This document shows, one piece after another, positions 1 to 64,000 of a stretch of DNA of 64,000 nt. The position numbers were made by a program, and so were the translations under genes. Each line of letters starts with the position of its first letter. The first letter of the stretch is position 1. Under the pieces are notes generated by a model that made no database searches, had not been told where the DNA came from, and saw only the letters and a list, made by a program, of their open reading frames with translations. Where the stretch lies: contig NZ_LYVO01000003.1 of assembly GCF_001984055.1 (NCBI RefSeq), positions 1 to 64,000 of the forward strand, written 5' to 3'. Source of the DNA: Variovorax sp. KK3. Its GTDB lineage: Bacteria > Pseudomonadota > Gammaproteobacteria > Burkholderiales > Burkholderiaceae_C.

Positions 1-92
1 GTGGGTGGGTGGCACCAGCATATAAAAAAGTGTGACGGCAAAGCAAGCCGAACTCACCCCACGCGGCGCCGGCCAGGATCACACTTGGCGCC

Positions 93-1121
93 ATGATCAT
101 CGACTGCCACGGCCACTACACGACCGCGCCCAAGGCGCTTGAAAGCTGGCGCAGCCAGCAGATCGCGGGCATCGCCGATGCGGCGCTCATGCCCCGCGCC
201 GCCGACCTGAAGATCGGCGACGACGAGCTGCGCGAATCCATCGAGGCCAACCAGTTGCGCCTGATGAAGGCGCGCGGCAGCGACCTGACCATCTTCAGCC
301 CGCGCGCCAGCTTCATGGCGCACCACGTCGGGGACTTCGCGGTGTCGTCCACCTGGGCCGCGATCTGCAACGAGCTGTGCTTTCGCGTGAGCCAGCTGTT
401 CCCCGAGCATTTCATCGGCGCGGCCATGCTGCCGCAATCGCCGGGCGTCGATCCACGCACTTGCATCCCCGAACTGGAGCGCTGCGTCAAGGAGTACGGC
501 TTCGTCGCGATCAACCTCAACCCCGACCCCTCGGGCGGCCACTGGACCAGCCCGCCGTTGTCGGACCGGCACTGGTATCCGCTCTACGAGAAGATGGTCG
601 AGCACGAAATTCCGGCGATGGTGCACGTCAGCACCAGCTGCAACGCCTGCTTCCACACCACCGGCGCGCATTACCTGAACGCCGACACCACGGCCTTCAT
701 GCAGTGCCTGACCTCGGACCTGTTCAAGGACTTCCCGACACTGCGCTTCGTCATCCCCCACGGCGGCGGCGCGGTGCCCTACCACTGGGGCCGCTTCCGC
801 GGCCTGGCGCAGGAGCTCAAGAAGCCGCTGCTGCAGGACCACCTGCTCAACAACATCTTCTTCGACACCTGCGTGTACCACCAACCCGGCATCGACCTGC
901 TGACTCAGGTGATCCCGGTCGACAACATCCTGTTCGCCAGCGAGATGATCGGCGCGGTGCGCGGCATCGACCCGGAGACGGGCTTCCACTACGACGACAC
1001 GCGGCGCTTCGTCGACGCGACGCCGCACCTCGACGCCGACACGCGCCACAAGGTGTTCGAAGGCAACGCACGCCGTGTCTATCCGCGTCTCGACCGCGCA
1101 CTGAAGAGCAGGGGGCTTTGA
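93..1121 (+). CDS. ligJ: 4-oxalomesaconate hydratase (amidohydrolase family)
   Basis: Probably hydrates 4-oxalomesaconate to 4-carboxy-4-hydroxy-2-oxoadipate, the second step of gallate/protocatechuate meta-cleavage, in the cytoplasm. The 342-residue protein opens with [10 protein letters not shown], giving the metal pair H6 and H8. H178, H223 and E284 sit at the positions I recall for Sphingobium LigJ metal and active-site residues, and the length fits that family. It leads a run of same-strand genes that continues with the matching aldolase (5-base gap) and gallate dioxygenase. Pseudomonas GalB catalyses the same step with an unrelated fold, so the LigJ name is the better one. The Shine-Dalgarno is weak (AGGA about 14 bases upstream). 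The first 92 bases of the window show no gene. Confidence 0.9.
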
Positions 1122-1126
1122 CCGCC

Positions 1127-1825
1127 ATGAGCAGCAACCACTTTCAGCAACTCGGCGTCGTGCATCGCCGCATCGCGCGGGCCGATGCAGCGGCCGTCGA
1201 GCAGCTGTCGCGCTTCGGTGTTTCCACCGTGCACGAGGCCATGGGCCGCCTGGGCCTGATGCAGCCGCGCATCCGGCCCATCTACCCGCAGGCGCACTGC
1301 TGCGGCACCGCAGTCACCGTGCTGCTGCAGCCCGGCGACAACTGGATGATGCACGTCGCGGCCGAGCAGATCCGCCCGGGCGACGTGGTGGTGGCCGCCT
1401 GCACCAGCGACAGCACCGACGGCTTCTTCGGCGACCTGCTGGCCACCTCCTTCCAGGCGCGCGGCTGCCGCGGCCTGGTCATCGACGGCGGCGTGCGCGA
1501 CGTGCAGACGCTGACCGAGATGGACTTCCCCGTGTTCAGCCGTGCCGTTCATGCCAAGGGCACCATCAAGGCCACGCTGGGCTCGGTCAACGTGCCGGTG
1601 GTCTGCGCCGGTGCGCTGGTGAACCCGGGCGACGTGATCGTGGCCGACGTCGACGGCGTGGTGGTCGTGCCCGCGCAGATGGCGCAACAGGTGGCCGACG
1701 CGGCCCGCAGCCGCGAGGCCAACGAAACCGGCAAGCGCGAGCGCTTCAAGGCCGGCGAGCTGGGGCTCGACATGTACGCGATGCGCGAGCCGCTGGCCAA
1801 GGCGGGCCTGCGCTACATCGATTGA
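1127..1825 (+). CDS. ligK: 4-carboxy-4-hydroxy-2-oxoadipate aldolase
   Basis: Class II aldolase of the RraA-like HMG/CHA aldolase family. It splits 4-carboxy-4-hydroxy-2-oxoadipate into pyruvate and oxaloacetate, ending gallate or protocatechuate 4,5-cleavage. The 232-residue protein carries [11 protein letters not shown], with R124 and D125 matching the family's substrate and metal residues. I chose the ATG at 1127 because the protein then starts in the usual place ([12 protein letters not shown]). The open frame extends far upstream, but only as an artefact of high GC. The gene starts 5 bases after the ligJ stop, so the two are very likely co-transcribed. GalC and ProA are alternative names for the same activity. 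Confidence 0.9.
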
Positions 1826-1894
1826 CGTGATGCCGGGCGCACCCGCCGCGCCCCTGCATGAACAGCAAACACAGCAATAAGGAACGGAGACACC

Positions 1895-3217
1895 ATGGCA
1901 CGCATCATCGGCGCCGTCGCCTGCTCGCACACGCCCACCATCGGCTTCGCCTTCGACAAGAGCAAGCAGCAAGACCCCGTGTGGGCGCCCATCTTCCAGG
2001 CCTTCGCGCCGCTCGCGCGCTGGCTCGACGAGCGCCAGCCCGACGTGCTGTTCGTGATCTACAACGACCACGTCAGCTCCTTCTTCTTCGACCACTACTC
2101 GGCCTTCTCGCTCGGCGTGGGCGAGCGCCACGAGGTGGCCGACGAGGGTGGTGGCGCGAGAGATTTGCCGGGCCTTGCGGGCCATCCGGCGCTGGCGCGC
2201 CACATCGGCCGATCGCTGGTGGCCGACGAGTTCGACATGTCCTTCTTCCAGGACCGCGCGCTCGACCACGGCGTGTTCTCACCGCTGTCGCTGCTGTGCC
2301 CCCACGAGCCGCAATGGCCGGTGCCGGTGGTGCCGCTGCAGGTCGGCGTGCTGCAGTCGCCCGTGCCCTCCGCGCGGCGCTGCTGGCGGCTCGGGCAGGC
2401 GTTGCGGCGCGCGATCGAGAGCTACCCGGAAGATCTCAAGGTCGCGATCGTCGCCACCGGCGGCCTGTCGCACCAGGTGCACGGCGAGCGCGCCGGCTTC
2501 AACAACACGGGCTGGGACGCGCAGTTCCTCGACCTGATCGAGAACGACCCGGTACGGCTCACCGAGATGACGCAGGCCGAGCTGGCCACGCTGGGCGGCA
2601 TGGAAGGCGCCGAGGTCATCATGTGGCTGGTGATGCGCGGCGCGCTGTCGTCGAACGTGCGCAAGCTGAACCAGGACTATTACCTGCCCTCGATGACCGG
2701 CATCGCGACCGCGATCTACGAGAACCTCGCGAGCGCCCCGATCGCCGGCGAAGCGCAGCGCCATCGCCGCCACGTCGACGAACAGCTTGCCGGCATCGAA
2801 GCGCTCGAAGGCACCTACCCGTTCACGCTCGAGACCAGCGTGCGCGCCTACCGGCTCAACAAGTTCCTGCACGGCATGACGCGGCCCGAGCATCGCGCCC
2901 GCTTCCTGGCCGAGCCGGAGGCGGCGTTCGAGGACGCGGGCCTCACGCCCGAAGAGCGCGCGCTGGTGCGCGAGCGCGACTGGCGCGGCCTGATCCGCTA
3001 CGGCGTCATCTTCTTCATGCTCGAGAAGCTGGGCGCCGTGGTCGGCGTCTCCAACCTGCACATCTATGCCGCCATGCGCGGCCAGACGCTGGAGGCCTTC
3101 CAGCAGACCCGCAACGCGCCCGGCGCGCTCTATTCCGTGGCCGGCAAGGACGCGGCGGCGCAAGCCTGGGACACCTCGGCGCCTTCTTCTTCGACATCTG
3201 CTCTTAAGCCTTCATGA
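1895..3217 (+). CDS. galA: Gallate dioxygenase (LigAB-type extradiol)
   Basis: Fe(II) extradiol dioxygenase that opens the ring of gallate to give 4-oxalomesaconate, the substrate of the upstream hydratase. The single 440-residue chain has an N-terminal LigB-like catalytic domain (about 1-290) and a C-terminal LigA-like domain (about 310-415), the architecture of GalA/DesB. Iron ligands H12 (ACSHTP), H59 (IYNDHV) and E240 (GMEGAE) and catalytic H193 (GLSHQ) are present. It is about 20 residues longer than DesB, ending in a Ser-rich tail (TSAPSSSTSALKPS) that could reflect an old frame change near the 3' end. The stop overlaps the next start by ATGA, implying translational coupling. Protocatechuate 4,5-dioxygenase is less likely because LigA and LigB are normally separate chains. 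Confidence 0.88.
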   Translation: MARIIGAVACSHTPTIGFAFDKSKQQDPVWAPIFQAFAPLARWLDERQPDVLFVIYNDHVSSFFFDHYSAFSLGVGERHEVADEGGGARDLPGLAGHPALARHIGRSLVADEFDMSFFQDRALDHGVFSPLSLLCPHEPQWPVPVVPLQVGVLQSPVPSARRCWRLGQALRRAIESYPEDLKVAIVATGGLSHQVHGERAGFNNTGWDAQFLDLIENDPVRLTEMTQAELATLGGMEGAEVIMWLVMRGALSSNVRKLNQDYYLPSMTGIATAIYENLASAPIAGEAQRHRRHVDEQLAGIEALEGTYPFTLETSVRAYRLNKFLHGMTRPEHRARFLAEPEAAFEDAGLTPEERALVRERDWRGLIRYGVIFFMLEKLGAVVGVSNLHIYAAMRGQTLEAFQQTRNAPGALYSVAGKDAAAQAWDTSAPSSSTSALKPS

Positions 3218-4200
3218 CCACACCCGTTCGCCGCCACTTCCTTCGTCTCGCCGCGCTGCTCGCACTCGGCAGCGCCATCCACGGCGCGGCCTTCGCCGCC
3301 GATGCCTATCCCTCGAAGCCCATCAAGATCGTCGTCGGCTACAGCGCCGGCGGCGCGGTCGACGCCGTCGCGCGCAGCGTCGGCCAGCGCATGGCCGCGA
3401 TCCTGGGCCAGCCCGTGGTGGTCGAGAACAAGCCGGGCGCCGGCACCAACATCGCCGTCAAGTCGGTGACCGGCAGCGCGCCCGATGGCTACACGCTGCT
3501 GCTGGCGGCCAATGCGCTGGCCGTGAACCCCTCGCTCTTCGCGCCCGCGCCCTACGATCTGGAGCGCGACATCACCCCGATCGCGACCGTCGGCCGCGTG
3601 CCGGTCGTCTTCACCGTGCGCGAAGGCGCCGCGACCAAGACCCTGCCCGAACTCGTGGCCGCGGCCAAGGCCAAGCCCGGCAGCGTGACGGTGGCGACGC
3701 CGGGCAACGGCTCGACCCCGCACCTCGCCACCGAGCTGTTCCAGCACACGGCCAAGTTGTCGCTGCGGCACGTGCCGTACAAGGGCGGCGCACAAGCCAT
3801 CACCGACGTGCTGGGCGGGCACGTGGACGTGGTCGCGGTTAATGCACTCGAAGTGCTGCCCCTGGTCAAGTCGGGCAAGCTCAAGGTGCTGGCAGTGATG
3901 AGCCCCGAGCGTTCTGCCGTGCTGCCCGGTGTGCCTACGGTGGCCGAGCAGGGCTTTCCGGGCTTCGAGGCCAGCGTCTGGTACGGCTTCGTCGGGCCGG
4001 CCGGGCTGCCGAAGCCGATCCAGGCGAAGCTGCACGAGGCGGTGCAGAAGGCGATCGAATCGCCCGAGGTGCGTGAACAGCTCGCGGCGGCCGGCGGCGT
4101 CGCGCTGCCGGGGCCGACCGCGCAGTTCGAAAAGCTGCTCAAGAGCGATGCGGCGCGCTACGGCCAGCTGATTCGCGAGGCCGGCATCAAGCCCGACTGA
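3214..4200 (+). CDS. Bug/TctC-family periplasmic solute-binding receptor
   Basis: Periplasmic receptor of the Bug family (tripartite tricarboxylate-type), which binds carboxylates such as aromatic or dicarboxylic acids. The 328 residues begin with a signal peptide containing the twin-arginine-like VRRHFLRL and a cleavage region near AFAADAYPSK. The Bug start PSKPIKIVVGYSAGGAVDAV follows, then the VPYKGG loop typical of the binding site. The start overlaps the gallate dioxygenase stop (ATGA), which ties it to gallate or related acid uptake by context. No TctA/TctB membrane genes are adjacent, as is common for this family. The ligand cannot be told from the sequence. Confidence 0.85.
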   Translation: MTTPVRRHFLRLAALLALGSAIHGAAFAADAYPSKPIKIVVGYSAGGAVDAVARSVGQRMAAILGQPVVVENKPGAGTNIAVKSVTGSAPDGYTLLLAANALAVNPSLFAPAPYDLERDITPIATVGRVPVVFTVREGAATKTLPELVAAAKAKPGSVTVATPGNGSTPHLATELFQHTAKLSLRHVPYKGGAQAITDVLGGHVDVVAVNALEVLPLVKSGKLKVLAVMSPERSAVLPGVPTVAEQGFPGFEASVWYGFVGPAGLPKPIQAKLHEAVQKAIESPEVREQLAAAGGVALPGPTAQFEKLLKSDAARYGQLIREAGIKPD

Positions 4201-4217
4201 GCAGAAGTGAGCAGAGC

Positions 4218-4910
4218 ATGGCCGTGCCCGTCCGCGTTCTTTCTTCCATGGCCACGCGTGGCTTGCTCGAGGAACTCACACAAGTTCATGCCGAGCACCG
4301 TGGAGTGCCTGTGGCCTTCGAAGCTGTCGGCGGCGTCGAGGCCGCGCGCCGCGTGTCGGCCGGTGAATCGTTCGACATCGTCGTGCTGGCCGCCGATGCG
4401 ATCGATCGCCTGGCGCAGGCCGGGCACCTCGATGCGTCGAGCACGCGCGACATCGTGCGCTCGGAGGTGGGCGTCGCGGTGCGTGCCGATGCGCCCCGGC
4501 CCGACATCGGCAGCGAGGACGCGCTGCGCCGCGCGGTGCTCGCGGCAGACCGCATCGGCTACTCCACGGGCCCCAGCGGCACCGCGCTGATGGCCTTGTT
4601 CGCGCGCTGGGGCATTGCCGGCGAGGTCGAGTCCCGCCTGGTGCAGGCGCCCCCTGGCGTGCCGGTCGCGTCGCTGGTGGCGCGTGGCGACGTGACCCTG
4701 GGCTTTCAACAGATGAGCGAGCTTCTGGGCATGCCGCACATCGCGATCGTCGGCCAGATGCCCGCGCCGGTGCGGATCACGACCGTGTTCAGCGCCGCCC
4801 TCTGCACCGGCGCGCCCGCTCGCGAAGCCGCGCTCGCGCTGCTGGATTTCCTGGATTCGCCGCAGACGGACGAGGCCAAGCGCCGCCACGGCATGTCGCC
4901 CGCGCGGTGA
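4218..4910 (+). CDS. ModA-like substrate-binding domain protein without signal peptide
   Basis: A 230-residue protein with the layout of a type II periplasmic binding fold of the molybdate-binding (ModA/PBP) type: MAVPVRVLSSMATRGLLEEL, then a GESFDIVVLAADAIDRL hinge segment and TGPSGTALMALF. No signal peptide is visible and no better upstream start exists, because the previous gene ends 17 bases away. It may therefore act in the cytoplasm or be a ligand sensor. It is the last same-strand gene of the gallate cluster. Oxyanion transport is unlikely without permease or ATPase genes nearby. The true function is unknown. Confidence 0.7.
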   Translation: MAVPVRVLSSMATRGLLEELTQVHAEHRGVPVAFEAVGGVEAARRVSAGESFDIVVLAADAIDRLAQAGHLDASSTRDIVRSEVGVAVRADAPRPDIGSEDALRRAVLAADRIGYSTGPSGTALMALFARWGIAGEVESRLVQAPPGVPVASLVARGDVTLGFQQMSELLGMPHIAIVGQMPAPVRITTVFSAALCTGAPAREAALALLDFLDSPQTDEAKRRHGMSPAR

Positions 4911-4920
4911 GCGACTGAAG

Positions 4921-5394
4921 TCAGCCCGTGCGCTCTGCGAAAGCGCGCACCTCGCCGGGCTTGCGCAGCATCTTGTCGACGTCGGCCGCGTGCAGCTCTT
5001 CGGCGTGGATCATCTGACGCGCGAACTCCTCCAGCGCCACCGAACGGCCTTCGACCAATGCCAGCAGTTGCCGATACAAATCGAGTGCGCGGCCCTCGGT
5101 CGCCAGCGATTCCTGGAGCATGGCCGCCATGTCGTGCTTGTGCGAGTCGAGCAGCGGGCCGATGCCCAGCGACGGATAGGCGCCGAGCGTGGTGATCCAC
5201 TCGCCCACCTGCTGCGCATGCAGCAGCGATTCGTCGGCCTGCGCGCGCAGCCACGACACGATGGGAATGCGCGAGAAGCCGAACACGAGGAAGGAGTAGT
5301 GGGTGTAGCGCACCACCCCCGCGAGTTCGGCCTCCAGCAGGCGGTTGAGAACGTCGACCACCTGGTCCTTATCGAGCTGGGGCTGCTGGGGCAT
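4921..5394 (-). CDS. Ferritin-like / bacterioferritin-type protein
   Basis: Four-helix ferritin-like protein of 157 residues, probably storing or detoxifying iron. EAELAGVVRY (E23, Y30), LLHAQQ (H59) and AEELHAADV (E132, H135) match helix motifs that bind the di-iron centre in bacterioferritin. The glutamate usually three residues before H59 is a serine, with E55 one position earlier, so the site may be altered. No clear haem-ligand Met can be assigned. I chose the ATG at 5394 because AGGAGG lies ideally upstream; the frame continues 19 codons further without support. It converges with the ModA-like gene and nothing nearby explains its regulation. Confidence 0.75.
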   Translation of the reverse strand: MPQQPQLDKDQVVDVLNRLLEAELAGVVRYTHYSFLVFGFSRIPIVSWLRAQADESLLHAQQVGEWITTLGAYPSLGIGPLLDSHKHDMAAMLQESLATEGRALDLYRQLLALVEGRSVALEEFARQMIHAEELHAADVDKMLRKPGEVRAFAERTG

Positions 5395-5537
5395 GGCGCG
5401 CACCTCCTGGCGTTGGGCGCCGGCGGTGCGGCGCGGGTGCAAGCCTTGCACGATCCGCCCGCTTGCGCAAGCCCGGTGGTTGCGCCGCGGGTCCGTCGGT
5501 GCTTCAATGACCGGCTCCCCGTCCGAAGGAGCGTGCC

Positions 5538-5855
5538 ATGGCCTACGAAGCGCGTTATGTCTTCAGCCTGAACCCCGGCGCCGACCTCGCCGCCGTCGTC
5601 GAGGCGATGACGCAGGGGGCGGCCTTGTGGCGCAAGCACGGCGCCGGCGAGCCGCGCCTGTGGGCCATCACGGCCGGCGAACTGGGCAACTACGTGCTCA
5701 GCGTGCCCTTTGACAGCGCGGCCGCCTTCGCGAAGGTCGTCGACCCCTTGTCGGCCGATCCGGACTTTCTGGCCTGGCAGGCGAGCAATGCGAAGGCGGG
5801 GCACATCAAATGGGTGCGGAGCAATCATGCGAGGGAAGTCGGCCTCGGCGGTTGA
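5538..5855 (+). CDS. Small conserved-looking hypothetical protein
   Basis: A 105-residue soluble protein (MAYEARYVFSLNPGADLAAV) preceded by a strong GAAGGAG six bases from the ATG. The alternation of a beta strand, a helix rich in Ala and aromatic residues, and WAITAGELGNYVLSVPF resembles one module of a dimeric alpha/beta barrel (NIPSNAP/ABM-like), but no diagnostic motif is present. It stands alone between the ferritin-like gene and the convergent caspase-like gene. Function unknown. Confidence 0.65.
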   Translation: MAYEARYVFSLNPGADLAAVVEAMTQGAALWRKHGAGEPRLWAITAGELGNYVLSVPFDSAAAFAKVVDPLSADPDFLAWQASNAKAGHIKWVRSNHAREVGLGG

Positions 5856-5885
5856 CGACCGCGTCGGCCGGCCCGGATCGCCGCT

Positions 5886-7400
5886 TCAACGCACGTCGAC
5901 GATCAAGGCATTGACCGGCGTGGTGGGGTCAGGCGAATTGGTGCGTACCACCTTGCCGGACTCGCTGAAGTAATAGGTGCAGCTCGGATCGTTGGCGCGG
6001 GCGGTCGCCCACTGAATGCAGACCGCACCGTTGTCGTTCACCTTCCAGGCGCCATAGCCCACGTTGCCCTTGGTCTGGTTCTTGAAGAAGACGTTGCCGT
6101 CTCCGCGGAAGTACCACCTGAAGGTATCGCCTGTACCCAACACGACGAACGTGACGTTCTTGCCCAGGAACATCTGTTCGAGTTCGGCCCTGCGCAGCAG
6201 GCTCCTGTCGCGGACGGGCGGTCTCTCGACGCGATTGGCGAGTGCTTCCCGGGCCGCGTCCTGGATCGACGCCGCCGACGGTGCGTTCAGCGTGGCCAGG
6301 TCTTGCCGGGTCGATTCCAGCTCGGCCTGCAACTGGCCGATGCGAGCCGCGTCGGTCGGGCGGTTCGTGCCCGGTGCTTCGGCGCGGGGTGCGGCCGGTG
6401 GATCGGGGGAAGCAGTCGTCACCGCCACGTTCGCCGGTGGCTGCAACTGCAACGGCGGCTGCAACGGTGGCTGCGCCTGCACAGGCGCCTGTCCGCCCGC
6501 GCTCGCGAGCACCTGCCGCTCCTTCGCGAGCTGCGACTCGAGCACGCGCACCCGCTCCTGCAAGGCCAGCTCCGCCGCGCTCGGACCCGCCATCGCGGGG
6601 TTGAAACTGAAGTTCGACGTGAGCGAGGTGTTGATCCACGGCGTCTGCCGGTCGCGCGTGTCGCGCAGTACCTTGACGCGGACGTTCTTGAACATCTGCT
6701 CCACCTCGAGCCCCGGCGTCATCATCTCGTCGGCCAGGTGCCGCGTGTAGACGCTGTTTCGCCCGCTCGGGCCGTCCTCGGCCGGCGCGCCGGGTGCCGA
6801 GGCGAATGCGATCAGCGTGCCGCGAGCCGCCATTTCGGCCAGGCCCCCGGCCGAGCGGATGTTGCGCGTGCGGCCGGCGAAGGGGTTGTCGCGGCAGGCG
6901 TCGAGGATCACGATGCGCGCCCCGCCCCGGATGCGGTCGACCCGGCTCAGGAACAGGTCCTCGATGTCGACGGCGTCGTCCTTCACCTCTTCCTGGTCGC
7001 GCAGGTTGATGTCCACCGGCAGCAGATAGTTGCGCCCGTCGATCTGCACGCCGTGGCCGGCGTAGTACAGCACCGACACGACATTGGCCTCCTGCAGCTT
7101 GCGCGCGAAGTCACGCAGCACGCGGCGCATATCGCGCATGTCGAGGTTGAGCTGTTCGTTCACCTCGAAGCCCAGGCGCTTGAGGTTGCTGGCCATCAAG
7201 CGCGCATCGTTCTCCGGGTTGTCGAGCGGGATGGACGGATAGCGGGCATTGCCGATGACGAGCGCGATGCGGCGTTCCTTGGCCGTACCCGGCTGCTGTG
7301 CCCACGCGCCGGCGCCGGCCAGCAAGACCAGGAGCCACAGCGCAACCTGCGCGAGCGCGAATGCTCGTATGCGGGGGGAGACGGCTGCGGCGGCGATCAC
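5886..7400 (-). CDS. Secreted caspase-family (peptidase C14) protein with C-terminal beta domain
   Basis: A 504-residue metacaspase-like cysteine protease, probably exported: the N-terminus has a hydrophobic signal segment (about 12-33) ending AGAWAQ. The caspase p20-like domain (about 42-270) has the catalytic dyad H116 (YYAGHG) and C169 (ILDACRDNPF). A coiled-coil/Pro-Gln-rich linker (about 275-385) leads to a C-terminal domain (about 405-504) with FRWYFRGDGNVFF and paired cysteines, which looks like a small beta-sandwich seen after bacterial caspases. The start is GTG; the Shine-Dalgarno is unclear. Such proteins are found in bacterial stress or conflict contexts, but no partner gene is adjacent here. 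Substrate unknown. Confidence 0.8.
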   Translation of the reverse strand: MIAAAAVSPRIRAFALAQVALWLLVLLAGAGAWAQQPGTAKERRIALVIGNARYPSIPLDNPENDARLMASNLKRLGFEVNEQLNLDMRDMRRVLRDFARKLQEANVVSVLYYAGHGVQIDGRNYLLPVDINLRDQEEVKDDAVDIEDLFLSRVDRIRGGARIVILDACRDNPFAGRTRNIRSAGGLAEMAARGTLIAFASAPGAPAEDGPSGRNSVYTRHLADEMMTPGLEVEQMFKNVRVKVLRDTRDRQTPWINTSLTSNFSFNPAMAGPSAAELALQERVRVLESQLAKERQVLASAGGQAPVQAQPPLQPPLQLQPPANVAVTTASPDPPAAPRAEAPGTNRPTDAARIGQLQAELESTRQDLATLNAPSAASIQDAAREALANRVERPPVRDRSLLRRAELEQMFLGKNVTFVVLGTGDTFRWYFRGDGNVFFKNQTKGNVGYGAWKVNDNGAVCIQWATARANDPSCTYYFSESGKVVRTNSPDPTTPVNALIVDVR

Positions 7401-7493
7401 GACGGCGGTGTGGGGGCAACCCTGCCGTGATGGTGCGGTAAGGGTCCTGTGTTTGCAAGCTCGATGCCGCCGCAGCCCCGAAGCGCGCGCCGC

Positions 7494-8051
7494 TCATTCG
7501 CCTGCGCAATGCGGCTCGACCAGCATCGCGGGCCGCAGCCGGATGCAGCGCGCGCCCTGCACGGTTTCGAGCACGAAAAGCGCCGAGCCGTTGTCGGCAT
7601 TGACGAATTGCACGTCGTGCAGCCAAAGCGGCTGGGACTTCGTGCCTTCCAGGTTGTCGGCCGTGATCCGCAGGTCCGCGGCGGAGAAATGGTGCTGCCC
7701 CTGCGCGTGATAGATGCTCACCAACTGGCCGCTGTCGCGGTACCAGCTGCTCGCCTCGGCGAAGTAGAGGCCGTCGTCGGACAGGTCGCCGCCCGGGTGG
7801 CCGTTGTAGAGAAAATCACGCTCCCACTGCACGGACTGGTCGCGGGCCGAGATGACCTGGATGCGGTAGCGCCATTGCCAGGGCTGTTCGGCGCCCTGCT
7901 TGTCGGCGACGAACACGCGCGCAGTGAACTGCTTGTTGGCCGACTTGACGTCGAATGGGCGGTAGGTGGGTCGGGTGCCGCTGGTGGCCGTGAGGCAGGC
8001 GAGCGAAAGGGCGATGGGGAGGAAGAAGCGAGGCAGCAGACGGGAAGCCAT
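7494..8051 (-). CDS. Hypothetical secreted protein, possible lipoprotein
   Basis: A 185-residue protein with an N-terminal export signal (MASRLLPRFFLPIALSLACL). The cysteine after ALSLA could be lipidated, though the lipobox is imperfect. The remainder looks beta-rich (FTARVFVADK, WRYRIQVISARDQSVQWERD) with one internal Cys pair near the C-terminus (GARCIRL, VEPHCAGE). The start at 8051 places the signal peptide at the N-terminus; the frame extends upstream without support. It lies 93 bases downstream of the caspase-like gene start, on the same strand. No family recognised. Confidence 0.6.
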   Translation of the reverse strand: MASRLLPRFFLPIALSLACLTATSGTRPTYRPFDVKSANKQFTARVFVADKQGAEQPWQWRYRIQVISARDQSVQWERDFLYNGHPGGDLSDDGLYFAEASSWYRDSGQLVSIYHAQGQHHFSAADLRITADNLEGTKSQPLWLHDVQFVNADNGSALFVLETVQGARCIRLRPAMLVEPHCAGE

Positions 8052-8208
8052 GGGTACGCAGCAGGTATGCAGTTGAAGGGCTGCATATCTCAGCGGATCA
8101 CCCCGCCTTGCAGGGTGCCCCGGCAACATTGGCGAGATTGCCGTGCGAATTGGTTCTCTTCTGCCCCTTCTCCTTCCGCTTCTTCTGCCTGTCTCTCGCC
8201 CTCTCGCC

Positions 8209-9429
8209 CTATCCCTTCTTCACCAATGGGCAGCTCGACTTCTCGAGCGGCTGAAATGCCTCCGCCGCCGGAACGGTCGCGAGCCGCTTGTAGTAGTCCC
8301 ACGGGTACTTCGACTCGCCCGGGCTCTTGACCTGCATCAGGTACATGTCGTGCACCATGCGGCCGTCGTCGCGGATGCGGCCGTTCTTCGCGAAGAAGTC
8401 GTTCACCGGCGTGGCCTTCATCTTGGCCATGACCGGGCCGGTCGCGTCGGTGCCGGCGTCGCGCACCGCGCGCAGGTAGTGCAGCGTCGACGAGTAGTTG
8501 GCCGCGTGGATCGCGGTCGGCATCTTCTTCATGCGCTCGAAGAAGCGGCGCGACCACTGGCGCGTCTCTTCATTGGTGTCCCAGTAGAAGGCCTCGGTCA
8601 GCATCACGCCTTGCGCCGCGCGCAGGCCCACGCCGTGGATGTCGGTGATGAAGACGGCCAGGCCGGCCAGGTTCTGCTTGGCCGGGTCGATGCCGAATTC
8701 CTGCGCCGACTTGATCGCGTTGATGGTGTCGCTGCCGCCGTTGGCCAGCCCGATGATCTTCGCGCCCGAGCTCTTGGCCGCCACCATGAAGGACGAGAAA
8801 TCGCTGGCGTTGAAGGGATGCCGCGACGTGCCCACCACCTTGGCGCCCGAGCTGGTGACCACCTCGGTCACGTCGCGCTCGATCTGGTGGCCGAAGGCGT
8901 AGTCCGCGGTCAGGAAGTACCAGCTGTCGCCGCCCTTCTTGACGATCGCGCGTGCGGTGCCGTTGGCCATGGCGTAGGTGTCCCAGGCGTAGTGGATGCT
9001 GGTGGGTGTGCAGCTTTCGTTGGTCAGGCGCAGGGCGCCGGCGCCGTTGACGATCGCGATGCGGTTCTTCTGCTTCGCCATGTCCACCGCGGCGAGCGCC
9101 ACCGCGGAGTTGGGGAGGTCGGTGATCATGTCCACCTTCTGCACGTCGAACCATTCGCGCGCCTTGTTGGCGGCGATGTCGGCCTTGTTCTGGTGGTCGA
9201 CCTCCAGCACCTCGATGGGCTTGCCCAGCACCTGGCCGCCGAAGTCCTCCACGGCCATCTTCACCGCCATGGCCGAGCCGCGGCCCGAGAGTTCGGACAG
9301 CACGCCGCCCATGTCGGTGATGACGCCGATGCGCACCGCGCCGTCGGAGATGCCTTCCGCACCCTGGCCCTGCGCCAGCGTTGCGATGCCGAGGGCGGCG
9401 GCGGCGCCTAGCCATGCGAGTCGGTTCAT
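8209..9429 (-). CDS. Branched-chain amino acid-type ABC transporter substrate-binding protein (LivK-like)
   Basis: Periplasmic type I binding protein of 406 residues, with signal peptide MNRLAWLGAAAALGIATLAQ and the mature start DGAVRIGVITDMGG. Mid-protein ANGGSDTINAIKSAQEFG and NYSSTLHYLRAV are typical of the Liv family that also serves aromatic and other carboxylates. The start is supported by AAGGAGA ten bases upstream. It is the last gene of the 8.2-12.7 kb operon, after acyl-CoA synthetase, crotonase and SDR genes, so it probably brings in the acid they degrade. The permease and ATPase genes are not in the window. Confidence 0.88.
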   Translation of the reverse strand: MNRLAWLGAAAALGIATLAQGQGAEGISDGAVRIGVITDMGGVLSELSGRGSAMAVKMAVEDFGGQVLGKPIEVLEVDHQNKADIAANKAREWFDVQKVDMITDLPNSAVALAAVDMAKQKNRIAIVNGAGALRLTNESCTPTSIHYAWDTYAMANGTARAIVKKGGDSWYFLTADYAFGHQIERDVTEVVTSSGAKVVGTSRHPFNASDFSSFMVAAKSSGAKIIGLANGGSDTINAIKSAQEFGIDPAKQNLAGLAVFITDIHGVGLRAAQGVMLTEAFYWDTNEETRQWSRRFFERMKKMPTAIHAANYSSTLHYLRAVRDAGTDATGPVMAKMKATPVNDFFAKNGRIRDDGRMVHDMYLMQVKSPGESKYPWDYYKRLATVPAAEAFQPLEKSSCPLVKKG

Positions 9430-9478
9430 GTCCTTGTCTCCTTCGTTGTGGGGGCGCCTCGCGCCGCCCGGGGGCTTG

Positions 9479-10255
9479 TCAGATCACGTTGCGGGTCAGC
9501 CCGCCGTCCACGCAGATGTTCTGGCCGGTGATGTAGCCCGCGTGCACGGAGGCCAGGAAGGCGCACAGCCCGCCGAAGTCGTCGGCCGTGCCCAGGCGCT
9601 GCATCGGAATGCTGCGGGCCATGTCCTCGCGCACCGCGGCTTCGTCGAGCCTCATGCGCGTCTGGCGGTCGGCGATCACGCGTTGCAATGCGCCCGTGTC
9701 CATCAGCCCCGGCAGCAGGCCGTTGACGGTGATGCCGTGCGGCGCGACCTCGCGCGCGAGCGAGCCCATGGCGCCGGTCAGGCCCACGCGCAGGCTGTTG
9801 GACAGCGCCATGTTGGGATACAGCTCCTTCACCACAAACGAGGTGATGTTGAGGATGCGGCCGAAGCGCGCCGCACGCATCGCGGGCAGGAAGGCGCGCA
9901 CCACTTCGAGCGGGCCGATCACGCTGGTTTCGTGGCTGGTGCGCCAGGCGTCCAGTCTGGTTTCCTCGAAGGGCGCGGCCGGCGGGCCACCGGCGTTGGT
10001 GACGACGATCGACGGCGAGCCCACGCGCTGCACGGCCTCCACCAGCCTTGCGCGCTCGTCCTCGATGCCGATGTCGCCCGGCACGAACACCGCGAGCGGC
10101 GACAGCGCGCGTGCCGCGGCCGCGCCGTGCGCCGCGTCGCGGCCGTTGAGGATCACGCGCACGCCGGCATCGGCCAGCGCGCGTGCGCAGGCGTGGCCCA
10201 GGCCGCGCGTGCCGCCGAGCACCAGGGCGGTCTGTCCTGCGATGCCGAGGTCCAT
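9479..10255 (-). CDS. SDR-family oxidoreductase with non-canonical active site
   Basis: A 258-residue short-chain dehydrogenase/reductase-fold protein. The cofactor loop GGTRGLG (about 14-20) and NAGG segment are clear. The normal YxxxK catalytic pair is absent: the aligned stretch [15 protein letters not shown] has Ser and Arg at the expected Tyr and Lys positions. This variant is known from a FabG-like subgroup of uncertain chemistry. The C-terminal [13 protein letters not shown] is typical. It lies between the crotonase and Liv-type receptor genes with short gaps, so it likely acts on the same CoA intermediate, or binds it without the standard reductase chemistry. Confidence 0.82.
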
Positions 10256-10277
10256 GGTGGCGCGTCCTCGGGCGGTG

Positions 10278-11105
10278 TCAGAAGGGGCAGGACGGATCGA
10301 ACTTCGGATCGCGCTTCTCGCGCAGCGAGGCGATGCCCTCGTGCACGTCCGGACCCGAGAAGCCGATGAATTCCAGAGCCAGCGAACTGTCGAAGCTCGG
10401 GCCGGCCAGGCGCAGCCAGTTGTTGAGGGCGTACTTGGTCCAGCGGATGGCCGTCTGCGAGCCGTTGGCCAGCTTCTTCGCCACCTCGAAGGCCTTGGGC
10501 ACCAGCTGGTCTTCGGGCACGGCCAGCGACACCAGCCCGATGCGCTCGGCCTCTTCGCCCGACACGGCTTCGCACAGCATCAGGTAGTACTTGGCCTTCG
10601 CCATGCCGCACAGGAGCGGCCAGACGATGGCCGCATGGTCGCCTGCGGCCACGCCCAGGCGCGTGTGGCCGTCGATGATGCGCGCGTTGCTGCTCGCGAT
10701 CGAGATGTCGGCCAGCAGCCCCGCCACGAGGCCCGCGCCCACGGCCGGGCCGTGCATGGCCGACACCACCGGCTTGCTGCAGTTGATCACGTTGTAGACC
10801 AGGTCGCGTGCCTCGCGCCACACCCGGGCGCGCACGTTGAAGTCGTTGGCCATGTCTTCCACCAGGCCCAGGTCGCCGCCGGCCGAGAAGCCCTTGCCTT
10901 CGCCGCGGATGATGGCCACGCGCGTTTCGGGGTCGCGGTCGATGTCGGTCCAGATGGAGGCCAGCTCGCGGTGCAGGTTGTGATCGGCGGTCGACAGCTT
11001 CTTGTTGGCGCTCTGCGATGCACCCATGACGATCTCGAGGATGCCGTCGGGGTGGCGCCGCAGGCTCAGCGCCTGGTAGTGGGCGTAAGGGGCTTCGTTG
11101 GCCAT
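10278..11105 (-). CDS. Enoyl-CoA hydratase/isomerase family protein
   Basis: Crotonase-fold protein of 275 residues acting on a CoA thioester. The oxyanion-hole segment [13 protein letters not shown] and the second one, [19 protein letters not shown], are present. At the two positions that carry catalytic glutamates in classical enoyl-CoA hydratase I see Val (AGLVAG) and a GHTRLG stretch, so simple hydration is doubtful. Isomerase, hydrolase or lyase chemistry is possible. It lies 22 bases upstream of the SDR gene and downstream of the acyl-CoA synthetase in one transcription unit. Confidence 0.85.
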
Positions 11106-11139
11106 GGTGTCGTTCCTTGGGGGCGGTGGTGGCTGGAAG

Positions 11140-12696
11140 TCAGATCTTCTTTCTTCCAGCCCAGTAGGGTTCCTTCAGCAGGTTCTTCTGGATCTTGCCG
11201 ATGGGCGTCTTGGGAAAGTCGTCGACGAAGCGCACGAGGCGCGGCCGCTTGTGGCGCGCCAGCTTGTCTTCGCACTGCGCGACGACGCGCGCTTCATCCA
11301 GCGTGCAGCCGGGCTTGAGCTGGATGTACGCTGCCGGCAGCTCGCCCCATTTGTCGTCGGGAATGCCGAACACGGCGCACTCCGCCACCTCGGGCAGCTC
11401 GTAGAGCACCTGCTCGATCTCCTTGGGGTAGACGTTCTCGCCGCCGGAAATCAGCATGTCCTTGGCGCGGTCGATCAGCGTGACGTAGCCATCTTCGTCC
11501 ATCACGCCGATGTCGCCCGACAGGCCCCAGCCGTTGCCGTGCCGGAAGAACTCGGCCGTCTGCTGCGGCTCGCCGTAGTAGCCGATCATGAGGTTGTCGC
11601 CGCGCGAGGCCACTTCGCCCAGCTCGCGCGGCTCGCATGGGCTGCCGTCGGGGCGCAGCACGGCCACGTCGACGTTGTAGGGCTGGCGGCCCACGCTGCC
11701 GAGCTTGTCGCGTGCGCGCTGCCAGGGCAGGGCGGCGATCACGCCCATCTCCGACTGGCCGTAGATCTGCGTCAGCCGCAGCTGCGGCAGGCGGCGCATC
11801 AGCTCGACCTGCACCCAGTCGGGCATCGGCGCGCCTGCGAACGAGAGCTTGGTCCAGCTTGCCAGGTCGCGCGCTTGCAGCTCGGGCAGCATGGCCAGCG
11901 CATTGGCCTGCGTCGGCACCATGAAGGTGGCGGTGATGCGCTCGGCCTCCACCGCATCGACGAAGGCAGCGGGCGACCAGGGCGTCACGAAGACGGCGGT
12001 GGCGCCGACCAGGATGGCCGGCTGGAACATGATGTTGAGCGCCGCCACGTGGAACAGCGGCGTGACGATCGCGACCACGTCGTCGGCCTCCAGGTGCTCT
12101 TCGACCGCCACCGTGTGGGCCGTGATGGCACGGGCGCGGTGGTGCATCAGCACGCCCTTGGGGTGGCCGGTGGTGCCGCCCGTGTACGTCATGCAGAAGG
12201 CGTCGCGCTCGTCGATGGCGACCTCGGGCGGCGTGGCGGGCTGGCCGGCGACGAAGCGGTCGAAGGTGATCGCGCCGGGCACCGCGCCGGTGCTCGCACC
12301 GATCGCGACGAAGTGCCGGATGCCCGGGCAGGCGGCGCGCACCTCGGCCACCTTGTCGGCGAACTGCAGGTCGTAGATCAGCACCTGCGTTTCGGATTTG
12401 GCGAGCACGTAGCCCAGCTCCTCCGCGGCGTAGAGCACCGAGATGTTGTTGACCACGCAGCCCGAGCGCGCCACGCCGAAGAACACTGCGCCGTAGGCCG
12501 GCAGGTTGCGGCACAGCATCGACACCACGGCGCCCTTGGGCAGGCCCAGTGCCAGCACGGCGTGGGCGACCTGGTCGGCCAGTGCGTCGAGCTCGCGGTA
12601 GAGCACGCGCTCGCGGCCCGCCGCACCGCGGAACACGATGGCCGCCTTGTCGGGAAAGCGGTGCGCCGATCGGCGCAGCATGTCTCCTGTCAGCAT
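11140..12696 (-). CDS. AMP-dependent acyl-CoA synthetase / ligase
   Basis: ANL-superfamily ligase that activates a carboxylic acid to its CoA ester with ATP. The 518 residues contain the P-loop-like [11 protein letters not shown], the GYYG region, the hinge [16 protein letters not shown] and the C-terminal catalytic lysine in KTPIGKIQK. The start at 12696 is preferred because GGAAGG lies just upstream; the frame runs nine codons longer. It is the promoter-proximal gene of an operon with crotonase, SDR and Liv-type receptor, and is divergent from an IclR regulator. Acid substrate unknown; a medium-chain or aromatic acid is plausible. Confidence 0.9.
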
Positions 12697-12737
12697 TCGC
12701 GCACCCTTCCGAAGCCTTTCCAAAACTTTCCAAATCG

Positions 12738-12774
12738 TTTACGAAATGCGAAACTTGTTTTCGATTAGCGTAAA
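12738..12774. promoter_or_regulatory. Candidate IclR operator palindrome
   Basis: Imperfect inverted repeat between the divergent acyl-CoA synthetase and iclR-type genes. The two 17-base arms flank a 3-base centre and match at 12 of 17 positions, including the outer TTTACG/CGTAAA and the inner CGAAA/TTTCG blocks. This AT-richer stretch contrasts with its surroundings, and an A/T-flanked palindrome is the usual shape of an IclR-family site. Assignment is by position and symmetry only. Confidence 0.55.
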
Positions 12775-12869
12775 TGCGTCCGTGTGCCGGTGTCAATCCG
12801 AAGACACCCGCACCGCGCGCCTCGACCCCTGCCCGGTTACCGTGGAGCCCCGATGAACAGGACCGTGCG

Positions 12870-13646
12870 ATGAACAACAAGGCACCCAAGGCCGGCGTGC
12901 AGTCGGTCGAGAACGGCCTCGACCTGATGCTGATCGTGGCGCACCACCGGCGCCCGATGAAGATCACCGACATCGCCGAGCAGGCCGGCATCGCGCCGAG
13001 CAAGGCGCACCGCTACCTGGTGAGCTTCCTGCGCACCGGCTTCCTCGCGCAAGACCCGGAGACCGGCCTGTACGGCATGGGCCCGGTGGCGCTGGAGTTC
13101 AGCCTGTCGTGCCTGGCGACCATCGAGCCGATCTCCCTGGCCACCCGCGCGGCCGAGCAGTTGTGCCATGCGCTGGGCCACACGGTGGCGGTGTCGGTCT
13201 GGGGCAGCTTCGGCCCGACGGTGGTGCGCTGGGAGCAGCCCGAGCGGCCGGTGATGGTCAACGTCGGGCTCGGCTCGGTGTTCCCGCTCGATCGCTCGGC
13301 CACCGGCCGGGTGTTCGCAGCCTTCCTGCCGGCCGAGCAGCTCAAGGCGCACGTGGCGTCCTCGCGTGCCGCGAACGGGCCGCCGGCCGAAGGCGCCGAA
13401 ACCGCCGAGCAGGTGCGCGAGCGCGGCATGGCGCGCGCCATGGGCGACTTCATGGACGGCATGAGCGCCTTCGCAGCGCCGGTGTTCGACGATCGCGGCC
13501 GCCTGGTGCTCGCGATCACCGTGCTGGGCTACAAGTCGGGCTTCGATCACCGATGGAGCGGCCCCGTGGCGGGCGCCTTGCGCGAGGCGGCGCAGACCCT
13601 GTCGCGCACGCTGGGCCACCAGCACGAGCGGCTGGCATTGGCCTGA
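12870..13646 (+). CDS. IclR-family transcriptional regulator
   Basis: A 258-residue regulator. The N-terminal winged helix-turn-helix (about 8-68) contains MKITDIAEQAGIAPSKAHRYL, followed by an effector-binding IclR domain (about 80-255) with GHTVAVSVWG, FPLDRSATGRVFAAFLP and FAAPVFDDRGRLVLAITVLG. The ATG at 12870 gives the normal N-terminus; upstream in-frame codons run through the intergenic operator region and are unlikely to be used. It is divergent from the acyl-CoA synthetase operon and probably controls it in response to the degraded acid or its CoA ester. Confidence 0.9.
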   Translation: MNNKAPKAGVQSVENGLDLMLIVAHHRRPMKITDIAEQAGIAPSKAHRYLVSFLRTGFLAQDPETGLYGMGPVALEFSLSCLATIEPISLATRAAEQLCHALGHTVAVSVWGSFGPTVVRWEQPERPVMVNVGLGSVFPLDRSATGRVFAAFLPAEQLKAHVASSRAANGPPAEGAETAEQVRERGMARAMGDFMDGMSAFAAPVFDDRGRLVLAITVLGYKSGFDHRWSGPVAGALREAAQTLSRTLGHQHERLALA

Positions 13647-13657
13647 GCCGGCGAAGA

Positions 13658-14809
13658 TCAGGACGCGGCGTCGTCCCGCGGCGGCACGAGCGCGGCGGCG
13701 CCGCGCAGCGCGTCTTCGAGTTGCTCGACGGTGTAGGGCTTGCGCAGCCAGAAGGTGTCGCGCGCGGGCTCGGCCGGCGGCGGCTGGCCGGTCGCGAAGA
13801 TCACCGGGAAGCCGGCGCGCCGCTGCAGCGTCTGCGCCAGTTCGCGGCCCGACAGCGCAGGCAGGCCGATGTCGGTCATCAGCACGTCGAAGGCGCCTTC
13901 GAGAAAGCGGCTCTTCGCGCCCTCCGCGCTCTTGACGCCGGTCGCCCAGTGGCCGAGGGCCTGCAGCAGGTGGAGGGTGGCAGTGAGCGTGTCCGGATCG
14001 TCCTCGACGACCAGGATGCGCAGGCGCGGTGGCGGCGCATGCGGCGACGCCGATGCGGCGGCGCGCTCGACCTTCCATGCGGCCTGCCGCTGCCCGAGCC
14101 AGTCGAAGAGGATGCGGCGGTAGGCCTCGTACCAATCGGCATGCGAAAGCGCATGGTCCGCGCCGTCGAGCATGCGCAGCTCGAACGAGCGCGCCGCTGC
14201 GAAGGCTCCGGCGTAGTTCTCGATCACGGGGCGGGGAATGATGTCGTCGTGCCCCGACCCGATCAGCAGGGCATCGCCGCGGAAGGCCGCGCAGGCGCCG
14301 AGCGCGCGGTTTTCCTCAGGCGCCAGGCGCAGGAGCCGGTAGACCGAAAGATCTTCCTTGTCGAGCTTCTCCTTGGGTTGCGACCAGGCCTCGTCGCGGT
14401 ACAGCGCCGGGGCCCTGAGCGCCAGCCATCGCAGTGGCCGCACGCGGCTGGCCAGCGCGGCCAGGTAGGCGCCGTAGCTCACGCCGACGATGCCGATCGC
14501 GTCGCCGGCCACGCCCGGCTCGGCGGCGAGCGCGTCGAAGGCGGCCAGCACATCGCGCAAATTGTCTTCGCGCGTGACCGCTGCTCGCTCCGCAGTGCTC
14601 CACTCGGCGTTCGGCACGTCGACCAGCCGACACGCGAAGCCGGCGGCACACAGTGCCTGCTCCAGCGCGCGGTAGCGGTCTCGGTGGTTGTCGTCCCACC
14701 CGGGCACCAGCAGCAGCCCGGGCCGGAGCGATGCGTCGGCGGGTATGGACGGAGTCAAGTCTTCGAGGTCTTTTTTGATTGAATCTCTTACCACGGGTGG
14801 AGCATCCAC
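13658..14809 (-). CDS. Alpha/beta-hydrolase fused to a response-regulator receiver domain
   Basis: A 383-residue two-domain protein in one uninterrupted frame. Residues about 28-245 form an alpha/beta-hydrolase with nucleophile S111 (GVSYGAY), acid D188 or D189 (IGSGHDD) and H219 (DGADHAL), so a full triad. Residues about 264-375 form a CheY-like receiver: acidic pocket E269/D270/D271 (ILVVEDDPDT), phosphoacceptor D313 (MTDIGLP), switch T340 (FATGQ) and K357 (LRKPY), all conserved. A short Ala/Pro-rich linker joins them. Phosphorylation could gate the hydrolase, but no histidine kinase is nearby. The GTG start at 14809 lacks a clear Shine-Dalgarno, so a start a few codons later is possible. 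It converges with the iclR-type gene. Confidence 0.85.
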   Translation of the reverse strand: MDAPPVVRDSIKKDLEDLTPSIPADASLRPGLLLVPGWDDNHRDRYRALEQALCAAGFACRLVDVPNAEWSTAERAAVTREDNLRDVLAAFDALAAEPGVAGDAIGIVGVSYGAYLAALASRVRPLRWLALRAPALYRDEAWSQPKEKLDKEDLSVYRLLRLAPEENRALGACAAFRGDALLIGSGHDDIIPRPVIENYAGAFAAARSFELRMLDGADHALSHADWYEAYRRILFDWLGQRQAAWKVERAAASASPHAPPPRLRILVVEDDPDTLTATLHLLQALGHWATGVKSAEGAKSRFLEGAFDVLMTDIGLPALSGRELAQTLQRRAGFPVIFATGQPPPAEPARDTFWLRKPYTVEQLEDALRGAAALVPPRDDAAS

Positions 14810-14941
14810 CAGCGCAGCGTTCGAGCGCGTCAGCCTTCGCCGTCATCGGCTGCCCGCCGAAAGCCTCCGCGGCCGTCACGCGGCAGGTCGGCGATGGCCG
14901 GGTCGCCAGAGCATGCCGGAATTCGGCGGGGCCTGCATCGC

Positions 14942-15361
14942 ATGACGAAGATGGCATTTCGACACCGTGCTTCCGAACGCCGCCACGTCTGGCGGCGAGC
15001 CCTGGCCTTGCAGTTGCTGCTCGTCGTCGTGGCGACGCTGCTGGTGCATGTGTCGTGGAGTGGCTGCCGGCAATACGGCTTCAGCCTGCTGTGGATGGCA
15101 CCCCTGGGCTGGGCGATGTTCGGCGTCGTGCTGGTCGGCGGCTTGCTGACGGCGCTCACGACGGCCGGCCCGAACGCGGCCACCGAACCCGAATGGATGT
15201 CGTTGTGGTCCGTGGGATGGGCGTCGGGACTCGTCGGGGCGGTCGGATGGGTCTGGGGCATCACGTCCGCGCGCCGTTGGCTCGTGCGGGCCGGCATGCT
15301 GGGCGCCGCCGCGTATGGCGGCCTGGCCTATGGCTTTCTCTGCGTGTCGATGAGCGCGTAG
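14942..15361 (+). CDS. Small hypothetical membrane protein
   Basis: A 139-residue protein with a basic N-terminus (MTKMAFRHRASERRHVWRR) and about three hydrophobic segments: LALQLLLVVVATLLVHV, PLGWAMFGVVLVGGLLTAL and a C-terminal stretch around AGMLGAAAYGGLAYGFL. It probably sits in the inner membrane with the N-terminus in the cytoplasm. The ATG at 14942 follows a Cys/His-free region with only a weak ribosome site. It is divergent from the hydrolase-receiver fusion. No family recognised. Confidence 0.6.
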   Translation: MTKMAFRHRASERRHVWRRALALQLLLVVVATLLVHVSWSGCRQYGFSLLWMAPLGWAMFGVVLVGGLLTALTTAGPNAATEPEWMSLWSVGWASGLVGAVGWVWGITSARRWLVRAGMLGAAAYGGLAYGFLCVSMSA

Positions 15362-15434
15362 GTGCGGGGAAGAGAGCGCTGTCGCGCTTTTCTACAATGC
15401 GGGCCCTTTTCCTCGCTTCCCGCACCGCGCACCC

Positions 15435-16307
15435 ATGGACATCGTCGTCAACGAAGAACTCAAGGCCTACATCGACCCCATGGCGCCCGAGGAATACGAG
15501 GCGCTGGAACGCAGCATCCTCGACGAGGGCTGCCGCGATGCGCTGATCCTCTGGGGCGACGTGCTGGTGGACGGGCACAACCGTTACGGCATCTGTAGAA
15601 AGCATGGCCTGCCTTTCAAGACCGTGCAGAACCCGCGCTTCCGCTCCATCGAGGACGTGCAGCTGTGGATGATCGACCAGCACCTGGGGCGCCGCAGCCT
15701 GTCCGACTACCAGCGCGGCGTGCTGGCGCTGCGCAAGAAGGAGATCGTGGGCGAGCGCAGGAGCCGCGCGGCCGCGGCGCCCGCGCCCGATGCAGCAGAT
15801 CCATCGGACGGATCGGATGCATCGAATGCATCGGCGTCCGAAGCGCTTGCCGCGATCGGCGCCGATGCAGCCCCGCTCGACAGCCGCGAGGCCGTGGCCC
15901 GCGCTGCCCGCCTGAGCAGCAGCCAGGTCGTGATGATCGAGAAGATCCAGAAGCAGGCGGCGCCCGAACTGGTGCAGGCGGTGCGCGACGGCACCATCTC
16001 GATCAACGCCGCGGCTGCGGTGTCCAGCCTGCCGGCCGACGAGCAGGTGGCCGCGGTGGCCAAGGGCAAGGACGAACTGAAGCAGGCTGCCAAGCGGGTG
16101 CGTGAATCGAAGCGCAAGCCGCGCGACGAAGCCGAAGGCGCGAAGGCCGCCGAGGCAGCGCACGATGACGCGGCACCGGGCGGCGATGAACTGCAGACGC
16201 TGCGCCGCCGCGTGGCCGAGCTCACGGCCGAGAACGAGTCGCTGCGGCGTCAGCTCGCCGCGCTGCAGGCCGGCAGCGCCGAGTCCGAGCTTCCCGCGCC
16301 GTTCTGA
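15435..16307 (+). CDS. ParB/Srx-domain protein with C-terminal coiled coil
   Basis: A 290-residue protein. The N-terminus (about 1-95) is a ParB/sulfiredoxin-like fold: EEYEALERSILDEG, then ILWGDVLVDGHNRYGICRKHG, with the DGHNR signature of ParB N-domains. A low-complexity Ala/Asp/Ser linker (about 105-135) follows, then a helical region (about 145-225) and a charged coiled coil (about 245-280, LRRRVAELTAENESLRRQL). No ParA gene or parS-like repeat is adjacent, so chromosome partition is unlikely. DNA-binding or CTPase-type regulation is possible. It stands alone, convergent with a Bug receptor gene. Confidence 0.75.
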   Translation: MDIVVNEELKAYIDPMAPEEYEALERSILDEGCRDALILWGDVLVDGHNRYGICRKHGLPFKTVQNPRFRSIEDVQLWMIDQHLGRRSLSDYQRGVLALRKKEIVGERRSRAAAAPAPDAADPSDGSDASNASASEALAAIGADAAPLDSREAVARAARLSSSQVVMIEKIQKQAAPELVQAVRDGTISINAAAAVSSLPADEQVAAVAKGKDELKQAAKRVRESKRKPRDEAEGAKAAEAAHDDAAPGGDELQTLRRRVAELTAENESLRRQLAALQAGSAESELPAPF

Positions 16308-16334
16308 GCGCGCGCGGCGCGGCCGGGCGGCGGC

Positions 16335-17339
16335 TCACTCCAGCCGCATCTGCAAGGCATCGATCGCGCGCTTCCACACGGCGCGGTCCTCGCGAATCAG
16401 CGCACCGAAAGCCGGCGGCGTCATGGCCATCGGCTCGGTGCCGTCCGCGCGCATGAAGCCGGCGACCTCGGGTTGCGCCAGCACCTGGTTGAACGCGCCG
16501 TTGAGCCGCTGAATCACCGCTTCCGGCGTGCCCGCCGGCGCGACCAGGCCGTACCAGATCGACAGCCCCAGTTCCGGGAAGCCCGCCTCTTCGACCGTGG
16601 GAATGCCCGGCACGGCCGGCACGCGCTGGCGGCTGGTCACCGCCAAGCCGCGCAGTTCGCCGGCATTGACGCGCGCCACCGAGGTGGAGATGCCGTCGAA
16701 GTACAAGTGGATGTCGCCGCGCGACAGCGCGAGCATGGCCTGGCCCGAACTTTGGTAGTGGATGGAGACCAGCCCCGGCGCGCGCTTTTCGAGCAGGCCG
16801 CCGAGCATGTGGTTGGAGCTGCCCACGCCGAGCGTGCCGTAGTTCACCGCGCCCGGATGCGCCTGCGCATAGGCCGGCAGCTCGCGCAGCGAGCTGATCG
16901 GCGACTGCCGGTTGACGCTGAGCATGAAGGGCACGGCCTGCAGCGCGGCGACCGGCACCAGCTTGTCGGGCGCATAGCTCAGGCTGCGCTGCAGGTTCGG
17001 GTTGACCGCCAGCGTGGTGCTGGTGGCGAGCAGCAGCGTGTGGCCGTCGGGCGGTGCGTTCTGCACGGCCAGCGCGCCGATGGCGGTGGCGGCGCCGGCC
17101 TTGTTCTCGACCACGATCGGCTGACCCAGGATCTCCTTGGCGCGCTCCGCGAGGCGGCGCGTCACGATGTCGGCGCCGCCGCCGGCCGGGTAGGGCACGA
17201 CGATGCGGATCGGCGTGGCCGAGCCGCCCTGGGCCCACGCGGCAACGCCGGCGCCAGCCAGCGCGACGGCCAGCAGCGCGCGGCACCAGCTTCTGCGGTG
17301 CGCCGTGATGTGAAGGCTCGGCGAATTCGGTTTCGTCAT
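16335..17339 (-). CDS. Bug/TctC-family periplasmic solute-binding receptor
   Basis: A 334-residue Bug receptor with a long signal peptide (RSWCRALLAVALAGAGVAAWA) and mature start IRIVVPYPAGGGADIVTRRL. The loop GTLGVGSSNHMLGGLLEKR replaces the more usual GNGSTPHL, and the second-domain loop reads SIHYQSSGQA rather than VPYKGG, so its ligand pocket probably differs from the other Bugs here. AGGAG precedes the ATG. It is downstream of and co-directional with the 2OG-Fe oxygenase (55-base gap), which suggests uptake of that enzyme's substrate or a related acid. Confidence 0.85.
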   Translation of the reverse strand: MTKPNSPSLHITAHRRSWCRALLAVALAGAGVAAWAQGGSATPIRIVVPYPAGGGADIVTRRLAERAKEILGQPIVVENKAGAATAIGALAVQNAPPDGHTLLLATSTTLAVNPNLQRSLSYAPDKLVPVAALQAVPFMLSVNRQSPISSLRELPAYAQAHPGAVNYGTLGVGSSNHMLGGLLEKRAPGLVSIHYQSSGQAMLALSRGDIHLYFDGISTSVARVNAGELRGLAVTSRQRVPAVPGIPTVEEAGFPELGLSIWYGLVAPAGTPEAVIQRLNGAFNQVLAQPEVAGFMRADGTEPMAMTPPAFGALIREDRAVWKRAIDALQMRLE

Positions 17340-17394
17340 GGCGGCACTCCTCGAATGGGTGGAAGCGGTTCGATGCGAACGGGCGCGGCGCGGG

Positions 17395-18399
17395 CTACTT
17401 GTCCTTGGCGTAGGTCGCGGCGTAGCGGTCGACCAGCAGCCGGCCCGACGCGATCGGGCTATAGCGCGCGCCGTCGCCCACGCAGCTCGGGATGCACTCG
17501 ATCAACGCGTCGTAGTTGGGCATGCAGAAATACGGGATCGACAACCGGCGAGCGCGCGCGCCCAGGCCTTCGGGCGGGTTCACCACGCGGTGCATCGTCG
17601 AGACGAAGCGGTCGTTGGTCCAGCGCATCATGATGTCGCCGATGTTGATGACGAAGGCGCCCGCGATCTTCGGCACGTCGAGCCAGCCGCCTTCGGGCAA
17701 CTGCACCTGCAGCCCGCCGGGCGCGTCGTCGACCTTCAGGATCGTGATGGCCGTGGTGTCGGAATGCGCGCCCGAGCGTTCCTCGCCCTTCTCCGGCGGC
17801 CGTTCGAGCCCGGGGTAGTGGATGGTGCGCAGGATGCTGTTGTGGCGGTCGATGCGCGATGCGAAGTAGGCCGGGTCGAGGTCCAGCACCTCCGCGAAGA
17901 TGCGCAGGATGTCGGCGGACAGCCGCTCCATCTCGCGGTAGTACGCCGTCATCGCGGGCCGCAGCGCGGCCGGGCGCTCGGGCCACAGGTTGGGCGTGAA
18001 GTTGTCGCCGGCCTCCGGGCAGGTGAAGTACGGGCCCTCGCCCACGTCCAGCGGGCCGATGGCGAAGCTTTCGTGCAGCGAGGGCTTGAGCGTCGGGTCG
18101 ATGTGCTTGCCGATGGTCTTCACGCCCATCGCGCCATAGCCCTTGTAGGCGGTGCCCACGGGTTTGCGGATGCGGTTCTTTTCTGCCAGCGGCAGGTCGA
18201 AGAAGGCGAGCGCCTCGCGGTACAGGTCGTCGATCGCTGCCTCTGGCACGCCGTGGCCGGTCACGACCAGGAAGCCGAGGCCTTCACAGGCCTGCTGCAC
18301 GGCATCCGCCACCTCGCGGCGGCCGGTCGGCGAACCGTCGAAGAAGGGGTGGATGTCGATCACCGGGATGGCGTGGACGCGGTCCATGACGAAGCTCAT
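17395..18399 (-). CDS. Isopenicillin N synthase-like 2OG-Fe(II) dioxygenase
   Basis: Non-haem iron oxygenase of 334 residues. The N-terminal DIOX_N-type region (IPVIDIHPFF, GFLVVTGHGVPEAAI) precedes the catalytic jelly roll. Iron ligands H212 and D214 (AHSDTTA) and H270 (STMHRV) and the 2-oxoglutarate-binding R285/S287 pair (RRLSIPYF) are all present, so it should use 2-oxoglutarate. Substrate unknown. The start at 18399 is supported by AAGGAGA. It forms a unit with the downstream Bug receptor and is divergent from a LysR regulator, the standard arrangement for an inducible catabolic pair. Confidence 0.88.
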   Translation of the reverse strand: MSFVMDRVHAIPVIDIHPFFDGSPTGRREVADAVQQACEGLGFLVVTGHGVPEAAIDDLYREALAFFDLPLAEKNRIRKPVGTAYKGYGAMGVKTIGKHIDPTLKPSLHESFAIGPLDVGEGPYFTCPEAGDNFTPNLWPERPAALRPAMTAYYREMERLSADILRIFAEVLDLDPAYFASRIDRHNSILRTIHYPGLERPPEKGEERSGAHSDTTAITILKVDDAPGGLQVQLPEGGWLDVPKIAGAFVINIGDIMMRWTNDRFVSTMHRVVNPPEGLGARARRLSIPYFCMPNYDALIECIPSCVGDGARYSPIASGRLLVDRYAATYAKDK

Positions 18400-18504
18400 G
18401 CGGGGTCTCCTTGGATGGAATCGAGATTGACGGCGCGATGCCGCCTGCGCACGATCGATGCTAGGGGCGCGCCCCGCAGCCGGATGCGACCGGCATGAAT
18501 ATGG

Positions 18505-19512
18505 ATGAAACCCGGTATGAAACCCATCGATGGCGCATCGGCCGCCCAGCTGCAGTCGCTGCGCGGCCGTCCCTTCGGCGTCGAGATCCAGCACCTGCTC
18601 GCCTTCCTCGCCATCTACGAGGAGCGCCAGGTCACGCTGGCGGCGCGGCGACTGGGTCGCACGCAGTCGGCGCTGAGTCATTCGCTGTCACGCCTGCGCG
18701 AATTGCTGCGCGACGAACTGTTCGTGTTGCGTGGCGGCGAGATGTGGCCGACGCAGGTTGCGCAGCAGCTGCATCCCACCATCCACGAGGCCGTGGCGCT
18801 GATCGATTCGCTGCACGAGGAGCGGCGCGTGTTCGACCCCTTGCGCGACAGCTTCGAGCTGCGCATCGGCATGACCGACTATGCCGAGAAGGTGTATTCG
18901 CCGCGGCTGTGGATGGCGCTGGAGCGACGCGCGCCCGGCGTGCGCCTGACGGTGCGCGCCATCGATCGCTATGCCGCCGAGGGCATGCTGCTCGGTGATG
19001 CCGTCGACATGGCGATCGTCGGCAACCCGGTGCTGGCCGATGCCGCGATCCAGTGCGACGAACTGCTGGCCGACCCCTACGTCGTGGCCTGCGCGCGCCG
19101 AACCCACGGCGGCGCGATGGACCTGGCCGCCTATCTGGCCGCGCCGCATCTGCGGGTGGCGGTGGGGCAGGGCGAGTACAGCGCGGTCGATGCGGTGCTG
19201 AAGGCGGCCGGGCATCGGCGCGACATCCGCTGCATCGTGCCGAGCTTCCTGCGCGTGCCGGCCATGCTGGAGGGCTCCACGCTGGTGGCCACGCTCGCAC
19301 AGGGCGTGTTTTCCGACCTGGAGGGCGCCGCGCGTTCAGTCATCGAGCTGCAGCCGCCGCCCTTCGACATCGACCCTGTGCGCATCGTGCTGCTGTCGCC
19401 GGGACGCGCGCGGGCGTCGAGCGCGCAGCGCTGGGTGCGTGAGCTGATCCTCGGGCTGGGCTCGCCCGGTGCTGGTGCTGGTGCTGGGGCTGGGGCTGGT
19501 GTTGGCCGCTAG
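18505..19512 (+). CDS. LysR-family transcriptional regulator
   Basis: A 335-residue regulator. The winged helix-turn-helix (about 27-85) contains FLAIYEERQVTLAARRLGRTQSALSHSL without gaps, and a LysR effector domain (about 110-315) follows. It resembles the NodD/NahR-like subgroup in its FELRIGMTDYAEKVYSPRL segment. The C-terminus ends in a Gly-Ala tail encoded by a six-base tandem repeat. ATG codons at 18505 and 18517 are both possible starts. It is divergent from the 2OG oxygenase gene; ATGC-N5-GCAT at 18484-18496 in the shared 105-base spacer is a possible half of its operator. Confidence 0.88.
   Translation: MKPGMKPIDGASAAQLQSLRGRPFGVEIQHLLAFLAIYEERQVTLAARRLGRTQSALSHSLSRLRELLRDELFVLRGGEMWPTQVAQQLHPTIHEAVALIDSLHEERRVFDPLRDSFELRIGMTDYAEKVYSPRLWMALERRAPGVRLTVRAIDRYAAEGMLLGDAVDMAIVGNPVLADAAIQCDELLADPYVVACARRTHGGAMDLAAYLAAPHLRVAVGQGEYSAVDAVLKAAGHRRDIRCIVPSFLRVPAMLEGSTLVATLAQGVFSDLEGAARSVIELQPPPFDIDPVRIVLLSPGRARASSAQRWVRELILGLGSPGAGAGAGAGAGVGR
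19468..19503 (+). repeat. Six-unit hexanucleotide tandem repeat
   Basis: Six in-frame copies of GGTGCT or its variants GGGGCT and GGTGTT at the very 3' end of the LysR gene, encoding Gly-Ala dipeptides just before the stop. The unit is a multiple of three, so copy-number change would alter tail length without shifting frame. Confidence 0.85.
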
Positions 19513-19853
19513 TAGCGGATCGTCACGCCGGCCTTGACGCCCTTGTTGTCCTTGCCGTCGGAGTGCGCGCCGGCCGAGAACGAAACGTCGCCGCCCGTGC
19601 TCGCGCCCAGCGAATAGCTGGGGCGTCCGGCAGAGGTATCGACGCCGCCGTAGGCGCCGCTGCCGTCCTTGTTCTGGACGCCGAGCGTCGCGCCGTTGGC
19701 GGTCGCCGACTTCTCGGTCGGGGCCACGTTGGGGCTGACGTAGATGGAACCTTCGTCGTTGCTTTCGAGCGGCACCTTCGGGGCTTCTGCATGGGCCGCC
19801 ATGCAGGCGGCGACGAGGATGAGGAATGTTGCAATGGGCTTGTTCATGGCCAT
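19509..19853 (-). CDS. Small secreted hypothetical protein
   Basis: A 114-residue protein with a clean signal peptide (MAMNKPIATFLILVAACMAAHAEA). The mature part is rich in Gly, Ser, Ala, Asp and Lys with no Cys, and has beta-prone stretches such as YGGVDTSAGRPSYSLGAS and VKAGVTIRY. Ending in an aromatic residue after alternating hydrophobics hints at an outer-membrane or surface beta structure, but this is weak. Its 3' end overlaps the LysR stop by four bases on the opposite strand. Function unknown. Confidence 0.65.
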   Translation of the reverse strand: MAMNKPIATFLILVAACMAAHAEAPKVPLESNDEGSIYVSPNVAPTEKSATANGATLGVQNKDGSGAYGGVDTSAGRPSYSLGASTGGDVSFSAGAHSDGKDNKGVKAGVTIRY

Positions 19854-20058
19854 GTTTCAACCTTAGCCGAAGCCGCGCGCCGATCCGGCGTGCACCGGCC
19901 TCGACGCTCTCGCCGGCTTCTGGATGCGTTGCATTCGAGCATCGAAACCGTGTGCAAGTGTGTCGGTCATGAGGCCGTGTTGCCGTCGCCTCCTCCCGGA
20001 GCGACTAGTATCCCGCCCGTATCGTCCCGGAAAGTCCGGTGGGCAGGAGACATCATCG

Positions 20059-21390
20059 ATGCAGGAATCAGCAGTTCAGCCATGCGATGTGCTCGTCGTC
20101 GGCGGTGGGCCGGCCGGTTCGACCATCGCCGCGCTGTTGGCCCGCGAGGGACGCAGCGTCGTGCTGCTCGAGAAAGAGCACCACCCGCGCTTCCACATCG
20201 GTGAATCGCTGTTGCCGGGCAACGTTGAGCTGTTCGACAAGCTCGGCGTGCGTGAAGAAGTCGAGAAGATCGGCATGCCGAAATTCGGCATCGAGTTCGT
20301 GCCGCCGGACCTGGACTACTGCAGCTACGTCGACTTCTCCGAAGGCTGGGACCCGAGCAAGGCTTCAGCCTGGCAGGTGCGCCGTTCGGAGCTCGACGAG
20401 CTGCTGTTCCGCCATGCCGCCAAGTCGGGGGCGCAGGCCATCGAAGGCGCGAAGGTGGGCCAGATCGACATCGACACGACCGGTGCCACGGTGCAGGCCA
20501 CGCTCGACGACGGCGCCCTGCGCAGCTGGCGCGCCCGCTTCATCGTCGACGCCAGCGGACGCGACACGGTGCTGGCCAACAAGCTGAAGTGCAAGAACAA
20601 GAACACCGACCACAACAGCACCGCGCTCTTCGGCCATTTCCGCGGCGCCCGGCGGCTCGAGGGCAAGCGCGAGGGCAACATCAGCATCTGCTGGTTCGAG
20701 CACGGCTGGTTCTGGTTCATTCCGCTGGCCGACGGCACCACAAGCGTCGGCGCGGTGTGCTGGGCCTACTACCTGAAGGCGCGCGACAAGCCGCTGAAAG
20801 ACTACTTCTTCGACACCATCGCGCTGTGTCCCGAACTGCACGACCGGCTCAAGCACGCGACGCTGGTCGACGACAAGGTCCACGCCACCGGCAACTTCTC
20901 GTACGCGAGCACGCATGCCACCGGCGAGCGCTACCTGATGGTGGGCGACGCCTTTACCTTCATCGACCCGATGTTCTCGTCGGGCGTGTTCCTGGCGATG
21001 CAGAGTGCCTTCGACGGGGCACGGCTGGTGCAGACCGCGCTCGACCGGCCGTCGGCGCTGCCGGCGGCGCGAGCGGCGCTGGAAGCCCGCATGCGCCAGG
21101 GCCCGCGCGACTACTCGTGGTTCATCTACCGCGTGACCAACCCGACGATCCGCGACATGTTCATGCACCCGCAGAACCGCTTCAAGATCAAGCAGGGGTT
21201 GATGTCGCTGCTGGCCGCCGACCTCGACCACGGCCCGGCCTACCGGCGCTCGCTGTGGATGTTCAAGGTGGTCTATTACGTCGTCTCGGTGCTCAACTGG
21301 CGCCGCACCTATGCCGGCTGGAAGCGCCACCGCTTCAACATCCGCGACATGGGCGCGCTGCGCGGCGAAACCATCATGAAGGCCGACTGA
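20059..21390 (+). CDS. Flavin-dependent halogenase-like FAD oxidoreductase
   Basis: A 443-residue FAD protein of the tryptophan-halogenase/NAD(P)/FAD-dependent oxidoreductase type. It has the dinucleotide motif GGGPAGS (15-21), HPRFHIGESLLPG, K75 in GMPKFGIEF at the place of the halogenase catalytic lysine, the WxWxIP signature (WFWFIP, 217-222) and GDAFTFIDPMFSSGV. These features favour halogenase or closely related chemistry over a hydroxylase, though halogenase-like proteins without proven halogenation are common. AGGAGA precedes the chosen ATG; the frame extends upstream without support. No carrier protein, polyketide or NRPS gene is nearby; a methyltransferase converges from the other strand. 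Confidence 0.8.
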   Translation: MQESAVQPCDVLVVGGGPAGSTIAALLAREGRSVVLLEKEHHPRFHIGESLLPGNVELFDKLGVREEVEKIGMPKFGIEFVPPDLDYCSYVDFSEGWDPSKASAWQVRRSELDELLFRHAAKSGAQAIEGAKVGQIDIDTTGATVQATLDDGALRSWRARFIVDASGRDTVLANKLKCKNKNTDHNSTALFGHFRGARRLEGKREGNISICWFEHGWFWFIPLADGTTSVGAVCWAYYLKARDKPLKDYFFDTIALCPELHDRLKHATLVDDKVHATGNFSYASTHATGERYLMVGDAFTFIDPMFSSGVFLAMQSAFDGARLVQTALDRPSALPAARAALEARMRQGPRDYSWFIYRVTNPTIRDMFMHPQNRFKIKQGLMSLLAADLDHGPAYRRSLWMFKVVYYVVSVLNWRRTYAGWKRHRFNIRDMGALRGETIMKAD

Positions 21391-21401
21391 ATTCCGACCG
21401 A

Positions 21402-21429
21402 CGCCGGCCCACGCAGGCCTGCGCCGGCG
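21402..21429. terminator. Possible bidirectional terminator stem
   Basis: GC-rich inverted repeat between two convergent genes: outer arms CGCCGG and CCGGCG enclose the perfect palindrome CGCAGGCCTGCG with a four-base bulge. No T-run follows on either strand, so intrinsic termination is uncertain. Confidence 0.3.
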
Positions 21430-21436
21430 GCAGGCT

Positions 21437-22207
21437 TCAGCCGGGCCTGACCGCGGTGTACTCCGAAAAGATGCCGACTTCGGTGTGCCGCCGCACCGCC
21501 TGGAAGCCGGCGGCCTCGAGCGCCGCGACGATCTGCGCCGGCGGGATGCAGGCTTCGATCGTGTCCCAGTAGTAGCGCCACAGCTCGGAGGTGCCGCGCT
21601 CGCGCGCCACCACGCGCGCGATCACGGGAACGAGCAGTCGCATGTAGGCCTTGAGCAGCGCGTTGCCGAAGGCGCCCTTCGGCCGGCTGATCTCGAGGAT
21701 CAGCAGCTTGCCCCCGGGCCGCAGCACGCGGTGGAATTCCGCCAGCGCCCGATTCACGTCCGACACGTGGCGGAAGGCATGGCCCATGGTGAGGAAGTCG
21801 GCCTGGCCGTCGGCGCACGGCAGTTCTTCGGCTCGCCCGACCCGCAGCTCCACGCCCGGCAAGGCGGCGTGCTTCATCATCCCGACGCTCGGATCGACGC
21901 CGACCAAGCTGCCCGCCGGGCCGATGCGTGCACAGGCCTCGCGGGCCAGCAGGCCGGTGCCGACGCCCACGTCCACCACTCGGTCACCGGGCGCCAGGCC
22001 GGCGCGCTGCAGCGCCATGCGCCGGTAGCGGGGGCCGGTGCCCAGCGCCATGACGCGCTCGATGCGGTCGTAGTCGCTGGCCGTCTCGTCGAAGATGCGG
22101 CGCAGGAAGCGCTGGTGCTCGGCCTCGTCCCGGTAGTAGTCCGGCAGCGGCGTGTGGGGCATTTGCACGCGCGCTGCGGCGGCGTCGGGTTCGGGTGTGG
22201 CGCTCAT
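21437..22207 (-). CDS. UbiE/COQ5-like class I SAM-dependent methyltransferase
   Basis: A 256-residue methyltransferase with the SAM motif VVDVGVGTGLLAREA (about 77-91), an acidic residue after the second strand (GVDPSVGMM), and the UbiE-like segment HRVLRPGGKLLILEISRP. FDETASDYDRIERVMALGTG at the N-terminus resembles ubiquinone/menaquinone methyltransferases. The isolated setting and divergent N-terminus make a housekeeping UbiE role unlikely; it may methylate a specialised aromatic. It is convergent with the halogenase-like gene and upstream-adjacent to a clpP paralogue. Confidence 0.8.
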   Translation of the reverse strand: MSATPEPDAAAARVQMPHTPLPDYYRDEAEHQRFLRRIFDETASDYDRIERVMALGTGPRYRRMALQRAGLAPGDRVVDVGVGTGLLAREACARIGPAGSLVGVDPSVGMMKHAALPGVELRVGRAEELPCADGQADFLTMGHAFRHVSDVNRALAEFHRVLRPGGKLLILEISRPKGAFGNALLKAYMRLLVPVIARVVARERGTSELWRYYWDTIEACIPPAQIVAALEAAGFQAVRRHTEVGIFSEYTAVRPG

Positions 22208-22246
22208 GGGGCGCCATCATAGGCAGGGCCTCGATCGGCCCCGAAT

Positions 22247-22846
22247 TCAACCCTTCAGTTCGGTCTTGCGCTGGATGACGCGCGAGACCAGGCCGTACTC
22301 CACCGCCTCCTCGGCCGAGAGCCACCGGTCGCGTTCGATGTCGTTCATCACGGCGTCGAAGGACTTGCCGGTCTCGCGCGCGATGGTGCGCGCGATGCGC
22401 TCGCGGGCCTTGATGATTTCCTGCGCATGGATCGCGATGTCGCTGGCCGGGCCGCCGGCGCCGCCGCTGGGCTGGTGGATCAGGAAGCGCGTGTTCGGCA
22501 GGCAGAAGCGGCGCTCGCGCGGCACCGCCAGGTAGAGGTGCGTGGCCGCGCTGCCCACCCAGCCGGTGCCGATCATGCGCACCGGCGCCGCGATGAAGCG
22601 CACCACGTCGTGGATCGTGTCGCCCGACTCCAGGTGGCCACCGGGCGAGCTGACCAGGATGTCGATGGGTGCGTCGCTGTCGGCGTCGAGCGCGATCAGC
22701 CGCCGCGTCACGTCGCGCGCAGCGGCGTCGGTGATCTGGCCGAAGATCAGCAGCGTGCGCGACTTGAAGGCCTTCTCTTCCAGGTAGGAGCTCGCGCGGG
22801 CTTCGGCCAGCGGTGCGCCAGGTTCGTCTTCGTCAGGGGATTGCAT
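22247..22846 (-). CDS. ClpP-family serine protease subunit, stand-alone paralogue
   Basis: A 199-residue ClpP-type peptidase. Ungapped comparison with E. coli ClpP places S99 (VGSAAT), H124 (LIHQP) and D173 (ERDRWLS) at the triad positions, and RFCLPN, DIAIHAQEI and SAEEAVEYGLV are strongly ClpP-like. The nucleophile context GSAAT differs from the usual QAASMG, and the N-terminal extension is acidic, so it is a divergent paralogue. No clpX or tig gene is adjacent, so it is unlikely to be the main housekeeping ClpP. It could mix with ClpP1 or serve a dedicated unfoldase. Confidence 0.85.
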   Translation of the reverse strand: MQSPDEDEPGAPLAEARASSYLEEKAFKSRTLLIFGQITDAAARDVTRRLIALDADSDAPIDILVSSPGGHLESGDTIHDVVRFIAAPVRMIGTGWVGSAATHLYLAVPRERRFCLPNTRFLIHQPSGGAGGPASDIAIHAQEIIKARERIARTIARETGKSFDAVMNDIERDRWLSAEEAVEYGLVSRVIQRKTELKG

Positions 22847-23039
22847 GGTGTTCCTCGGTTCGCGGTGCGATGCGTAACGGCCGGAATGGGCTGGCTGGCA
22901 TCGCCTGCACGGAACAGCTTAACCCCGTGCCGCTTGTGCTGCAGCGCGGCCGGCGACATCGCGTGAAGGCGGGATCGTCAAACGCAGCGTCGCCGCCTAC
23001 GATGGGGCCACGCTGTCACACCGCCACTCGCATTCGCTG

Positions 23040-23949
23040 TCACGCCGTGTCGTCCGTCCCTCGAGGCGCCAGGAAGAAGCGCCGCAGGGACTCGGCCGTC
23101 TCCACCGGCGCTTCTTCGGCGAAGAAGTGTCCTGCCTCGACGGCATGACCCTGCACGTCCTCAGCCCATTCGCGCCACAGTGCCAACGGGCCGCCCGCGT
23201 CGGCATACCAGGTGTCGAGCGCGCCACCGGCGCCCCACAGCGCCAGCAATGGGCAGGTGATGCGGCGGCCGGCCGCGATGTCGGCCTGGTCGTGCGCGCG
23301 GTCGATCGTGGCCGCGGCGCGGTACTCCTCGCAGATGGCATGCACGTGCGCGGGATCGCGAAGCGCATCGACGTACGCGGCGCGCGCGTCGTGCCCGAAG
23401 GCACTCGCGGGCGTGCCCCAGCCGCCAAGCGCGGCGTCGACGAAGGCCTCGGGTGCGGCAGCCAGCAATTGCTCCGGCAACGGCTCCGGCTGCGCCAGCA
23501 GCGACCAGGGCCAGTAACCCATCGCCATGCGCGCATCGGCGCGCGCCCAGACCGTTTCGGTGGGCAGGATGTCGAGCACCGCGAGGCGTTGCACATGGCC
23601 CGGATGGTCCAGCGCGAGCCGGTACGCGACACGCCCGCCACGATCATGGCCGGCAAGCGAAAAGCGTTCGAAGCCGAGGGCCCGCATCACGTCGACCATC
23701 CTGCGCCATCGCACGCTTGGCATAGGGCGCATGGTCCGTCGTCGAGGGCGGGCAGCCGCTCGCGCCGTAGCCCCGCAGGTCGGCGCAGATCACGGTGAAG
23801 TCGTCCGCGAGCGTGGCGGCCACGTCGTGCCACATGCGATGCGTTTGCGGGAAGCCGTGCAGCAGCAGCAGCGGCGGGCCCTCGCCGCCGCGGCGCACGA
23901 AGATGCGCGCTTCGCCGGCATCGACCTGGAGCGTGTCGAAGCCGGCCAT
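23040..23949 (-). pseudogene. Haloacetate dehalogenase-like alpha/beta-hydrolase, frameshifted
   Basis: Two adjacent reading frames together form one hydrolase. The first, from ATG 23949, gives [32 protein letters not shown] and [10 protein letters not shown], up to [11 protein letters not shown]. The second continues with [27 protein letters not shown] and ends at 23040. The join lies near 23700 and is explained by loss of two bases (or gain of one). GHDRGGR supplies an Asp nucleophile with two arginines, LDILPT an Asp and EAGHFF a His, as in fluoroacetate/haloacetate dehalogenases. The halide-binding His-Trp is YWPW here (Pro for His). Either a broken gene or a sequencing error. It lies five bases after arsC. 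Confidence 0.75.
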
Positions 23950-23954
23950 GGCGT

Positions 23955-24386
23955 TCAGGCCTTGCGGCGCTTGCCGCTGTCGCGCACCACCTCGCCATCG
24001 GATTTGGTGAAGGGCGGCAGCGGACCATCGACCGGCAGGATCTCCAGCACTTCTTCGGACGGACGGCAGAGCTTCGTGCCCAGCGGCGTGACGACGATGG
24101 GCCGGTTCAACAGGATCGGGTGCTGGCCGATGAAATCGAGCAGTTGCTCGTCGGTCCACTTCGGATTGCCCAAGTCCAGCTCGGCATAGGGAGTGCCCTT
24201 CTCGCGCAGCAGCGCGCGCAGGGGCTGGCCGGTGGACTCGGCCATCGCGAGCAGCGTCTCGCGGCTCGGCGGCGTCTTCAGATACTCCACGACGGTGGGC
24301 TCGATGCCCGCGTGGCGAATCAGCGCGAGCGTGTTGCGCGATGTGCCGCACGAGGGGTTGTGATAGATGGTGACTTGATCGGGCAT
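23955..24386 (-). CDS. arsC: Arsenate reductase, glutaredoxin-coupled ArsC type
   Basis: A 143-residue ArsC that reduces arsenate to arsenite using glutathione and glutaredoxin. The catalytic C13 lies in [12 protein letters not shown] with R17 in the CxxxR loop, and [14 protein letters not shown] carries the downstream arginine site. The ATG at 24386 yields the normal start [12 protein letters not shown]. No arsR, arsB or acr3 is adjacent, so it may be a house-keeping or Spx-like paralogue, although the residues favour a real reductase. The following dehalogenase-like gene starts five bases on and is probably co-transcribed. Confidence 0.88.
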
Positions 24387-24468
24387 GACCGGGATTGTGA
24401 AACAACGCAAAGGGCGCGGCGTGCCTTCGACAGGCAGCGCCGCGCCCATGGGGCGAAAGCTCGCGCGC

Positions 24469-24975
24469 TTACTTCTTCACGCCGACCGAGCCCGACCCCT
24501 GTGCCGATCCGCCTGCGCCGACGCCGCCGCCGATGGGCTGCAGCACGCCGCCCAGCGAGCCGGCCGTGCCCGTCACGCCGTTGACCGCTCCGCCCACGGC
24601 GTTGGTCGCACCGCCCACCGCATTGGTGGCGCCACCTACCGCGCCGGTCGCGCCCTGCACGCCCCCGTTGACCGTGGAGCCCACGCCGCCCAGCGAGCCA
24701 CCGCTCGCGCTGCCGGAGGTGCTTGCGCCGGTGTTCGCACCCGCACGCGTCTGCGCGCCTGCGCCGGCGTTCGCGCCCCGCTGCTGGCGTTGCGGCTGCG
24801 AAGGCTGCGCGTTGCCACCGCCCGAGGCGTTCACGTCGGCCTGCACGCCGACGCCCACGCCGACGTTCGGCGTCTGCACGGTCTGTGCGTTGGCGATGCC
24901 GCCCGCGGCCAGCAGGCCGGCGAGCAAGGCGCCGAGGACGATGTGCTTCGGATGGTGTTGTGCTTGGTTCTTCAT
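24469..24975 (-). CDS. Secreted Gly/Ala/Asn-rich repeat protein
   Basis: A 168-residue protein with a signal peptide (HIVLGALLAGLLAAGGIANAQ). The mature chain is low-complexity: VGVGVGVQADVN, a Gln-rich patch, then repeated GGATNAVGGATNAVGGAV units (about 110-135) and GSLGGV boxes. It has no Cys and few charges, so it looks like a surface, matrix or cell-envelope filler protein. Two lysines end it. Nothing nearby indicates a role, and the composition makes homology searches unreliable. Confidence 0.65.
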   Translation of the reverse strand: MKNQAQHHPKHIVLGALLAGLLAAGGIANAQTVQTPNVGVGVGVQADVNASGGGNAQPSQPQRQQRGANAGAGAQTRAGANTGASTSGSASGGSLGGVGSTVNGGVQGATGAVGGATNAVGGATNAVGGAVNGVTGTAGSLGGVLQPIGGGVGAGGSAQGSGSVGVKK

Positions 24976-25175
24976 GTGTGACTTTCCCTTTCTTTCAATG
25001 AATGGTCACTGTCATGGAGCCGGCCGAAGGGGCCAGTCCGGGTTGGACCATAGGGCGCCGTGGTTTCCGCGCCATGTGCGGCGCCGCCGGGCGTGGATGT
25101 GGGAACCGGCCGTCGGCGAAATCGCGGCGTGATGCGTTGGGCCTCCAGGGTTTACGAAGCGTTTACAACGGGGCC

Positions 25176-26576
25176 ATGAACTGGTTATCGAAGCTTCTGA
25201 AGGGCATGGGGCATGAGCCGCAGGGCCGTTCCCAAGGCGAGTACCGCAGCGCGTCAGCGCGGAGGTTGCCTGATGTGCCTTCCGCCCGTCCCTGGGACGA
25301 ACTCGTCGCCGATGCGAGCTCGCGCGATGGCTTCGTCCGCGAGCGTGCGGTCATCGCCATTTCCAGGTCGGGGAATGACGCTGCCATTCCTCTGTTGCTC
25401 GAGAGGGCGAACGATTGGGTGGTCGAGGTTCGCCGGGCCGCGTATGCCGCCATCGGCCTGTACCTGAGCGGTGAGCACGTCCCCGCCTGGGCCATGGCGC
25501 TCGACGCCCTTGCCGCTTTGGGCCGTGCCGGACGCGCGGACCATTCGCGGCTGCTAGGGAGCATCACCTCCTTCCTGGCGACCCCGGACCACCTCCGCGT
25601 GTTGAAGGAACTGAACCCGGCTCCGTCGCGCGACGTCGCGCGCCTGCTCTTCACGCTCGAGCTGGCGACGCCCCGTTCCGACGAAGAGCGATTCCGTCAG
25701 CTGCGCGACGCGGTCGTGGGCAGTGACATCGTCGCTGCCTCTGCCGCGATGTCCGCCATCGCCGTGCTTGCGCCCGGCCACCAGGCATCTGTGGCGAGCG
25801 CGGCCTGTGCGTCGGCTTTCGGTTCCGTTCGAGCGGCCGCATTGCGTGCCGCGCTCGAGGGCAACCCGCCGGCCCGGCCGAGCCTGATCCGGGCCATGTG
25901 CCGGGACGCGAGCCCGACGGTTCGCGCGCTGGCCATCGCGGGATTGAAGGAAGAGCGGCAGATGCTCTCCGAAGAGATGCGGACGATCTATTTGAATGCC
26001 GGCGGAGCAAAGCAACGCGCGGTGGCACTCGACGTGCTGTGCGCGCTAGGCGTCGACGATGCGGACGCGCTATGCCGTGAGGCCGGTGACGACCCGGCGA
26101 GCATCGTCCGGTCCGTGGCGGTTGCGCGCGGACTCGCTGCTGCGAGCGGTGCGGAGCGCGACCAACTCGTCGTCGACGTGCTGAAGGACAGTTCGTCCCG
26201 CGTGCGACGCATCGCGTTGGCGCACATACGAAAGGGCGCGCAGCCTCCGGACACGCAGGCATTGCGACAACTCGTGCAGGCCAATCCCACCGCTTTCGGA
26301 TTGCTCGCGCGAGTGGCGGCGCACGCGTCGCCATGGGACCGAATCGAGTTTCTGCTGGCGTCGACTGTGCGTCTTGCGGAACACCGGACGCTCTTCGACG
26401 CAGCCGTGGGAGAACTCGGCGTCTGGTGCGCCGACATGTCGCGTTGCTTCGTTCGGCCATCGCTCCAGCAATCGGCCCGCATCGCGCCCTTGTGGGCTGC
26501 CTTGCGCGACGGCCTGCCGTCGGACCTGCAAAGAAGCCTCGCCTACCATCTCCGCGCCTTCGGCGTGCTTGCTTAA
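25176..26576 (+). CDS. HEAT-repeat protein
   Basis: A 466-residue all-helical protein. The ATG at 25176 starts MNWLSKLLKGMG, an amphipathic N-terminus. Repeats include FVRERAVIAISRSGNDAAIPLLLERA, VVEVRRAAYAAIGLYL, VRAAALRAALEGN, TVRALAIAGLKEE and RVRRIALAHIRKG, the alpha-hairpin pattern of HEAT/PBS-lyase scaffolds used for protein-protein contacts. The frame extends 58 codons upstream into a Cys/Gly-rich tract that looks non-coding. There is no enzyme motif. It stands alone between the secreted repeat protein (divergent) and a convergent Bug gene; partner unknown. Confidence 0.75.
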   Translation: MNWLSKLLKGMGHEPQGRSQGEYRSASARRLPDVPSARPWDELVADASSRDGFVRERAVIAISRSGNDAAIPLLLERANDWVVEVRRAAYAAIGLYLSGEHVPAWAMALDALAALGRAGRADHSRLLGSITSFLATPDHLRVLKELNPAPSRDVARLLFTLELATPRSDEERFRQLRDAVVGSDIVAASAAMSAIAVLAPGHQASVASAACASAFGSVRAAALRAALEGNPPARPSLIRAMCRDASPTVRALAIAGLKEERQMLSEEMRTIYLNAGGAKQRAVALDVLCALGVDDADALCREAGDDPASIVRSVAVARGLAAASGAERDQLVVDVLKDSSSRVRRIALAHIRKGAQPPDTQALRQLVQANPTAFGLLARVAAHASPWDRIEFLLASTVRLAEHRTLFDAAVGELGVWCADMSRCFVRPSLQQSARIAPLWAALRDGLPSDLQRSLAYHLRAFGVLA

Positions 26577-26625
26577 GTGGCGCGCCATGAGGCCGTGGCC
26601 GACCCGAAGCTGAAGTCGGCTGCCG

Positions 26626-27603
26626 TCATTGCGGGGTCAAGCCGGCGGCCTTGACCAGGTCCGCGTGCAGCTTGATGTCCGCGGCGATCATGCGCTGCAG
26701 TTCTTCGGGCGAGCTGGGGGCGACTTCCATGCCGTTGCCGCCGAGCTTGGCCTGGAGTTCCGCATCCATGGCGGTGCGCACGGCGCGATTGAGCTGGTCG
26801 ATGACGGGACGCGGCGTCTTCGCCGGGGCCAGCAGGCCGATCCATGCGGACAGCGAAAGATCGGCGATGCCGCTCTCGGCCATGGTGGGCGTCTGCGGCA
26901 GCGTCGCCGTGCGCTGCGGGTTCATGAGGCCCAGCGCATGGAGCTTGCCGGCCTGAATGTGTGGAAGCGCCTCCGGCAGCACCGCGAACATCGCATCGAC
27001 CGTGCCGGCCAAGGTGTCGTTGACGGCCAGTGCGCCGCCCTTGTAGGGCACGTGAAGCAGCCTGGCTTTCGTCCGCGTCTCGAACATCAGGCCGCCCAGG
27101 TGCTGCGGGCTGCCGTCACCCGATGACGCATAGGTGATCTGTCCGGGCGCGGCCTTGGCGGCAGCCAGGAACGCGGCGAGGGTGGGGTACTTCTGCTTGT
27201 CCTTGACCACGAGCACCATGGGCTGGTTCACGAGCCGTGCCACGGGCGTGAAGTCTGCCTCGGGGTCGTAGGGCAGGGTCTTGAAGATGCTCTTGTTGGT
27301 GGTCAGGAACGACGCCGGCGACACCGTGAGGGTGTAGCCGTCCGGGGCCGCCTTCGCGACGGCCGGCAAGCCGATCTGCCCGGACGCGCCGGCACGGTTG
27401 TCGATGATGAAAGGCTGGTTCAGCGCGGTGCTGAGTTTCTGGCCGAGCGAGCGGGCGATCATGTCCACGCTGCCGCCGGCGGGCAGTCCGACGATGATCC
27501 TGACGGGCCGGTCGGGATAGGTGGCTTGCGCCAGCGCAGGCGCGCTGAAGCTCAGGGCGCCGACGATGCAGGTCAGGGCAGTGGCAAGTTGGAGAGTGTT
27601 CAT
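26626..27603 (-). CDS. Bug/TctC-family periplasmic solute-binding receptor
   Basis: A 325-residue Bug protein with signal peptide MNTLQLATALTCIVGALSFSAPALA and mature start YPDRPVRIIVGLPAGGSVDM. SSGDGSPQHLGGLMFE and LLHVPYKGGALAVNDTLAG form the two ligand loops of the family. It has no catabolic gene partner: the GFA-family gene upstream is 90 bases away on the same strand and the HEAT gene converges. It is an orphan receptor of unknown ligand. Confidence 0.85.
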   Translation of the reverse strand: MNTLQLATALTCIVGALSFSAPALAQATYPDRPVRIIVGLPAGGSVDMIARSLGQKLSTALNQPFIIDNRAGASGQIGLPAVAKAAPDGYTLTVSPASFLTTNKSIFKTLPYDPEADFTPVARLVNQPMVLVVKDKQKYPTLAAFLAAAKAAPGQITYASSGDGSPQHLGGLMFETRTKARLLHVPYKGGALAVNDTLAGTVDAMFAVLPEALPHIQAGKLHALGLMNPQRTATLPQTPTMAESGIADLSLSAWIGLLAPAKTPRPVIDQLNRAVRTAMDAELQAKLGGNGMEVAPSSPEELQRMIAADIKLHADLVKAAGLTPQ

Positions 27604-27692
27604 CGAGGCGGGCTCCGTGCGCGGTCAGTGCCATGGGGAAAAGGACGGCTTTGCGAGCGCAAGTTCCATGCCGACGGCAGCCGGGCGGCCGC

Positions 27693-28085
27693 CTACCCGG
27701 ACGATTTCGCGCGAAGGGCCTCGGCGGCCTGTTCCCAGTTCTCGCCGTCGAATTGTTGAATCTTCAGCGACGACAGATCCAGCCCGTCGATGCACCGTAG
27801 ATTGACCGCCCATCGCGTCGGGTCCAGCCGTGGACGCGTGAATGTCGAGATGCCGCAGTGCCGGCAGGCGTAGTGCTTGGCGGTCAGCGTTCCGAACTGG
27901 TAGAGGGTCAGGTCCTCTTCGCCCGACACGATGCGCAGCGTTCGGTCCGAGGCGCCGTGCCACAGCGCACCCTTGCGGCGGCAAAGGGAGCAGTTGCATT
28001 CCATGGCAGACACGACCGTGGCTTGCAGTTCGAACCGGACCTTTCCGCAATGGCAACTGCCCAGGTGCGTCGGGTGATCCGCCAT
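27693..28085 (-). CDS. GFA-family zinc protein
   Basis: A 130-residue protein of the glutathione-dependent formaldehyde-activating (Gfa/CENP-V) family. Structural zinc cysteines C11, C13, C74 and C77 (SCHCGKVRFE, YACRHCGIST) and the second set C30, C32 and C35 (ECNCSLCRRKG) are all present. FTRPRLDPTRWAVNLRCIDG is the usual family C-terminus. The family name reflects one member; most bind zinc with unknown substrate. It is followed 90 bases later by the Bug receptor gene and preceded by the CBS protein gene on the same strand. Confidence 0.85.
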   Translation of the reverse strand: MADHPTHLGSCHCGKVRFELQATVVSAMECNCSLCRRKGALWHGASDRTLRIVSGEEDLTLYQFGTLTAKHYACRHCGISTFTRPRLDPTRWAVNLRCIDGLDLSSLKIQQFDGENWEQAAEALRAKSSG

Positions 28086-28122
28086 GCCTGCGTTTCGATC
28101 TTGGGCGCGGTGGTCGGCGCGC

Positions 28123-28560
28123 TCAGCCGAGCACGTCGTTGACCTGCTCGTTGAACTCGGTCTGGCTCAACGCCGTGCCCAGCTCGCGCGGCAGCGCGTC
28201 GCGCACGGAGAACACGCCCAGGATCTTCGATCCCTTGACCAGCGGCAGGTGACGAAAGCCGCGTTCCAGCATGAGCACCACAGCGTCGGACACCAGCGTC
28301 TCGGGCGGCACGCAGATCGGGTTGGAGGTCATCACCTCCGACACGGGCGTGCGCTCGGGGTCGACGCCGCGGGCCAGCACGCGCGTCATCAGGTCGCGCT
28401 CGGTCAGGATGCCGAGCAGGATGTCGGGCGGCTCCATGATGAGCACGCTGCCGCAGTTGGCCCGCGTCATCACGCCCGCGGCCTCGCGCACGGTCGCCTG
28501 TGGGCCCAGGCAGAGCACGTGCTTGCGCGAGATCGATTGGAAAACCGTTCGTTCGGCCAT
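28123..28560 (-). CDS. Tandem CBS-domain protein
   Basis: A 145-residue stand-alone Bateman module. The first CBS motif is about 8-62 (TVREAAGVMTRANCGSVLIM, DILLGILTERDLMTRVL) and the second about 75-130 (TLVSDAVVLMLERGFRHLPLV, KILGVFSVRDALPREL). Such pairs bind adenosine nucleotides and act as energy sensors. It lies 44 bases downstream of the 2-oxoacid oxidoreductase operon on the same strand, so it may be its last gene and report adenylate state to it. That link is only positional. Confidence 0.85.
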   Translation of the reverse strand: MAERTVFQSISRKHVLCLGPQATVREAAGVMTRANCGSVLIMEPPDILLGILTERDLMTRVLARGVDPERTPVSEVMTSNPICVPPETLVSDAVVLMLERGFRHLPLVKGSKILGVFSVRDALPRELGTALSQTEFNEQVNDVLG

Positions 28561-28604
28561 GGCTGTCCCTCCGGCGAATCCGCTATGGTGCGGCGGCGCT
28601 CCGC

Positions 28605-29660
28605 TCAGCGCAAGCTATTGTTGAGCTTCTCCAGGGCCTCTGCGCCCGGGCACAGCTCCGTGGGGCCCAGCGTGTTGAGTGCCTGCGCGCTGGTGTTGAG
28701 CGCGGTGTGCAGGTCGGTGGCCAGCGGGTCGACGTAGAGCAGGCCGGTGACGACTTCGCCGAGGTCCTGGTGGCGCTGCATGTAGGCCATCGCGGCATTG
28801 CGGTCGCCGGGGTTGTAGCCGGCGTGCAGGCTGCGCAGGCGCAGCAGGGTGCCGTCGTGCTGGCGCACGTCCATCACCTCGCCGGGCGCCATGTCGACCG
28901 AGATCTCTTCCCGGCCGGTGATGAAGTCGATGCGGCTCACCGCTTCGTTGTGCTCGCGCACGTAGTCGTAGCTCTTGGTGCTGCCGGGGTGGTTGTTGAA
29001 GGCAACGCAGGGGCTGATCACGTCGATGAGCGCGGCTCCGCCATGGCTGATGGCGCCTTTGATCAGCGGCACCAGCTGCGCCTTGTTGCCCGAGAAGCCG
29101 CGCCCCACGTAGGTGGCGCCGAGCTGCAAGGCCATCGCCACCAGGTCGACCGGGCTGTCGGTGTTGACCACGCCCTTCTTGCTCTTCGAGCCCTCGTCGG
29201 CCGTGGCCGAGAACTGGCCCTTGGTGAGGCCGTAGACGCCGTTGTTCTCCACGATGTAGGCCATGCGCACGCCGCGCCGCATCGCATGCGCGAACTGGCC
29301 CAGGCCGATGGAGGCCGAATCGCCATCGCCCGATACACCCAGGTACAGCAGGTCGCGGTTGGCGAGGTTGGCGCCGGTGAGCACGCTGGGCATGCGGCCG
29401 TGCACGGTGTTGAAGCCGTGCGAGGCGCCGAGGAAGTAGTCGGGCGTCTTCGAGCTGCAGCCGATGCCCGAGAGCTTGGCCACGCGGTGCGGCTCGATGT
29501 CGAGCTCCCAGCAGGCCTGGATGATGGCGGCCGAGATCGAGTCGTGCCCGCAGCCGGCGCACAGCGTGGAGATCTTGCCCTCGTAGTCGCGCCGGGTGTA
29601 GCCCACCTTGTTGGTGGCCAGCGTCGGGTGGTGCAGCTTGGGCTTGGCGATGTAGGTCAT
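28605..29660 (-). CDS. korB: 2-oxoacid:acceptor oxidoreductase, TPP-binding beta subunit
   Basis: The thiamine-diphosphate subunit (351 residues) of a 2-oxoacid oxidoreductase that oxidatively decarboxylates a 2-oxoacid to its acyl-CoA. LCAGCGHDSI and SGIGCSS give Fe-S/TPP cysteines; GVSGDGDSASIGLGQ followed by IVENNGVYGLTKGQ is the TPP-magnesium motif. The extended C-terminus (about 290-351) is typical of the korB type found in aerobic and denitrifying Proteobacteria. The start overlaps the alpha-subunit stop by ATGA. 2-Oxoglutarate is the likeliest substrate; pyruvate cannot be excluded. Confidence 0.85.
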   Translation of the reverse strand: MTYIAKPKLHHPTLATNKVGYTRRDYEGKISTLCAGCGHDSISAAIIQACWELDIEPHRVAKLSGIGCSSKTPDYFLGASHGFNTVHGRMPSVLTGANLANRDLLYLGVSGDGDSASIGLGQFAHAMRRGVRMAYIVENNGVYGLTKGQFSATADEGSKSKKGVVNTDSPVDLVAMALQLGATYVGRGFSGNKAQLVPLIKGAISHGGAALIDVISPCVAFNNHPGSTKSYDYVREHNEAVSRIDFITGREEISVDMAPGEVMDVRQHDGTLLRLRSLHAGYNPGDRNAAMAYMQRHQDLGEVVTGLLYVDPLATDLHTALNTSAQALNTLGPTELCPGAEALEKLNNSLR

Positions 29661-31534
29661 GCCTTCTCCTGGATGCCTGTGGCAGCAGCGGGAGCGGCGG
29701 CGGCGGCAGCCGGGCTCGCCGCAACGCCGAGGTGCGCGGCGATCGCCCCGGTGACGAAGCGCGCGGTGATGGGCGTGCCGTCGAAGTGCAGCACGCGCAC
29801 CAGCCGGGCCGGCTCGGCTTCCAGCTCGTTGATCAGCAGGCTGCGCATCTGCGCATCGCGGTTCTGCTCCACCACGAACACCGTGCGGTGCTCCGCGAGG
29901 AAGCGCACCACGCTCTCGGGAAAGGGGAAGGCCCGCAGCCGCATCGCGTCGAGGTGGATGCCGCGCTCTTCCAACGCTTCCAGCGCCTCGTGCATGGCCG
30001 GCGTGGTGGAGCCGAAGTAGATGACGCCCAGCTCGGTCTTCTGCGCGGCGGGCTGCACCACGGGCTGCGGCACCAGCGTCGCGGCCGTGGCGAACTTCTT
30101 GAGCAGGCGCTCCATGTTGTAGATGTAGTCGGGCCCGCGCTCGGAATAGCGGGCATAGGCATCGCGCGTGGTGCCGCGCGTGAAGAAGCTGCCCTTGGTC
30201 GGATGCGTGCCTGGCAGCGTGCGCCAGGGAATGCCGTCGCCGTCCACGTCCTTGTAGCGGCCGAAGTCGCGGCCCGCTTCCAGCTCCTCGGCGCTCATCA
30301 CCTTGCCGCGGTCGTAGGCCTTGGCGTCGTCCCATTCGAAAGGCGCGCACAGGCGCTGGTTCATGCCGATGTCCAGGTCGGTCATCAGGAACACGGGCGT
30401 CTGCAGCCGGTCGGCCAGGTCGAGCGCGGCCGCCGCCTGCTCGAAGCATTCGTGCGGGTCTTCGGGGAACAGCAGCACGTGCTTGGTGTCGCCGTGCGAC
30501 GCATAGGCGCAGGCCAGGATGTCGGCCTGCTGCGTGCGCGTGGGCATGCCGGTGGAGGGGCCGCCGCGCTGAACGTTGATGAGCGTGACTGGGATCTCGG
30601 CGAAGTACGCCAGCCCGATGAACTCGGCCATCAGCGAGATGCCCGGCCCGGAGGTCGCGGTGAAGGCGCGCGCGCCGTTCCAGCCTGCGCCCACCACCAT
30701 GCCGATGGAGGCCAGCTCGTCCTCGGCCTGCACGATGGCGAAGCGGTTCTCGCCGGTGGCGCGGTCGACCCGGAACTTCGCGCAGTAGCGCTGGAAGGCC
30801 TCGGCCACCGAGGACGACGGCGTGATCGGGTACCAGGCCGCCACGGTCGCCCCGCCGTACACGCAGCCCAGCGCCGCGGCACTGTTGCCGTCGACGAAGA
30901 TGCGGTTGCCCACGCGGTCGGCGCGCTTCACCTGCAGGCCCACCGGCTCGCGCAAGTGCTCGCGCGCGAAGTCGCAGCCCAGGTTGAGCGCCTGCACGTT
31001 GGAGGCGAGCAGCTTTTCCTTGCCCTTGTACTGCTCGCCGAACAGCTTCTCGATCACCTGCGGTTCGATGCCGAGCATCACAGCCAGCGCGCCGACGTAC
31101 ACGATGTTCTTGAACAGCTGGCGCTGCCGCGGGTCTTGGTAGACCGCGTTGCAGATCTCGGTGAGCGGCATCCCGATCACCTGGATGTCGTCGCGAAACT
31201 TCGAGGGCGGCAGCGCGCGCGTGTTGTCGTAGAACAGGTAGCCGCCCGGTGCAAGCTCGGCCACGTCGGCGTCCCAGGTCTGCGGGTTCATCGCCACCAT
31301 CATGTCGGTGCCGCCGCGCCGGCCCATGTGGCCCTGCTCGGTCACGCGCACCTCGTACCAGGTCGGCAGGCCCTGGATGTTGCTCGGGAAGATGTTGCGC
31401 GGGCTCACCGGCACGCCCATGCGCAGGATCGACTTGGCGAACAGCTCGTTGGCGGAGGCCGAGCCGGAGCCGTTGACGTTGGCGAACTTGATGACGAAGT
31501 CGTTGACCGCCTGGATGCGTGTGGGAGTGGTCAT
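29657..31534 (-). CDS. korA: 2-oxoacid:acceptor oxidoreductase, fused gamma-alpha subunit
   Basis: A 625-residue subunit with an N-terminal gamma domain (about 8-185, VIKFANVNGSGSASANELFA, YVGALAVMLGI) joined to the alpha domain (about 200-600, GNSAAALGCVYGGATVAAWYPITPSSS, ATSGPGISLM, RGGPSTGMPTRTQQADI). This gamma-alpha fusion is standard for KorA. It ends in a Pro/Ala-rich tail. The ATG at 31534 overlaps the upstream gene's stop (ATGA), and its own stop overlaps korB, so all three are translationally coupled. It provides the CoA-binding and substrate part of the enzyme. Confidence 0.87.
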   Translation of the reverse strand: MTTPTRIQAVNDFVIKFANVNGSGSASANELFAKSILRMGVPVSPRNIFPSNIQGLPTWYEVRVTEQGHMGRRGGTDMMVAMNPQTWDADVAELAPGGYLFYDNTRALPPSKFRDDIQVIGMPLTEICNAVYQDPRQRQLFKNIVYVGALAVMLGIEPQVIEKLFGEQYKGKEKLLASNVQALNLGCDFAREHLREPVGLQVKRADRVGNRIFVDGNSAAALGCVYGGATVAAWYPITPSSSVAEAFQRYCAKFRVDRATGENRFAIVQAEDELASIGMVVGAGWNGARAFTATSGPGISLMAEFIGLAYFAEIPVTLINVQRGGPSTGMPTRTQQADILACAYASHGDTKHVLLFPEDPHECFEQAAAALDLADRLQTPVFLMTDLDIGMNQRLCAPFEWDDAKAYDRGKVMSAEELEAGRDFGRYKDVDGDGIPWRTLPGTHPTKGSFFTRGTTRDAYARYSERGPDYIYNMERLLKKFATAATLVPQPVVQPAAQKTELGVIYFGSTTPAMHEALEALEERGIHLDAMRLRAFPFPESVVRFLAEHRTVFVVEQNRDAQMRSLLINELEAEPARLVRVLHFDGTPITARFVTGAIAAHLGVAASPAAAAAAPAAATGIQEKA

Positions 31535-33363
31535 GCCGGCACGCCCTCCTTGGCCGCGATGCGCGCGTCGCGTGACTGCGGGCCGGCCGGTGTGGTCTTC
31601 AGCAGGAACTTCTGCATGTCCCATGCGCCGGTGGGGCAGCGCTCGGCGCACAGGCCGCAGTGCAGGCAGACGTCTTCGTCCTTCACCATGACGCGGCCGG
31701 TCTTCAGGCGGGCAGACACGTACAGGTCCTGATCCTCGTTCAGGGCCGGCGCCTTGAGCCGGGCCCGCAGCTGCGCTTCATCGCCGTTGTCGGTGAAGCT
31801 GATGCAATCCATCGGGCAGATGTCCACGCAGGCATCGCACTCGATGCACGTCGATTCGGTGAACACCGTCTGCACGTCGCAGTTGAGGCAGCGCTGCGCT
31901 TCCTTGAAGGCGGTGGCGGCGTCGAAGCCCAGCTCCACCTCCACGCGGATGCTGGCCAGCGCCTTCTCGGCTTCGGCCCAGGGTACGCGAAAGCGCAGGT
32001 CGTTCGAGGTGTCGTTGTCGTAGCTCCACTCGTGGATGCCCATCTTCTGCGACACCAGGTTGGTCATCGGCGGTGGGCGCACCGTCACCGATTCGCCGTT
32101 CAACAGGCGATCGATCGACACCGCCGCCTCGTGCCCGTGGGCCACCGCGGTGATGATGTTCTTGGGGCCCAGCGCCGCATCGCCACCGAAGAACACGTTG
32201 GGCACGCTGGACTGAAAGCTCTTGGCATCGAGCACCGGCAGGCCCCACTTGTCGAAGTCGATGCCGCAGTCGCGCTCGATCCATGGGAACGAGTTTTCCT
32301 GGCCCACGGCCACCAGCACCTCGTCGCATTCGACCAGGACTTCCGGCTCGCCGGTGGGCACCAGCGAGCGCCGGCCCTCGGCGTCGTACTCGGCGCGAAC
32401 GACTTCGAAGCGCATGCCGACCAGCTTGCCGTCTTCGTGCACGAAGGCCTTCGGCACGTGGAAGTTGATGATCGGGATGCCTTCGTGCTGCGCGTCTTCC
32501 TTCTCCCACGGCGATGCCTTCATCTCGTCGAAGCCGCTGCGCACGATCACCTTCACGTCCTCGCCGCCCAGGCGCCGCGCCGAGCGGCAGCAGTCCATGG
32601 CGGTGTTGCCGCCGCCCAGCACGATCACGCGCCGGCCGATGGTCGTAACGTGGCCGAAGGACACCGAGGCCAGCCAGTCGATCCCGATGTGGATGGAGGC
32701 CGCCGCTTCCTGCCGGCCCGGCAGGTCGAGGTCGCGCCCGCGCGGCGCACCGCAGCCAACGAAGATCGCGTCCCAGTCTTCGGCCATCAGCGCCTTCATG
32801 GAGCCGACGCGTTGTTCGGACCGGAAGGCGACGCCCATGTCCAGGATGTAGCCCGTCTCTTCGTCGATCACGGATTCGGGCAGGCGGAAGTGCGGGATCT
32901 GCGTGCGCATGAAGCCGCCGGCCTTGGCGCCTTCGTCGAACACCGTGACCTCGTAGCCCAGCGGCGCCAGGTCGCGCGCCACCGTCAGCGAGGCCGGCCC
33001 CGCGCCCACGCAGGCGATGCGCTTGCCATTGCGCGGCGCGATGGCGGGCATGCGTGCGCGCACATCCTCCTTCATGTCGGCCGCCACGCGCTTGAGCCGG
33101 CAGATCGCCACGGGCTCCGGCGCCTGGGCGTTGGTTTCCTCGACACGGCCCCTGCGGCAGGCCGGCTCGCAGGGCCGGTCGCAGGTGCGGCCCAGGATGC
33201 CCGGGAACACGTTCGACACCCAGTTGACCATGTACGCATCGCCATAACGGCGCTGCGCGATCAGTCGGATGTACTCGGGAACGGGGGTGTGCGCCGGGCA
33301 GGCGTACTGGCAATCGACGACCTTGTGGAAGTAGGCCGGATTCGCGATATCGGTTCGCTGCAA
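31531..33363 (-). CDS. NAD(P)/FAD/4Fe-4S electron-transfer subunit (GltD-like with ferredoxin domain)
   Basis: A 610-residue flavoprotein that probably passes electrons between the 2-oxoacid oxidoreductase and NAD(P). The N-terminal cysteine region (CQYACPAHTPV, GRTCDRPCEPACRRG) matches GltD-type Fe-S binding. FAD (VGAGPASLTVARDLAPLG) and NAD(P) (VIVLGGGNTAMDCCRSAR) Rossmann motifs follow. A C-terminal ferredoxin domain has two clusters (CIECDACVDICPMDC and CLHCGLCAERCP). The start is TTG at 33363, supported by AAGGAGA six bases upstream. This third subunit lets the enzyme use a nicotinamide acceptor, as described for 2-oxoglutarate:NADP oxidoreductase of aromatic-degrading Azoarcus. Confidence 0.82.
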   Translation of the reverse strand: MQRTDIANPAYFHKVVDCQYACPAHTPVPEYIRLIAQRRYGDAYMVNWVSNVFPGILGRTCDRPCEPACRRGRVEETNAQAPEPVAICRLKRVAADMKEDVRARMPAIAPRNGKRIACVGAGPASLTVARDLAPLGYEVTVFDEGAKAGGFMRTQIPHFRLPESVIDEETGYILDMGVAFRSEQRVGSMKALMAEDWDAIFVGCGAPRGRDLDLPGRQEAAASIHIGIDWLASVSFGHVTTIGRRVIVLGGGNTAMDCCRSARRLGGEDVKVIVRSGFDEMKASPWEKEDAQHEGIPIINFHVPKAFVHEDGKLVGMRFEVVRAEYDAEGRRSLVPTGEPEVLVECDEVLVAVGQENSFPWIERDCGIDFDKWGLPVLDAKSFQSSVPNVFFGGDAALGPKNIITAVAHGHEAAVSIDRLLNGESVTVRPPPMTNLVSQKMGIHEWSYDNDTSNDLRFRVPWAEAEKALASIRVEVELGFDAATAFKEAQRCLNCDVQTVFTESTCIECDACVDICPMDCISFTDNGDEAQLRARLKAPALNEDQDLYVSARLKTGRVMVKDEDVCLHCGLCAERCPTGAWDMQKFLLKTTPAGPQSRDARIAAKEGVPA

Positions 33364-33490
33364 AGTTGTCTCCTTGCGCCGCCCGGGTTCGTGTGGGATG
33401 GGTGTCCGGGTTCTGGCCCCAGTATGCGCCCCGCTTGCCAGGCTGGACCACCAGTGAAACCCCTCGGCCTGCGATGACGCTCTAACGCCG

Positions 33491-33510
33491 GCTTCCGCAT
33501 TTCGGGAAGC
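33491..33510. terminator. Possible terminator hairpin after RES toxin gene
   Basis: Perfect six-base stem GCTTCC/GGAAGC with an eight-base loop, just past the stop of the RES gene on the minus strand. No U-tract follows, so its role is uncertain. Confidence 0.3.
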
Positions 33511-33520
33511 GCTGGGGGCC

Positions 33521-34216
33521 TCAGCTCATGTCGAACTGAAAGCGCTCCCCGTCGTGCGACAGCAGCACCAGCTCGCGCGTCGTCTTGCAGCTCCAGGTCT
33601 GCTGCAGCCCGGGATTGGGGATGGCAAGGGCCTGCACGTCGAACACCGCTTCGCACAGCCCGCCTTCGCGGCGCGCCGACTCGTAGCGGATCGACTGGAC
33701 GGGCGGCATCAGCCCACGTGCCTGTGTGGCGAGCGCGTGGCATGGGGCGTAGTCGTCCGGGTCGCGCCATACGCTTCGCTTTGACGACCAAGGGGGCACG
33801 GAGATGTCGAGTTCCAGGCCCGAAAACTGGGCCTGGAAAAAGGTCAACTCGGTCAGGACCTGGTCATCGCGCAAGCCGTCCGAGTCCATGAAGAAGCGCC
33901 AGCGCCAGTGGGCAATTTCGGCGGCGACCGTGACGGCCTCGTCGGCGCCGTACCAGGCGCCTGGTTCATGGGGCCGGCGAAAGCGCGACGGCCATGCGGA
34001 CACGTAGCGAAACGGCGTGAACAAAAGGTAGTGCGCCCCGGCTGCGTCTGGGGGTAACGGCGGCTTGCTGTCTTCGAGCAGCTGCTCCAGCAGCATCTGC
34101 TCCTCCAGGTCGTCGACGAGCCGCATGGTCGCCACGCGATGCTGCGCCTCGATCCCACGCCAAAGGAAGCGTTGCCGGGGCTGGGCGCGAGCCAGCCAGT
34201 CCTTCTGCCAGCGCAT
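33521..34216 (-). CDS. RES-domain toxin
   Basis: A 231-residue protein of the RES family, toxins that in characterised cases deplete NAD+. Recognisable pieces are RYVSAWPSRFRRPHEPGAWYGADEAVTVAAEIAHWRWRF (the R-x-E-S-like core: ADEAVTVAAEIAHW), with GAWYGADE supplying the Tyr/Glu part, and a C-terminal GLCEAVFDV region. The ATG overlaps the antitoxin stop by one base (TGATG), the coupling typical of type II toxin-antitoxin pairs. It is slightly longer than many RES toxins because of an N-terminal helical extension. Named from the paired antitoxin and the motif, not from a database match. Confidence 0.75.
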   Translation of the reverse strand: MRWQKDWLARAQPRQRFLWRGIEAQHRVATMRLVDDLEEQMLLEQLLEDSKPPLPPDAAGAHYLLFTPFRYVSAWPSRFRRPHEPGAWYGADEAVTVAAEIAHWRWRFFMDSDGLRDDQVLTELTFFQAQFSGLELDISVPPWSSKRSVWRDPDDYAPCHALATQARGLMPPVQSIRYESARREGGLCEAVFDVQALAIPNPGLQQTWSCKTTRELVLLSHDGERFQFDMS

Positions 34217-34599
34217 CAGACCAGTGCGCGCGCGCCGTCCAGGTAGTTGACCACGCGCACCAAGCCGTCCACTTTCTGGACCGCGTCTTTGGGGGTTTCG
34301 TTGAAAGCCCGGTTGAAGCTCGTCATCCAGGCCTTGCGATGCCCATCGTCGTTGCCGACCAAGGCATCCAGCGAGCGGTAGACGCGCACGAGCAGCGTGG
34401 CGAGTTCGGCGGACTTGGTGCCGACGTCCAGCGACTTTTCGCCGCGGGCGATGCGGGATATCTGCGATTCGCTCAAGCCGACGATGCGGGCGAGCGCCGC
34501 GTTGTTCAAGCCGAGGAACTCGGCAGCACGCAGGGTCGCCTTGGTGAGCACGGCGGAGACGGAAGCGGGCTGCCGTGCGACGGGTTGCGGTCGGGCCAT
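34216..34599 (-). CDS. Xre/MbcA/ParS-type antitoxin
   Basis: A 127-residue antitoxin. The helix-turn-helix (about 20-75) includes FLGLNNAALARIVGLSESQISRIARGEKSL, and a C-terminal MbcA/ParS/Xre toxin-binding domain ends NETPKDAVQKVDGLVRVVNYLDGARALV, the usual family ending. The ATG at 34599 was chosen because a good promoter at 34628-34656 would start transcription downstream of the ATG at 34629 and the GTG at 34638. GAAGAA lies before the chosen start. It should neutralise the RES toxin and repress its own promoter. Confidence 0.8.
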   Translation of the reverse strand: MARPQPVARQPASVSAVLTKATLRAAEFLGLNNAALARIVGLSESQISRIARGEKSLDVGTKSAELATLLVRVYRSLDALVGNDDGHRKAWMTSFNRAFNETPKDAVQKVDGLVRVVNYLDGARALV

Positions 34600-34627
34600 A
34601 GCGGTTCTTCGATTCGTTGCTGTAGGC

Positions 34628-34656
34628 ATTCTAGTCACGATTTATTGCAATGGCAA
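34628..34656 (-). promoter_or_regulatory. Sigma70-type promoter of the RES/Xre toxin-antitoxin pair
   Basis: Read on the minus strand, a -35 TTGCCA (34651-34656) and -10 TAGAAT (34628-34633) are separated by 17 bases, close to consensus at both boxes with ideal spacing. This predicts a short leader ending at the antitoxin ATG at 34599. Confidence 0.7.
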
Positions 34657-34657
34657 T
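34644..34657. promoter_or_regulatory. Inverted repeat overlapping the antitoxin -35 box
   Basis: ATTGC-AATG-GCAAT, five-base arms around a four-base centre, covers the -35 element of the toxin-antitoxin promoter. This is where an autorepressing Xre antitoxin would bind. It also lies 56 bases from the trkA start and so could affect that gene. Confidence 0.55.
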
Positions 34658-34712
34658 CGCAGGGTTGCGGCGATTCGCGAGGCGTATAAAGCGTTCCGGG
34701 AGCAAACACCAC

Positions 34713-36185
34713 TTGAAGATCATCATCCTCGGCGCCGGCCGCATCGGCGAAAGCGTGGCCGGCACGCTCGTGTCGGAGCGCAACGACATCACCGTCATCG
34801 ACACCGACGCGGCGCGCCTGCGCGACCTCGAGGAGCGCATCGAGCTGCGCGGCGTCGTGGGCAGCGGCATCGAGCCCGACGTGCTGGCCGAGGCCGGCGC
34901 GCGCGACGCCGACATGCTCATCGCCTGCGCGGCGCAGGACGAGACCAACCTGGTCTGCTGCAAGGTCGCCCACCAGGTCTTCGGCATCCCGACGCGCATC
35001 GCGCGTGTGCGCTCGAACGCGTTCAAGGACGACAGCCCCCTGCTCGGCAAGGACGGCTTCGCCGTCGACCGCGTCATCTGCCCCGAAGAATCGCTGACGC
35101 GCTACATCGGCAAATTGGTCGAGTACCCCGAGGCGCTCCAGGTGCGTGAGTTCGCCGACGGGCTGGCCTGCCTGGTCGCGGTGCGCGCGGTGGCCGGCGC
35201 GCCGCTGGTGCGGCACAGCATTGCCGAGCTGCGCGAATGCGTGCCCGGCGCCGACATGCGCATCGTGGGCATCTACCGCCGGCTCGAGAACGAGCCCGAC
35301 CGCTTCATCTCCTGCGAAGGCAAGACGCTGATCGAGCCCGGCGACGAGGTGTTCGTGCTGTCGGCGCGCGAGCACCTGAAGGCGGTGCTTTCGGCGCTGC
35401 ACTTCGACGAACGGGCCGGCCGCCGCGACGTCGAGCGCATCATGATCGCGGGCGGTGGCCGCGTGGGCTTGCGGCTGGCGCGCCAGCTGGTCGAGACCGG
35501 CCGCAACTACCAGATCAAGGTGCTGGAGCGCGACCACGCGCGCTGCGTGCAGCTCGCCGCCGAGCTGCCGGGCAACGTGCTGGTGCTCAACGGCGACGGC
35601 ACCGACGAAGACCTGCTCGAGGACGAAGGCATCGAGAACATCGACCTCTTCCTCGCGCTTACCAGCGACGACGAAGACAACATCATGGCCAGCCTGCTGG
35701 CCAAGCGCCTGGGCGCGCGGCGCGTGCTGGCGCTGATCAACCGGCGCAGCTACGCCGACCTGATGCACGGCACGCAGATCGACATCGCGCTGTCGCCGGC
35801 GCAGACCATGCTCGGCGAACTGCTGGCCTACGTGCGGCGCGGCGACGTTCAGGCGGTGCACAGCCTGCGGCGCGGCGTGGCCGAGGCGCTCGAGATCGTG
35901 GCGCGCGGCGACCGCAAGACCTCGCGCGTGGTCGGGCGCCGCATCTCCGAGCTGCAGCTGCCCAAGGGCGCGCAGGTCGGCCTGATCATGCGCGGCCTGC
36001 CCGACCTCGACGAAGGTGCGACGCCGGCGGGGGAGGCGGCTCTGGTGCCCGCGCCGGCCAAGGTCATCATCGCGCGCGGCGACACCGTGATCGAGAGCAA
36101 CGACCACGTCGTGATCTTCGTGCCGCGCAAGCGCCAGCTGCGCGATGTGGAGAAGCTGTTCCGCGTGAGCGCCACCTTCTTCTGA
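34713..36185 (+). CDS. trkA: Trk potassium transporter regulatory subunit TrkA
   Basis: Peripheral NAD(H)-binding subunit of the Trk K+ uptake system, 490 residues. Two RCK/KTN halves are seen: KIIILGAGRIGESVAGTL with DITVIDTDAARL in the first, and RIMIAGGGRVGLRLARQL with KVLERDHARC in the second, each followed by a TrkA-C domain. The conserved N-terminus begins at a TTG codon (34713) with GGGAG about ten bases upstream. An in-frame ATG 63 bases further up would add residues not seen in the family and would lie in the toxin-antitoxin promoter. trkH follows 16 bases downstream. Confidence 0.93.
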   Translation: MKIIILGAGRIGESVAGTLVSERNDITVIDTDAARLRDLEERIELRGVVGSGIEPDVLAEAGARDADMLIACAAQDETNLVCCKVAHQVFGIPTRIARVRSNAFKDDSPLLGKDGFAVDRVICPEESLTRYIGKLVEYPEALQVREFADGLACLVAVRAVAGAPLVRHSIAELRECVPGADMRIVGIYRRLENEPDRFISCEGKTLIEPGDEVFVLSAREHLKAVLSALHFDERAGRRDVERIMIAGGGRVGLRLARQLVETGRNYQIKVLERDHARCVQLAAELPGNVLVLNGDGTDEDLLEDEGIENIDLFLALTSDDEDNIMASLLAKRLGARRVLALINRRSYADLMHGTQIDIALSPAQTMLGELLAYVRRGDVQAVHSLRRGVAEALEIVARGDRKTSRVVGRRISELQLPKGAQVGLIMRGLPDLDEGATPAGEAALVPAPAKVIIARGDTVIESNDHVVIFVPRKRQLRDVEKLFRVSATFF

Positions 36186-36201
36186 CGCCGCGGAACCGAC
36201 C

Positions 36202-37668
36202 ATGAGGGACTTCTTTCCGGTGCTGCGCGTGCTCGGTGCGCTGCTCACCTTCTTCTCGCTCGGCATGTTCGTGCCGTGGGTGATGTCGTTCATCCACGAC
36301 GACGGCCTGCGCCACGTGTGGGCCATATCCGCCGCCGTCTCCTTCGCCTGCGGTGCGGCGCTGTGGGGCGGCCTGCGACGCCACAAGCACGAGCTGCAGG
36401 CGCGGCACGGGATCTTCCTGGTGTCCTTCACCTGGGTGCTGTTGCCGCTGTTCGCCACGCTGCCGCTGATGTGGGCGCTCGACGACATCGGCCGGCCGCT
36501 CAACTTCACGCATGCGTATTTCGAGGCGGTGTCGGGGCTCACGACCACGGGGGCGACGGTGCTCACGCAACTCGACACGCTGCCGGTGTCGATCAACGTC
36601 TGGCGCACCTTCTTGCAGTGGCTGGGCGGCATGGGCATCCTGGTGCTGGCGGTCGCCATCCTGCCGCTGCTGGGCGTGGGCGGCAGCCAGCTCTTCAAGG
36701 CGGAAGTGGCCGGCCCCATCAAGGACAGCAAGCTCACGCCGCGCGTGAAGGAAACCGCCAAGGGCCTGTGGGGCATCTACGCCACCTTCTCGGTGGCCTG
36801 CTTCCTGGCCTACTGGGCCGGCGGCATGACGGCCATCGATGCGCTGATGCACATGTTCGCCACCGTCAGCCTGGGCGGACTGTCGTCGCACGACACGAGC
36901 TTCGCGTACTTCGCGTCGCCGCTGCTCGAAGGCGTGTGCGTGCTCTTCATGCTGGCGGCCAGCTGCAACTTCGCGCTGTACTTCGTCGCGATGCGCAAGG
37001 GCCACTGGCGCGGCTTCTGGCGCGATCCGGAAATGCGCGCCACCCTCGTCGCATTGGTCGGCGGCGGGCTGCTCGTGGCGGTGGTGTTGTGGTTCAAGGG
37101 TGTCTACGGGCCCGTGGAGGCGCTGCGGCACGGACTCTTCCATGCGATCTCGGTCGGCAGCACCACGGGCTTCATGACGGTCGACTACCTGCACTGGCCG
37201 GTGTTCGCGCCGCTCTTCATGCTGCTGCTGTCGAGCGTGGCCACCAGCGCAGGCTCGGCCGGCTGCGGCATCAAGATGGTTCGCGTGCTCATCCTCGTGA
37301 AGCAGGCGCGGCGCGAGATGACGCGGCTCGTGCATCCGCGCGCGGTCCAGCCGGTGACGCTGGGCAGCGTGGTGGTCGACCACCGTGTGATCTTCTCCGT
37401 GCTCGCGTTCATGCTGGTCTACGGCGTCACGGTGATCTCGTTGAGCATGCTGCTGGTGCTGACCGACGTCGATCCGGTGACGGCCTTCAGCGCCGTGCTG
37501 GCCAGCGTCAACTGCACCGGGCCCGGCCTCGGCTCGGTCGGGCCGGCGGGCAACTTCAGCGGGCTGACCTCGTTTCAGGTGTGGGTGTGCACCTTTGCGA
37601 TGGTGCTGGGGCGGCTCGAGATGCTGAGCTTTATCGCGCTGCTGACGCCTTCGTTCTGGCGCAAGTGA
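36202..37668 (+). CDS. trkH: Trk potassium transporter membrane subunit TrkH
   Basis: Integral membrane K+ channel subunit of 488 residues with about ten hydrophobic segments. Filter-type motifs include FEAVSGLTTTGATVL, LHMFATVSLGGLSSHDTSF, AISVGSTTGFMTVDY and SVNCTGPGLGSVGPAGNF, corresponding to the four pore-loop repeats. FLQWLGGMGILVLAVAILPLLGVGG is a hallmark of TrkH/KtrB. It pairs with TrkA directly upstream to form a complete low-affinity K+ uptake system driven by the proton motive force and gated by nucleotides bound to TrkA. Confidence 0.93.
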   Translation: MRDFFPVLRVLGALLTFFSLGMFVPWVMSFIHDDGLRHVWAISAAVSFACGAALWGGLRRHKHELQARHGIFLVSFTWVLLPLFATLPLMWALDDIGRPLNFTHAYFEAVSGLTTTGATVLTQLDTLPVSINVWRTFLQWLGGMGILVLAVAILPLLGVGGSQLFKAEVAGPIKDSKLTPRVKETAKGLWGIYATFSVACFLAYWAGGMTAIDALMHMFATVSLGGLSSHDTSFAYFASPLLEGVCVLFMLAASCNFALYFVAMRKGHWRGFWRDPEMRATLVALVGGGLLVAVVLWFKGVYGPVEALRHGLFHAISVGSTTGFMTVDYLHWPVFAPLFMLLLSSVATSAGSAGCGIKMVRVLILVKQARREMTRLVHPRAVQPVTLGSVVVDHRVIFSVLAFMLVYGVTVISLSMLLVLTDVDPVTAFSAVLASVNCTGPGLGSVGPAGNFSGLTSFQVWVCTFAMVLGRLEMLSFIALLTPSFWRK

Positions 37669-37698
37669 AGATGGGCGCGGAAAAGGCTGGCGCTCGAC

Positions 37699-37968
37699 TC
37701 AGGCCAGGGACGGCGATCGACGGATCGTCGCGGTGTCGCAGGTTTCGGCTTCGATCACGTCCTGCTCCGACACCCAGGCCATGCATTCCTCTTCGAGCAC
37801 GTCCTGAACGGCGGCCCGGGGGCCTTTGCCTGCCAGGTTGATGGCGAAGCGCACTTCGCCGTCACGAAGCACCTCGGCTTTGCCGAGCGTCACGCCCTCG
37901 AAGTCGCGTTGTCCGATGAACAGGTGAAACGACCATTCCTGGAAGGGGAGGACGACGGTGGGTGCCAT
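37699..37968 (-). CDS. Small hypothetical protein
   Basis: An 89-residue acidic protein (MAPTVVLPFQEWSFHLFIGQ) with beta-prone segments VLRDGEVRFAINLAG and a Cys-containing helix LEEECMAWVSEQDVIEAETC. The ATG at 37968 is the best of several starts, with only a weak ribosome site. It converges with trkH. No family recognised; the frame could be a chance one, but its residue composition is protein-like. Confidence 0.5.
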   Translation of the reverse strand: MAPTVVLPFQEWSFHLFIGQRDFEGVTLGKAEVLRDGEVRFAINLAGKGPRAAVQDVLEEECMAWVSEQDVIEAETCDTATIRRSPSLA

Positions 37969-38101
37969 GAACTCATTGTGAGGCGCGCTCCCCGAGTCGG
38001 GCAACGCTCAGCGCGTAGGAGCGCCGAGGCACATGCTGTAGGCGAACGATGCACAGAACAAAGTGTTACAGCCGCCCCCGCGGGCGCTGAAAAGCAAAGT
38101 A

Positions 38102-38437
38102 CTAGAGCTTGGCGGCGCCTGCCGACGAGGTGTGCCGATGCGTGCCGAATGCGCTCACCAAGTTGGCGATCCTCGCGCTCAGCCAGGGCTTCGATGCTTC
38201 GCTGGTCACTGTGGGGTAACTGAAGTCGGCCAGGTCTTCCAGGCCTTTCTGCGTCACGGCCAAGACCTGCGCCGCCGGCGCCTTGCCCGAGAGCAATAAC
38301 GGGTCGGAGGCCGCGGGGACGATCGCGATCACCATGCCGGCCGAGCACAACACCCGCACTTCGTCGACGTCGTCGGGGCGATAGAACGTGATGGGCAGGC
38401 GCGATGCGGCGATTTGCCTGAGCAGCTTCATGGACAT
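38102..38437 (-). CDS. Small hypothetical protein
   Basis: A 111-residue protein with AAGGAG eight bases before the ATG at 38437, strong support for translation. The N-terminal part (MKLLRQIAASRLPITFYRP) precedes VLCSAGMVIAIVPAAS and VLAVTQKGLEDLADF, which could be a small winged-helix-like fold. The C-terminus is basic and Ser/Ala-rich. No recognised family. It is part of a row of small minus-strand genes from 37.7 to 39.1 kb. Confidence 0.65.
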   Translation of the reverse strand: MSMKLLRQIAASRLPITFYRPDDVDEVRVLCSAGMVIAIVPAASDPLLLSGKAPAAQVLAVTQKGLEDLADFSYPTVTSEASKPWLSARIANLVSAFGTHRHTSSAGAAKL

Positions 38438-38481
38438 GTCGAACTCCTTCTTGATTCTTGTGGGGGCCGACAGGGCCGCGG

Positions 38482-38679
38482 CTAGGGACTCGTTCGACCG
38501 CCCGGCTGCGGCGCGGCAGTGGTGGATTGCACGCCGTCGTTCGGCGAAATGGTGGTGCCGGGTGGCTCCTTCACCCAGACGAAGATGGCTGCGACGCCGC
38601 CGATGGCCAGCACGGCGAGCAGCGAGGCCATGCGCCTGAAGGCGCGGCCTGCGGCCGGATCGGCTTCTCTTTGCTTCAT
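38482..38679 (-). CDS. Small single-pass membrane protein
   Basis: A 65-residue protein with a basic N-terminus (MKQREADPAAGRAFRRM), one transmembrane segment (ASLLAVLAIGGVAAIFVWV, about 18-36) and a Pro/Thr/Gly tail. GGGAG lies nine bases before the ATG. Probably inner-membrane, N-terminus inside. It starts about 45 bases before the preceding small gene on the same strand, so the two may be co-transcribed. Function unknown. Confidence 0.6.
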   Translation of the reverse strand: MKQREADPAAGRAFRRMASLLAVLAIGGVAAIFVWVKEPPGTTISPNDGVQSTTAAPQPGGRTSP

Positions 38680-38831
38680 GCGGTGCTCCCGAGTTGTCGC
38701 ATGAAAGTAGCCTCGGCCGGGCGCGTCCGATGTCGGCGGACGTGACGACCGCTCGCCAAAGGTTGCCTACAACCTGTCGCGAGCGGTCATGGTGACGCGG
38801 TGGGTGCGGTGGGTGCAGTGGTCGTCGTGGG

Positions 38832-39056
38832 TCAGAGCTGCTGTTCTTCGAGCGGGCAGATCAAGCCCCATGGCGTCTGGAAGCAATGCAGTTCGACCGG
38901 GCGGCCGTCCTTGGGCTGCGGCTTGTCGCCTGTGCCCACGTCGGCGAGGGCGAAGCGCGCTGCCGCCTCGGGATGCTTCTTCATCAGTGCTTGAAACTCG
39001 GCGAGAAAGCCTTCGTGCTCCGCAGGAAAGGCATAGGAAATCGCGGCTGTGGCCAT
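38832..39056 (-). CDS. Small hypothetical protein
   Basis: A 74-residue protein (MATAAISYAFPAEHEGFLAE) with a ribosome site GGGAG before the ATG at 39056. FQALMKKHPEAAARFALAD and the ending ELHCFQTPWGLICPLEEQQL are compact and protein-like, with two Cys near the C-terminus. No family recognised. It is the first of four short same-strand genes and is divergent from the secreted lipase. Confidence 0.6.
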   Translation of the reverse strand: MATAAISYAFPAEHEGFLAEFQALMKKHPEAAARFALADVGTGDKPQPKDGRPVELHCFQTPWGLICPLEEQQL

Positions 39057-39219
39057 GGTGGCGCTCCCTGATATTGATGGAAACCCCACCCTAATGCGAG
39101 GCCGCCGGGGCGGCATCCTCCGCGCGGATGAGGCAGCGCGGCAAGCCAGGTGCGACGCGCACCTTGCCAGCGCCTGCCACGGCCGGCATCATCGCGCTCC
39201 CCGAGGAAGGAGCCCGCCG

Positions 39220-40218
39220 ATGACACCGTGGATTCGCCATGCCGCCGCTCTCGCCGCCTTCGTGACCGCACTTGCCGCGCATGCCGCCGGCACCGTGGGG
39301 ACCACGCTGCCGGCCGGATTCCCATCGATCGAGGACACCTCGCTCGGCCGCCCGCTGATCGGCTTCGGCGCCGCCGGCGCAGTGCGCCGAACGCCGGTGA
39401 TCTTCATCCACGGCAACAACGACTCGCCCTTCGCCACCGCCTGCAACCCCTACGGCCGCGTGCAGGCGATGGCGCAGCACTTCGCCGACAACGGCTACGA
39501 CACCAGCGAGCTGTGGGGTGTCGGCTACCAGGGCGACCAGTGCGACCTGGCCGGTGACCAGACCCGGCGCTCGAGCATCGCCCACACCAACGCCGCCAAC
39601 GTGCCCGACCTGCGCCGCTTCGTCCGCGCGGTGCTGGAGTTCACCGGCGCGAAGCGGGTGGACATCGTCGGCCACAGCCTGGGCGTGACGCTCGCGCGCG
39701 AATGGATGCGGCAGGACGAGGCGCAGCACCTGGTGCGCCGCTTCGTCGCGATCGACGGGCCCAACCACGGCATCATCAATTGCTCGCCCGACCCGGGCAA
39801 CTACTACCAGGCGCCGGCGGCCGGCGGCTTCACGCCGCAGAGCGAGGTGTGCGTGGAGCTGGGCTCGCCGAACACGCCGTTCCTGCGCCTGCTCAACGGC
39901 CGCAACGGGCGCGACGAAACCGACGGGCCCACGCGCGTGCTGGTGATCCGCAACGGCGATGCCAGCTTCGTCTACTTCCCGGTGCAGGACGGCGTCGTCG
40001 CGCCGGTGCCGGCGGTCGATTCGTTCGGCAAGCCCACCGACTTTTCTCGCAGCGCCAGCCTGCGCGGCGCGCGCGAAATCGTGCTGACGGGGCAGGGCGC
40101 CTACGACCCGATCCTGCGAAGCGGGCACCTGGGCATCCTGAATTCACCGCAGACCTGGCGCGCGGCCTTCGAGTTTCTGGACGAGCGGCGAGGGCGCGGC
40201 AAGGGCGACGAAGACTGA
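39220..40218 (+). CDS. Secreted lipase / PHA-depolymerase-like alpha/beta-hydrolase
   Basis: A 332-residue exported esterase. The signal peptide (MTPWIRHAAALAAFVTALAAHAAG) is followed by TPVIFIHGNNDSPF (oxyanion-hole HG), ELWGVGYQGDQ and the nucleophile elbow VDIVGHSLGVTLA with S153. GPNHGIINC and a late SGHLGILN supply candidate acid and histidine regions. The overall order resembles the class 2 lipases and the extracellular PHB depolymerase PhaZ7, but the lipase box here is GHSLG. AAGGAG precedes the ATG. Substrate (lipid or polyester) is not decided by sequence. Confidence 0.78.
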   Translation: MTPWIRHAAALAAFVTALAAHAAGTVGTTLPAGFPSIEDTSLGRPLIGFGAAGAVRRTPVIFIHGNNDSPFATACNPYGRVQAMAQHFADNGYDTSELWGVGYQGDQCDLAGDQTRRSSIAHTNAANVPDLRRFVRAVLEFTGAKRVDIVGHSLGVTLAREWMRQDEAQHLVRRFVAIDGPNHGIINCSPDPGNYYQAPAAGGFTPQSEVCVELGSPNTPFLRLLNGRNGRDETDGPTRVLVIRNGDASFVYFPVQDGVVAPVPAVDSFGKPTDFSRSASLRGAREIVLTGQGAYDPILRSGHLGILNSPQTWRAAFEFLDERRGRGKGDED

Positions 40219-40228
40219 GAACGCCGGC

Positions 40229-40242
40229 GGCCCGCGCGGGCC
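40229..40242. terminator. Palindromic stem after the lipase gene
   Basis: Perfect 14-base palindrome GGCCCGCGCGGGCC eleven bases after the lipase stop, followed by CATTCCCTT on the plus strand. A weak candidate terminator, lacking a proper T-run. Confidence 0.3.
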
Positions 40243-40302
40243 CATTCCCTTCGCCCGATCGGACAATTGTCAAATCCGTTCACAAATATAACGTTGGGCC
40301 AC

Positions 40303-40327
40303 GATAATAGGAATAGTTCTTATTATC
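40303..40327. promoter_or_regulatory. Fur box upstream of the TonB receptor
   Basis: 25-base AT-rich palindrome whose 12-base arms match at 10 of 12 positions (GATAATA...TATTATC), close to the classic Fur consensus. It lies 15 bases before the receptor ATG. A candidate -35 TTCACA (40279-40284) with GATAAT as -10 (18-base spacer) would put the -10 inside the box, so iron-loaded Fur would block transcription of the whole iron operon. Confidence 0.75.
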
Positions 40328-40342
40328 GCTATCTGGCCCTTC

Positions 40343-42502
40343 ATGATCGAGTTTTCTTCCGCCCGCCGCGCCCGCGTCACCCCCATCGCTGCCATCGCGC
40401 GCCGCGTCGTCCATGCCGGCCTCGTGTTCGCCGCTGCGGGTGCTGCCGCCCAGGCGACCGACCCGTCCACCACCCTGCGCGAGGTCACCGTCACGGGCGA
40501 TTCCGACAACACTCCCGCCCCTTACGCCGGTGGCCAGATGTCGCGCGGCAGCGGCCTGGGCATGCTGGGCAACACCAGCGTCATGAATTCGCCGTTCAGC
40601 AGCACCGGCTTCACCTCGGAGCTGATCCAGAACCAGCAGGCCCGCACCATCGGCGAAGTGCTGGCCAACGACCCCTCGGTGCGGCTGGCCACGGCCGCCG
40701 GCGGCTTCAGCGAAGACATCACGGTGCGCGGCTTCAACATCGCGGGCGGTGACGTCGGGCTCAACGGGCTGTACGGCCTGACCTCGTCCAGCCGCGTGCC
40801 GACCGAGATCGTCGAGCGCATCGACCTGCTCAAGGGTCCGGGCACGCTGATCAACGGCATCCCGCCGGGCGGCAGCATCGGCGGCAGCATCAACGTGCTG
40901 ACCAAGCGCGCCACCGACGAGCCGCTCACGCGCGTTGGCATCGGCTACATCGGCAAGTCGCAGTACGGCGCGAGCGTCGACCTGGGCCGCCGCTTCGGCG
41001 AGGCCAAGGAATGGGGCATCCGCGTCAACGGCGCCTTCCGCGACGGCGAGGCCAGCGTCGACAACGGCAAGCAGCAGGTGGGCGTCGGCGCGATCGGGCT
41101 CGACTACCGCGGCAGCCGCCTGCGCTGGTCGCTCGACGCCTACACGCAGCGCGAGGACATCGAAGGCTTCCGGCCGCAGATCGGCTTTCAGCCGACGCTG
41201 CGCGCACTGCCCGCGCCGCCCGACTCGCGCGCCAACTGGTATCCCGGCACCACGCTCAAGCTGAAGGACGACGTCGTCACCTCGCGCATCGAGTACGACA
41301 TCACCGACCGCATCACCGCCTACGCCGGCATTGGTTATCGCGAGGGCACCGCGGAGCAGATGTTCCCGTCGACCACCACCGCCATGGACGGCCTGGGCAA
41401 CTTCTCGCTGCGCAACGGCTACTACGACTCCTACAGCAAGACCACCAGCGCCGACATCGGCGTGCGCGGGCACTTCGCCACCGGCAGCGTGGCGCACACG
41501 GTGGTCGTCAGCGCCTCCGACCTCGAGCAGGAACTCGGCAACTTCTACGTGGCCTCGACCGGCACCGTGCGCTCGAGCATCTACAACCCGTCGGCGCTGC
41601 CGATCGTCACCGGAGCGCGGCTCGATCCGCAGCTCGCGTCGAAGGCGCACAACTACAGCATCGCCATCGCCGACACGATGTCCTTCGCCAACGACCGCGT
41701 GCTGCTCACGCTGGGCCTGCGCGACCAGACGGTGGACCTTAAGAACTTCAGCACCACCACCGGCCTGCGCACCGCGAGCTACGAGCAGAGCGCCACCTCG
41801 CCGCTGGCCGGCATCGTGTTCAAGGCCACGGACAAGGTCTCGATCTACGGCAACTACACCAAGGGCCTGACCCGCGGCGGCGTGGCACCCACCACCGCGC
41901 GCAATGCCGGCGAAGTGTTCCCGCCCTACCAGTCGGAGCAATACGAAGCCGGCGTCAAGGTGGACTGGGGCACCATCATGACCACCGCCAGCGTCTTCCA
42001 GATCTCGCGGCCCAACAGCCTCACCGACCCGACCACCAACGTCTACAGCTTCGACGGCGAACAGCGCAACCGTGGCGTGGAACTGGCGGCCTACGGCGAG
42101 CCGGTTCGCGGCCTGCGCCTGATGGGCGGCATCACCTTCAACGACGCCAAGGTCACCCGCGCCGCCCAGTACGTGGGCAACGATGCCTACGGCGTGCCCG
42201 ATCGCACCTTCAACCTCGGCGTGGACTGGGACGTGCCGGGCGTGCCGGGCCTGAGCCTCAACGGCCGCGTGATCTACACCGATTCCGTCTGGGCCAGCAA
42301 CGCCAACACCGTGTCGATCCCGAGCTGGACGCGCTTCGACGTCGGCGCGCGCTACAGCACCAGGCTCGCCGGCAAGGGCCTGGTGCTGCGTGCCGGCATC
42401 GAGAACCTGGCCGACAAGAACGTCTGGCTGGTCAGCAGCAACAACTACCTGACGATGAGCGCGCCGCGCACCTTCGTGCTTTCCGCCGCCATGGATTTCT
42501 GA
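40343..42502 (+). CDS. TonB-dependent siderophore receptor
   Basis: Outer-membrane receptor of 719 residues for a ferric siderophore. A signal region (about 1-40, VVHAGLVFAAAGAAAQA) precedes STTLREVTVTGD, a TonB-box-like start. The plug domain (about 60-220) contains TIGEVLANDPSVRL, DITVRGFNI and VERIDLLKGPGTLINGIPPGGSIGGSINV. A beta-barrel follows and ends in FVLSAAMDF with the terminal Phe. It resembles the FoxA/FhuE-like class. The Fur box directly upstream and four downstream iron-operon genes support the role; the exact siderophore is unknown. Confidence 0.92.
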   Translation: MIEFSSARRARVTPIAAIARRVVHAGLVFAAAGAAAQATDPSTTLREVTVTGDSDNTPAPYAGGQMSRGSGLGMLGNTSVMNSPFSSTGFTSELIQNQQARTIGEVLANDPSVRLATAAGGFSEDITVRGFNIAGGDVGLNGLYGLTSSSRVPTEIVERIDLLKGPGTLINGIPPGGSIGGSINVLTKRATDEPLTRVGIGYIGKSQYGASVDLGRRFGEAKEWGIRVNGAFRDGEASVDNGKQQVGVGAIGLDYRGSRLRWSLDAYTQREDIEGFRPQIGFQPTLRALPAPPDSRANWYPGTTLKLKDDVVTSRIEYDITDRITAYAGIGYREGTAEQMFPSTTTAMDGLGNFSLRNGYYDSYSKTTSADIGVRGHFATGSVAHTVVVSASDLEQELGNFYVASTGTVRSSIYNPSALPIVTGARLDPQLASKAHNYSIAIADTMSFANDRVLLTLGLRDQTVDLKNFSTTTGLRTASYEQSATSPLAGIVFKATDKVSIYGNYTKGLTRGGVAPTTARNAGEVFPPYQSEQYEAGVKVDWGTIMTTASVFQISRPNSLTDPTTNVYSFDGEQRNRGVELAAYGEPVRGLRLMGGITFNDAKVTRAAQYVGNDAYGVPDRTFNLGVDWDVPGVPGLSLNGRVIYTDSVWASNANTVSIPSWTRFDVGARYSTRLAGKGLVLRAGIENLADKNVWLVSSNNYLTMSAPRTFVLSAAMDF

Positions 42503-42533
42503 CGAACCGACCGAGACTGAACGAGACACGGAC

Positions 42534-43277
42534 ATGCATCCGACAACGAAGACCCATTGGCTCCTGGCCGCTTCCCTGCTCGGCATCGGCGCCGGCGCAC
42601 ACGCGCACCAGGTCTGGCTCGAACAGGCCGCCGCCGGCGAGGCCCCCGTGCTGCGCTTCGGCGAATTCGGCGAGAACCTGCGCGAGGCCTCGCCGGGCCT
42701 GCTCGACAAGTTCGTGCAGCCGACCGCGCGGCTGGTGTCGACCGGCGGCAGCAAGCAGGCCGACGCCCGCAAGACCGCCGGCGGCTTCGCGCAGCCTTTC
42801 ACGCCCGCGCCGGGCGAGAGCGTGGTCGCCGAAGACGCCCGCTACCCGCTCTACACCTCGCGCCAGGGCGACAAGTCGACATCGAACTGGTACCACCCCG
42901 CGGCGCGCCTCGTCACTTCGCTCGCGCCGCAGGCGCCGCTGCTGACGCTCGACCTGGTGCCCGCGGCCGAGGCCGGCAGCTTCAAGCTCACCTTCAAGGG
43001 CCAGCCGCTGGCCAAGACCAAGGTCACGCTGGTCACGCAGTCGGGCTGGAGCAAGGAAGAGCGCACCGATGCCGAAGGCCTGGTGCGCTTCGACATGCCA
43101 TGGCAAGGCCCCTACGTGGCCGAGGTCAGCCACAACGACCGCACCCCCGGCGAGCGCCCGGGCGCGCAGGGCGCAGAAAAGTACGACGCAGTCAGCTACG
43201 TGACCACGCTGAGCTACCGCAAGCCCGAGGGCATCGCGCCGATTCCGGCGGGCCCTGCCGCGACGCCCAACAAGTGA
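42534..43277 (+). CDS. DUF4198-family periplasmic protein
   Basis: A 247-residue exported protein with signal peptide THWLLAASLLGIGAGAHA, immediately followed by HQVWLEQ, a mature His-first start typical of DUF4198 metal-associated proteins. Later segments AGSFKLTFKGQPLAKTKVTLVTQSGW and LVRFDMPWQGPYVAEVSH form the Ig-like second half. It lies between the TonB receptor and DUF3649 genes, so it probably assists iron handling in the periplasm. The stop overlaps the next start (GTGA). Confidence 0.8.
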   Translation: MHPTTKTHWLLAASLLGIGAGAHAHQVWLEQAAAGEAPVLRFGEFGENLREASPGLLDKFVQPTARLVSTGGSKQADARKTAGGFAQPFTPAPGESVVAEDARYPLYTSRQGDKSTSNWYHPAARLVTSLAPQAPLLTLDLVPAAEAGSFKLTFKGQPLAKTKVTLVTQSGWSKEERTDAEGLVRFDMPWQGPYVAEVSHNDRTPGERPGAQGAEKYDAVSYVTTLSYRKPEGIAPIPAGPAATPNK

Positions 43278-43573
43278 CCGCGCTGGGCGTCCGGGCCCGG
43301 CATGTGGCTCCCCTTGTCTCCCGCATCGTCGCCGCGATCGTGGGCGGCTACGCGCTGGCCGCGCTCGCCAGCGTGGCGGCGCTCGCGCTGCCCATGTCGA
43401 CGCCCCAGGCCGTGCTGACCGGCATGCTCTCGAGCTTCGCCATCTATGCAGGCGCCGTGGTCTGGGTGTTCGCGGTGCGCAGCGCCACGCGCGCCTGGGT
43501 CGGGCTGCTGGTCGCGGCCGCCGTGCTGCTGCCGGCCGCCTGGTCGGTGTGGAATGCCGGAGGCACGATGTGA
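43274..43573 (+). CDS. DUF3649-family small membrane protein
   Basis: A 99-residue inner-membrane protein starting at GTG 43274, which overlaps the previous stop. About three hydrophobic segments are visible: VSRIVAAIVGGYALAALASVAALAL, VLTGMLSSFAIYAGAVVWVFAV and AWVGLLVAAAVLLPAAW. DUF3649 proteins regularly accompany PepSY and DUF3325 proteins in iron-uptake operons, as here. The stop overlaps the next gene's GTG start (ATGTGA). Confidence 0.75.
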   Translation: MTALGVRARHVAPLVSRIVAAIVGGYALAALASVAALALPMSTPQAVLTGMLSSFAIYAGAVVWVFAVRSATRAWVGLLVAAAVLLPAAWSVWNAGGTM

Positions 43574-45231
43574 GCGCCCCAAAGCCGCGTGGCATTCGCC
43601 AGACCATGTCGGAGCTGCACACCTGGGCCGGGCTGCTGCTCGGCTGGGTGCTGTATGCGATGTTCCTTACGGGAACGGTGAGCTACTTCAAGGACGAGCT
43701 TTCGCAGTGGTCGCGGCCCGAGTTGCCGCACCAAGCGCAGGTGCTCGACCCGGCCGAGGTCGCGCAGCGCGTGGCCGGCCAGCTCGCCGTGCTGGCGCCG
43801 GGCAGCACGCAGTGGAGCTTCGGCCTGCCCAATGCCCGCAACAACACGGCCGACGCCTTCTGGCGCTTGCCGCCGTCGGCGACGCAGCCCGGGCCCCGGC
43901 GCTTCGGCTCGGGCAACTTCGACCCCGCCACCGGCCAGAAGGTGGCGGCGCGCGACACGCAGGGCGGCGAGTTCTTCTACCGCTTCCACTTCCAGTTCCA
44001 CTACATGCCGGTGATCTGGGGCCGCTGGCTGGCCGGCATCGCGGCCATGTTCATGCTGGTGGCCATCGTCAGCGGCGTGATCACGCACAAGAAGATCTTC
44101 ACCGACTTCTTCACCTTCCGGTGGGCCAAGGGCCAGCGCTCGTGGCTCGACGCGCACAACGCGCTGTCGGTGTTCGGGCTGCCCTTCCATTTGATGATCA
44201 CCTACACCGGGCTCGTCACGCTGATGGCGTTGTACATGCCCTGGGGCGAAAAGGCCGCGTTCAAGACGCCGCAGGAGCGGCAGCAGCTCACCACCCAGCT
44301 CAGCGCCTTCATCCAGCCCGGCAAGCCCAGCGGCAAGGAGGCGGCGCTCGCGCCCATCGACGACATCGTGCGCCAGGCGCAGGCGCGCTGGGGCCGCGAC
44401 AACATCGCGCGCGTCACCATCACGCTGCCCGGCGACGCCGCCTCGCGCGTGGCCGTGTCGCGCGGCGAGCCGGGCCGCACCTCGATGAGCCCGCAGTACA
44501 TGATGTTCGAGGGCACCACCGGCAAGCTGCTCGAAACGCGCGACAGCGTCGGCCCCGCCGCCGAAACCCGTGGCGTGATGTACGCGCTGCATCTGGGCCG
44601 CTTCGGCGACACCGTTGCGCGCTGGCTCTACTTCATCGTCAGCCTCGCCGGCACCGCGATGGTCGGCACCGGACTCGTGATGTGGACCGTGAAGCGCCGC
44701 CAGCGCATGCCCGATCCCACCCGGCCGCACTTCGGCTTCCGGCTCGTCGAGAAGCTCAACATCGCGGCCATCGCCGGCCTGACGATCGCGATGGCGGCCT
44801 TCCTCTGGAGCAACCGCCTGCTGCCCACCGGCATGGCGCAGCGCGCCGATTGGGAGATCCACGTGTTCTTCATCGCCTGGGGCGCGGCCTTGCTGCATGC
44901 CGTGCTGCGGCCGGCGCGCAAGGCCTGGGTCGAGCAGCTGTGGGCCGGCGCCGCCGTGCTCGCGCTGCTGCCCGTGCTCAACATGGTGACCACCGACCGT
45001 CCGCTGTGGCGCAGCCTGGCCGAGGGCGACTGGATATTCGCCGGCATCGACCTGATGCTGTGGGCGCTGGCCGCGGTGCATGTGAAGCTGGCGCTGCGCA
45101 CCTCGCAGCACCGCGTGCCGGTGGCGCGCGGCAAGCGCACCCGGCAGCCGACGGAAGCCCCGCCGCCGCCGGCGAAGCCCGCGGCTGTGCACGGCGGAAG
45201 CAACACCGCCGCACACGAGGGCGCACGATGA
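43570..45231 (+). CDS. PepSY-domain inner-membrane protein (siderophore reductase type)
   Basis: A 553-residue membrane protein starting at GTG 43570. The first segment SELHTWAGLLLGWVLYAMFLTGTVSYF has the conserved His near a transmembrane helix, and RWLAGIAAMFMLVAIVSGVITHKKIF and AHNALSVFGLPFHLMITYTGLV supply further His-bearing helices that could bind haem. A PepSY periplasmic part lies around 230-360. FoxB/FhuF-like relatives reduce ferric siderophores. A poly-Pro tail ends it. It overlaps the next gene by ATGA. Confidence 0.85.
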   Translation: MSAPKPRGIRQTMSELHTWAGLLLGWVLYAMFLTGTVSYFKDELSQWSRPELPHQAQVLDPAEVAQRVAGQLAVLAPGSTQWSFGLPNARNNTADAFWRLPPSATQPGPRRFGSGNFDPATGQKVAARDTQGGEFFYRFHFQFHYMPVIWGRWLAGIAAMFMLVAIVSGVITHKKIFTDFFTFRWAKGQRSWLDAHNALSVFGLPFHLMITYTGLVTLMALYMPWGEKAAFKTPQERQQLTTQLSAFIQPGKPSGKEAALAPIDDIVRQAQARWGRDNIARVTITLPGDAASRVAVSRGEPGRTSMSPQYMMFEGTTGKLLETRDSVGPAAETRGVMYALHLGRFGDTVARWLYFIVSLAGTAMVGTGLVMWTVKRRQRMPDPTRPHFGFRLVEKLNIAAIAGLTIAMAAFLWSNRLLPTGMAQRADWEIHVFFIAWGAALLHAVLRPARKAWVEQLWAGAAVLALLPVLNMVTTDRPLWRSLAEGDWIFAGIDLMLWALAAVHVKLALRTSQHRVPVARGKRTRQPTEAPPPPAKPAAVHGGSNTAAHEGAR

Positions 45232-45512
45232 GCCACCTGGCCGTCTTCATCCCCAGCCTGCTGGGCTTCGCGGCCCTGTCGCTCGCCATGGACCGGCACC
45301 AGGAAGACCTGTTCGGCCGTGTCCTCGCGCCGCAGGCCACGCGCATGCTGCGCGCGGGCGGCTGGCTGCTGTTGCTGGTCGCACTGGCCTTGGCGGTGCG
45401 CAGCGCGGGCTGGTCGCTGGGGCTGGTGCATTACAGCGGGCATACGAGCGTGGCGGCGGGTCTGGTGTTCGGCGCATTGCTCGTGCTGCACCGGCGCAAG
45501 ACCGCGCGCTAG
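45228..45512 (+). CDS. DUF3325-family small membrane protein
   Basis: A 94-residue protein with three hydrophobic helices (HLAVFIPSLLGFAALSLAM, AGGWLLLLVALALAVRSAGWSL, GHTSVAAGLVFGALLVL). DUF3325 proteins close iron-uptake operons like this one. Its ATG overlaps the PepSY gene stop, so translation is coupled. It is probably an accessory of the PepSY reductase. No metal motif beyond MDRHQED and HYSGHTS histidines. Confidence 0.78.
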   Translation: MSHLAVFIPSLLGFAALSLAMDRHQEDLFGRVLAPQATRMLRAGGWLLLLVALALAVRSAGWSLGLVHYSGHTSVAAGLVFGALLVLHRRKTAR

Positions 45513-45552
45513 TCGCCGTCTTCAGGCTTGGGCGGCGCTGCCGCAGCCCGCG

Positions 45553-46299
45553 TCAGCCGTCCTGCCCGAACAGGCGCGCGATCCCCCCGCGCAAGTGCGC
45601 CTCCATCGCCTCACGCGCGGCCGCTGAATCCTGCCGCTCGATGGCTTCCTCCACGGCGGTGTGCTCGCGGTACACGCCGGCGCGCCGCTCGCCTTGCGGA
45701 CGCCCTGCCAGGCTGCGCGACAGGCCGATGCTGAAGCGCGTCTGCGGCGCCAGCGCGGTCATCGTCATGCCGAAGAAGCGGTTGCCACAGGCCTCGGCCA
45801 CCGCGTCGTGGAAGGCCACGTCTTCCTCGATCGCGTCGCTGCCCTCGGCCAGGGCCTGCTCGAATCGCTCGCGGCAGCGGCGGATGTGGTGCATCTGGTC
45901 GGCCGTGCGCATGAGCGCCGCGCGTGCGGCGGCCTCGCCTTCGACGAAGCAGCGGAATTCGAGGAACGCGCGGATGTCGCCGATGTTCTTGAGCGTGCTC
46001 AGCGACATCGGCCGGGCCTGCGGCAGTGCATCGGTGACGAAGTTGCCCGAACCCTTGCGAACGGTGATGCGGCCCTCTTCGCGCAGCCGCGCCAGTGCCT
46101 GGCGCAACACTGGGCGCGACACGCCGAGCCGCTGCGCCAGCGCGGTTTCGCCGGGCAGGCGCGCGCGGGGTTCGAAGCCGGGCGTGCCCAGCAGCTGCAT
46201 CAGGTCTTCGTAGACCTTGTCGTGGAGCAGGCGCTCCGCCTTGGGGCTGGCGCCTTCGGAGCCCGCGTCGTTCGCGGCATCGGCGGTGGATGAATGCAT
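45553..46299 (-). CDS. GntR/FadR-family transcriptional regulator
   Basis: A 248-residue regulator. The winged helix (about 25-85) contains LPGETALAQRLGVSRPVLRQALARLREEGRITVRKGSGNFV; the FCD effector domain (about 105-235) carries EFRCFVEGEAAARAA, FHDAVAEACGN and EHTAVEEAIERQDSAAAREAMEAHL with metal-binding-type His and Asp residues. It is divergent from the enolase-superfamily gene, which it probably represses until a sugar-acid-like inducer is present. Confidence 0.88.
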   Translation of the reverse strand: MHSSTADAANDAGSEGASPKAERLLHDKVYEDLMQLLGTPGFEPRARLPGETALAQRLGVSRPVLRQALARLREEGRITVRKGSGNFVTDALPQARPMSLSTLKNIGDIRAFLEFRCFVEGEAAARAALMRTADQMHHIRRCRERFEQALAEGSDAIEEDVAFHDAVAEACGNRFFGMTMTALAPQTRFSIGLSRSLAGRPQGERRAGVYREHTAVEEAIERQDSAAAREAMEAHLRGGIARLFGQDG

Positions 46300-46306
46300 G
46301 ACAGCT

Positions 46307-46432
46307 AATTACAGGGTAAGCGTGGAAATGAGGCTGGACGGCCGCGAGGACAATCCGTCCAAGCGCTTCGAGGCACGATCGAAACGCCATCGAAACGCCG
46401 GTTTGCCCCGAAAGATATAAAAAGCTGTAAAT
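46307..46432. promoter_or_regulatory. Spaced inverted half-sites for the GntR regulator (candidate)
   Basis: AATTACAG at 46307-46314 and CTGTAAAT at 46425-46432 are near-perfect reverse complements. One lies 7 bases upstream of the regulator start and the other just before the enolase-superfamily start. The 126-base window covers both promoters. Suggestive only. Confidence 0.35.
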
Positions 46433-46433
46433 C

Positions 46434-47630
46434 ATGTCAATCATCCGCAGCCTCCGCACCTACCGCCTGCCGGATCGCCCCAGCCTGATCTGGCTCGAGC
46501 TGGAAACCAGCGACGGCCTGGTCGGCTTGGGCGAAACCTTTCGCGGCGCAGTCTCGGTCGAGACCTGCCTGCACGAAGAGCTGGCGCCCTGGCTGCTGGG
46601 CCGCGACGCGCGCCACATCGAAGGCATCTCGCGCCACCTGCTCACGCCCTACGTCGGCTACAACGGCTCGGGCGTCGAAGTGCGCTCGGCCAGCGCCGTC
46701 GACATCGCGCTGTGGGACCTGGCCGGCCAGCGGCAGGGCGTGCCCATCCACGAGGCACTCGGCGGCGCGGCGCGGCCGGCGGTGCCGGTCTACAACACCT
46801 GCGCGGGCTACAGCTTCAACACCACCGGCAAGCGCCGCGACATCGGCGCCGACGACGAAGCGCAGGGCCCGTACGACGACCAGGTCGCCTTCATGCGCGA
46901 TGCCGGCGCGCTCGCGCGCAGCCTGCTCGACGAGGGCTACAAGGCCATGAAGATCTGGCCCTTCGACATCTACGCGCCAGCGAGCGGCGGCCATCTCATC
47001 AGCCTGCCCGACCTCGAGAAAGGCCTGGCCCCGTTCCGCCAGATCCGCGAGGCCGTCGGCAACCGCATCGAGGTGATGTGCGAACTGCACAGCCTGTTCG
47101 GCGGCCACTCGGCCCTGCGCATCTGCCAGGCGCTCGAGGAGTACGACGTGTTCTGGGTCGAAGACCCGCTGTGCAAGATGGACGACGCCGCGGGCCTGGC
47201 CGACCTCCGCCGCCGCACGCGCGTGCCGATCTGCGGCAGCGAAACCTTCGGTGGCCTGCGCCCCTTCCGCGACCTGCTGGCCGCCGACGCGCTCGACGTG
47301 GTGATGCTCGACCTGGCCTGGTGCGGTGGCTTCACCGAGGGCCGCAAGATCGCCGCGCTGGCCCAGGCCTACAACCGGCCGCTGGCGCCGCACGACTGCA
47401 CCGGCCCCGTCACGTTGATGGCCGGCCTGCAGATGGCGCTGCATGCGCCCACCGCCATCTACCAGGAGGTGGTGCGCGCCACGCTCGCCACCTGGTACCG
47501 CGACATCGTGACCGAGTTGCCCGACATCCGCGAAGGCATGGCCCAGCCGACCGTGGCGGCCGGCCTCGGCACCAAGTTGCGCGACAGCTTCAAGCAGCGA
47601 ACGGATCTCGTCGTTCGCGAGAGCCGCTGA
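46434..47630 (+). CDS. Mandelate racemase/muconate lactonizing enzyme family dehydratase
   Basis: Enolase-superfamily enzyme of 398 residues acting by proton abstraction next to a carboxylate. K170 and K173 lie in YKAMKIWP. Metal ligands are E217 (MCELHS), E243 (WVEDPL) and E270 (GSETFG), and H320 (LAPHDCTGP) is the His base. This set fits the mandelate racemase subgroup, which includes sugar-acid dehydratases such as galactonate dehydratase, although D is commoner than E at the first metal site. The following dehydrogenase and Bug genes and the divergent GntR gene form a small catabolic locus. Substrate unknown. Confidence 0.85.
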   Translation: MSIIRSLRTYRLPDRPSLIWLELETSDGLVGLGETFRGAVSVETCLHEELAPWLLGRDARHIEGISRHLLTPYVGYNGSGVEVRSASAVDIALWDLAGQRQGVPIHEALGGAARPAVPVYNTCAGYSFNTTGKRRDIGADDEAQGPYDDQVAFMRDAGALARSLLDEGYKAMKIWPFDIYAPASGGHLISLPDLEKGLAPFRQIREAVGNRIEVMCELHSLFGGHSALRICQALEEYDVFWVEDPLCKMDDAAGLADLRRRTRVPICGSETFGGLRPFRDLLAADALDVVMLDLAWCGGFTEGRKIAALAQAYNRPLAPHDCTGPVTLMAGLQMALHAPTAIYQEVVRATLATWYRDIVTELPDIREGMAQPTVAAGLGTKLRDSFKQRTDLVVRESR

Positions 47631-47667
47631 AGCGTCGACACGCTGCGGCAGCACAAAGGACCACTTC

Positions 47668-48627
47668 ATGCACATCCAGATCGTCGGGCTCCATGCGCCC
47701 CACGCACCGCGCCTGCGCGCACTGCTCGGCCCCGGCCACGAGGTCGAGGCGATGCAGGCCTTTCCCGCCACCGGCGACATCCGTGCCGACGTCGTCATCG
47801 GCAACAGCATCACGGCCGATGAAGCGAAGCGCCTGCAGTGCCGACTGGTGCACGTGCCCGGCGCCGGCTGGGAGCAGATCGCTTGCGATGCACTGCCCAC
47901 CGGCACCACGGTGTGCAACGTGCACGGCCACGAGGTGCCGATCGCCGAGTTCACGCTGCACGCGATCCTCGAGCATCACCTGCAACTGTGGAAGTATCCG
48001 GCGCGGCTGGATGCCGAGGCCTGGGCCGAGGCCTATGCCGCACGCACACAGCACGACGAGGCCTGCGGCAAGACCCTCGCCATCGTCGGCTTCGGCCACA
48101 TCGGGCAGGAGATCGCGCGCCGCGCGCGGGCCTTCGGCATGCACGTCGTCGCCGTCACGCGCAGCGGCAAGGCCGGGTCGCCGGAGCTGGCCGACGAATT
48201 CGTGCCCGTGTCGAAGTTGAACGAGGTGCTCGGCCGCACGCAGGCGCTCGTCCTCTGCTGCCCGCTCGACGACGGCACCCGCGGCCTGATCGGCGCAGAG
48301 CAACTCGCTCGCCTGCCCGAGCGCTTCCTGCTGGTCAACGTGGCGCGCGCCGAAGTCGTGCAGGAGCAGGCGCTCTACGAAGCTTTGCGCGATCGTCCCG
48401 ACACACGGGCCGTGCTCGACGTCTGGTACCAGTACCCCAAGAAAGGCCAGCCGCCGGTCGACCCGTCGCGCTGGCCGCTGCACACGCTGCCCAACGTGCG
48501 GGCCACGCCGCACATCTCGGCCATCACGCCGGCGCTGCTCGACCGGCGCTACCGCTTCATGGCCGACAACATCGTGCGGCTGCAGCTTGGTGAACCGCTG
48601 CTCAACGTGATTCGTCCGGCGGCCTGA
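47668..48627 (+). CDS. D-2-hydroxyacid dehydrogenase family protein
   Basis: NAD(P)-dependent 2-hydroxyacid dehydrogenase of 319 residues. The dinucleotide loop is VGFGHIGQEI (141-146) and the catalytic Arg is R227 (LVNVARAEVV). H282 lies in ATPHISA, and the usual Glu/Asp partner lies near the LDVWYQYP segment. The substrate domain begins MHIQIVGLHAP. It lies 37 bases after the enolase-superfamily gene, so it probably interconverts the 2-oxo and 2-hydroxy acid around that dehydratase step. The Bug gene follows 76 bases later. Confidence 0.87.
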   Translation: MHIQIVGLHAPHAPRLRALLGPGHEVEAMQAFPATGDIRADVVIGNSITADEAKRLQCRLVHVPGAGWEQIACDALPTGTTVCNVHGHEVPIAEFTLHAILEHHLQLWKYPARLDAEAWAEAYAARTQHDEACGKTLAIVGFGHIGQEIARRARAFGMHVVAVTRSGKAGSPELADEFVPVSKLNEVLGRTQALVLCCPLDDGTRGLIGAEQLARLPERFLLVNVARAEVVQEQALYEALRDRPDTRAVLDVWYQYPKKGQPPVDPSRWPLHTLPNVRATPHISAITPALLDRRYRFMADNIVRLQLGEPLLNVIRPAA

Positions 48628-48703
48628 ACGCCGCCCTCGGCCTGCCTTCCCTTTTCTCGCTCGCGTCCGCGCGATCCCCTGTCCACACATCCTCGGAGAT
48701 GCC

Positions 48704-49720
48704 ATGAAAGCCGCGACCCTCATCCCCCCGTTCGTCCCCACCCTGGCCCGGCGCGCATGGCTCGGCGCCGCCGCCGTCGCGCTGCTGGCCGGCGCGGCCC
48801 TGCCGGCCCGCGCCCAGGACGCTGCGGCGAGCTACCCCAACAAGATGATCCGCATCGTCGTGCCCAACCCGGCGGGCGGCACCTCCGACGTGCTGGGCCG
48901 CATGCTGGCCAAGGAACTGGGCGAGATGTTCAAGCAGCCCGTCATCGTCGAGAACAAGGCCGGCGGCAACGGCCACATCGGCGCCTCCTTCGTCGCCAAG
49001 GCCGCACCCGACGGCTACAACCTGCTGCTGCTCGACATGAGCGTGCTGACCATCGGCCCGAGCGTGGTGCCGCAGCTCAGCTACAACCCGAAAGAACTCA
49101 CGCCCATCGCGATCCCGGCCTATTCGCCGCACCTGCTGGTGGTGCGCAACGACCTGCCCGTGAAGAACATCGACGAGCTGGCCGCCTATGCCAAGAAGAG
49201 CGGCAAGCCGCCGAGCTTCGGCACGCCGCTGGCCTCCATCAGCCAGCTCGCGGGCATCCTGCTCGCGCAGAACCGCGGCTTCGAGTTCAACGTCATCGGC
49301 TACAAGGGCGGCGCGCAGGCGCTGGCCGATCTGGCCGGGGGCCAGATCGACAGCGCCATGGCCAGTGTGGTCGCGACCAATGCGCTGGTGCAGGGCGGCA
49401 AGGTCAAGGCCATCGCCGTCACCAGCGCCAAGCCCTTCGCCGCAACGCCGGGCGTGCCGACCGTGGCCGCGCAGATTCCCGACTTCGTCACCGGCTCGTG
49501 GCAGGGCCTGCTGGCACCGGCCAACACGCCGCCGGCCGTGCTCGACAAGCTGCAGGACGCGATCAAGCGCATCGTGGCCAAGCCCGAGGTCGCCAAGCAC
49601 CTGCAGGAGCTGGGCTCCGAGCCCTCGCCGATGAACCGTCAGCAGCTCGCCGAATGGATGCGCACCGAGACCCAGCGCTGGGGCAAGGTGGTGAAGGACA
49701 ACAACATCAAGGCCGAATAG
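48704..49720 (+). CDS. Bug/TctC-family periplasmic solute-binding receptor
   Basis: A 338-residue receptor with signal region LARRAWLGAAAVALLAGAALPARA (an RR motif) and mature start YPNKMIRIVVPNPAGGTSDV. FGTPLASISQLAGILLAQN and VIGYKGGAQALADLAGG are the two ligand loops; the second replaces VPYKGG with IGYKGG. Same strand as the enolase-superfamily and dehydrogenase genes, so it probably delivers their sugar-acid-like substrate. It converges with mobA, 18 bases apart. Confidence 0.85.
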   Translation: MKAATLIPPFVPTLARRAWLGAAAVALLAGAALPARAQDAAASYPNKMIRIVVPNPAGGTSDVLGRMLAKELGEMFKQPVIVENKAGGNGHIGASFVAKAAPDGYNLLLLDMSVLTIGPSVVPQLSYNPKELTPIAIPAYSPHLLVVRNDLPVKNIDELAAYAKKSGKPPSFGTPLASISQLAGILLAQNRGFEFNVIGYKGGAQALADLAGGQIDSAMASVVATNALVQGGKVKAIAVTSAKPFAATPGVPTVAAQIPDFVTGSWQGLLAPANTPPAVLDKLQDAIKRIVAKPEVAKHLQELGSEPSPMNRQQLAEWMRTETQRWGKVVKDNNIKAE

Positions 49721-49738
49721 GGACAGCGCGCCGAGGCT

Positions 49739-51646
49739 TCATCGCCGGTCCAGCAGGAAGCCGGCGAAATACGCGCTCAGGTCCTCGTGCGCATCGAGCG
49801 GCAACACGTTCGCCACGTACTGGTCGGGCCGCACCACCACCATCGCGCCGCGCGCCCGGTCGATGCCGCGCTGCACGAAGATGTCCGGTCCGTTCTTGAA
49901 GTCGGGGCAGAAGGCCTTTTCGTAGTCGATCAAGCCGAAGCGCCCCTTGCGCGGCAGCAGCAGCGACGGCAGCCGGTCGGCATTCAGGTCGCGGTGCTGT
50001 TGCTGGTAGACCGCGCGGAAGTCGATCACCGAATCGATGTCGGCATCCTGCGGCGTGAATCGGCGAATCGGCGACGTGCTCGATTGCGCCAGGAAGTCCG
50101 CCAGCGCGCGCAGCCGCTCGCCGCCCGCGTCTGCAAAGGCATAGATGCGCCACGCCGCATCGGCGCGTGCCGCGTGGCCCAGCTGCATCGGCTTGGCATC
50201 GGCCAGCCGCACGACCGGCGCCGAATGAAAGCGCATGCCGATGGTGAAGCCGCGGGCCAGGTCCTGGTGCGTCGCAGGCGCGGTCAGCGCCGTGCCGGCC
50301 GGGTAGTGCGTCGCGACGCCGGCCGTGTAGCGGCCCGATCGGATGAAGTAGGCCTGCAGCTCGGCCGGATCAACGCCGCCCAGTTCCGGATGCGCCGGGT
50401 CCTTGGGCGGCGAGGCCATGATGCGCGACCACTGCTTGTCGAAATCGATCAGGCCCTGCGCGATCGCGTGGCGCTCGGTGCTGTAGGTGCGCAGCAGTTC
50501 TGGCCCGGCCCGGCCTTCGAGCACCGACACCAGCTTCCAGCCCAGGTTGAAGGCGTCCTGCATCGACACGTTCATGCCTTGGCCCGCCTTGGCGCTGTGC
50601 GTGTGGCAGGCATCGCCGGCGATGAAGACGCGCGGCATGCGTGTTGCAGCGGCGTCTGGCGGCACGTCGTCGAAGCGGTCCGTCACGCGCTGGCCCACCT
50701 CGTAGACCGAGAACCACGCCACGTCGCGCACGTCGAGCGTGTAGGGGTGCAGCACGCGCTGCGCGATCTCGATGACCTTGTCCTGCGTGTAGCGCTCGCG
50801 CACCGAGCCGCGGTCGTTCGGGTCCACCTCGCCCAGGTCGACGTACAGGCGCACCAGGTGGCCGCCCTCGCGCGGAATCAGCAGGATGTTGCCCTTGTCC
50901 GCGGACTGGATCGCAGCCTTGAGCCGGATGTCGGGAAAGTCGGTGACGGCCAGCATGTCGACCACGCCCCAGGCATGGTTGGCGAAGTCGCCGCGCGGCT
51001 CGGCGCCGATGGCCTGCCGAACGCCGCTGCGCGCGCCGTCGCAGCCGACCACGTACTTCGCGTTCACCGTGACCTGCGAGCCATCGGCGGCGCGGCGCAG
51101 CGTGGCCCGCACCGGGTGGTCGCCCTCGGACGCCACCTCGAGCCCGACGAACTCGAGCCCGTAGTCGGGCACCAGCCGCGTGGGCGACTTGCGCGCGAAG
51201 TCCAGCAGGTACTGCTGCATGCGCGCCTGGTTGACGATGACGTGCGGAAACTCGGACAGGCCGTCTTCGGTGTCCTGCACGCGGCCGGTGCGCACGATGC
51301 GCGAGCGGTCGTCCGGCGAGGGCCGCCAGAACGCGGTCTCGTTGACCCAGTAGGCCTCGCGCAGCAGCGGCGCGCTGAGCCCGAAGGCCTCGAACATCTC
51401 CACTGTGCGGCAGGCCACGCCATCGGCCTGGCCGATCTGCAGCGGGCCGTCGCGACGCTCCACGAGCCGCGTGCGAATGCCGGCGAAGCGCGAGAGCTGC
51501 GCGGCCAGCAGCGTGCCCGCGGGGCCGCTGCCGACGATGAGCACGTCGACCGTGTCGGGCAGCGGCGTCGCCTGCTCCGAGGCACCCGGCGCGGCGGCCA
51601 GGATGTCGGGGTCGCCGGGCGCATAGCCATTCAGATAGAACTGCAT
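49739..51646 (-). CDS. mobA: 3-hydroxybenzoate 4-monooxygenase (MobA type)
   Basis: FAD-dependent aromatic hydroxylase of 635 residues that converts 3-hydroxybenzoate to protocatechuate with NADPH and O2. The start MQFYLNGYAPGDP, the FAD loop VLIVGSGPAGTLLAAQL, the block QDTEDGLSEFPHVIVNQAR, and GDACHTHSAKAGQGMNVSMQD match what I know of Comamonas testosteroni MobA over their whole lengths, including the C-terminal thioredoxin-like part (PDQYVANVLPLD). The family also includes phenol hydroxylases, but the similarity pattern favours MobA. It is the last gene of a thioesterase-SDR-mobA operon. Its product could feed the gallate-like meta-cleavage genes or other protocatechuate routes outside the window. 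Confidence 0.88.
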   Translation of the reverse strand: MQFYLNGYAPGDPDILAAAPGASEQATPLPDTVDVLIVGSGPAGTLLAAQLSRFAGIRTRLVERRDGPLQIGQADGVACRTVEMFEAFGLSAPLLREAYWVNETAFWRPSPDDRSRIVRTGRVQDTEDGLSEFPHVIVNQARMQQYLLDFARKSPTRLVPDYGLEFVGLEVASEGDHPVRATLRRAADGSQVTVNAKYVVGCDGARSGVRQAIGAEPRGDFANHAWGVVDMLAVTDFPDIRLKAAIQSADKGNILLIPREGGHLVRLYVDLGEVDPNDRGSVRERYTQDKVIEIAQRVLHPYTLDVRDVAWFSVYEVGQRVTDRFDDVPPDAAATRMPRVFIAGDACHTHSAKAGQGMNVSMQDAFNLGWKLVSVLEGRAGPELLRTYSTERHAIAQGLIDFDKQWSRIMASPPKDPAHPELGGVDPAELQAYFIRSGRYTAGVATHYPAGTALTAPATHQDLARGFTIGMRFHSAPVVRLADAKPMQLGHAARADAAWRIYAFADAGGERLRALADFLAQSSTSPIRRFTPQDADIDSVIDFRAVYQQQHRDLNADRLPSLLLPRKGRFGLIDYEKAFCPDFKNGPDIFVQRGIDRARGAMVVVRPDQYVANVLPLDAHEDLSAYFAGFLLDRR

Positions 51647-51678
51647 GTCGTCTCCTTCGATGTGTGGGTGGCTGCGCC

Positions 51679-52452
51679 TCAGGAGGCGCTTTGCGAGTCC
51701 CCGTCGATGGGGACGATCTGGCCCGAGATCGAGCGCGCAGCATTGGAGGCCAGGAACACCGCCACTGCGGCGATGTCGTCGGGGTCGACGAAGCGCTGGA
51801 TCGACTGGTTGGCCAATGCGGCCGCCTCCTCCTGCGCCAACGTGCGTCCCGACGTCGAGGCGCGGCCTTCCAGCACCTTCTGGAAGCGCGGGCCATCCAC
51901 GGCGCCGGGCAGGATCGCGTTCACGCGGATGCCCGACGCGCCGAGTTCGCGCGACAGCGTCTTGGTGAAGCCGATCAGCCCCCATTTGGTCGTCGAATAC
52001 GCGCTGCGGTTGGGGTAGCCGAAGCGCCCGGCGAGCGAAGACATCACGATGATCGAGCCGGCCGCCGAGTGCTTCAGGTGCGGGATGGCAGCTTGCGTCA
52101 CCGTGAAGGTGCCGGTGAGGTTGACGCGCAGCACCGCGTCCCACGCCTCCGGGTCGAAGGTCTCGACGCTGGCCGACGGCCCGGCGATGCCGGCGTTGTT
52201 CACCAGCACGTCGAGCCCGCCCAGCGCGGCCGCGGCCTCCTGCACCATCGCGCGCACCGCATCGCGGTCCGCGATGTCGCACACGCTGGTGGTGATGCCG
52301 GGCGCCTCGGCACGCAGTGCATCCAGCGCAGCGCCGTCGATGTCGCAGGCATGCACGCGCGCACCGGCCGCGGCGAACGCGAGTCCGATGGCGCGGCCGA
52401 TGCCGCCTGCGCCGGCGGTGATCAGCACTTTATGTGGGCTGGGTGTCGTCAT
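51679..52452 (-). CDS. SDR-family oxidoreductase
   Basis: Classical short-chain dehydrogenase of 257 residues. TAGAGGIGRAIGLAF gives the cofactor loop, NNAG is present, and the catalytic set is Ser (IVMSSLAG), Tyr and Lys in SAYSTTKWGL. DGPRFQKVLEGR marks the substrate loop. AAGGAGC precedes the ATG. The start overlaps the thioesterase stop by ATGA and mobA follows 32 bases after its stop, so it is one operon. It may oxidise a hydroxyacyl-CoA or hydroxylated aromatic intermediate. Confidence 0.88.
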   Translation of the reverse strand: MTTPSPHKVLITAGAGGIGRAIGLAFAAAGARVHACDIDGAALDALRAEAPGITTSVCDIADRDAVRAMVQEAAAALGGLDVLVNNAGIAGPSASVETFDPEAWDAVLRVNLTGTFTVTQAAIPHLKHSAAGSIIVMSSLAGRFGYPNRSAYSTTKWGLIGFTKTLSRELGASGIRVNAILPGAVDGPRFQKVLEGRASTSGRTLAQEEAAALANQSIQRFVDPDDIAAVAVFLASNAARSISGQIVPIDGDSQSAS

Positions 52453-52898
52453 GGAAGCTCCTTGTCGGTCGATGCGTCTGCGCGCTGGGTACAGGCCGCG
52501 ATGACGAAGTCGGGCACCGGCACGGCCTTGATCCTGCCGTCGCTGCCGCGCAGGCACAGCGCCCGTGTCTCGCGGCCCTCGCAGATCAGCGTGTCGCCAC
52601 GCGTCACGCGGTGCTGCTGGATGAAGACCTTGCCGCGCCATTCCTCGACGCGGGTGTGGATCTCGATGCGCTCGCCGTAGGTCACCGAGGTGTGGAAGCG
52701 GGTGTGGATTTCCAGCAGCGGCGCGCCCACGCAGCCGGGCAGCGACTCGATCGCACGCCACGGCGGCAGGCCGCACGATACGAAGAAGTGGTGCGAGGCC
52801 GCGTCCATCCAGCGTGAATAGTTGGGGAAGAACACGATGCCCGCGGGATCGCAGTCGCCGAACTGGACGTCGATGGGAAGGATGGCGGTCTTGCTCAT
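52449..52898 (-). CDS. 4-hydroxybenzoyl-CoA thioesterase family protein
   Basis: Hotdog-fold thioesterase of 149 residues. VQFGDCDPAGIVFFPNYSRW is the family signature and places the catalytic Asp at D17, as in the Pseudomonas 4-hydroxybenzoyl-CoA thioesterase. TRFHTSVTYGERIEIHTRVEEW and LICEGRETRALCL complete the fold. It is the first gene of the operon ending in mobA, so hydrolysis of a hydroxybenzoyl-CoA to the free hydroxybenzoate used by MobA is an attractive reading. The Shine-Dalgarno is weak. Confidence 0.85.
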   Translation of the reverse strand: MSKTAILPIDVQFGDCDPAGIVFFPNYSRWMDAASHHFFVSCGLPPWRAIESLPGCVGAPLLEIHTRFHTSVTYGERIEIHTRVEEWRGKVFIQQHRVTRGDTLICEGRETRALCLRGSDGRIKAVPVPDFVIAACTQRADASTDKELP

Positions 52899-53019
52899 GG
52901 CGTGGAGGACATACTGGGTCTGTGCGTGGAAACGCATTCTTCGCGCAATGGCGTTCGGGCACAGTCGACGCACCGACACTTGAGACCAGGGTTTCCACTT
53001 AGCCCCACAGGAGACATGC

Positions 53020-53724
53020 ATGACGCGCCCCCAGCGGACCACCGCCGCCTCGCTCACGCTCGACGAGCTGCTGGACCAGTCCGAATGGTTCATCCGGCTC
53101 GACGAGGACGCGCGCCGCCAGGTCAGGGCCGACATCTCCGAGCGCGCCGTCGCGCAGGGTGCCTCGCTGGGCAGCTTCGGCGAGCACCAGCGCGCCTGGT
53201 TCGGCGTGCTCGAAGGGCTGGTCAAGTGGGCCATCACCGCGCGCGACGGCCGCGCCGTCACGCTGGGCGGCCAGTCGGTGGGCAGCTGGTTCGGCGAGGG
53301 CACGCTCATTCGCGCCACGCCGCGCCAGTCCGACCTGGTCGCGCTGCGCCATTCGCGCGTGGCGATGCTTCCGCTCGACACCTTCGACTGGCTGCGCCGC
53401 AACCGGCCCGCCTTCAACGACTTCCTGCTGCAGCAGGTGAACGAGCGCCTGCACTGGTTCATGGGCAACTTCGCGGCGCAGGGCCTGCTCGACATCGATG
53501 CCCAGGTGGCGCGTGCGCTCGTCGGCATGGTCAACCCCTTGCTCAATCCGCGCGGCGAGCGGCACCTGCAGCTGTCGCAGGAAGAGCTCGCCAACCTGGC
53601 GGCCGTGTCGCGCCAGAGCTGCAACGCCGCGCTCAAGCGGCTCAAGGATGCGGGCGTGGTCCGCGGCGAGTACGGCGGCATCGAGGTCATCGACCTGGCC
53701 GCGCTGCAGCGGCTGGCGGAGTAA
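53020..53724 (+). CDS. Crp/Fnr-family transcriptional regulator
   Basis: A 234-residue regulator with a cyclic-nucleotide-type beta-roll (about 18-135, WFGVLEGLVKWAITARDGRAVTLGG, GSWFGEGTLI), a dimer helix, and a C-terminal helix-turn-helix (about 180-225, LSQEELANLAAVSRQSCNAALKRLKDAGVV). It lacks the N-terminal cysteines of FNR, and the cAMP-binding RxS pair is not evident, so the effector is unknown. Divergent from the thioesterase-SDR-mobA operon and likely its activator. The ribosome site CAGGAGA precedes the ATG. Confidence 0.85.
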   Translation: MTRPQRTTAASLTLDELLDQSEWFIRLDEDARRQVRADISERAVAQGASLGSFGEHQRAWFGVLEGLVKWAITARDGRAVTLGGQSVGSWFGEGTLIRATPRQSDLVALRHSRVAMLPLDTFDWLRRNRPAFNDFLLQQVNERLHWFMGNFAAQGLLDIDAQVARALVGMVNPLLNPRGERHLQLSQEELANLAAVSRQSCNAALKRLKDAGVVRGEYGGIEVIDLAALQRLAE

Positions 53725-53889
53725 CGCCGGCGCCGCCGGGCGCGACAGGCCCGCGTTAACCCTGAGCCGAACTGTCGGCGCATCGACTGTGGCGAAAGCC
53801 ACCCTCCGGAATCATGCGTGCCATGACGAAGCCCGGCGCCCCGGCGCGCGGCCTTCGCTTCCACAGCAACCGCATCCAAGGAGAGCCGC

Positions 53890-54780
53890 ATGCCCAAGCC
53901 CAAGGTCATCGTGACCATCGCCCCCACTGGCGGAATGGCCACGAAGAAGATGAACCCGCACCTGCCGACCCAGCCGGAGGAGATCGCGGAAGACACCTAC
54001 CGCTGCTACAACGCCGGCGCCAGCCTGGTGGCGGTGCACGCACGCCGCGCCGACGACCAGGCCACCTGCGAGCCCGCGGTCTACACCCGCATCAACCGCC
54101 TGATCCGCGACAGGTGCGACATCGTGCTGAACAACTCCACCGGCGGCGGCATCGACGGCGACATGGTGCGCCCGCTGCCCAATGGGCTGTGGGAAATCCA
54201 GTGGGAAGAGCGCCTGAAAGGCATGGAAGGCGAAGGCGTCGAGATGTGCACGCTCGACGCGCAGACCGTGATCGCGAGCTTCGACCGCAAGGAGATCCTC
54301 GTCGCCACGCCGCCGTCGCGCATCCGCGAGATCGCGCAGAGGATGCAGGCCCGCGGCATCAAGCCCGAATGGGAGGTCTTCGGCCTGGCCGACCTGGTGC
54401 AGGACGTGCCACGGGCGCTGGCCGAGGGCGTGGACGAGGCGCCGCATTTCATCAACATCGTGATCGGCGCGAATGCCTTCCAGGGCGCCCTGCCTTACAC
54501 GCCCAAGATGCTGCAGCTCATGGTGGACCACCTGCCGCCGCGCTCGGTCTTCAACGTCAGCGCGATCGGCGCGGCGCAACTGCCCGCCGCGATGAACGCG
54601 CTGCTGCTCGGCGGCCACGTTCGCGTGGGACTGGAGGACAACCTGTACTTCGAGCACGGCGTGCTCGCGACCAACGTTCAGCTGGTCGAACGCATCGTGC
54701 GGCTCGTGCGCGAGATGGGCTACGAGCCTGCCACGCCCAGCGAGGCGCGCGAAATCATCGGGCTGCGGCCCCTGCGCTGA
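53890..54780 (+). CDS. BKACE-family beta-keto acid cleavage enzyme
   Basis: A 296-residue (beta/alpha)8 protein of the 3-keto-5-aminohexanoate cleavage (Kce, formerly DUF849) family. These zinc enzymes condense a beta-keto acid with acetyl-CoA and split it. Visible pieces are [38 protein letters not shown], and the late [28 protein letters not shown] ending (E in GLEDN is a usual zinc ligand). AAGGAGA precedes the ATG. The Bug receptor follows 43 bases later. The actual keto acid is unknown; carnitine-derived or lysine-derived acids are typical of the family. Confidence 0.87.
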
Positions 54781-54823
54781 GATGGCGCCCGTTCACACCT
54801 TCATCCGTCATCGAGAGACACCC

Positions 54824-55822
54824 ATGTTCACCCGCCGCCACCTCATCACCACCGCGCTGTCGACCCTCGGCACCGCGACCCTTCTCGCAGCCGCTGCACC
54901 GGCCGGCGCGCAAACCGTGCTCAACAAGCCCGTCAAGACCGTCGTCGGATTCCCGGCCGGCGGCGCGGCCGATTCCGTGGCACGGCTGCTGGCCGAGCAA
55001 TTGCGCGGCAGCTATGCGCCGACCGTGCTCGTCGACAACAAGCCCGGCGCCGGCGGGCGGCTGGGCGCGCAGACCGTGAAGGCCGCCGAGGCGGACGGCA
55101 GCGTGATCCTGCTGACCCCGGCATCGATCCTGACCATCTACCCGCACGTCTACAAGAAGCTGGGCTACGACTCGCTGGCGGACTTCACGCCCGTGGGCTC
55201 GGTCGCGAAGGTGACCTTCGCGCTCAGCGTGAGCCGCGCCGTGCCGGCCAGCGTCAAGACGGTGTCCGACTACGTCGCCTGGGCCAAGGCCAACCCCAAG
55301 GACGCCAACTTCGGTTCGCCCGCGGCGGGCGCCACGCCGCACTTCGTCGGCACCATGCTGGCCCGCGCAGGGGGAGTGCCGCTCAATCACATCCCCTTCA
55401 AGGGTGGTGCGCCACTGGTGGCCGACCTGTTGGGCGGCCAGGTGCAATCGGGTGTGAACGTGTTGCCCGAAGTGCTGCCTCACGCGCCCGACGGAAAGCT
55501 CCGCATCCTGGCCGTCAGCGGCGCGAAGCGTTCGCCCTTCCTGCCGAACGTGCCGACCATGGCCGAGAGCGGCTTCAAGGACGTGGCGGCGGACGAGTAC
55601 TTCGGCGTGTTCGCGCCGGCGAAGACGCCACCCGCGGTGGTGGCCCGACTCAACGCCGCCATCCGCACAGCGTTGAAGGCCAAGCCGATGATCGCCGGGC
55701 TGGAGAAGCTGTCCTTCGAGGTGGCCGGCGAACCGGCGCCCGAGTTCGACAAGATCGTCCGCGACGAACTCGTGCGCTGGGGGCCGGTCGTCAAGGCATC
55801 GGGCTTTTCGTCGGAGGACTGA
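54824..55822 (+). CDS. Bug/TctC-family periplasmic solute-binding receptor
   Basis: A 332-residue receptor. The ATG at 54824 gives MFTRRHLITTALSTLGTA, a twin-arginine-like signal, with cleavage near PAGAQ. The mature start is NKPVKTVVGFPAGGAADSV. NHIPFKGGAPLVADLLGG replaces VPYKGG with IPFKGG, and FGSPAAGATPHFVGTML is the other loop. It lies on the same strand just after the BKACE gene, so the two probably share a substrate. It converges with the FAH-family gene 11 bases on. Confidence 0.87.
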   Translation: MFTRRHLITTALSTLGTATLLAAAAPAGAQTVLNKPVKTVVGFPAGGAADSVARLLAEQLRGSYAPTVLVDNKPGAGGRLGAQTVKAAEADGSVILLTPASILTIYPHVYKKLGYDSLADFTPVGSVAKVTFALSVSRAVPASVKTVSDYVAWAKANPKDANFGSPAAGATPHFVGTMLARAGGVPLNHIPFKGGAPLVADLLGGQVQSGVNVLPEVLPHAPDGKLRILAVSGAKRSPFLPNVPTMAESGFKDVAADEYFGVFAPAKTPPAVVARLNAAIRTALKAKPMIAGLEKLSFEVAGEPAPEFDKIVRDELVRWGPVVKASGFSSED

Positions 55823-55833
55823 GGGCGGAGAGG

Positions 55834-56688
55834 TCAGTCGATGCTGGCCTGCACCGCACGCTGGCGTTGCTCGCCGAGCCCGTCGATCCCGAGCCGCATC
55901 GTCTGCCCTGCACGCAGGTACACCGGCTCCGGCTTCTGGCCCATGCCCACGCCGGGCGGCGTGCCGGTGGCGATGATGTCGCCGGGCTGCAGGCTCATGA
56001 AGCGGCTCACGTAGGCCACGAGGGTCGGCACGTCGAAGATCATGGTTCGCGTGTGGCCGGTCTGGTAGCGCTTGTCGTCCACGTCCAGCCACAGCGCGAG
56101 CGCTTGCGCGTCGGGCAGTTCGTCGCGAGTCACCAGCCAGGGGCCGAGCGGCGCGAAGGTGTCGCAGCCCTTGCCCTTGTCCCATTGGCCGCCGCGCTCG
56201 AGCTGATACGAGCGCTCCGACACGTCGTTGACGATGCAGTAGCCGGCGACGTGCTGCAGCGCGTGGTCCTTCGCGATGTAGCGGCCCGGCTTGCCGATGA
56301 CGATGCCGAGCTCGACTTCCCAGTCCACCTTCTCGGCGTCCGGCGGAATCTCGACGTCGTCGTTCGGGCCGCAGATCGCGCTGGTGGCCTTGAGGAAGAC
56401 GATCGGCTCCTTGGGCAGCGGCATGTTCGCCTCGGCGGCATGGTCCGAGTAGTTGAGGCCGATGCAGACCAGCTTGCCGACCTGCGCCACGCAGGGCCCC
56501 AGGCGCGGGTTGCCTTGCACAAGCGGAAGCGCGTCGATGTCCAGGGTGGCGAGGCGGTCCAGCGACGCGGGCAGCAGGGCGCTGCCGTCCAGGTCCGGCA
56601 AGTACGCGGAAAGGTCGCGGATGCGGCCCTGCGCGTCGAGCAGGCCCGGCCGTTCCTGGCCGGCGATGCCATGGCGAAGCAGTTTCAT
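55834..56688 (-). CDS. Fumarylacetoacetate hydrolase family protein
   Basis: A 284-residue FAH-fold enzyme. The core metal and catalytic block is CIGLNYSDHAAEANMPLPKE, with the acidic metal ligands in VDWEVELGIVIGK, then GYCIVNDVSERSYQ, LGPWLVTRDEL and the ending GDIIATGTPPGVGMGQKPEP. Members hydrolyse C-C bonds of acylpyruvates or act as hydratases and decarboxylases in aromatic degradation. It is 10 bases downstream of the alpha/beta-hydrolase gene on the same strand. Confidence 0.9.
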   Translation of the reverse strand: MKLLRHGIAGQERPGLLDAQGRIRDLSAYLPDLDGSALLPASLDRLATLDIDALPLVQGNPRLGPCVAQVGKLVCIGLNYSDHAAEANMPLPKEPIVFLKATSAICGPNDDVEIPPDAEKVDWEVELGIVIGKPGRYIAKDHALQHVAGYCIVNDVSERSYQLERGGQWDKGKGCDTFAPLGPWLVTRDELPDAQALALWLDVDDKRYQTGHTRTMIFDVPTLVAYVSRFMSLQPGDIIATGTPPGVGMGQKPEPVYLRAGQTMRLGIDGLGEQRQRAVQASID

Positions 56689-56698
56689 CGCAGCTCCC

Positions 56699-57514
56699 TC
56701 ACTCGGCGTCGGCTTGGTCGCCGAAGTGCTGCTGGAGCGCGGCGATGAACTCTGCCGGGTTCAGCAGGGCCGGGTAATGTCCGCCCGTCGCGAAGCGGAA
56801 CTGGCGGCTGTCGGCATAGCGCTCGCGCATGGCGGCGCGCGTGGGGCCGTCCACCACCGGATCGTCGTCGGCGTCGAGCACGGCGATCGTCTCCGCGGGC
56901 TTCGACACCTTCGGCAGCACCTTCGTGCCGAGCACCGCCAGCAGCACCGCCTTCGCCATCTCGGCCGTCTGCGCGGGGCCGACCAGCGCCAGCATGGTCT
57001 TCTTGAAGTCGGCCTTCTCGGGCGTGTCTTCCGGCGCCGACTGCAGCTGCTTGATCGAGTTGGCCAGGTGCGTGTCGGCCGGCGTCTTGCGCAGCGCGTC
57101 GCGCGACATCTTGTTGCGCAGCCAGGCCGCGTCGTAGAAGGTGTTGGCGAACATGCAGCGGCGAACGCGCTCCGGCGCCTGCAGCGCACAGGCCTGCGCG
57201 AGGTAGCCGCCGAGCGAGCTGCCGAAGAGATCGAAGCGCTCGATGCCGGCCTCCGACAGCGCGGCCAGCAGGCCCGTTGCCAGCAGGTCCGCATCGTCGA
57301 GCGCGGGGTAGCTCACGCTCACGATGCGCCGCGTGTCGCGCAAGCCTTCGATCGCGCGGAAGAGCACGTCGCCCGTCGCGCCCGCGCCGGGCAGCATCAC
57401 GAGCGGGATGCGATCGGCGTCCTGGTCGGTGTCGCGAAAGACCCAGGTGGCGCCTGCGACGGTGCAGGAGGTGGAGGGGAAGCGGCGTTGAAATTCGGCC
57501 AGTGCAATGTTCAC
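56699..57514 (-). CDS. Alpha/beta-fold hydrolase
   Basis: A 271-residue hydrolase starting at GTG 57514 with AAGGA six bases upstream. The oxyanion strand is PLVMLPGAGATGDVL, the nucleophile elbow FGSSLGGYLAQAC, the acid is in VLDADDDPVVDG, and the His in ATGGHYPALLNP. It resembles C-C bond or ester hydrolases of catabolic clusters. It is transcribed with the FAH-family gene and is divergent from a LysR regulator, with a set of repeated half-sites between them. Confidence 0.85.
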   Translation of the reverse strand: MNIALAEFQRRFPSTSCTVAGATWVFRDTDQDADRIPLVMLPGAGATGDVLFRAIEGLRDTRRIVSVSYPALDDADLLATGLLAALSEAGIERFDLFGSSLGGYLAQACALQAPERVRRCMFANTFYDAAWLRNKMSRDALRKTPADTHLANSIKQLQSAPEDTPEKADFKKTMLALVGPAQTAEMAKAVLLAVLGTKVLPKVSKPAETIAVLDADDDPVVDGPTRAAMRERYADSRQFRFATGGHYPALLNPAEFIAALQQHFGDQADAE

Positions 57515-57536
57515 GAGAGTCCTTCGGGAAAAGCGT

Positions 57537-57611
57537 CATTCGACCAGCGGCCGCCGCTGCCCACAAGAAAGCCGGTCGAATGGCGCCATTCGGCAGACCG
57601 ATGCCCGAATG
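57537..57611. promoter_or_regulatory. Array of CATTCG/CGAATG half-sites between hydrolase and LysR genes
   Basis: Four copies of one hexamer in alternating orientation: CATTCG 57537-57542, CGAATG 57577-57582, CATTCG 57587-57592 and CGAATG 57606-57611. The middle two lie inside the perfect 16-base palindrome CGAATGGCGCCATTCG (57577-57592). Their place in the divergent spacer points to LysR binding and supports a LysR start downstream of the array. Confidence 0.6.
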
Positions 57612-57636
57612 GGCGATCCGCGGCCAGAATGCCGGG

Positions 57637-58623
57637 GTGATCCCGCCCAGAAAGAACATCGACCTCAACCTGCTCGTCTGCCTGGACGCGCTCTTGACGG
57701 AGGGCTCGGTCACCCGCGCGGCCGAGCGGCTGAACATGAGCCAGCCCGGCATGAGCCACGCACTGTCACGCCTGCGCACGTTGACCGGCGACGCGCTGTT
57801 CGTGCGCACCGGCAACGACTTCATCCCCACCGAGCGCGCGCAGGTGCTGAGCGGCAAGGTGCGCTCCAGCCTAGCGGCGCTGGAAGAGATCTTCTCCGAG
57901 GAAGGGCCGTTCGACCCCGCGTCGACGGCCGGCACGCTCACGGTGGCCGCGGTCGACTCGGTCAGCTTGATGATCGTGCCGCGGCTCACGCAAGCGTTGG
58001 CGCAGCAGGCACCCCTGATCAAGCTGCACGTGCGGCTGCCCGATCCCGACAAGCTGCACGGATGGCTGGCCGAGGGCGAGTGCGACATCGCACTCGGCTA
58101 CTTTCCCGACCCGATGCCCGAGCTGCGCGCGAGCGAGCTGTTCGGCCAGACGCTGTCGTGCATCAGCGGCCCCCGGTACCCGGGCCACGGCCAGCCCATG
58201 GATGTGGCGCGATACGTGGCGGCGAGCCACGTCGTCTTCGGTTCGCCGTTCTCGCTGCGCTCGCCCATGGAAAGCGCCATCGACGACGCGCTGGCCGCGC
58301 AGGGCATGGAACGAACGCGCACGGTGCAGGTGTCGTCGATGCTGCTGGTGCCGTACGTGGTCGCCAACTCGTCGCATGTTGCCGCGCTGCCGGATGCGCT
58401 GGCCCGCCATTGCGCGAGCTTCCTGCCGCTGGCGCTGTGTCCGTTGCCCGTGAAGGTCGAGCCGATCGTCATTCGCATGCTGTGGCACGAGCGCACCCAT
58501 CGCGTCGGCTTGCAGCGCTGGGTGCGCAGCCTGATCCGGTCGACCATGCAGGAAGTGGCGCGGGACCAGGGCGTGTCGCCGCTGGCCGCCGGTGCCGACG
58601 ACCTCCCTGCGATCGACGGCTAG
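57637..58623 (+). CDS. LysR-family transcriptional regulator
   Basis: A 328-residue LysR protein. The helix-turn-helix (about 7-65) reads NIDLNLLVCLDALLTEGSVTRAAERLNMSQPGMSHALSRL, and the effector domain spans about 90-300 (GTLTVAAVDSVSLMIVPRL, ECDIALGYFPD). The GTG at 57637 puts the NLL motif at the usual distance from the start; an ATG at 57601 is also in frame but falls within the half-site array. It is divergent from the hydrolase/FAH pair and convergent with the next Bug gene. Confidence 0.87.
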   Translation: MIPPRKNIDLNLLVCLDALLTEGSVTRAAERLNMSQPGMSHALSRLRTLTGDALFVRTGNDFIPTERAQVLSGKVRSSLAALEEIFSEEGPFDPASTAGTLTVAAVDSVSLMIVPRLTQALAQQAPLIKLHVRLPDPDKLHGWLAEGECDIALGYFPDPMPELRASELFGQTLSCISGPRYPGHGQPMDVARYVAASHVVFGSPFSLRSPMESAIDDALAAQGMERTRTVQVSSMLLVPYVVANSSHVAALPDALARHCASFLPLALCPLPVKVEPIVIRMLWHERTHRVGLQRWVRSLIRSTMQEVARDQGVSPLAAGADDLPAIDG

Positions 58624-58648
58624 GGCGGCTGGGGCCTGTCAACAGGCC

Positions 58649-59614
58649 CTAGTCCATCGAGATGTGGCGGGCCTTGATGATGCGCCCCCACTGCTCGGAT
58701 TCGCGCTCGATGGCTGCCGCCATCTCCTGCGGCGAACTCGTCATCGGCGTGGAGGCCAGGTCCGCGATGCGCTTCTGCATCTCGGGCGTGCGCGTGATGC
58801 GGGCGAATTCGGCGTTGAGCTTGGCGATCACCTCGGCCGGCGTGCCCGCTGTGACCCACACGCCCTGCCATCCGGTGAGGTTGAGGCCCGGCACGGCCTC
58901 GTTCATGGCCGGCACGTTGGGCAGGTCGGCCACGCGCTTCTCGGAGGTCACGGCCAGCCCCTGCACCTTGCCCGACTTGACGAGCGGCACGCCCGATGGA
59001 AACGGCTCGAAGAGCATTGCCACCTGGCCGCCCATCACGTCCGCCACCATGCCCTGCTTGTAGGGCACGTGCAGCATCTGCACCTTCGCGCGGTCCTGGA
59101 TCAGCTCGAAGCCCAGGTGCGAGGCCGTGCCCGGGCCGTAGCTGGCATAGGCCACCTTGCCCGGGTTCTTGCGGGCATAGTCGATCACGCCGGCCAGGTC
59201 GTGCGCCGGCAGGTCGTTGTTGCCCAGCAGCACGTAGGCCGTCGACAGCGTCTGCGTCACGGGCGCCAGGTCACGCACCATGCTGTAGCCGAGCCTGGAG
59301 AACAGGTGCGGGTTCATGGTGGGAATCTGGTTGTAGGCGTAGAGCACCCTGTAGCCGTCGTGCGGCGCCTTGGCCACGAACTCGGCGCCGATGTTGCCCG
59401 AGGCGCCGGCCTTGTTCTCGACCGTGAAGGGCTGGCCCAGCGAGCGGCCCAGCTGTTCGGCGTAGAGCCGCGCCAGCACGTCGGGGCCGCTGCCCGCCGG
59501 TGCGGGCACGATGATGCGAACCGGCCGCGTGGGGTAGGGCGCCTGTGCCGAGGCGGTGCCGGCCAGCGCTGCGGCGCCGAGCCCGGCGATCAGGATGCGT
59601 GCGAAGGTCTTCAT
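58649..59614 (-). CDS. Bug/TctC-family periplasmic solute-binding receptor
   Basis: A 321-residue receptor with signal peptide MKTFARILIAGLGAAALAGTASA and mature start YPTRPVRIIVPAPAGSGPDV. YGPGTASHLGFELIQD and MLHVPYKQGMVADVMGG are the ligand loops; the Gly-Gly of VPYKGG is replaced by Gln-Gly. Its ATG overlaps the cupin gene stop (ATGA), so the two are co-translated and probably handle the same compound. Confidence 0.85.
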   Translation of the reverse strand: MKTFARILIAGLGAAALAGTASAQAPYPTRPVRIIVPAPAGSGPDVLARLYAEQLGRSLGQPFTVENKAGASGNIGAEFVAKAPHDGYRVLYAYNQIPTMNPHLFSRLGYSMVRDLAPVTQTLSTAYVLLGNNDLPAHDLAGVIDYARKNPGKVAYASYGPGTASHLGFELIQDRAKVQMLHVPYKQGMVADVMGGQVAMLFEPFPSGVPLVKSGKVQGLAVTSEKRVADLPNVPAMNEAVPGLNLTGWQGVWVTAGTPAEVIAKLNAEFARITRTPEMQKRIADLASTPMTSSPQEMAAAIERESEQWGRIIKARHISMD

Positions 59615-60168
59615 GCCGCGATCTTCTGCTGCCCGGCCGCCTCGGCCTGCGCCATCCGCGCCACGCCTTCGGGCGAATACTCTGCGCCCGGCGAATCGCC
59701 GCCGATGATGCCCAGCAGAAGGCCTTCGCGCTCGCCTTCGGCGGCCTCGATGCATTCGAAGCGGCGCTGCGCGCCGATCGGGCAGGCGATGAAGTCTTGC
59801 GGCCCCAGGGCTACCGCTTCGATGCCGTGCTCGCCCTCGAACTCGATCTTCCAGCGGCCCTTGATGACGAGAAAGGTCTCGACCGTGTCGTGGTTGTGCA
59901 TGAGCACGCCCTTGCCCGGCTCCGCCGCGACGTAGGCCACGCCGAAGCCGGCCTTCAGGTGCGTGATGCGTGCGCGCGCCTTGTCGCCGAAGGGCGAGTA
60001 CTGGCCTTCCGCCTTGGGCTGCTCGAAGCCCAGCACGTTGAGAAAGGTGCGCCGGCTTTCGGGCAGCACCATGTCGGGCAGCCCTTCGCTGCAGCGGCTC
60101 AGGTCGGCGAAGCGTGCGACGCAGCGCTCGATCTCGCGGGTGGTGGGCTTGATCACGGGGATGGGCAT
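59611..60168 (-). CDS. Cupin-domain protein
   Basis: A 185-residue single-domain cupin. The beta-barrel metal motif is GKGVLMHNHDTVETFLVIKGRWKIEFEG, with two His (HNH) and a Glu in the first motif, and a weaker second motif around GPQDFIACPIGAQRRFECIEA. The N-terminal 60 residues are an extension before the barrel. It could be an aromatic dioxygenase, an isomerase or a sensor. The coupling to a Bug receptor suggests a role in catabolism of the imported acid. Confidence 0.8.
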   Translation of the reverse strand: MPIPVIKPTTREIERCVARFADLSRCSEGLPDMVLPESRRTFLNVLGFEQPKAEGQYSPFGDKARARITHLKAGFGVAYVAAEPGKGVLMHNHDTVETFLVIKGRWKIEFEGEHGIEAVALGPQDFIACPIGAQRRFECIEAAEGEREGLLLGIIGGDSPGAEYSPEGVARMAQAEAAGQQKIAA

Positions 60169-60265
60169 GTCTTTCCTTGGAGTGTGTGGCGGCTATTCGA
60201 GCAGCCCATCGACATGCGCACAATCAAGCACGGTGAATGGACGCATTCGCGCGCCCGATGCCTGG

Positions 60266-60712
60266 CTACCCGGGGATGTCGGGCTCCACCAGCTGCGCCA
60301 GCGAGATCAGCGACTCCTGCCAGCCCAGGTAGCACATCTCGACCGGAATCATCTCGGGAATGCCTTCCTGCACCACCGACATGTCGGTGCCGCAGGACAC
60401 CGCGGTCAGCGTCACGCTGGTCTTCATGGTGCCCGGCAGGTTGGGGTCGTCGAAGCTCGCCTCGTAGGCGATGCGCTTTCCGGGCACGAGCTCCAGGTAC
60501 TTGCCGCCGAAGGAATGGCTGTTGCCGCTGCCGAAGTTGGTGAAGGACATGCGGTAGCTGCCGCCGACCACGGCGTCCATGCTGTGCACCTTGCCGACGA
60601 AGCCGAAGGGCGGCAGCCAGCGCTCGAAGGCGCCGGCGTCGGTGAAGGCGCGGTAGAGGCGATCGGGCGGGCAGCGCAGCACGCGGTGCAGGCGGACGGT
60701 ATGGGTGGGCAT
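60266..60712 (-). CDS. SRPBCC / AHSA1-family protein
   Basis: A 148-residue helix-grip protein of the START/AHSA1 type. It has the N-terminal VLRCPPDRLYRAFTDAGAFERWLPP, VVGGSYRMSFTNFGSG and GKYLELVPGKRIAYEASFD, and a C-terminal helix GWQESLISLAQLVEPDIPG. Such proteins bind small hydrophobic ligands. AGGAGA precedes the ATG at 60712; the frame runs longer but without support. No functional partner is obvious; the cupin gene lies 97 bases beyond its stop. Confidence 0.82.
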   Translation of the reverse strand: MPTHTVRLHRVLRCPPDRLYRAFTDAGAFERWLPPFGFVGKVHSMDAVVGGSYRMSFTNFGSGNSHSFGGKYLELVPGKRIAYEASFDDPNLPGTMKTSVTLTAVSCGTDMSVVQEGIPEMIPVEMCYLGWQESLISLAQLVEPDIPG

Positions 60713-60884
60713 GGCGCGGTCTCCTGTCATGAAGGGGTGAATGCCGATCTTGCGGCGGACGGTGTCGGGCACTGTAGCCGTTGAGTCGACCCCAAGCCAA
60801 CCCTGCCGGCGCACGGCGAGCGGCAGCTGCTTTGACATCCTCGAGCGCAGGCCCTAGCCTTGCGCAAACGCTGGAGGTACCCGC

Positions 60885-61964
60885 ATGACGTTTCAGGAGT
60901 GCGAGAAGATGAGGGCGAAGTGGGCCGCGGACCTCAAGGCCGCCGGCAAGCCAACCCCATCGGGAAAGCTGCTCGACATCAGCGACGCCCTCGGCGCGCT
61001 CTGGAGCACCTACCAAGGTTCCAAGCTCGGGCTGTCGATCCTGCTCGAGATGATCGACAGGTGGCACGCCGACAATGCGAGCCCATCGTCGACCGACAAG
61101 ACATGGCTGGCCGTCACGGCGCTCGAAAGATGGGCGACGACGCTCGTGCACAAGAGCAGCGCTGCCGTCAACGCGCGTGGCGCCGATTTCGGCCAGAAGG
61201 TGGTTTCGCAGCGGGCCGCGGTCCTCAAGACCGTCCGGCTGCCGCTCAAGGTCTGCTACGCGATCCGCCAGAAGCAGCAGTGGCCCTCGGAGCGCTTGAA
61301 GACCTTCAGTTGGGACACCTACCTGGAGGTGTCGGAGCACGGCCCGGTCATGCTCGTTCGCGTTTTCGCTGCCTACGACCCGGGCGGGCCGCACAGCCAG
61401 GCAATCCAGCAGTCGATGAAGAACGTGATCGAGAGTTTCTGGAACGTCGCTCGGGTGAATCTCGGCGACGGACGCAAGGCCCGCGACCTGCAGTTCGACC
61501 TGACCTGGGTCGACCCCAGTGCCGGCGCGTATCACCAGCGCATCGTGCCCAAGACCACGCCCATCGGTCCGCCGCCCAAGCCGCTCGACCAGATGAATGC
61601 GGCAGAGCTGAAATCATGGCGCGACCAGGTGTCGGAGACCCGCGGCGGCGGCGCCAGCCTCAGCACGTGGGACGTCGAAGATCGCGTCGAGGTGATTCAC
61701 GAGTTCGGGCACATGATCGGCAACCCCGACGAGTACTACGTCAAGAGCTTCGAGAACGTTCCGACGCCCTACCGTGCGGACATCTACGACAAGCCGGGCT
61801 TCACCACCGACAGCATCATGAACAACACCGACAACTACGACAAGAACAACAACAAGTCGTACGGGAAGATTCACCTCCGGCACTTCGACACGGTCAAGCG
61901 CGCCGTTCAGGAGTACTTGTCGAACACCGGGCGATCGGGCAACACGGTGACGATCACGCTTTGA
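60885..61964 (+). CDS. Metzincin-like zinc metallopeptidase without signal peptide
   Basis: A 359-residue protein with the zinc motif HEFGHMIGNPDEY: H272, E273, H276 and a third ligand at D282, in the order HExxHxxGxxD of snapalysin-type metzincins. A candidate Met-turn follows at 311-314 (IMNN). The N-terminal 260 residues are mixed helix and strand with no known domain and no signal peptide, so the protein is either cytoplasmic or exported by a dedicated system. An ideal GGAGG lies seven bases before the ATG. It is flanked by an SRPBCC gene and a convergent citryl-lyase-like gene; no immunity or secretion gene is visible. Confidence 0.75.
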   Translation: MTFQECEKMRAKWAADLKAAGKPTPSGKLLDISDALGALWSTYQGSKLGLSILLEMIDRWHADNASPSSTDKTWLAVTALERWATTLVHKSSAAVNARGADFGQKVVSQRAAVLKTVRLPLKVCYAIRQKQQWPSERLKTFSWDTYLEVSEHGPVMLVRVFAAYDPGGPHSQAIQQSMKNVIESFWNVARVNLGDGRKARDLQFDLTWVDPSAGAYHQRIVPKTTPIGPPPKPLDQMNAAELKSWRDQVSETRGGGASLSTWDVEDRVEVIHEFGHMIGNPDEYYVKSFENVPTPYRADIYDKPGFTTDSIMNNTDNYDKNNNKSYGKIHLRHFDTVKRAVQEYLSNTGRSGNTVTITL

Positions 61965-61969
61965 TTCGG

Positions 61970-62812
61970 CTACTCGCCGTCGGGCACTTCGCGCTGCGCA
62001 GGCCCGTCGTAACGCCAGATGTACTCGCGCGGGATCGGCCCCTTGTTGCGGCCGCCCTGCTGCGTCTGCTCCCAGGCATGCGCCAGGATGCCGACGGAAC
62101 GTGAGAGGCAGAACAAGCCGCGGGCCAGCGGCGCCGGAAAGCCCAGCTCGGCGTAGATGACGGCGGTCGCGCCGTCGATGTTCATCGGAATGCGCTTGCC
62201 GCCCTTGCGGGAGGCCAGCTCGGCTTCGACGCCGCGTGCGATCTTCGCGAAGCGACCGGCGACGTGGCCTGCAGCGGCCGCCTCGTCGACGAGCTCCAGC
62301 AGCCGCGGCGCGCGCGGATCGATGGGGTGGAAGCGGTGGCCGAAGCCGGAGACGAACTTGCCGTGCAGCGCGATCGCGTCGTCGAGGCCCGCGCGCACCG
62401 CGGCCGCTTCGTCCTCGCCGCGGTCGATGCGGGCCGCGATGTTCATGTACATGTCCACCGCCTGCTCGCCCGCCCCGCCGTGCACGTCGCCGAGCACGTT
62501 GACGGCCGAGGCCATCGCGTTGTTGAGGCCGACGCCGCAGGTGGCCGCCATGCGCGCGATGCCGATGCTGGGCGCCTGCGGGCCGTGGTCGACGGCCGAC
62601 ATCAGGGCCGCATCGAGCAGGCGGCCCTGGCCCTCGGTGGGCAGCTCGCCGCGCGTCATGAGCCAGATCATCTGCGCGAAGCTGACGCGGCCGATCAGTT
62701 GCTCGATGGGGTAGCCGCGGTAGCGGATCTCGCCGGGCGCCATGTCGATGATCGACGTGCGCCACCAGTCGCGCACGCCTTGCTGGACGTCTTCGACGGT
62801 TCTTGTGCTCAT
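61970..62812 (-). CDS. Citrate synthase-fold citryl-CoA lyase-like protein
   Basis: A 280-residue citrate-synthase-like enzyme, much shorter than true citrate synthase. GDVHGGAGEQA carries the first His, FGHRFHPIDPRAPRL the second, and a late NIDGATAVIYAELG the Asp/Glu region. Short forms of this fold act as citryl-CoA or related acyl-CoA lyases. Its ATG overlaps the stop of the CoA-transferase gene (ATGA), suggesting that the transferase activates an acid to its CoA ester and this enzyme cleaves it. Confidence 0.82.
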   Translation of the reverse strand: MSTRTVEDVQQGVRDWWRTSIIDMAPGEIRYRGYPIEQLIGRVSFAQMIWLMTRGELPTEGQGRLLDAALMSAVDHGPQAPSIGIARMAATCGVGLNNAMASAVNVLGDVHGGAGEQAVDMYMNIAARIDRGEDEAAAVRAGLDDAIALHGKFVSGFGHRFHPIDPRAPRLLELVDEAAAAGHVAGRFAKIARGVEAELASRKGGKRIPMNIDGATAVIYAELGFPAPLARGLFCLSRSVGILAHAWEQTQQGGRNKGPIPREYIWRYDGPAQREVPDGE

Positions 62813-64000
62813 ATGGCTTGCTCCTGTTGCAGGGATTGGATGTCTTCGGCGCTGAAGCCCAGGTCCGCGAGGATCTCGTGGGTGTGCTGGCCCAGCTCCG
62901 GCGGGGGCGCGTCGACCGACGGCGCCTCGCCGTCGAGCTTGAAGCCGGTGCGCACCAGGCGCACGTCGCGCCCCACGCCCGGCACGTTCTTGTAGGTAGC
63001 GACCATGCCGCGGCTCGCGATCTGGGGTGCTTCGAGCACTTGCGGCACAGAGTACACCGGGCCGGCCGGCACGCCCACTTCGTTGAAGGCCTGCCACCAG
63101 TCTTCGGTCGACCGGCTCTGCATGGCCTGCTCCAGCAGTGCCTTGAGTTCGGTGCGATTCTTGAGCCGCGCGAAGCGATCGGCGAAACGCTCGTCCGCGA
63201 TCCATTCGGCATGGCCCACGACCCGGCAGACGGCCTCGAACTGCTCCTGCTTGTTGGCTGCGATGTTGATCAGCCCGTCGCCGGTCTTGAAGGTGCCCGA
63301 GGGGCTGGCGGTGACGTTGTCGTTGCCCATCGGCGCCGGCACGCGGCCGGCCACCAGGTAGTTGGAGACGGCCCATCCCATGGTGGCCATCGTGGCCTCG
63401 AGCATCGACACGTCGATGAAGACGCCCTCGGTGCGCTGCCGGTTGGCCAATGCGGCCGCCACCGCGAACGCGGCGGTCATGCCGCCGATCGTGTCGGCCA
63501 CCGGGTAGCCGACGCGCAGGGGCGCGCATGCGTCGTTGCCGGTGATGCTCATCACGCCCGACATGCCCTGGATGATCTGGTCGTAGGCCGGCAGGTCGCG
63601 CAGCGGGCCCGACTGGCCGAAGCCGGAAATGGCGCAGTAGACGAGGCGCGGGTTCTCTTCCAGCAGCGCGGTGTAGCCCACGCCCAGGCGGTCCATCACG
63701 CCGGGCCGGAAGTTCTCCACCACCACGTCGGCGGTCTTCACGAGCTTGCGAAAGACGCTCTTGGCCCGCGCGTTCTTGAGGTTCAGCGTGATGGAGCGCT
63801 TGCCCGGGTTCTGGGCCAGGAAGGACACGCCCATGTTGCGGCGGTTGAGTTCGACGTCCGCGCCGAGCTGCCGTGCCAGGTCGCCGGTCTCGCGGGCTTC
63901 GACCTTGATGACGTCGGCGCCCATGTGGGCCAGCTGGTGGCAGCAGAAGGGGCCGGCCAGAACGTTGGTGAGGTCGAGGACGCGGACGCCCTTCAGCGGT
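62809..64000 (-). CDS. CaiB/BaiF-family CoA transferase (5' end beyond window)
   Basis: Class III CoA transferase, truncated by the window edge. The visible N-terminal part reads LKGVRVLDLTNVLAGPFCCH followed by MGADVIKVEARETGDLAR, the usual start of the family, so only a few codons are missing. The conserved Asp nucleophile is expected near YDQIIQGMSGVMSITG. FVDVSMLEATMATMGW-like segments are present. It forms an overlapping pair with the citryl-CoA-lyase-like gene. It moves CoA between carboxylic acids; the acids are unknown. Confidence 0.88.
   Translation of the reverse strand, partial: PLKGVRVLDLTNVLAGPFCCHQLAHMGADVIKVEARETGDLARQLGADVELNRRNMGVSFLAQNPGKRSITLNLKNARAKSVFRKLVKTADVVVENFRPGVMDRLGVGYTALLEENPRLVYCAISGFGQSGPLRDLPAYDQIIQGMSGVMSITGNDACAPLRVGYPVADTIGGMTAAFAVAAALANRQRTEGVFIDVSMLEATMATMGWAVSNYLVAGRVPAPMGNDNVTASPSGTFKTGDGLINIAANKQEQFEAVCRVVGHAEWIADERFADRFARLKNRTELKALLEQAMQSRSTEDWWQAFNEVGVPAGPVYSVPQVLEAPQIASRGMVATYKNVPGVGRDVRLVRTGFKLDGEAPSVDAPPPELGQHTHEILADLGFSAEDIQSLQQEQAI

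Follow-up and report, generated by a model that had tools for sequence, protein, structure and literature searches.

CheB carries a receiver and a Ser-His-Asp hydrolase in one chain. Its domains follow the order REC-CheB, with the receiver first, according to PMC5847659, and the effect of its phosphorylation is described in PMC9981736 as 'relief of effector domain obstruction'. PorX is a second receiver-hydrolase protein, consisting of an N-terminal receiver, a helix bundle and a PglZ phosphodiesterase, and PorX-Fj is described as dimerising on phosphorylation (PMC10951265). In archaea, KaiC-REC and REC-glycosyltransferase proteins are reported with a narrow spread, down to one genus or family (PMC5847659). 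The receivers with the FATGUY motif, as presented in PMC9981736, are also of importance here: the motif is found in CckA-Rec, CpdR, MrrA, SdrG and Sma0114, neither SdrG nor Sma0114 has helix alpha4, and in CckA-Rec a disordered link takes its place. A profile of CckA-Rec is stated there to retrieve exclusively hybrid kinases and Rec-only proteins. The same paper describes that BeF3 binding caused no allosteric change in CckA-Rec and argues that alpha4-less phosphotransfer receivers show no classic allosteric change, leaving the generality of this open (PMC9981736). Receivers without alpha4 are reported mainly as phosphotransfer intermediates.

Here we describe a gene of the soil bacterium Variovorax sp. 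KK3 in which a hydrolase is followed by a receiver in a single chain. The gene lies in a window of 64,000 nucleotides, by which we mean the whole stretch of DNA that was analysed, and its features are collected in Table 1. Receiver-enzyme fusions in general are already known; the combination of this hydrolase with a receiver is a new variant, and among the papers listed by our search of the open-licence literature none treats an alpha/beta hydrolase-receiver fusion or this protein. The fusion protein shares with CheB a receiver in one chain with a Ser hydrolase. However, its receiver is C-terminal, as in hybrid kinases, whereas most response regulators have theirs at the N-terminus. Moreover, no link to chemotaxis was seen for the fusion, and the CheB methylesterase family (PF01339) gave no match in the protein at E <= 1. 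PorX differs from it in hydrolase fold, in the N-terminal position of the receiver and in the helix bundle between the two domains. With the archaeal KaiC-REC and REC-glycosyltransferase proteins it has in common that an enzyme-receiver join is confined to one genus or family, although the enzymes are others and so is the domain of life. Finally, the protein is not a hybrid histidine kinase, given that neither HisKA nor HATPase_c had a Pfam match in the chain.

Table 1. Features of the fusion gene, with positions in the window and residue numbers of the 383-residue frame.
Feature	Position	Strand	Basis
Fusion open frame, 383 codons from GTG (366 aa from TTG 14758)	13658..14809	-	Frame and starts of relatives
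Alpha/beta hydrolase domain, about residues 31-247 (S111, D188, H219)	14069..14719	-	Pfam, PDB 3ksr, triad
Residues 183-188 (IGSGHD): G184 where unfused relatives have E; catalytic acid D188	14246..14263	-	Alignment counts
Interdomain linker, about residues 248-262	14024..14068	-	dN/dS
Receiver domain, about residues 263-378 (E269, D270, D313, T340, K357), very probably without alpha4	13676..14023	-	Pfam, relatives, spacing
PVIFATGQPPPAEPARDTFWLRKP, residues 335-358: beta4, proline-rich link very probably replacing alpha4, beta5	13736..13807	-	T340-K357 spacing

The sequence-only reading had described a single frame of 383 residues that joins a hydrolase to a receiver. The join holds, as the minus-strand frame is open over its 383 codons from the GTG at 14809 to 13658, and both domains scored above the Pfam cut-off (Peptidase_S9, an alpha/beta hydrolase family, at residues 81-131 with E 1.9e-5; Response_reg at residues 265-342 with E 2.1e-9). 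Among the matches listed for the protein, no NCBIfam model was above its cut-off. The length, on the other hand, probably needs correction. In the database the protein (P0001) is 366 aa long, with the TTG of residue 18 (base 14758) as its first codon; nine of the ten other fused clusters (P0002-P0009 and P0011) also begin near this codon, and P0010 has a longer N-terminus than the rest. The GTG is therefore probably the wrong start, with the TTG at 14758 as the likely one, and the 383-residue version would be 17 residues too long. The fusion protein is probably soluble.

How far does this domain order extend? A protein search (8000 candidates scored, 390 matches, best 120 considered) returned it in 11 full-length clusters of 67-100% identity, the window's own included, and two of these, P0002 and P0004, come from Variovorax defluvii and Variovorax soli by their source names. 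Six of the 101 Variovorax genomes carry the full-length fusion without internal stops (G000, G042, G047, G093, G094 and G096, the window's genome being one of them). Of 399 genomes drawn as a sample of the family, 30 gave matches at E <= 1e-45, among which the window's own alone was full-length; the match in G274 reaches residue 308 of 366, through two stops. Plasmids searched with the fusion as query gave ten records, all below 60% identity and none covering 80% of the query, and eight records among the matches listed align to the hydrolase part. The pairing had been called uncommon from the letters alone, and so it is: as far as searched, it is found in Variovorax alone. The search of other genomes for the same order, which had been set as a test that could overturn the fusion, instead produced ten further clusters and five further genomes, and the recurrence of the order without internal stops speaks against a missed stop or frameshift. 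We give practically no weight to a sequencing or assembly artefact, since the order is shared by other genomes and by metagenome clusters and not one internal stop interrupts it across the six fusion genomes; the relatives refute this explanation and nothing was found in its favour.

In the hydrolase tree the 16 fused rows form a single clade with support 99/100. These rows, 66-100% identical to the window's protein, stand for 11 clusters and five genomes and are not all independent, some genome rows being close to cluster rows. The fused receivers (15 rows, G047 having been left out) form one clade as well, although weakly (58/16; 63% of bootstrap trees) in a tree of 112 columns only. Purifying selection acts on both fused domains: over the ten pairs of five sequences, taken from five of the six fusion genomes as G094 was left out by the motif filter, dN/dS was 0.12-0.31 in the hydrolase and 0.05-0.47 in the receiver. 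The linker, with the script's borders at residues 241-262, was relaxed, with 0.30-1.8 over the same number of pairs. Taken together, the same order in relatives, the single hydrolase clade, the invariant residues and the purifying selection indicate, on sequence grounds, that the gene is a single, old fusion in a Variovorax subgroup and not an error. An origin from two adjacent genes was also considered and rejected: among the matches listed for the Variovorax genomes, no hydrolase adjoins a separate receiver. In G051 a hydrolase and a separate receiver are on one contig, roughly 35 kb apart.

The hydrolase half is of the type of PDB 3ksr, a putative serine hydrolase that is the closest solved structure by sequence (E ~1e-54). 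Homology extends over the domain, which has the G-x-S-x-G nucleophile, the Asp and the His of this type of serine alpha/beta hydrolase. S111, D188 and H219 are invariant in 16/16 fused and 111/111 unfused sequences. The triad is thus as it had been read at S111 and H219, while the acid, previously left between D188 and D189, is D188, as position 189 varies among the unfused. From the fold, our guess for the putative substrate is a small-molecule ester, thioester or amide. 3ksr and the unfused relatives possess the identical triad, but they have no receiver and differ on both sides of D188. Residue 184 is G in 15 and A in one of the 16 fused proteins, versus E in 108/111 unfused ones, including all 11 nearest; residue 193 is R in 13, S in two and H in one, versus H in 102/111 and again in all 11 nearest. 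3ksr likewise has E and H at the aligned positions. The fused protein of G096 is the sole exception at both sites (A184 with H193), so that the pattern is not strict. That these residues differ in the fused proteins suggests a co-adaptation of the hydrolase with the fusion. The change sits on the branch to the fused clade and so counts as one event, not many; it fits this idea and does not prove it. The nearest unfused hydrolases have 58-66% identity among the best 120 of 390 protein matches, and 62-63% in G029 and G051, where they are located at a different place and with no family receiver within the fetched 13 kb.

The residue set of a phospho-competent receiver is complete in the other half, with E269, D270, D313, T340 and K357 present in 16/16 fused rows. 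The sequence-only reading had named D270, D313, T340 and K357 correctly; its acidic pair of D270 and D271 has to be moved by one residue, to E269/D270 (16/16 each), as position 271 is D in 11 rows and E in five. Threonine and lysine are separated by a spacing of 17 across a proline-rich link, both in 16/16 fused rows and in 118 of 120 stand-alone relatives (the other two have 18). For comparison, 46 of the 97 other PF00072 matches in the genome were measured, an author-chosen sample drawn mostly from the top of the list: the spacing is 22 in 43 of them and 21, 20 and 19 in the remaining three. One further listed match was left out as it lay outside its fetched stretch, and in one of the 46 the Lys is replaced by S. 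A spacing of 17 is confined, among those measured, to the fused receiver and a stand-alone paralogue on contig C14, and these two are also the only ones of the genome's 99 Response_reg matches in which the Pfam match ends at profile position 79/111. Given the spacing and the early end of the match, helix alpha4 is very probably missing from the fused receiver, which would therefore not have the canonical (beta-alpha)5 form with alpha4 in the output face.

At and after beta4, all 16 fused rows read FATG with Q, R, L or M as the next letter (mostly Q or R); in the stand-alone relatives the four letters are kept in 120, 83, 115 and 109 of 120 sequences, respectively. FATG and the probable loss of alpha4 are shared with the FATGUY receivers SdrG, Sma0114, MrrA and CckA-Rec. 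Moreover, 2lpm, which we take to be Sma0114, and 5ieb, which is SdrG, are among the PDB matches of a profile search with the receiver family, at ranks 7 and 38, although ordinary receivers match as well or better, which speaks against a clean assignment to this group. There are also differences: those proteins, which are Rec-only except for the kinase CckA, end the motif in G/Y, while the fused ones have Q, R, L or M, and the genome of the fusion lacks HWE/HisKA_2 kinases.

The receiver half derives from a family of stand-alone, very probably alpha4-less CheY-like receivers of Variovorax. Its relatives are stand-alone receivers of 118-202 residues and 58-72% identity (best 120 of 265 matches). 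The family is present in 61/101 Variovorax genomes and, at E <= 1e-18 among the 399 family genomes, in five genomes of one other genus and three of Variovorax. A separate family receiver is kept by all six fusion genomes, so the fused copy has come in addition to it. A search for longer proteins that contain this receiver gave 21 matches, namely the 11 fused clusters, five proteins of kinase type at 30-44%, four receivers with no further named domain and a single protein that combines AsmA with the receiver in one chain. In this last protein (P0241, 476 residues) the receiver has FATG and spacing 17, and either another fusion or an error in gene calling may explain it. Outside Variovorax, a named-genome collection was searched with six short peptide patterns (12 loci), and the best loci were second, C-terminal receivers of hybrid kinases from Aquabacterium, Leptothrix and Paraburkholderia, at 40-45%. 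In the five hybrid kinases of Aquabacterium and Leptothrix the spacing is 22 in the first receiver and 17 in the last, which reads FASGYG; the spacing in the Paraburkholderia kinase is 19. At two loci (L058 and L062) a stand-alone family receiver is found near a different single-domain receiver gene and, judged by eye, an IclR-like regulator gene.

Turning to the surroundings of the fusion, where gene calls in the fetched loci come from a home-made caller and the starts are rough, a ParB-like gene is close by in 6/6 intact loci. It directly adjoins the fusion in four loci; one called gene lies between them in G047 and a putative 155-codon frame in the window. The window's copy is at 15435-16307 (+), its likeness to ParB was judged by eye with no Pfam match above the cut-off, and such a gene is also near the remnant in G045. 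That genome has the same neighbourhood with a broken hydrolase (the fusion-gene remnant L057 6202-6984), and the receiver was not found in the fetched 13 kb. With the receiver and some of the hydrolase gone from this locus, the fusion gene is dispensable in G045. The window also holds, at 9479-12723 (-) and 12774-13646 (+), an SDR-like and an enoyl-CoA hydratase-like gene (both judged by eye) together with an AMP-binding ligase gene and an IclR regulator (both by Pfam). These genes are convergent with the fusion gene and are replaced by other genes in G093.

No kinase had been seen next to the fusion, and the wider search agrees: HATPase_c has 82 matches in the genome and none on the contig of the fusion. 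A kinase-like motif pair, a crude pattern run with no control, did not occur in 20 fetched loci or in the first 30 kb of the window. HisKA_2 and HWE kinases were not found in this genome, the control genome Caulobacter being positive, and the alphaproteobacterial stress relay was rejected on this ground. In another genome, G074, a receiver that is 44% identical (C37:11651-11995) lies inside a 1260-codon frame, which is perhaps a hybrid kinase related to the receiver family.

How the two halves work together is a matter of weighing. Our leading proposal, held tentatively and at a little less than an even chance, is that in this old fusion a histidine kinase from another locus, possibly of the hybrid type, phosphorylates D313, and that the hydrolase is controlled by the receiver's state. 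The receiver could dock on and leave the mouth of the active site, in the way of CheB, or phosphorylation could make it dimerise, as in PorX, or bind a partner; the altered residues 184 and 193 next to D188 might then be the hydrolase side of the coupling. Control by docking or dimer would be expected in place of the usual alpha4-beta5-alpha5 route because alpha4 is probably missing, and the same loss disfavours the usual allosteric output. Phosphorylation-gated hydrolysis, as first proposed from the sequence, is therefore possible but weakened in its simple form: alpha4 is the signalling element of classic response regulators, and its loss has been reported mainly for phosphotransfer intermediates. 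The C-terminal place of the receiver, the origin of the 184/193 changes in one event with an exception in G096, the weak receiver clade and the damaged gene in G045 also count against the proposal. The highest-rated rival assigns the roles the other way round. The hydrolase would be the input, its binding or turnover of a small molecule altering how readily the receiver takes up or releases phosphate, and the receiver would act as a phosphate buffer or phosphotransfer intermediate, in competition with the stand-alone receiver that 6/6 fusion genomes possess. We consider this unlikely, although a good deal speaks for it. In the genome collection, the receivers outside the genus that come closest to the fused one occupy the second, C-terminal position in hybrid kinases, the last receivers of Aquabacterium and Leptothrix resemble the fused one in motif and spacing, and FATGUY-type receivers are reported from hybrid kinases and Rec-only proteins (PMC9981736). 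Additionally, the enzyme comes first and the receiver last, and RsbQ, an alpha/beta hydrolase, is described as half of a sensing module, detecting a small molecule for RsbP (PMC3183031). RsbQ, however, acts through a PAS domain and not through a receiver. The search of the genome found none of the HisKA_2 or HWE kinases, the type with which SdrG is described to work (PMC5898713), the family profile gives FATGUY receivers no preference among its PDB matches, and the motif closes on Q, R, L or M. The substitutions beside D188 favour neither gating nor a hydrolase that serves as input; domain order and receiver type favour the latter.

A slightly smaller probability goes to the idea that the receiver, whether phosphorylated or not, merely places the hydrolase at a partner or membrane site and leaves its catalytic rate unchanged. 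The CheY-like domain of PorX-Fj is described as binding GldL in a phosphorylation-dependent manner (PMC10951265), and Rec-only proteins can, according to PMC9981736, act by protein contact. Yet the fusion went along with changes on both sides of the catalytic acid, for which a pure address tag would have no need. Alternatively, the two domains might have been fused by chance, with no coupling, and the gene might be heading for loss, as its narrow distribution and the broken, receiver-less copy at the same place in G045 could suggest. This is improbable in our view, as both halves are under purifying selection, the active residues are invariant in 16 fused rows of 66-100% identity and the ParB-like gene is kept nearby in all six intact loci. 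Control of the hydrolase by the receiver remains the reading that we prefer.

The fusion offers a one-chain system in which a receiver that very probably lacks alpha4 is tied to an enzyme with a potentially readable rate. A comparison set is at hand as well: the fused proteins can be set beside the stand-alone receivers and beside those unfused hydrolases that are closest to them and carry E184/H193. More speculatively, and with doubt on our side, the enzyme might be a sensor: ligand binding or turnover in the hydrolase would set how the C-terminal, alpha4-less receiver of hybrid-kinase type holds its phosphate, and a metabolite could in this way provide input to a phosphorelay in which the stand-alone receiver also takes part. 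If true, this would be the reverse of a response regulator with an enzyme as its output.
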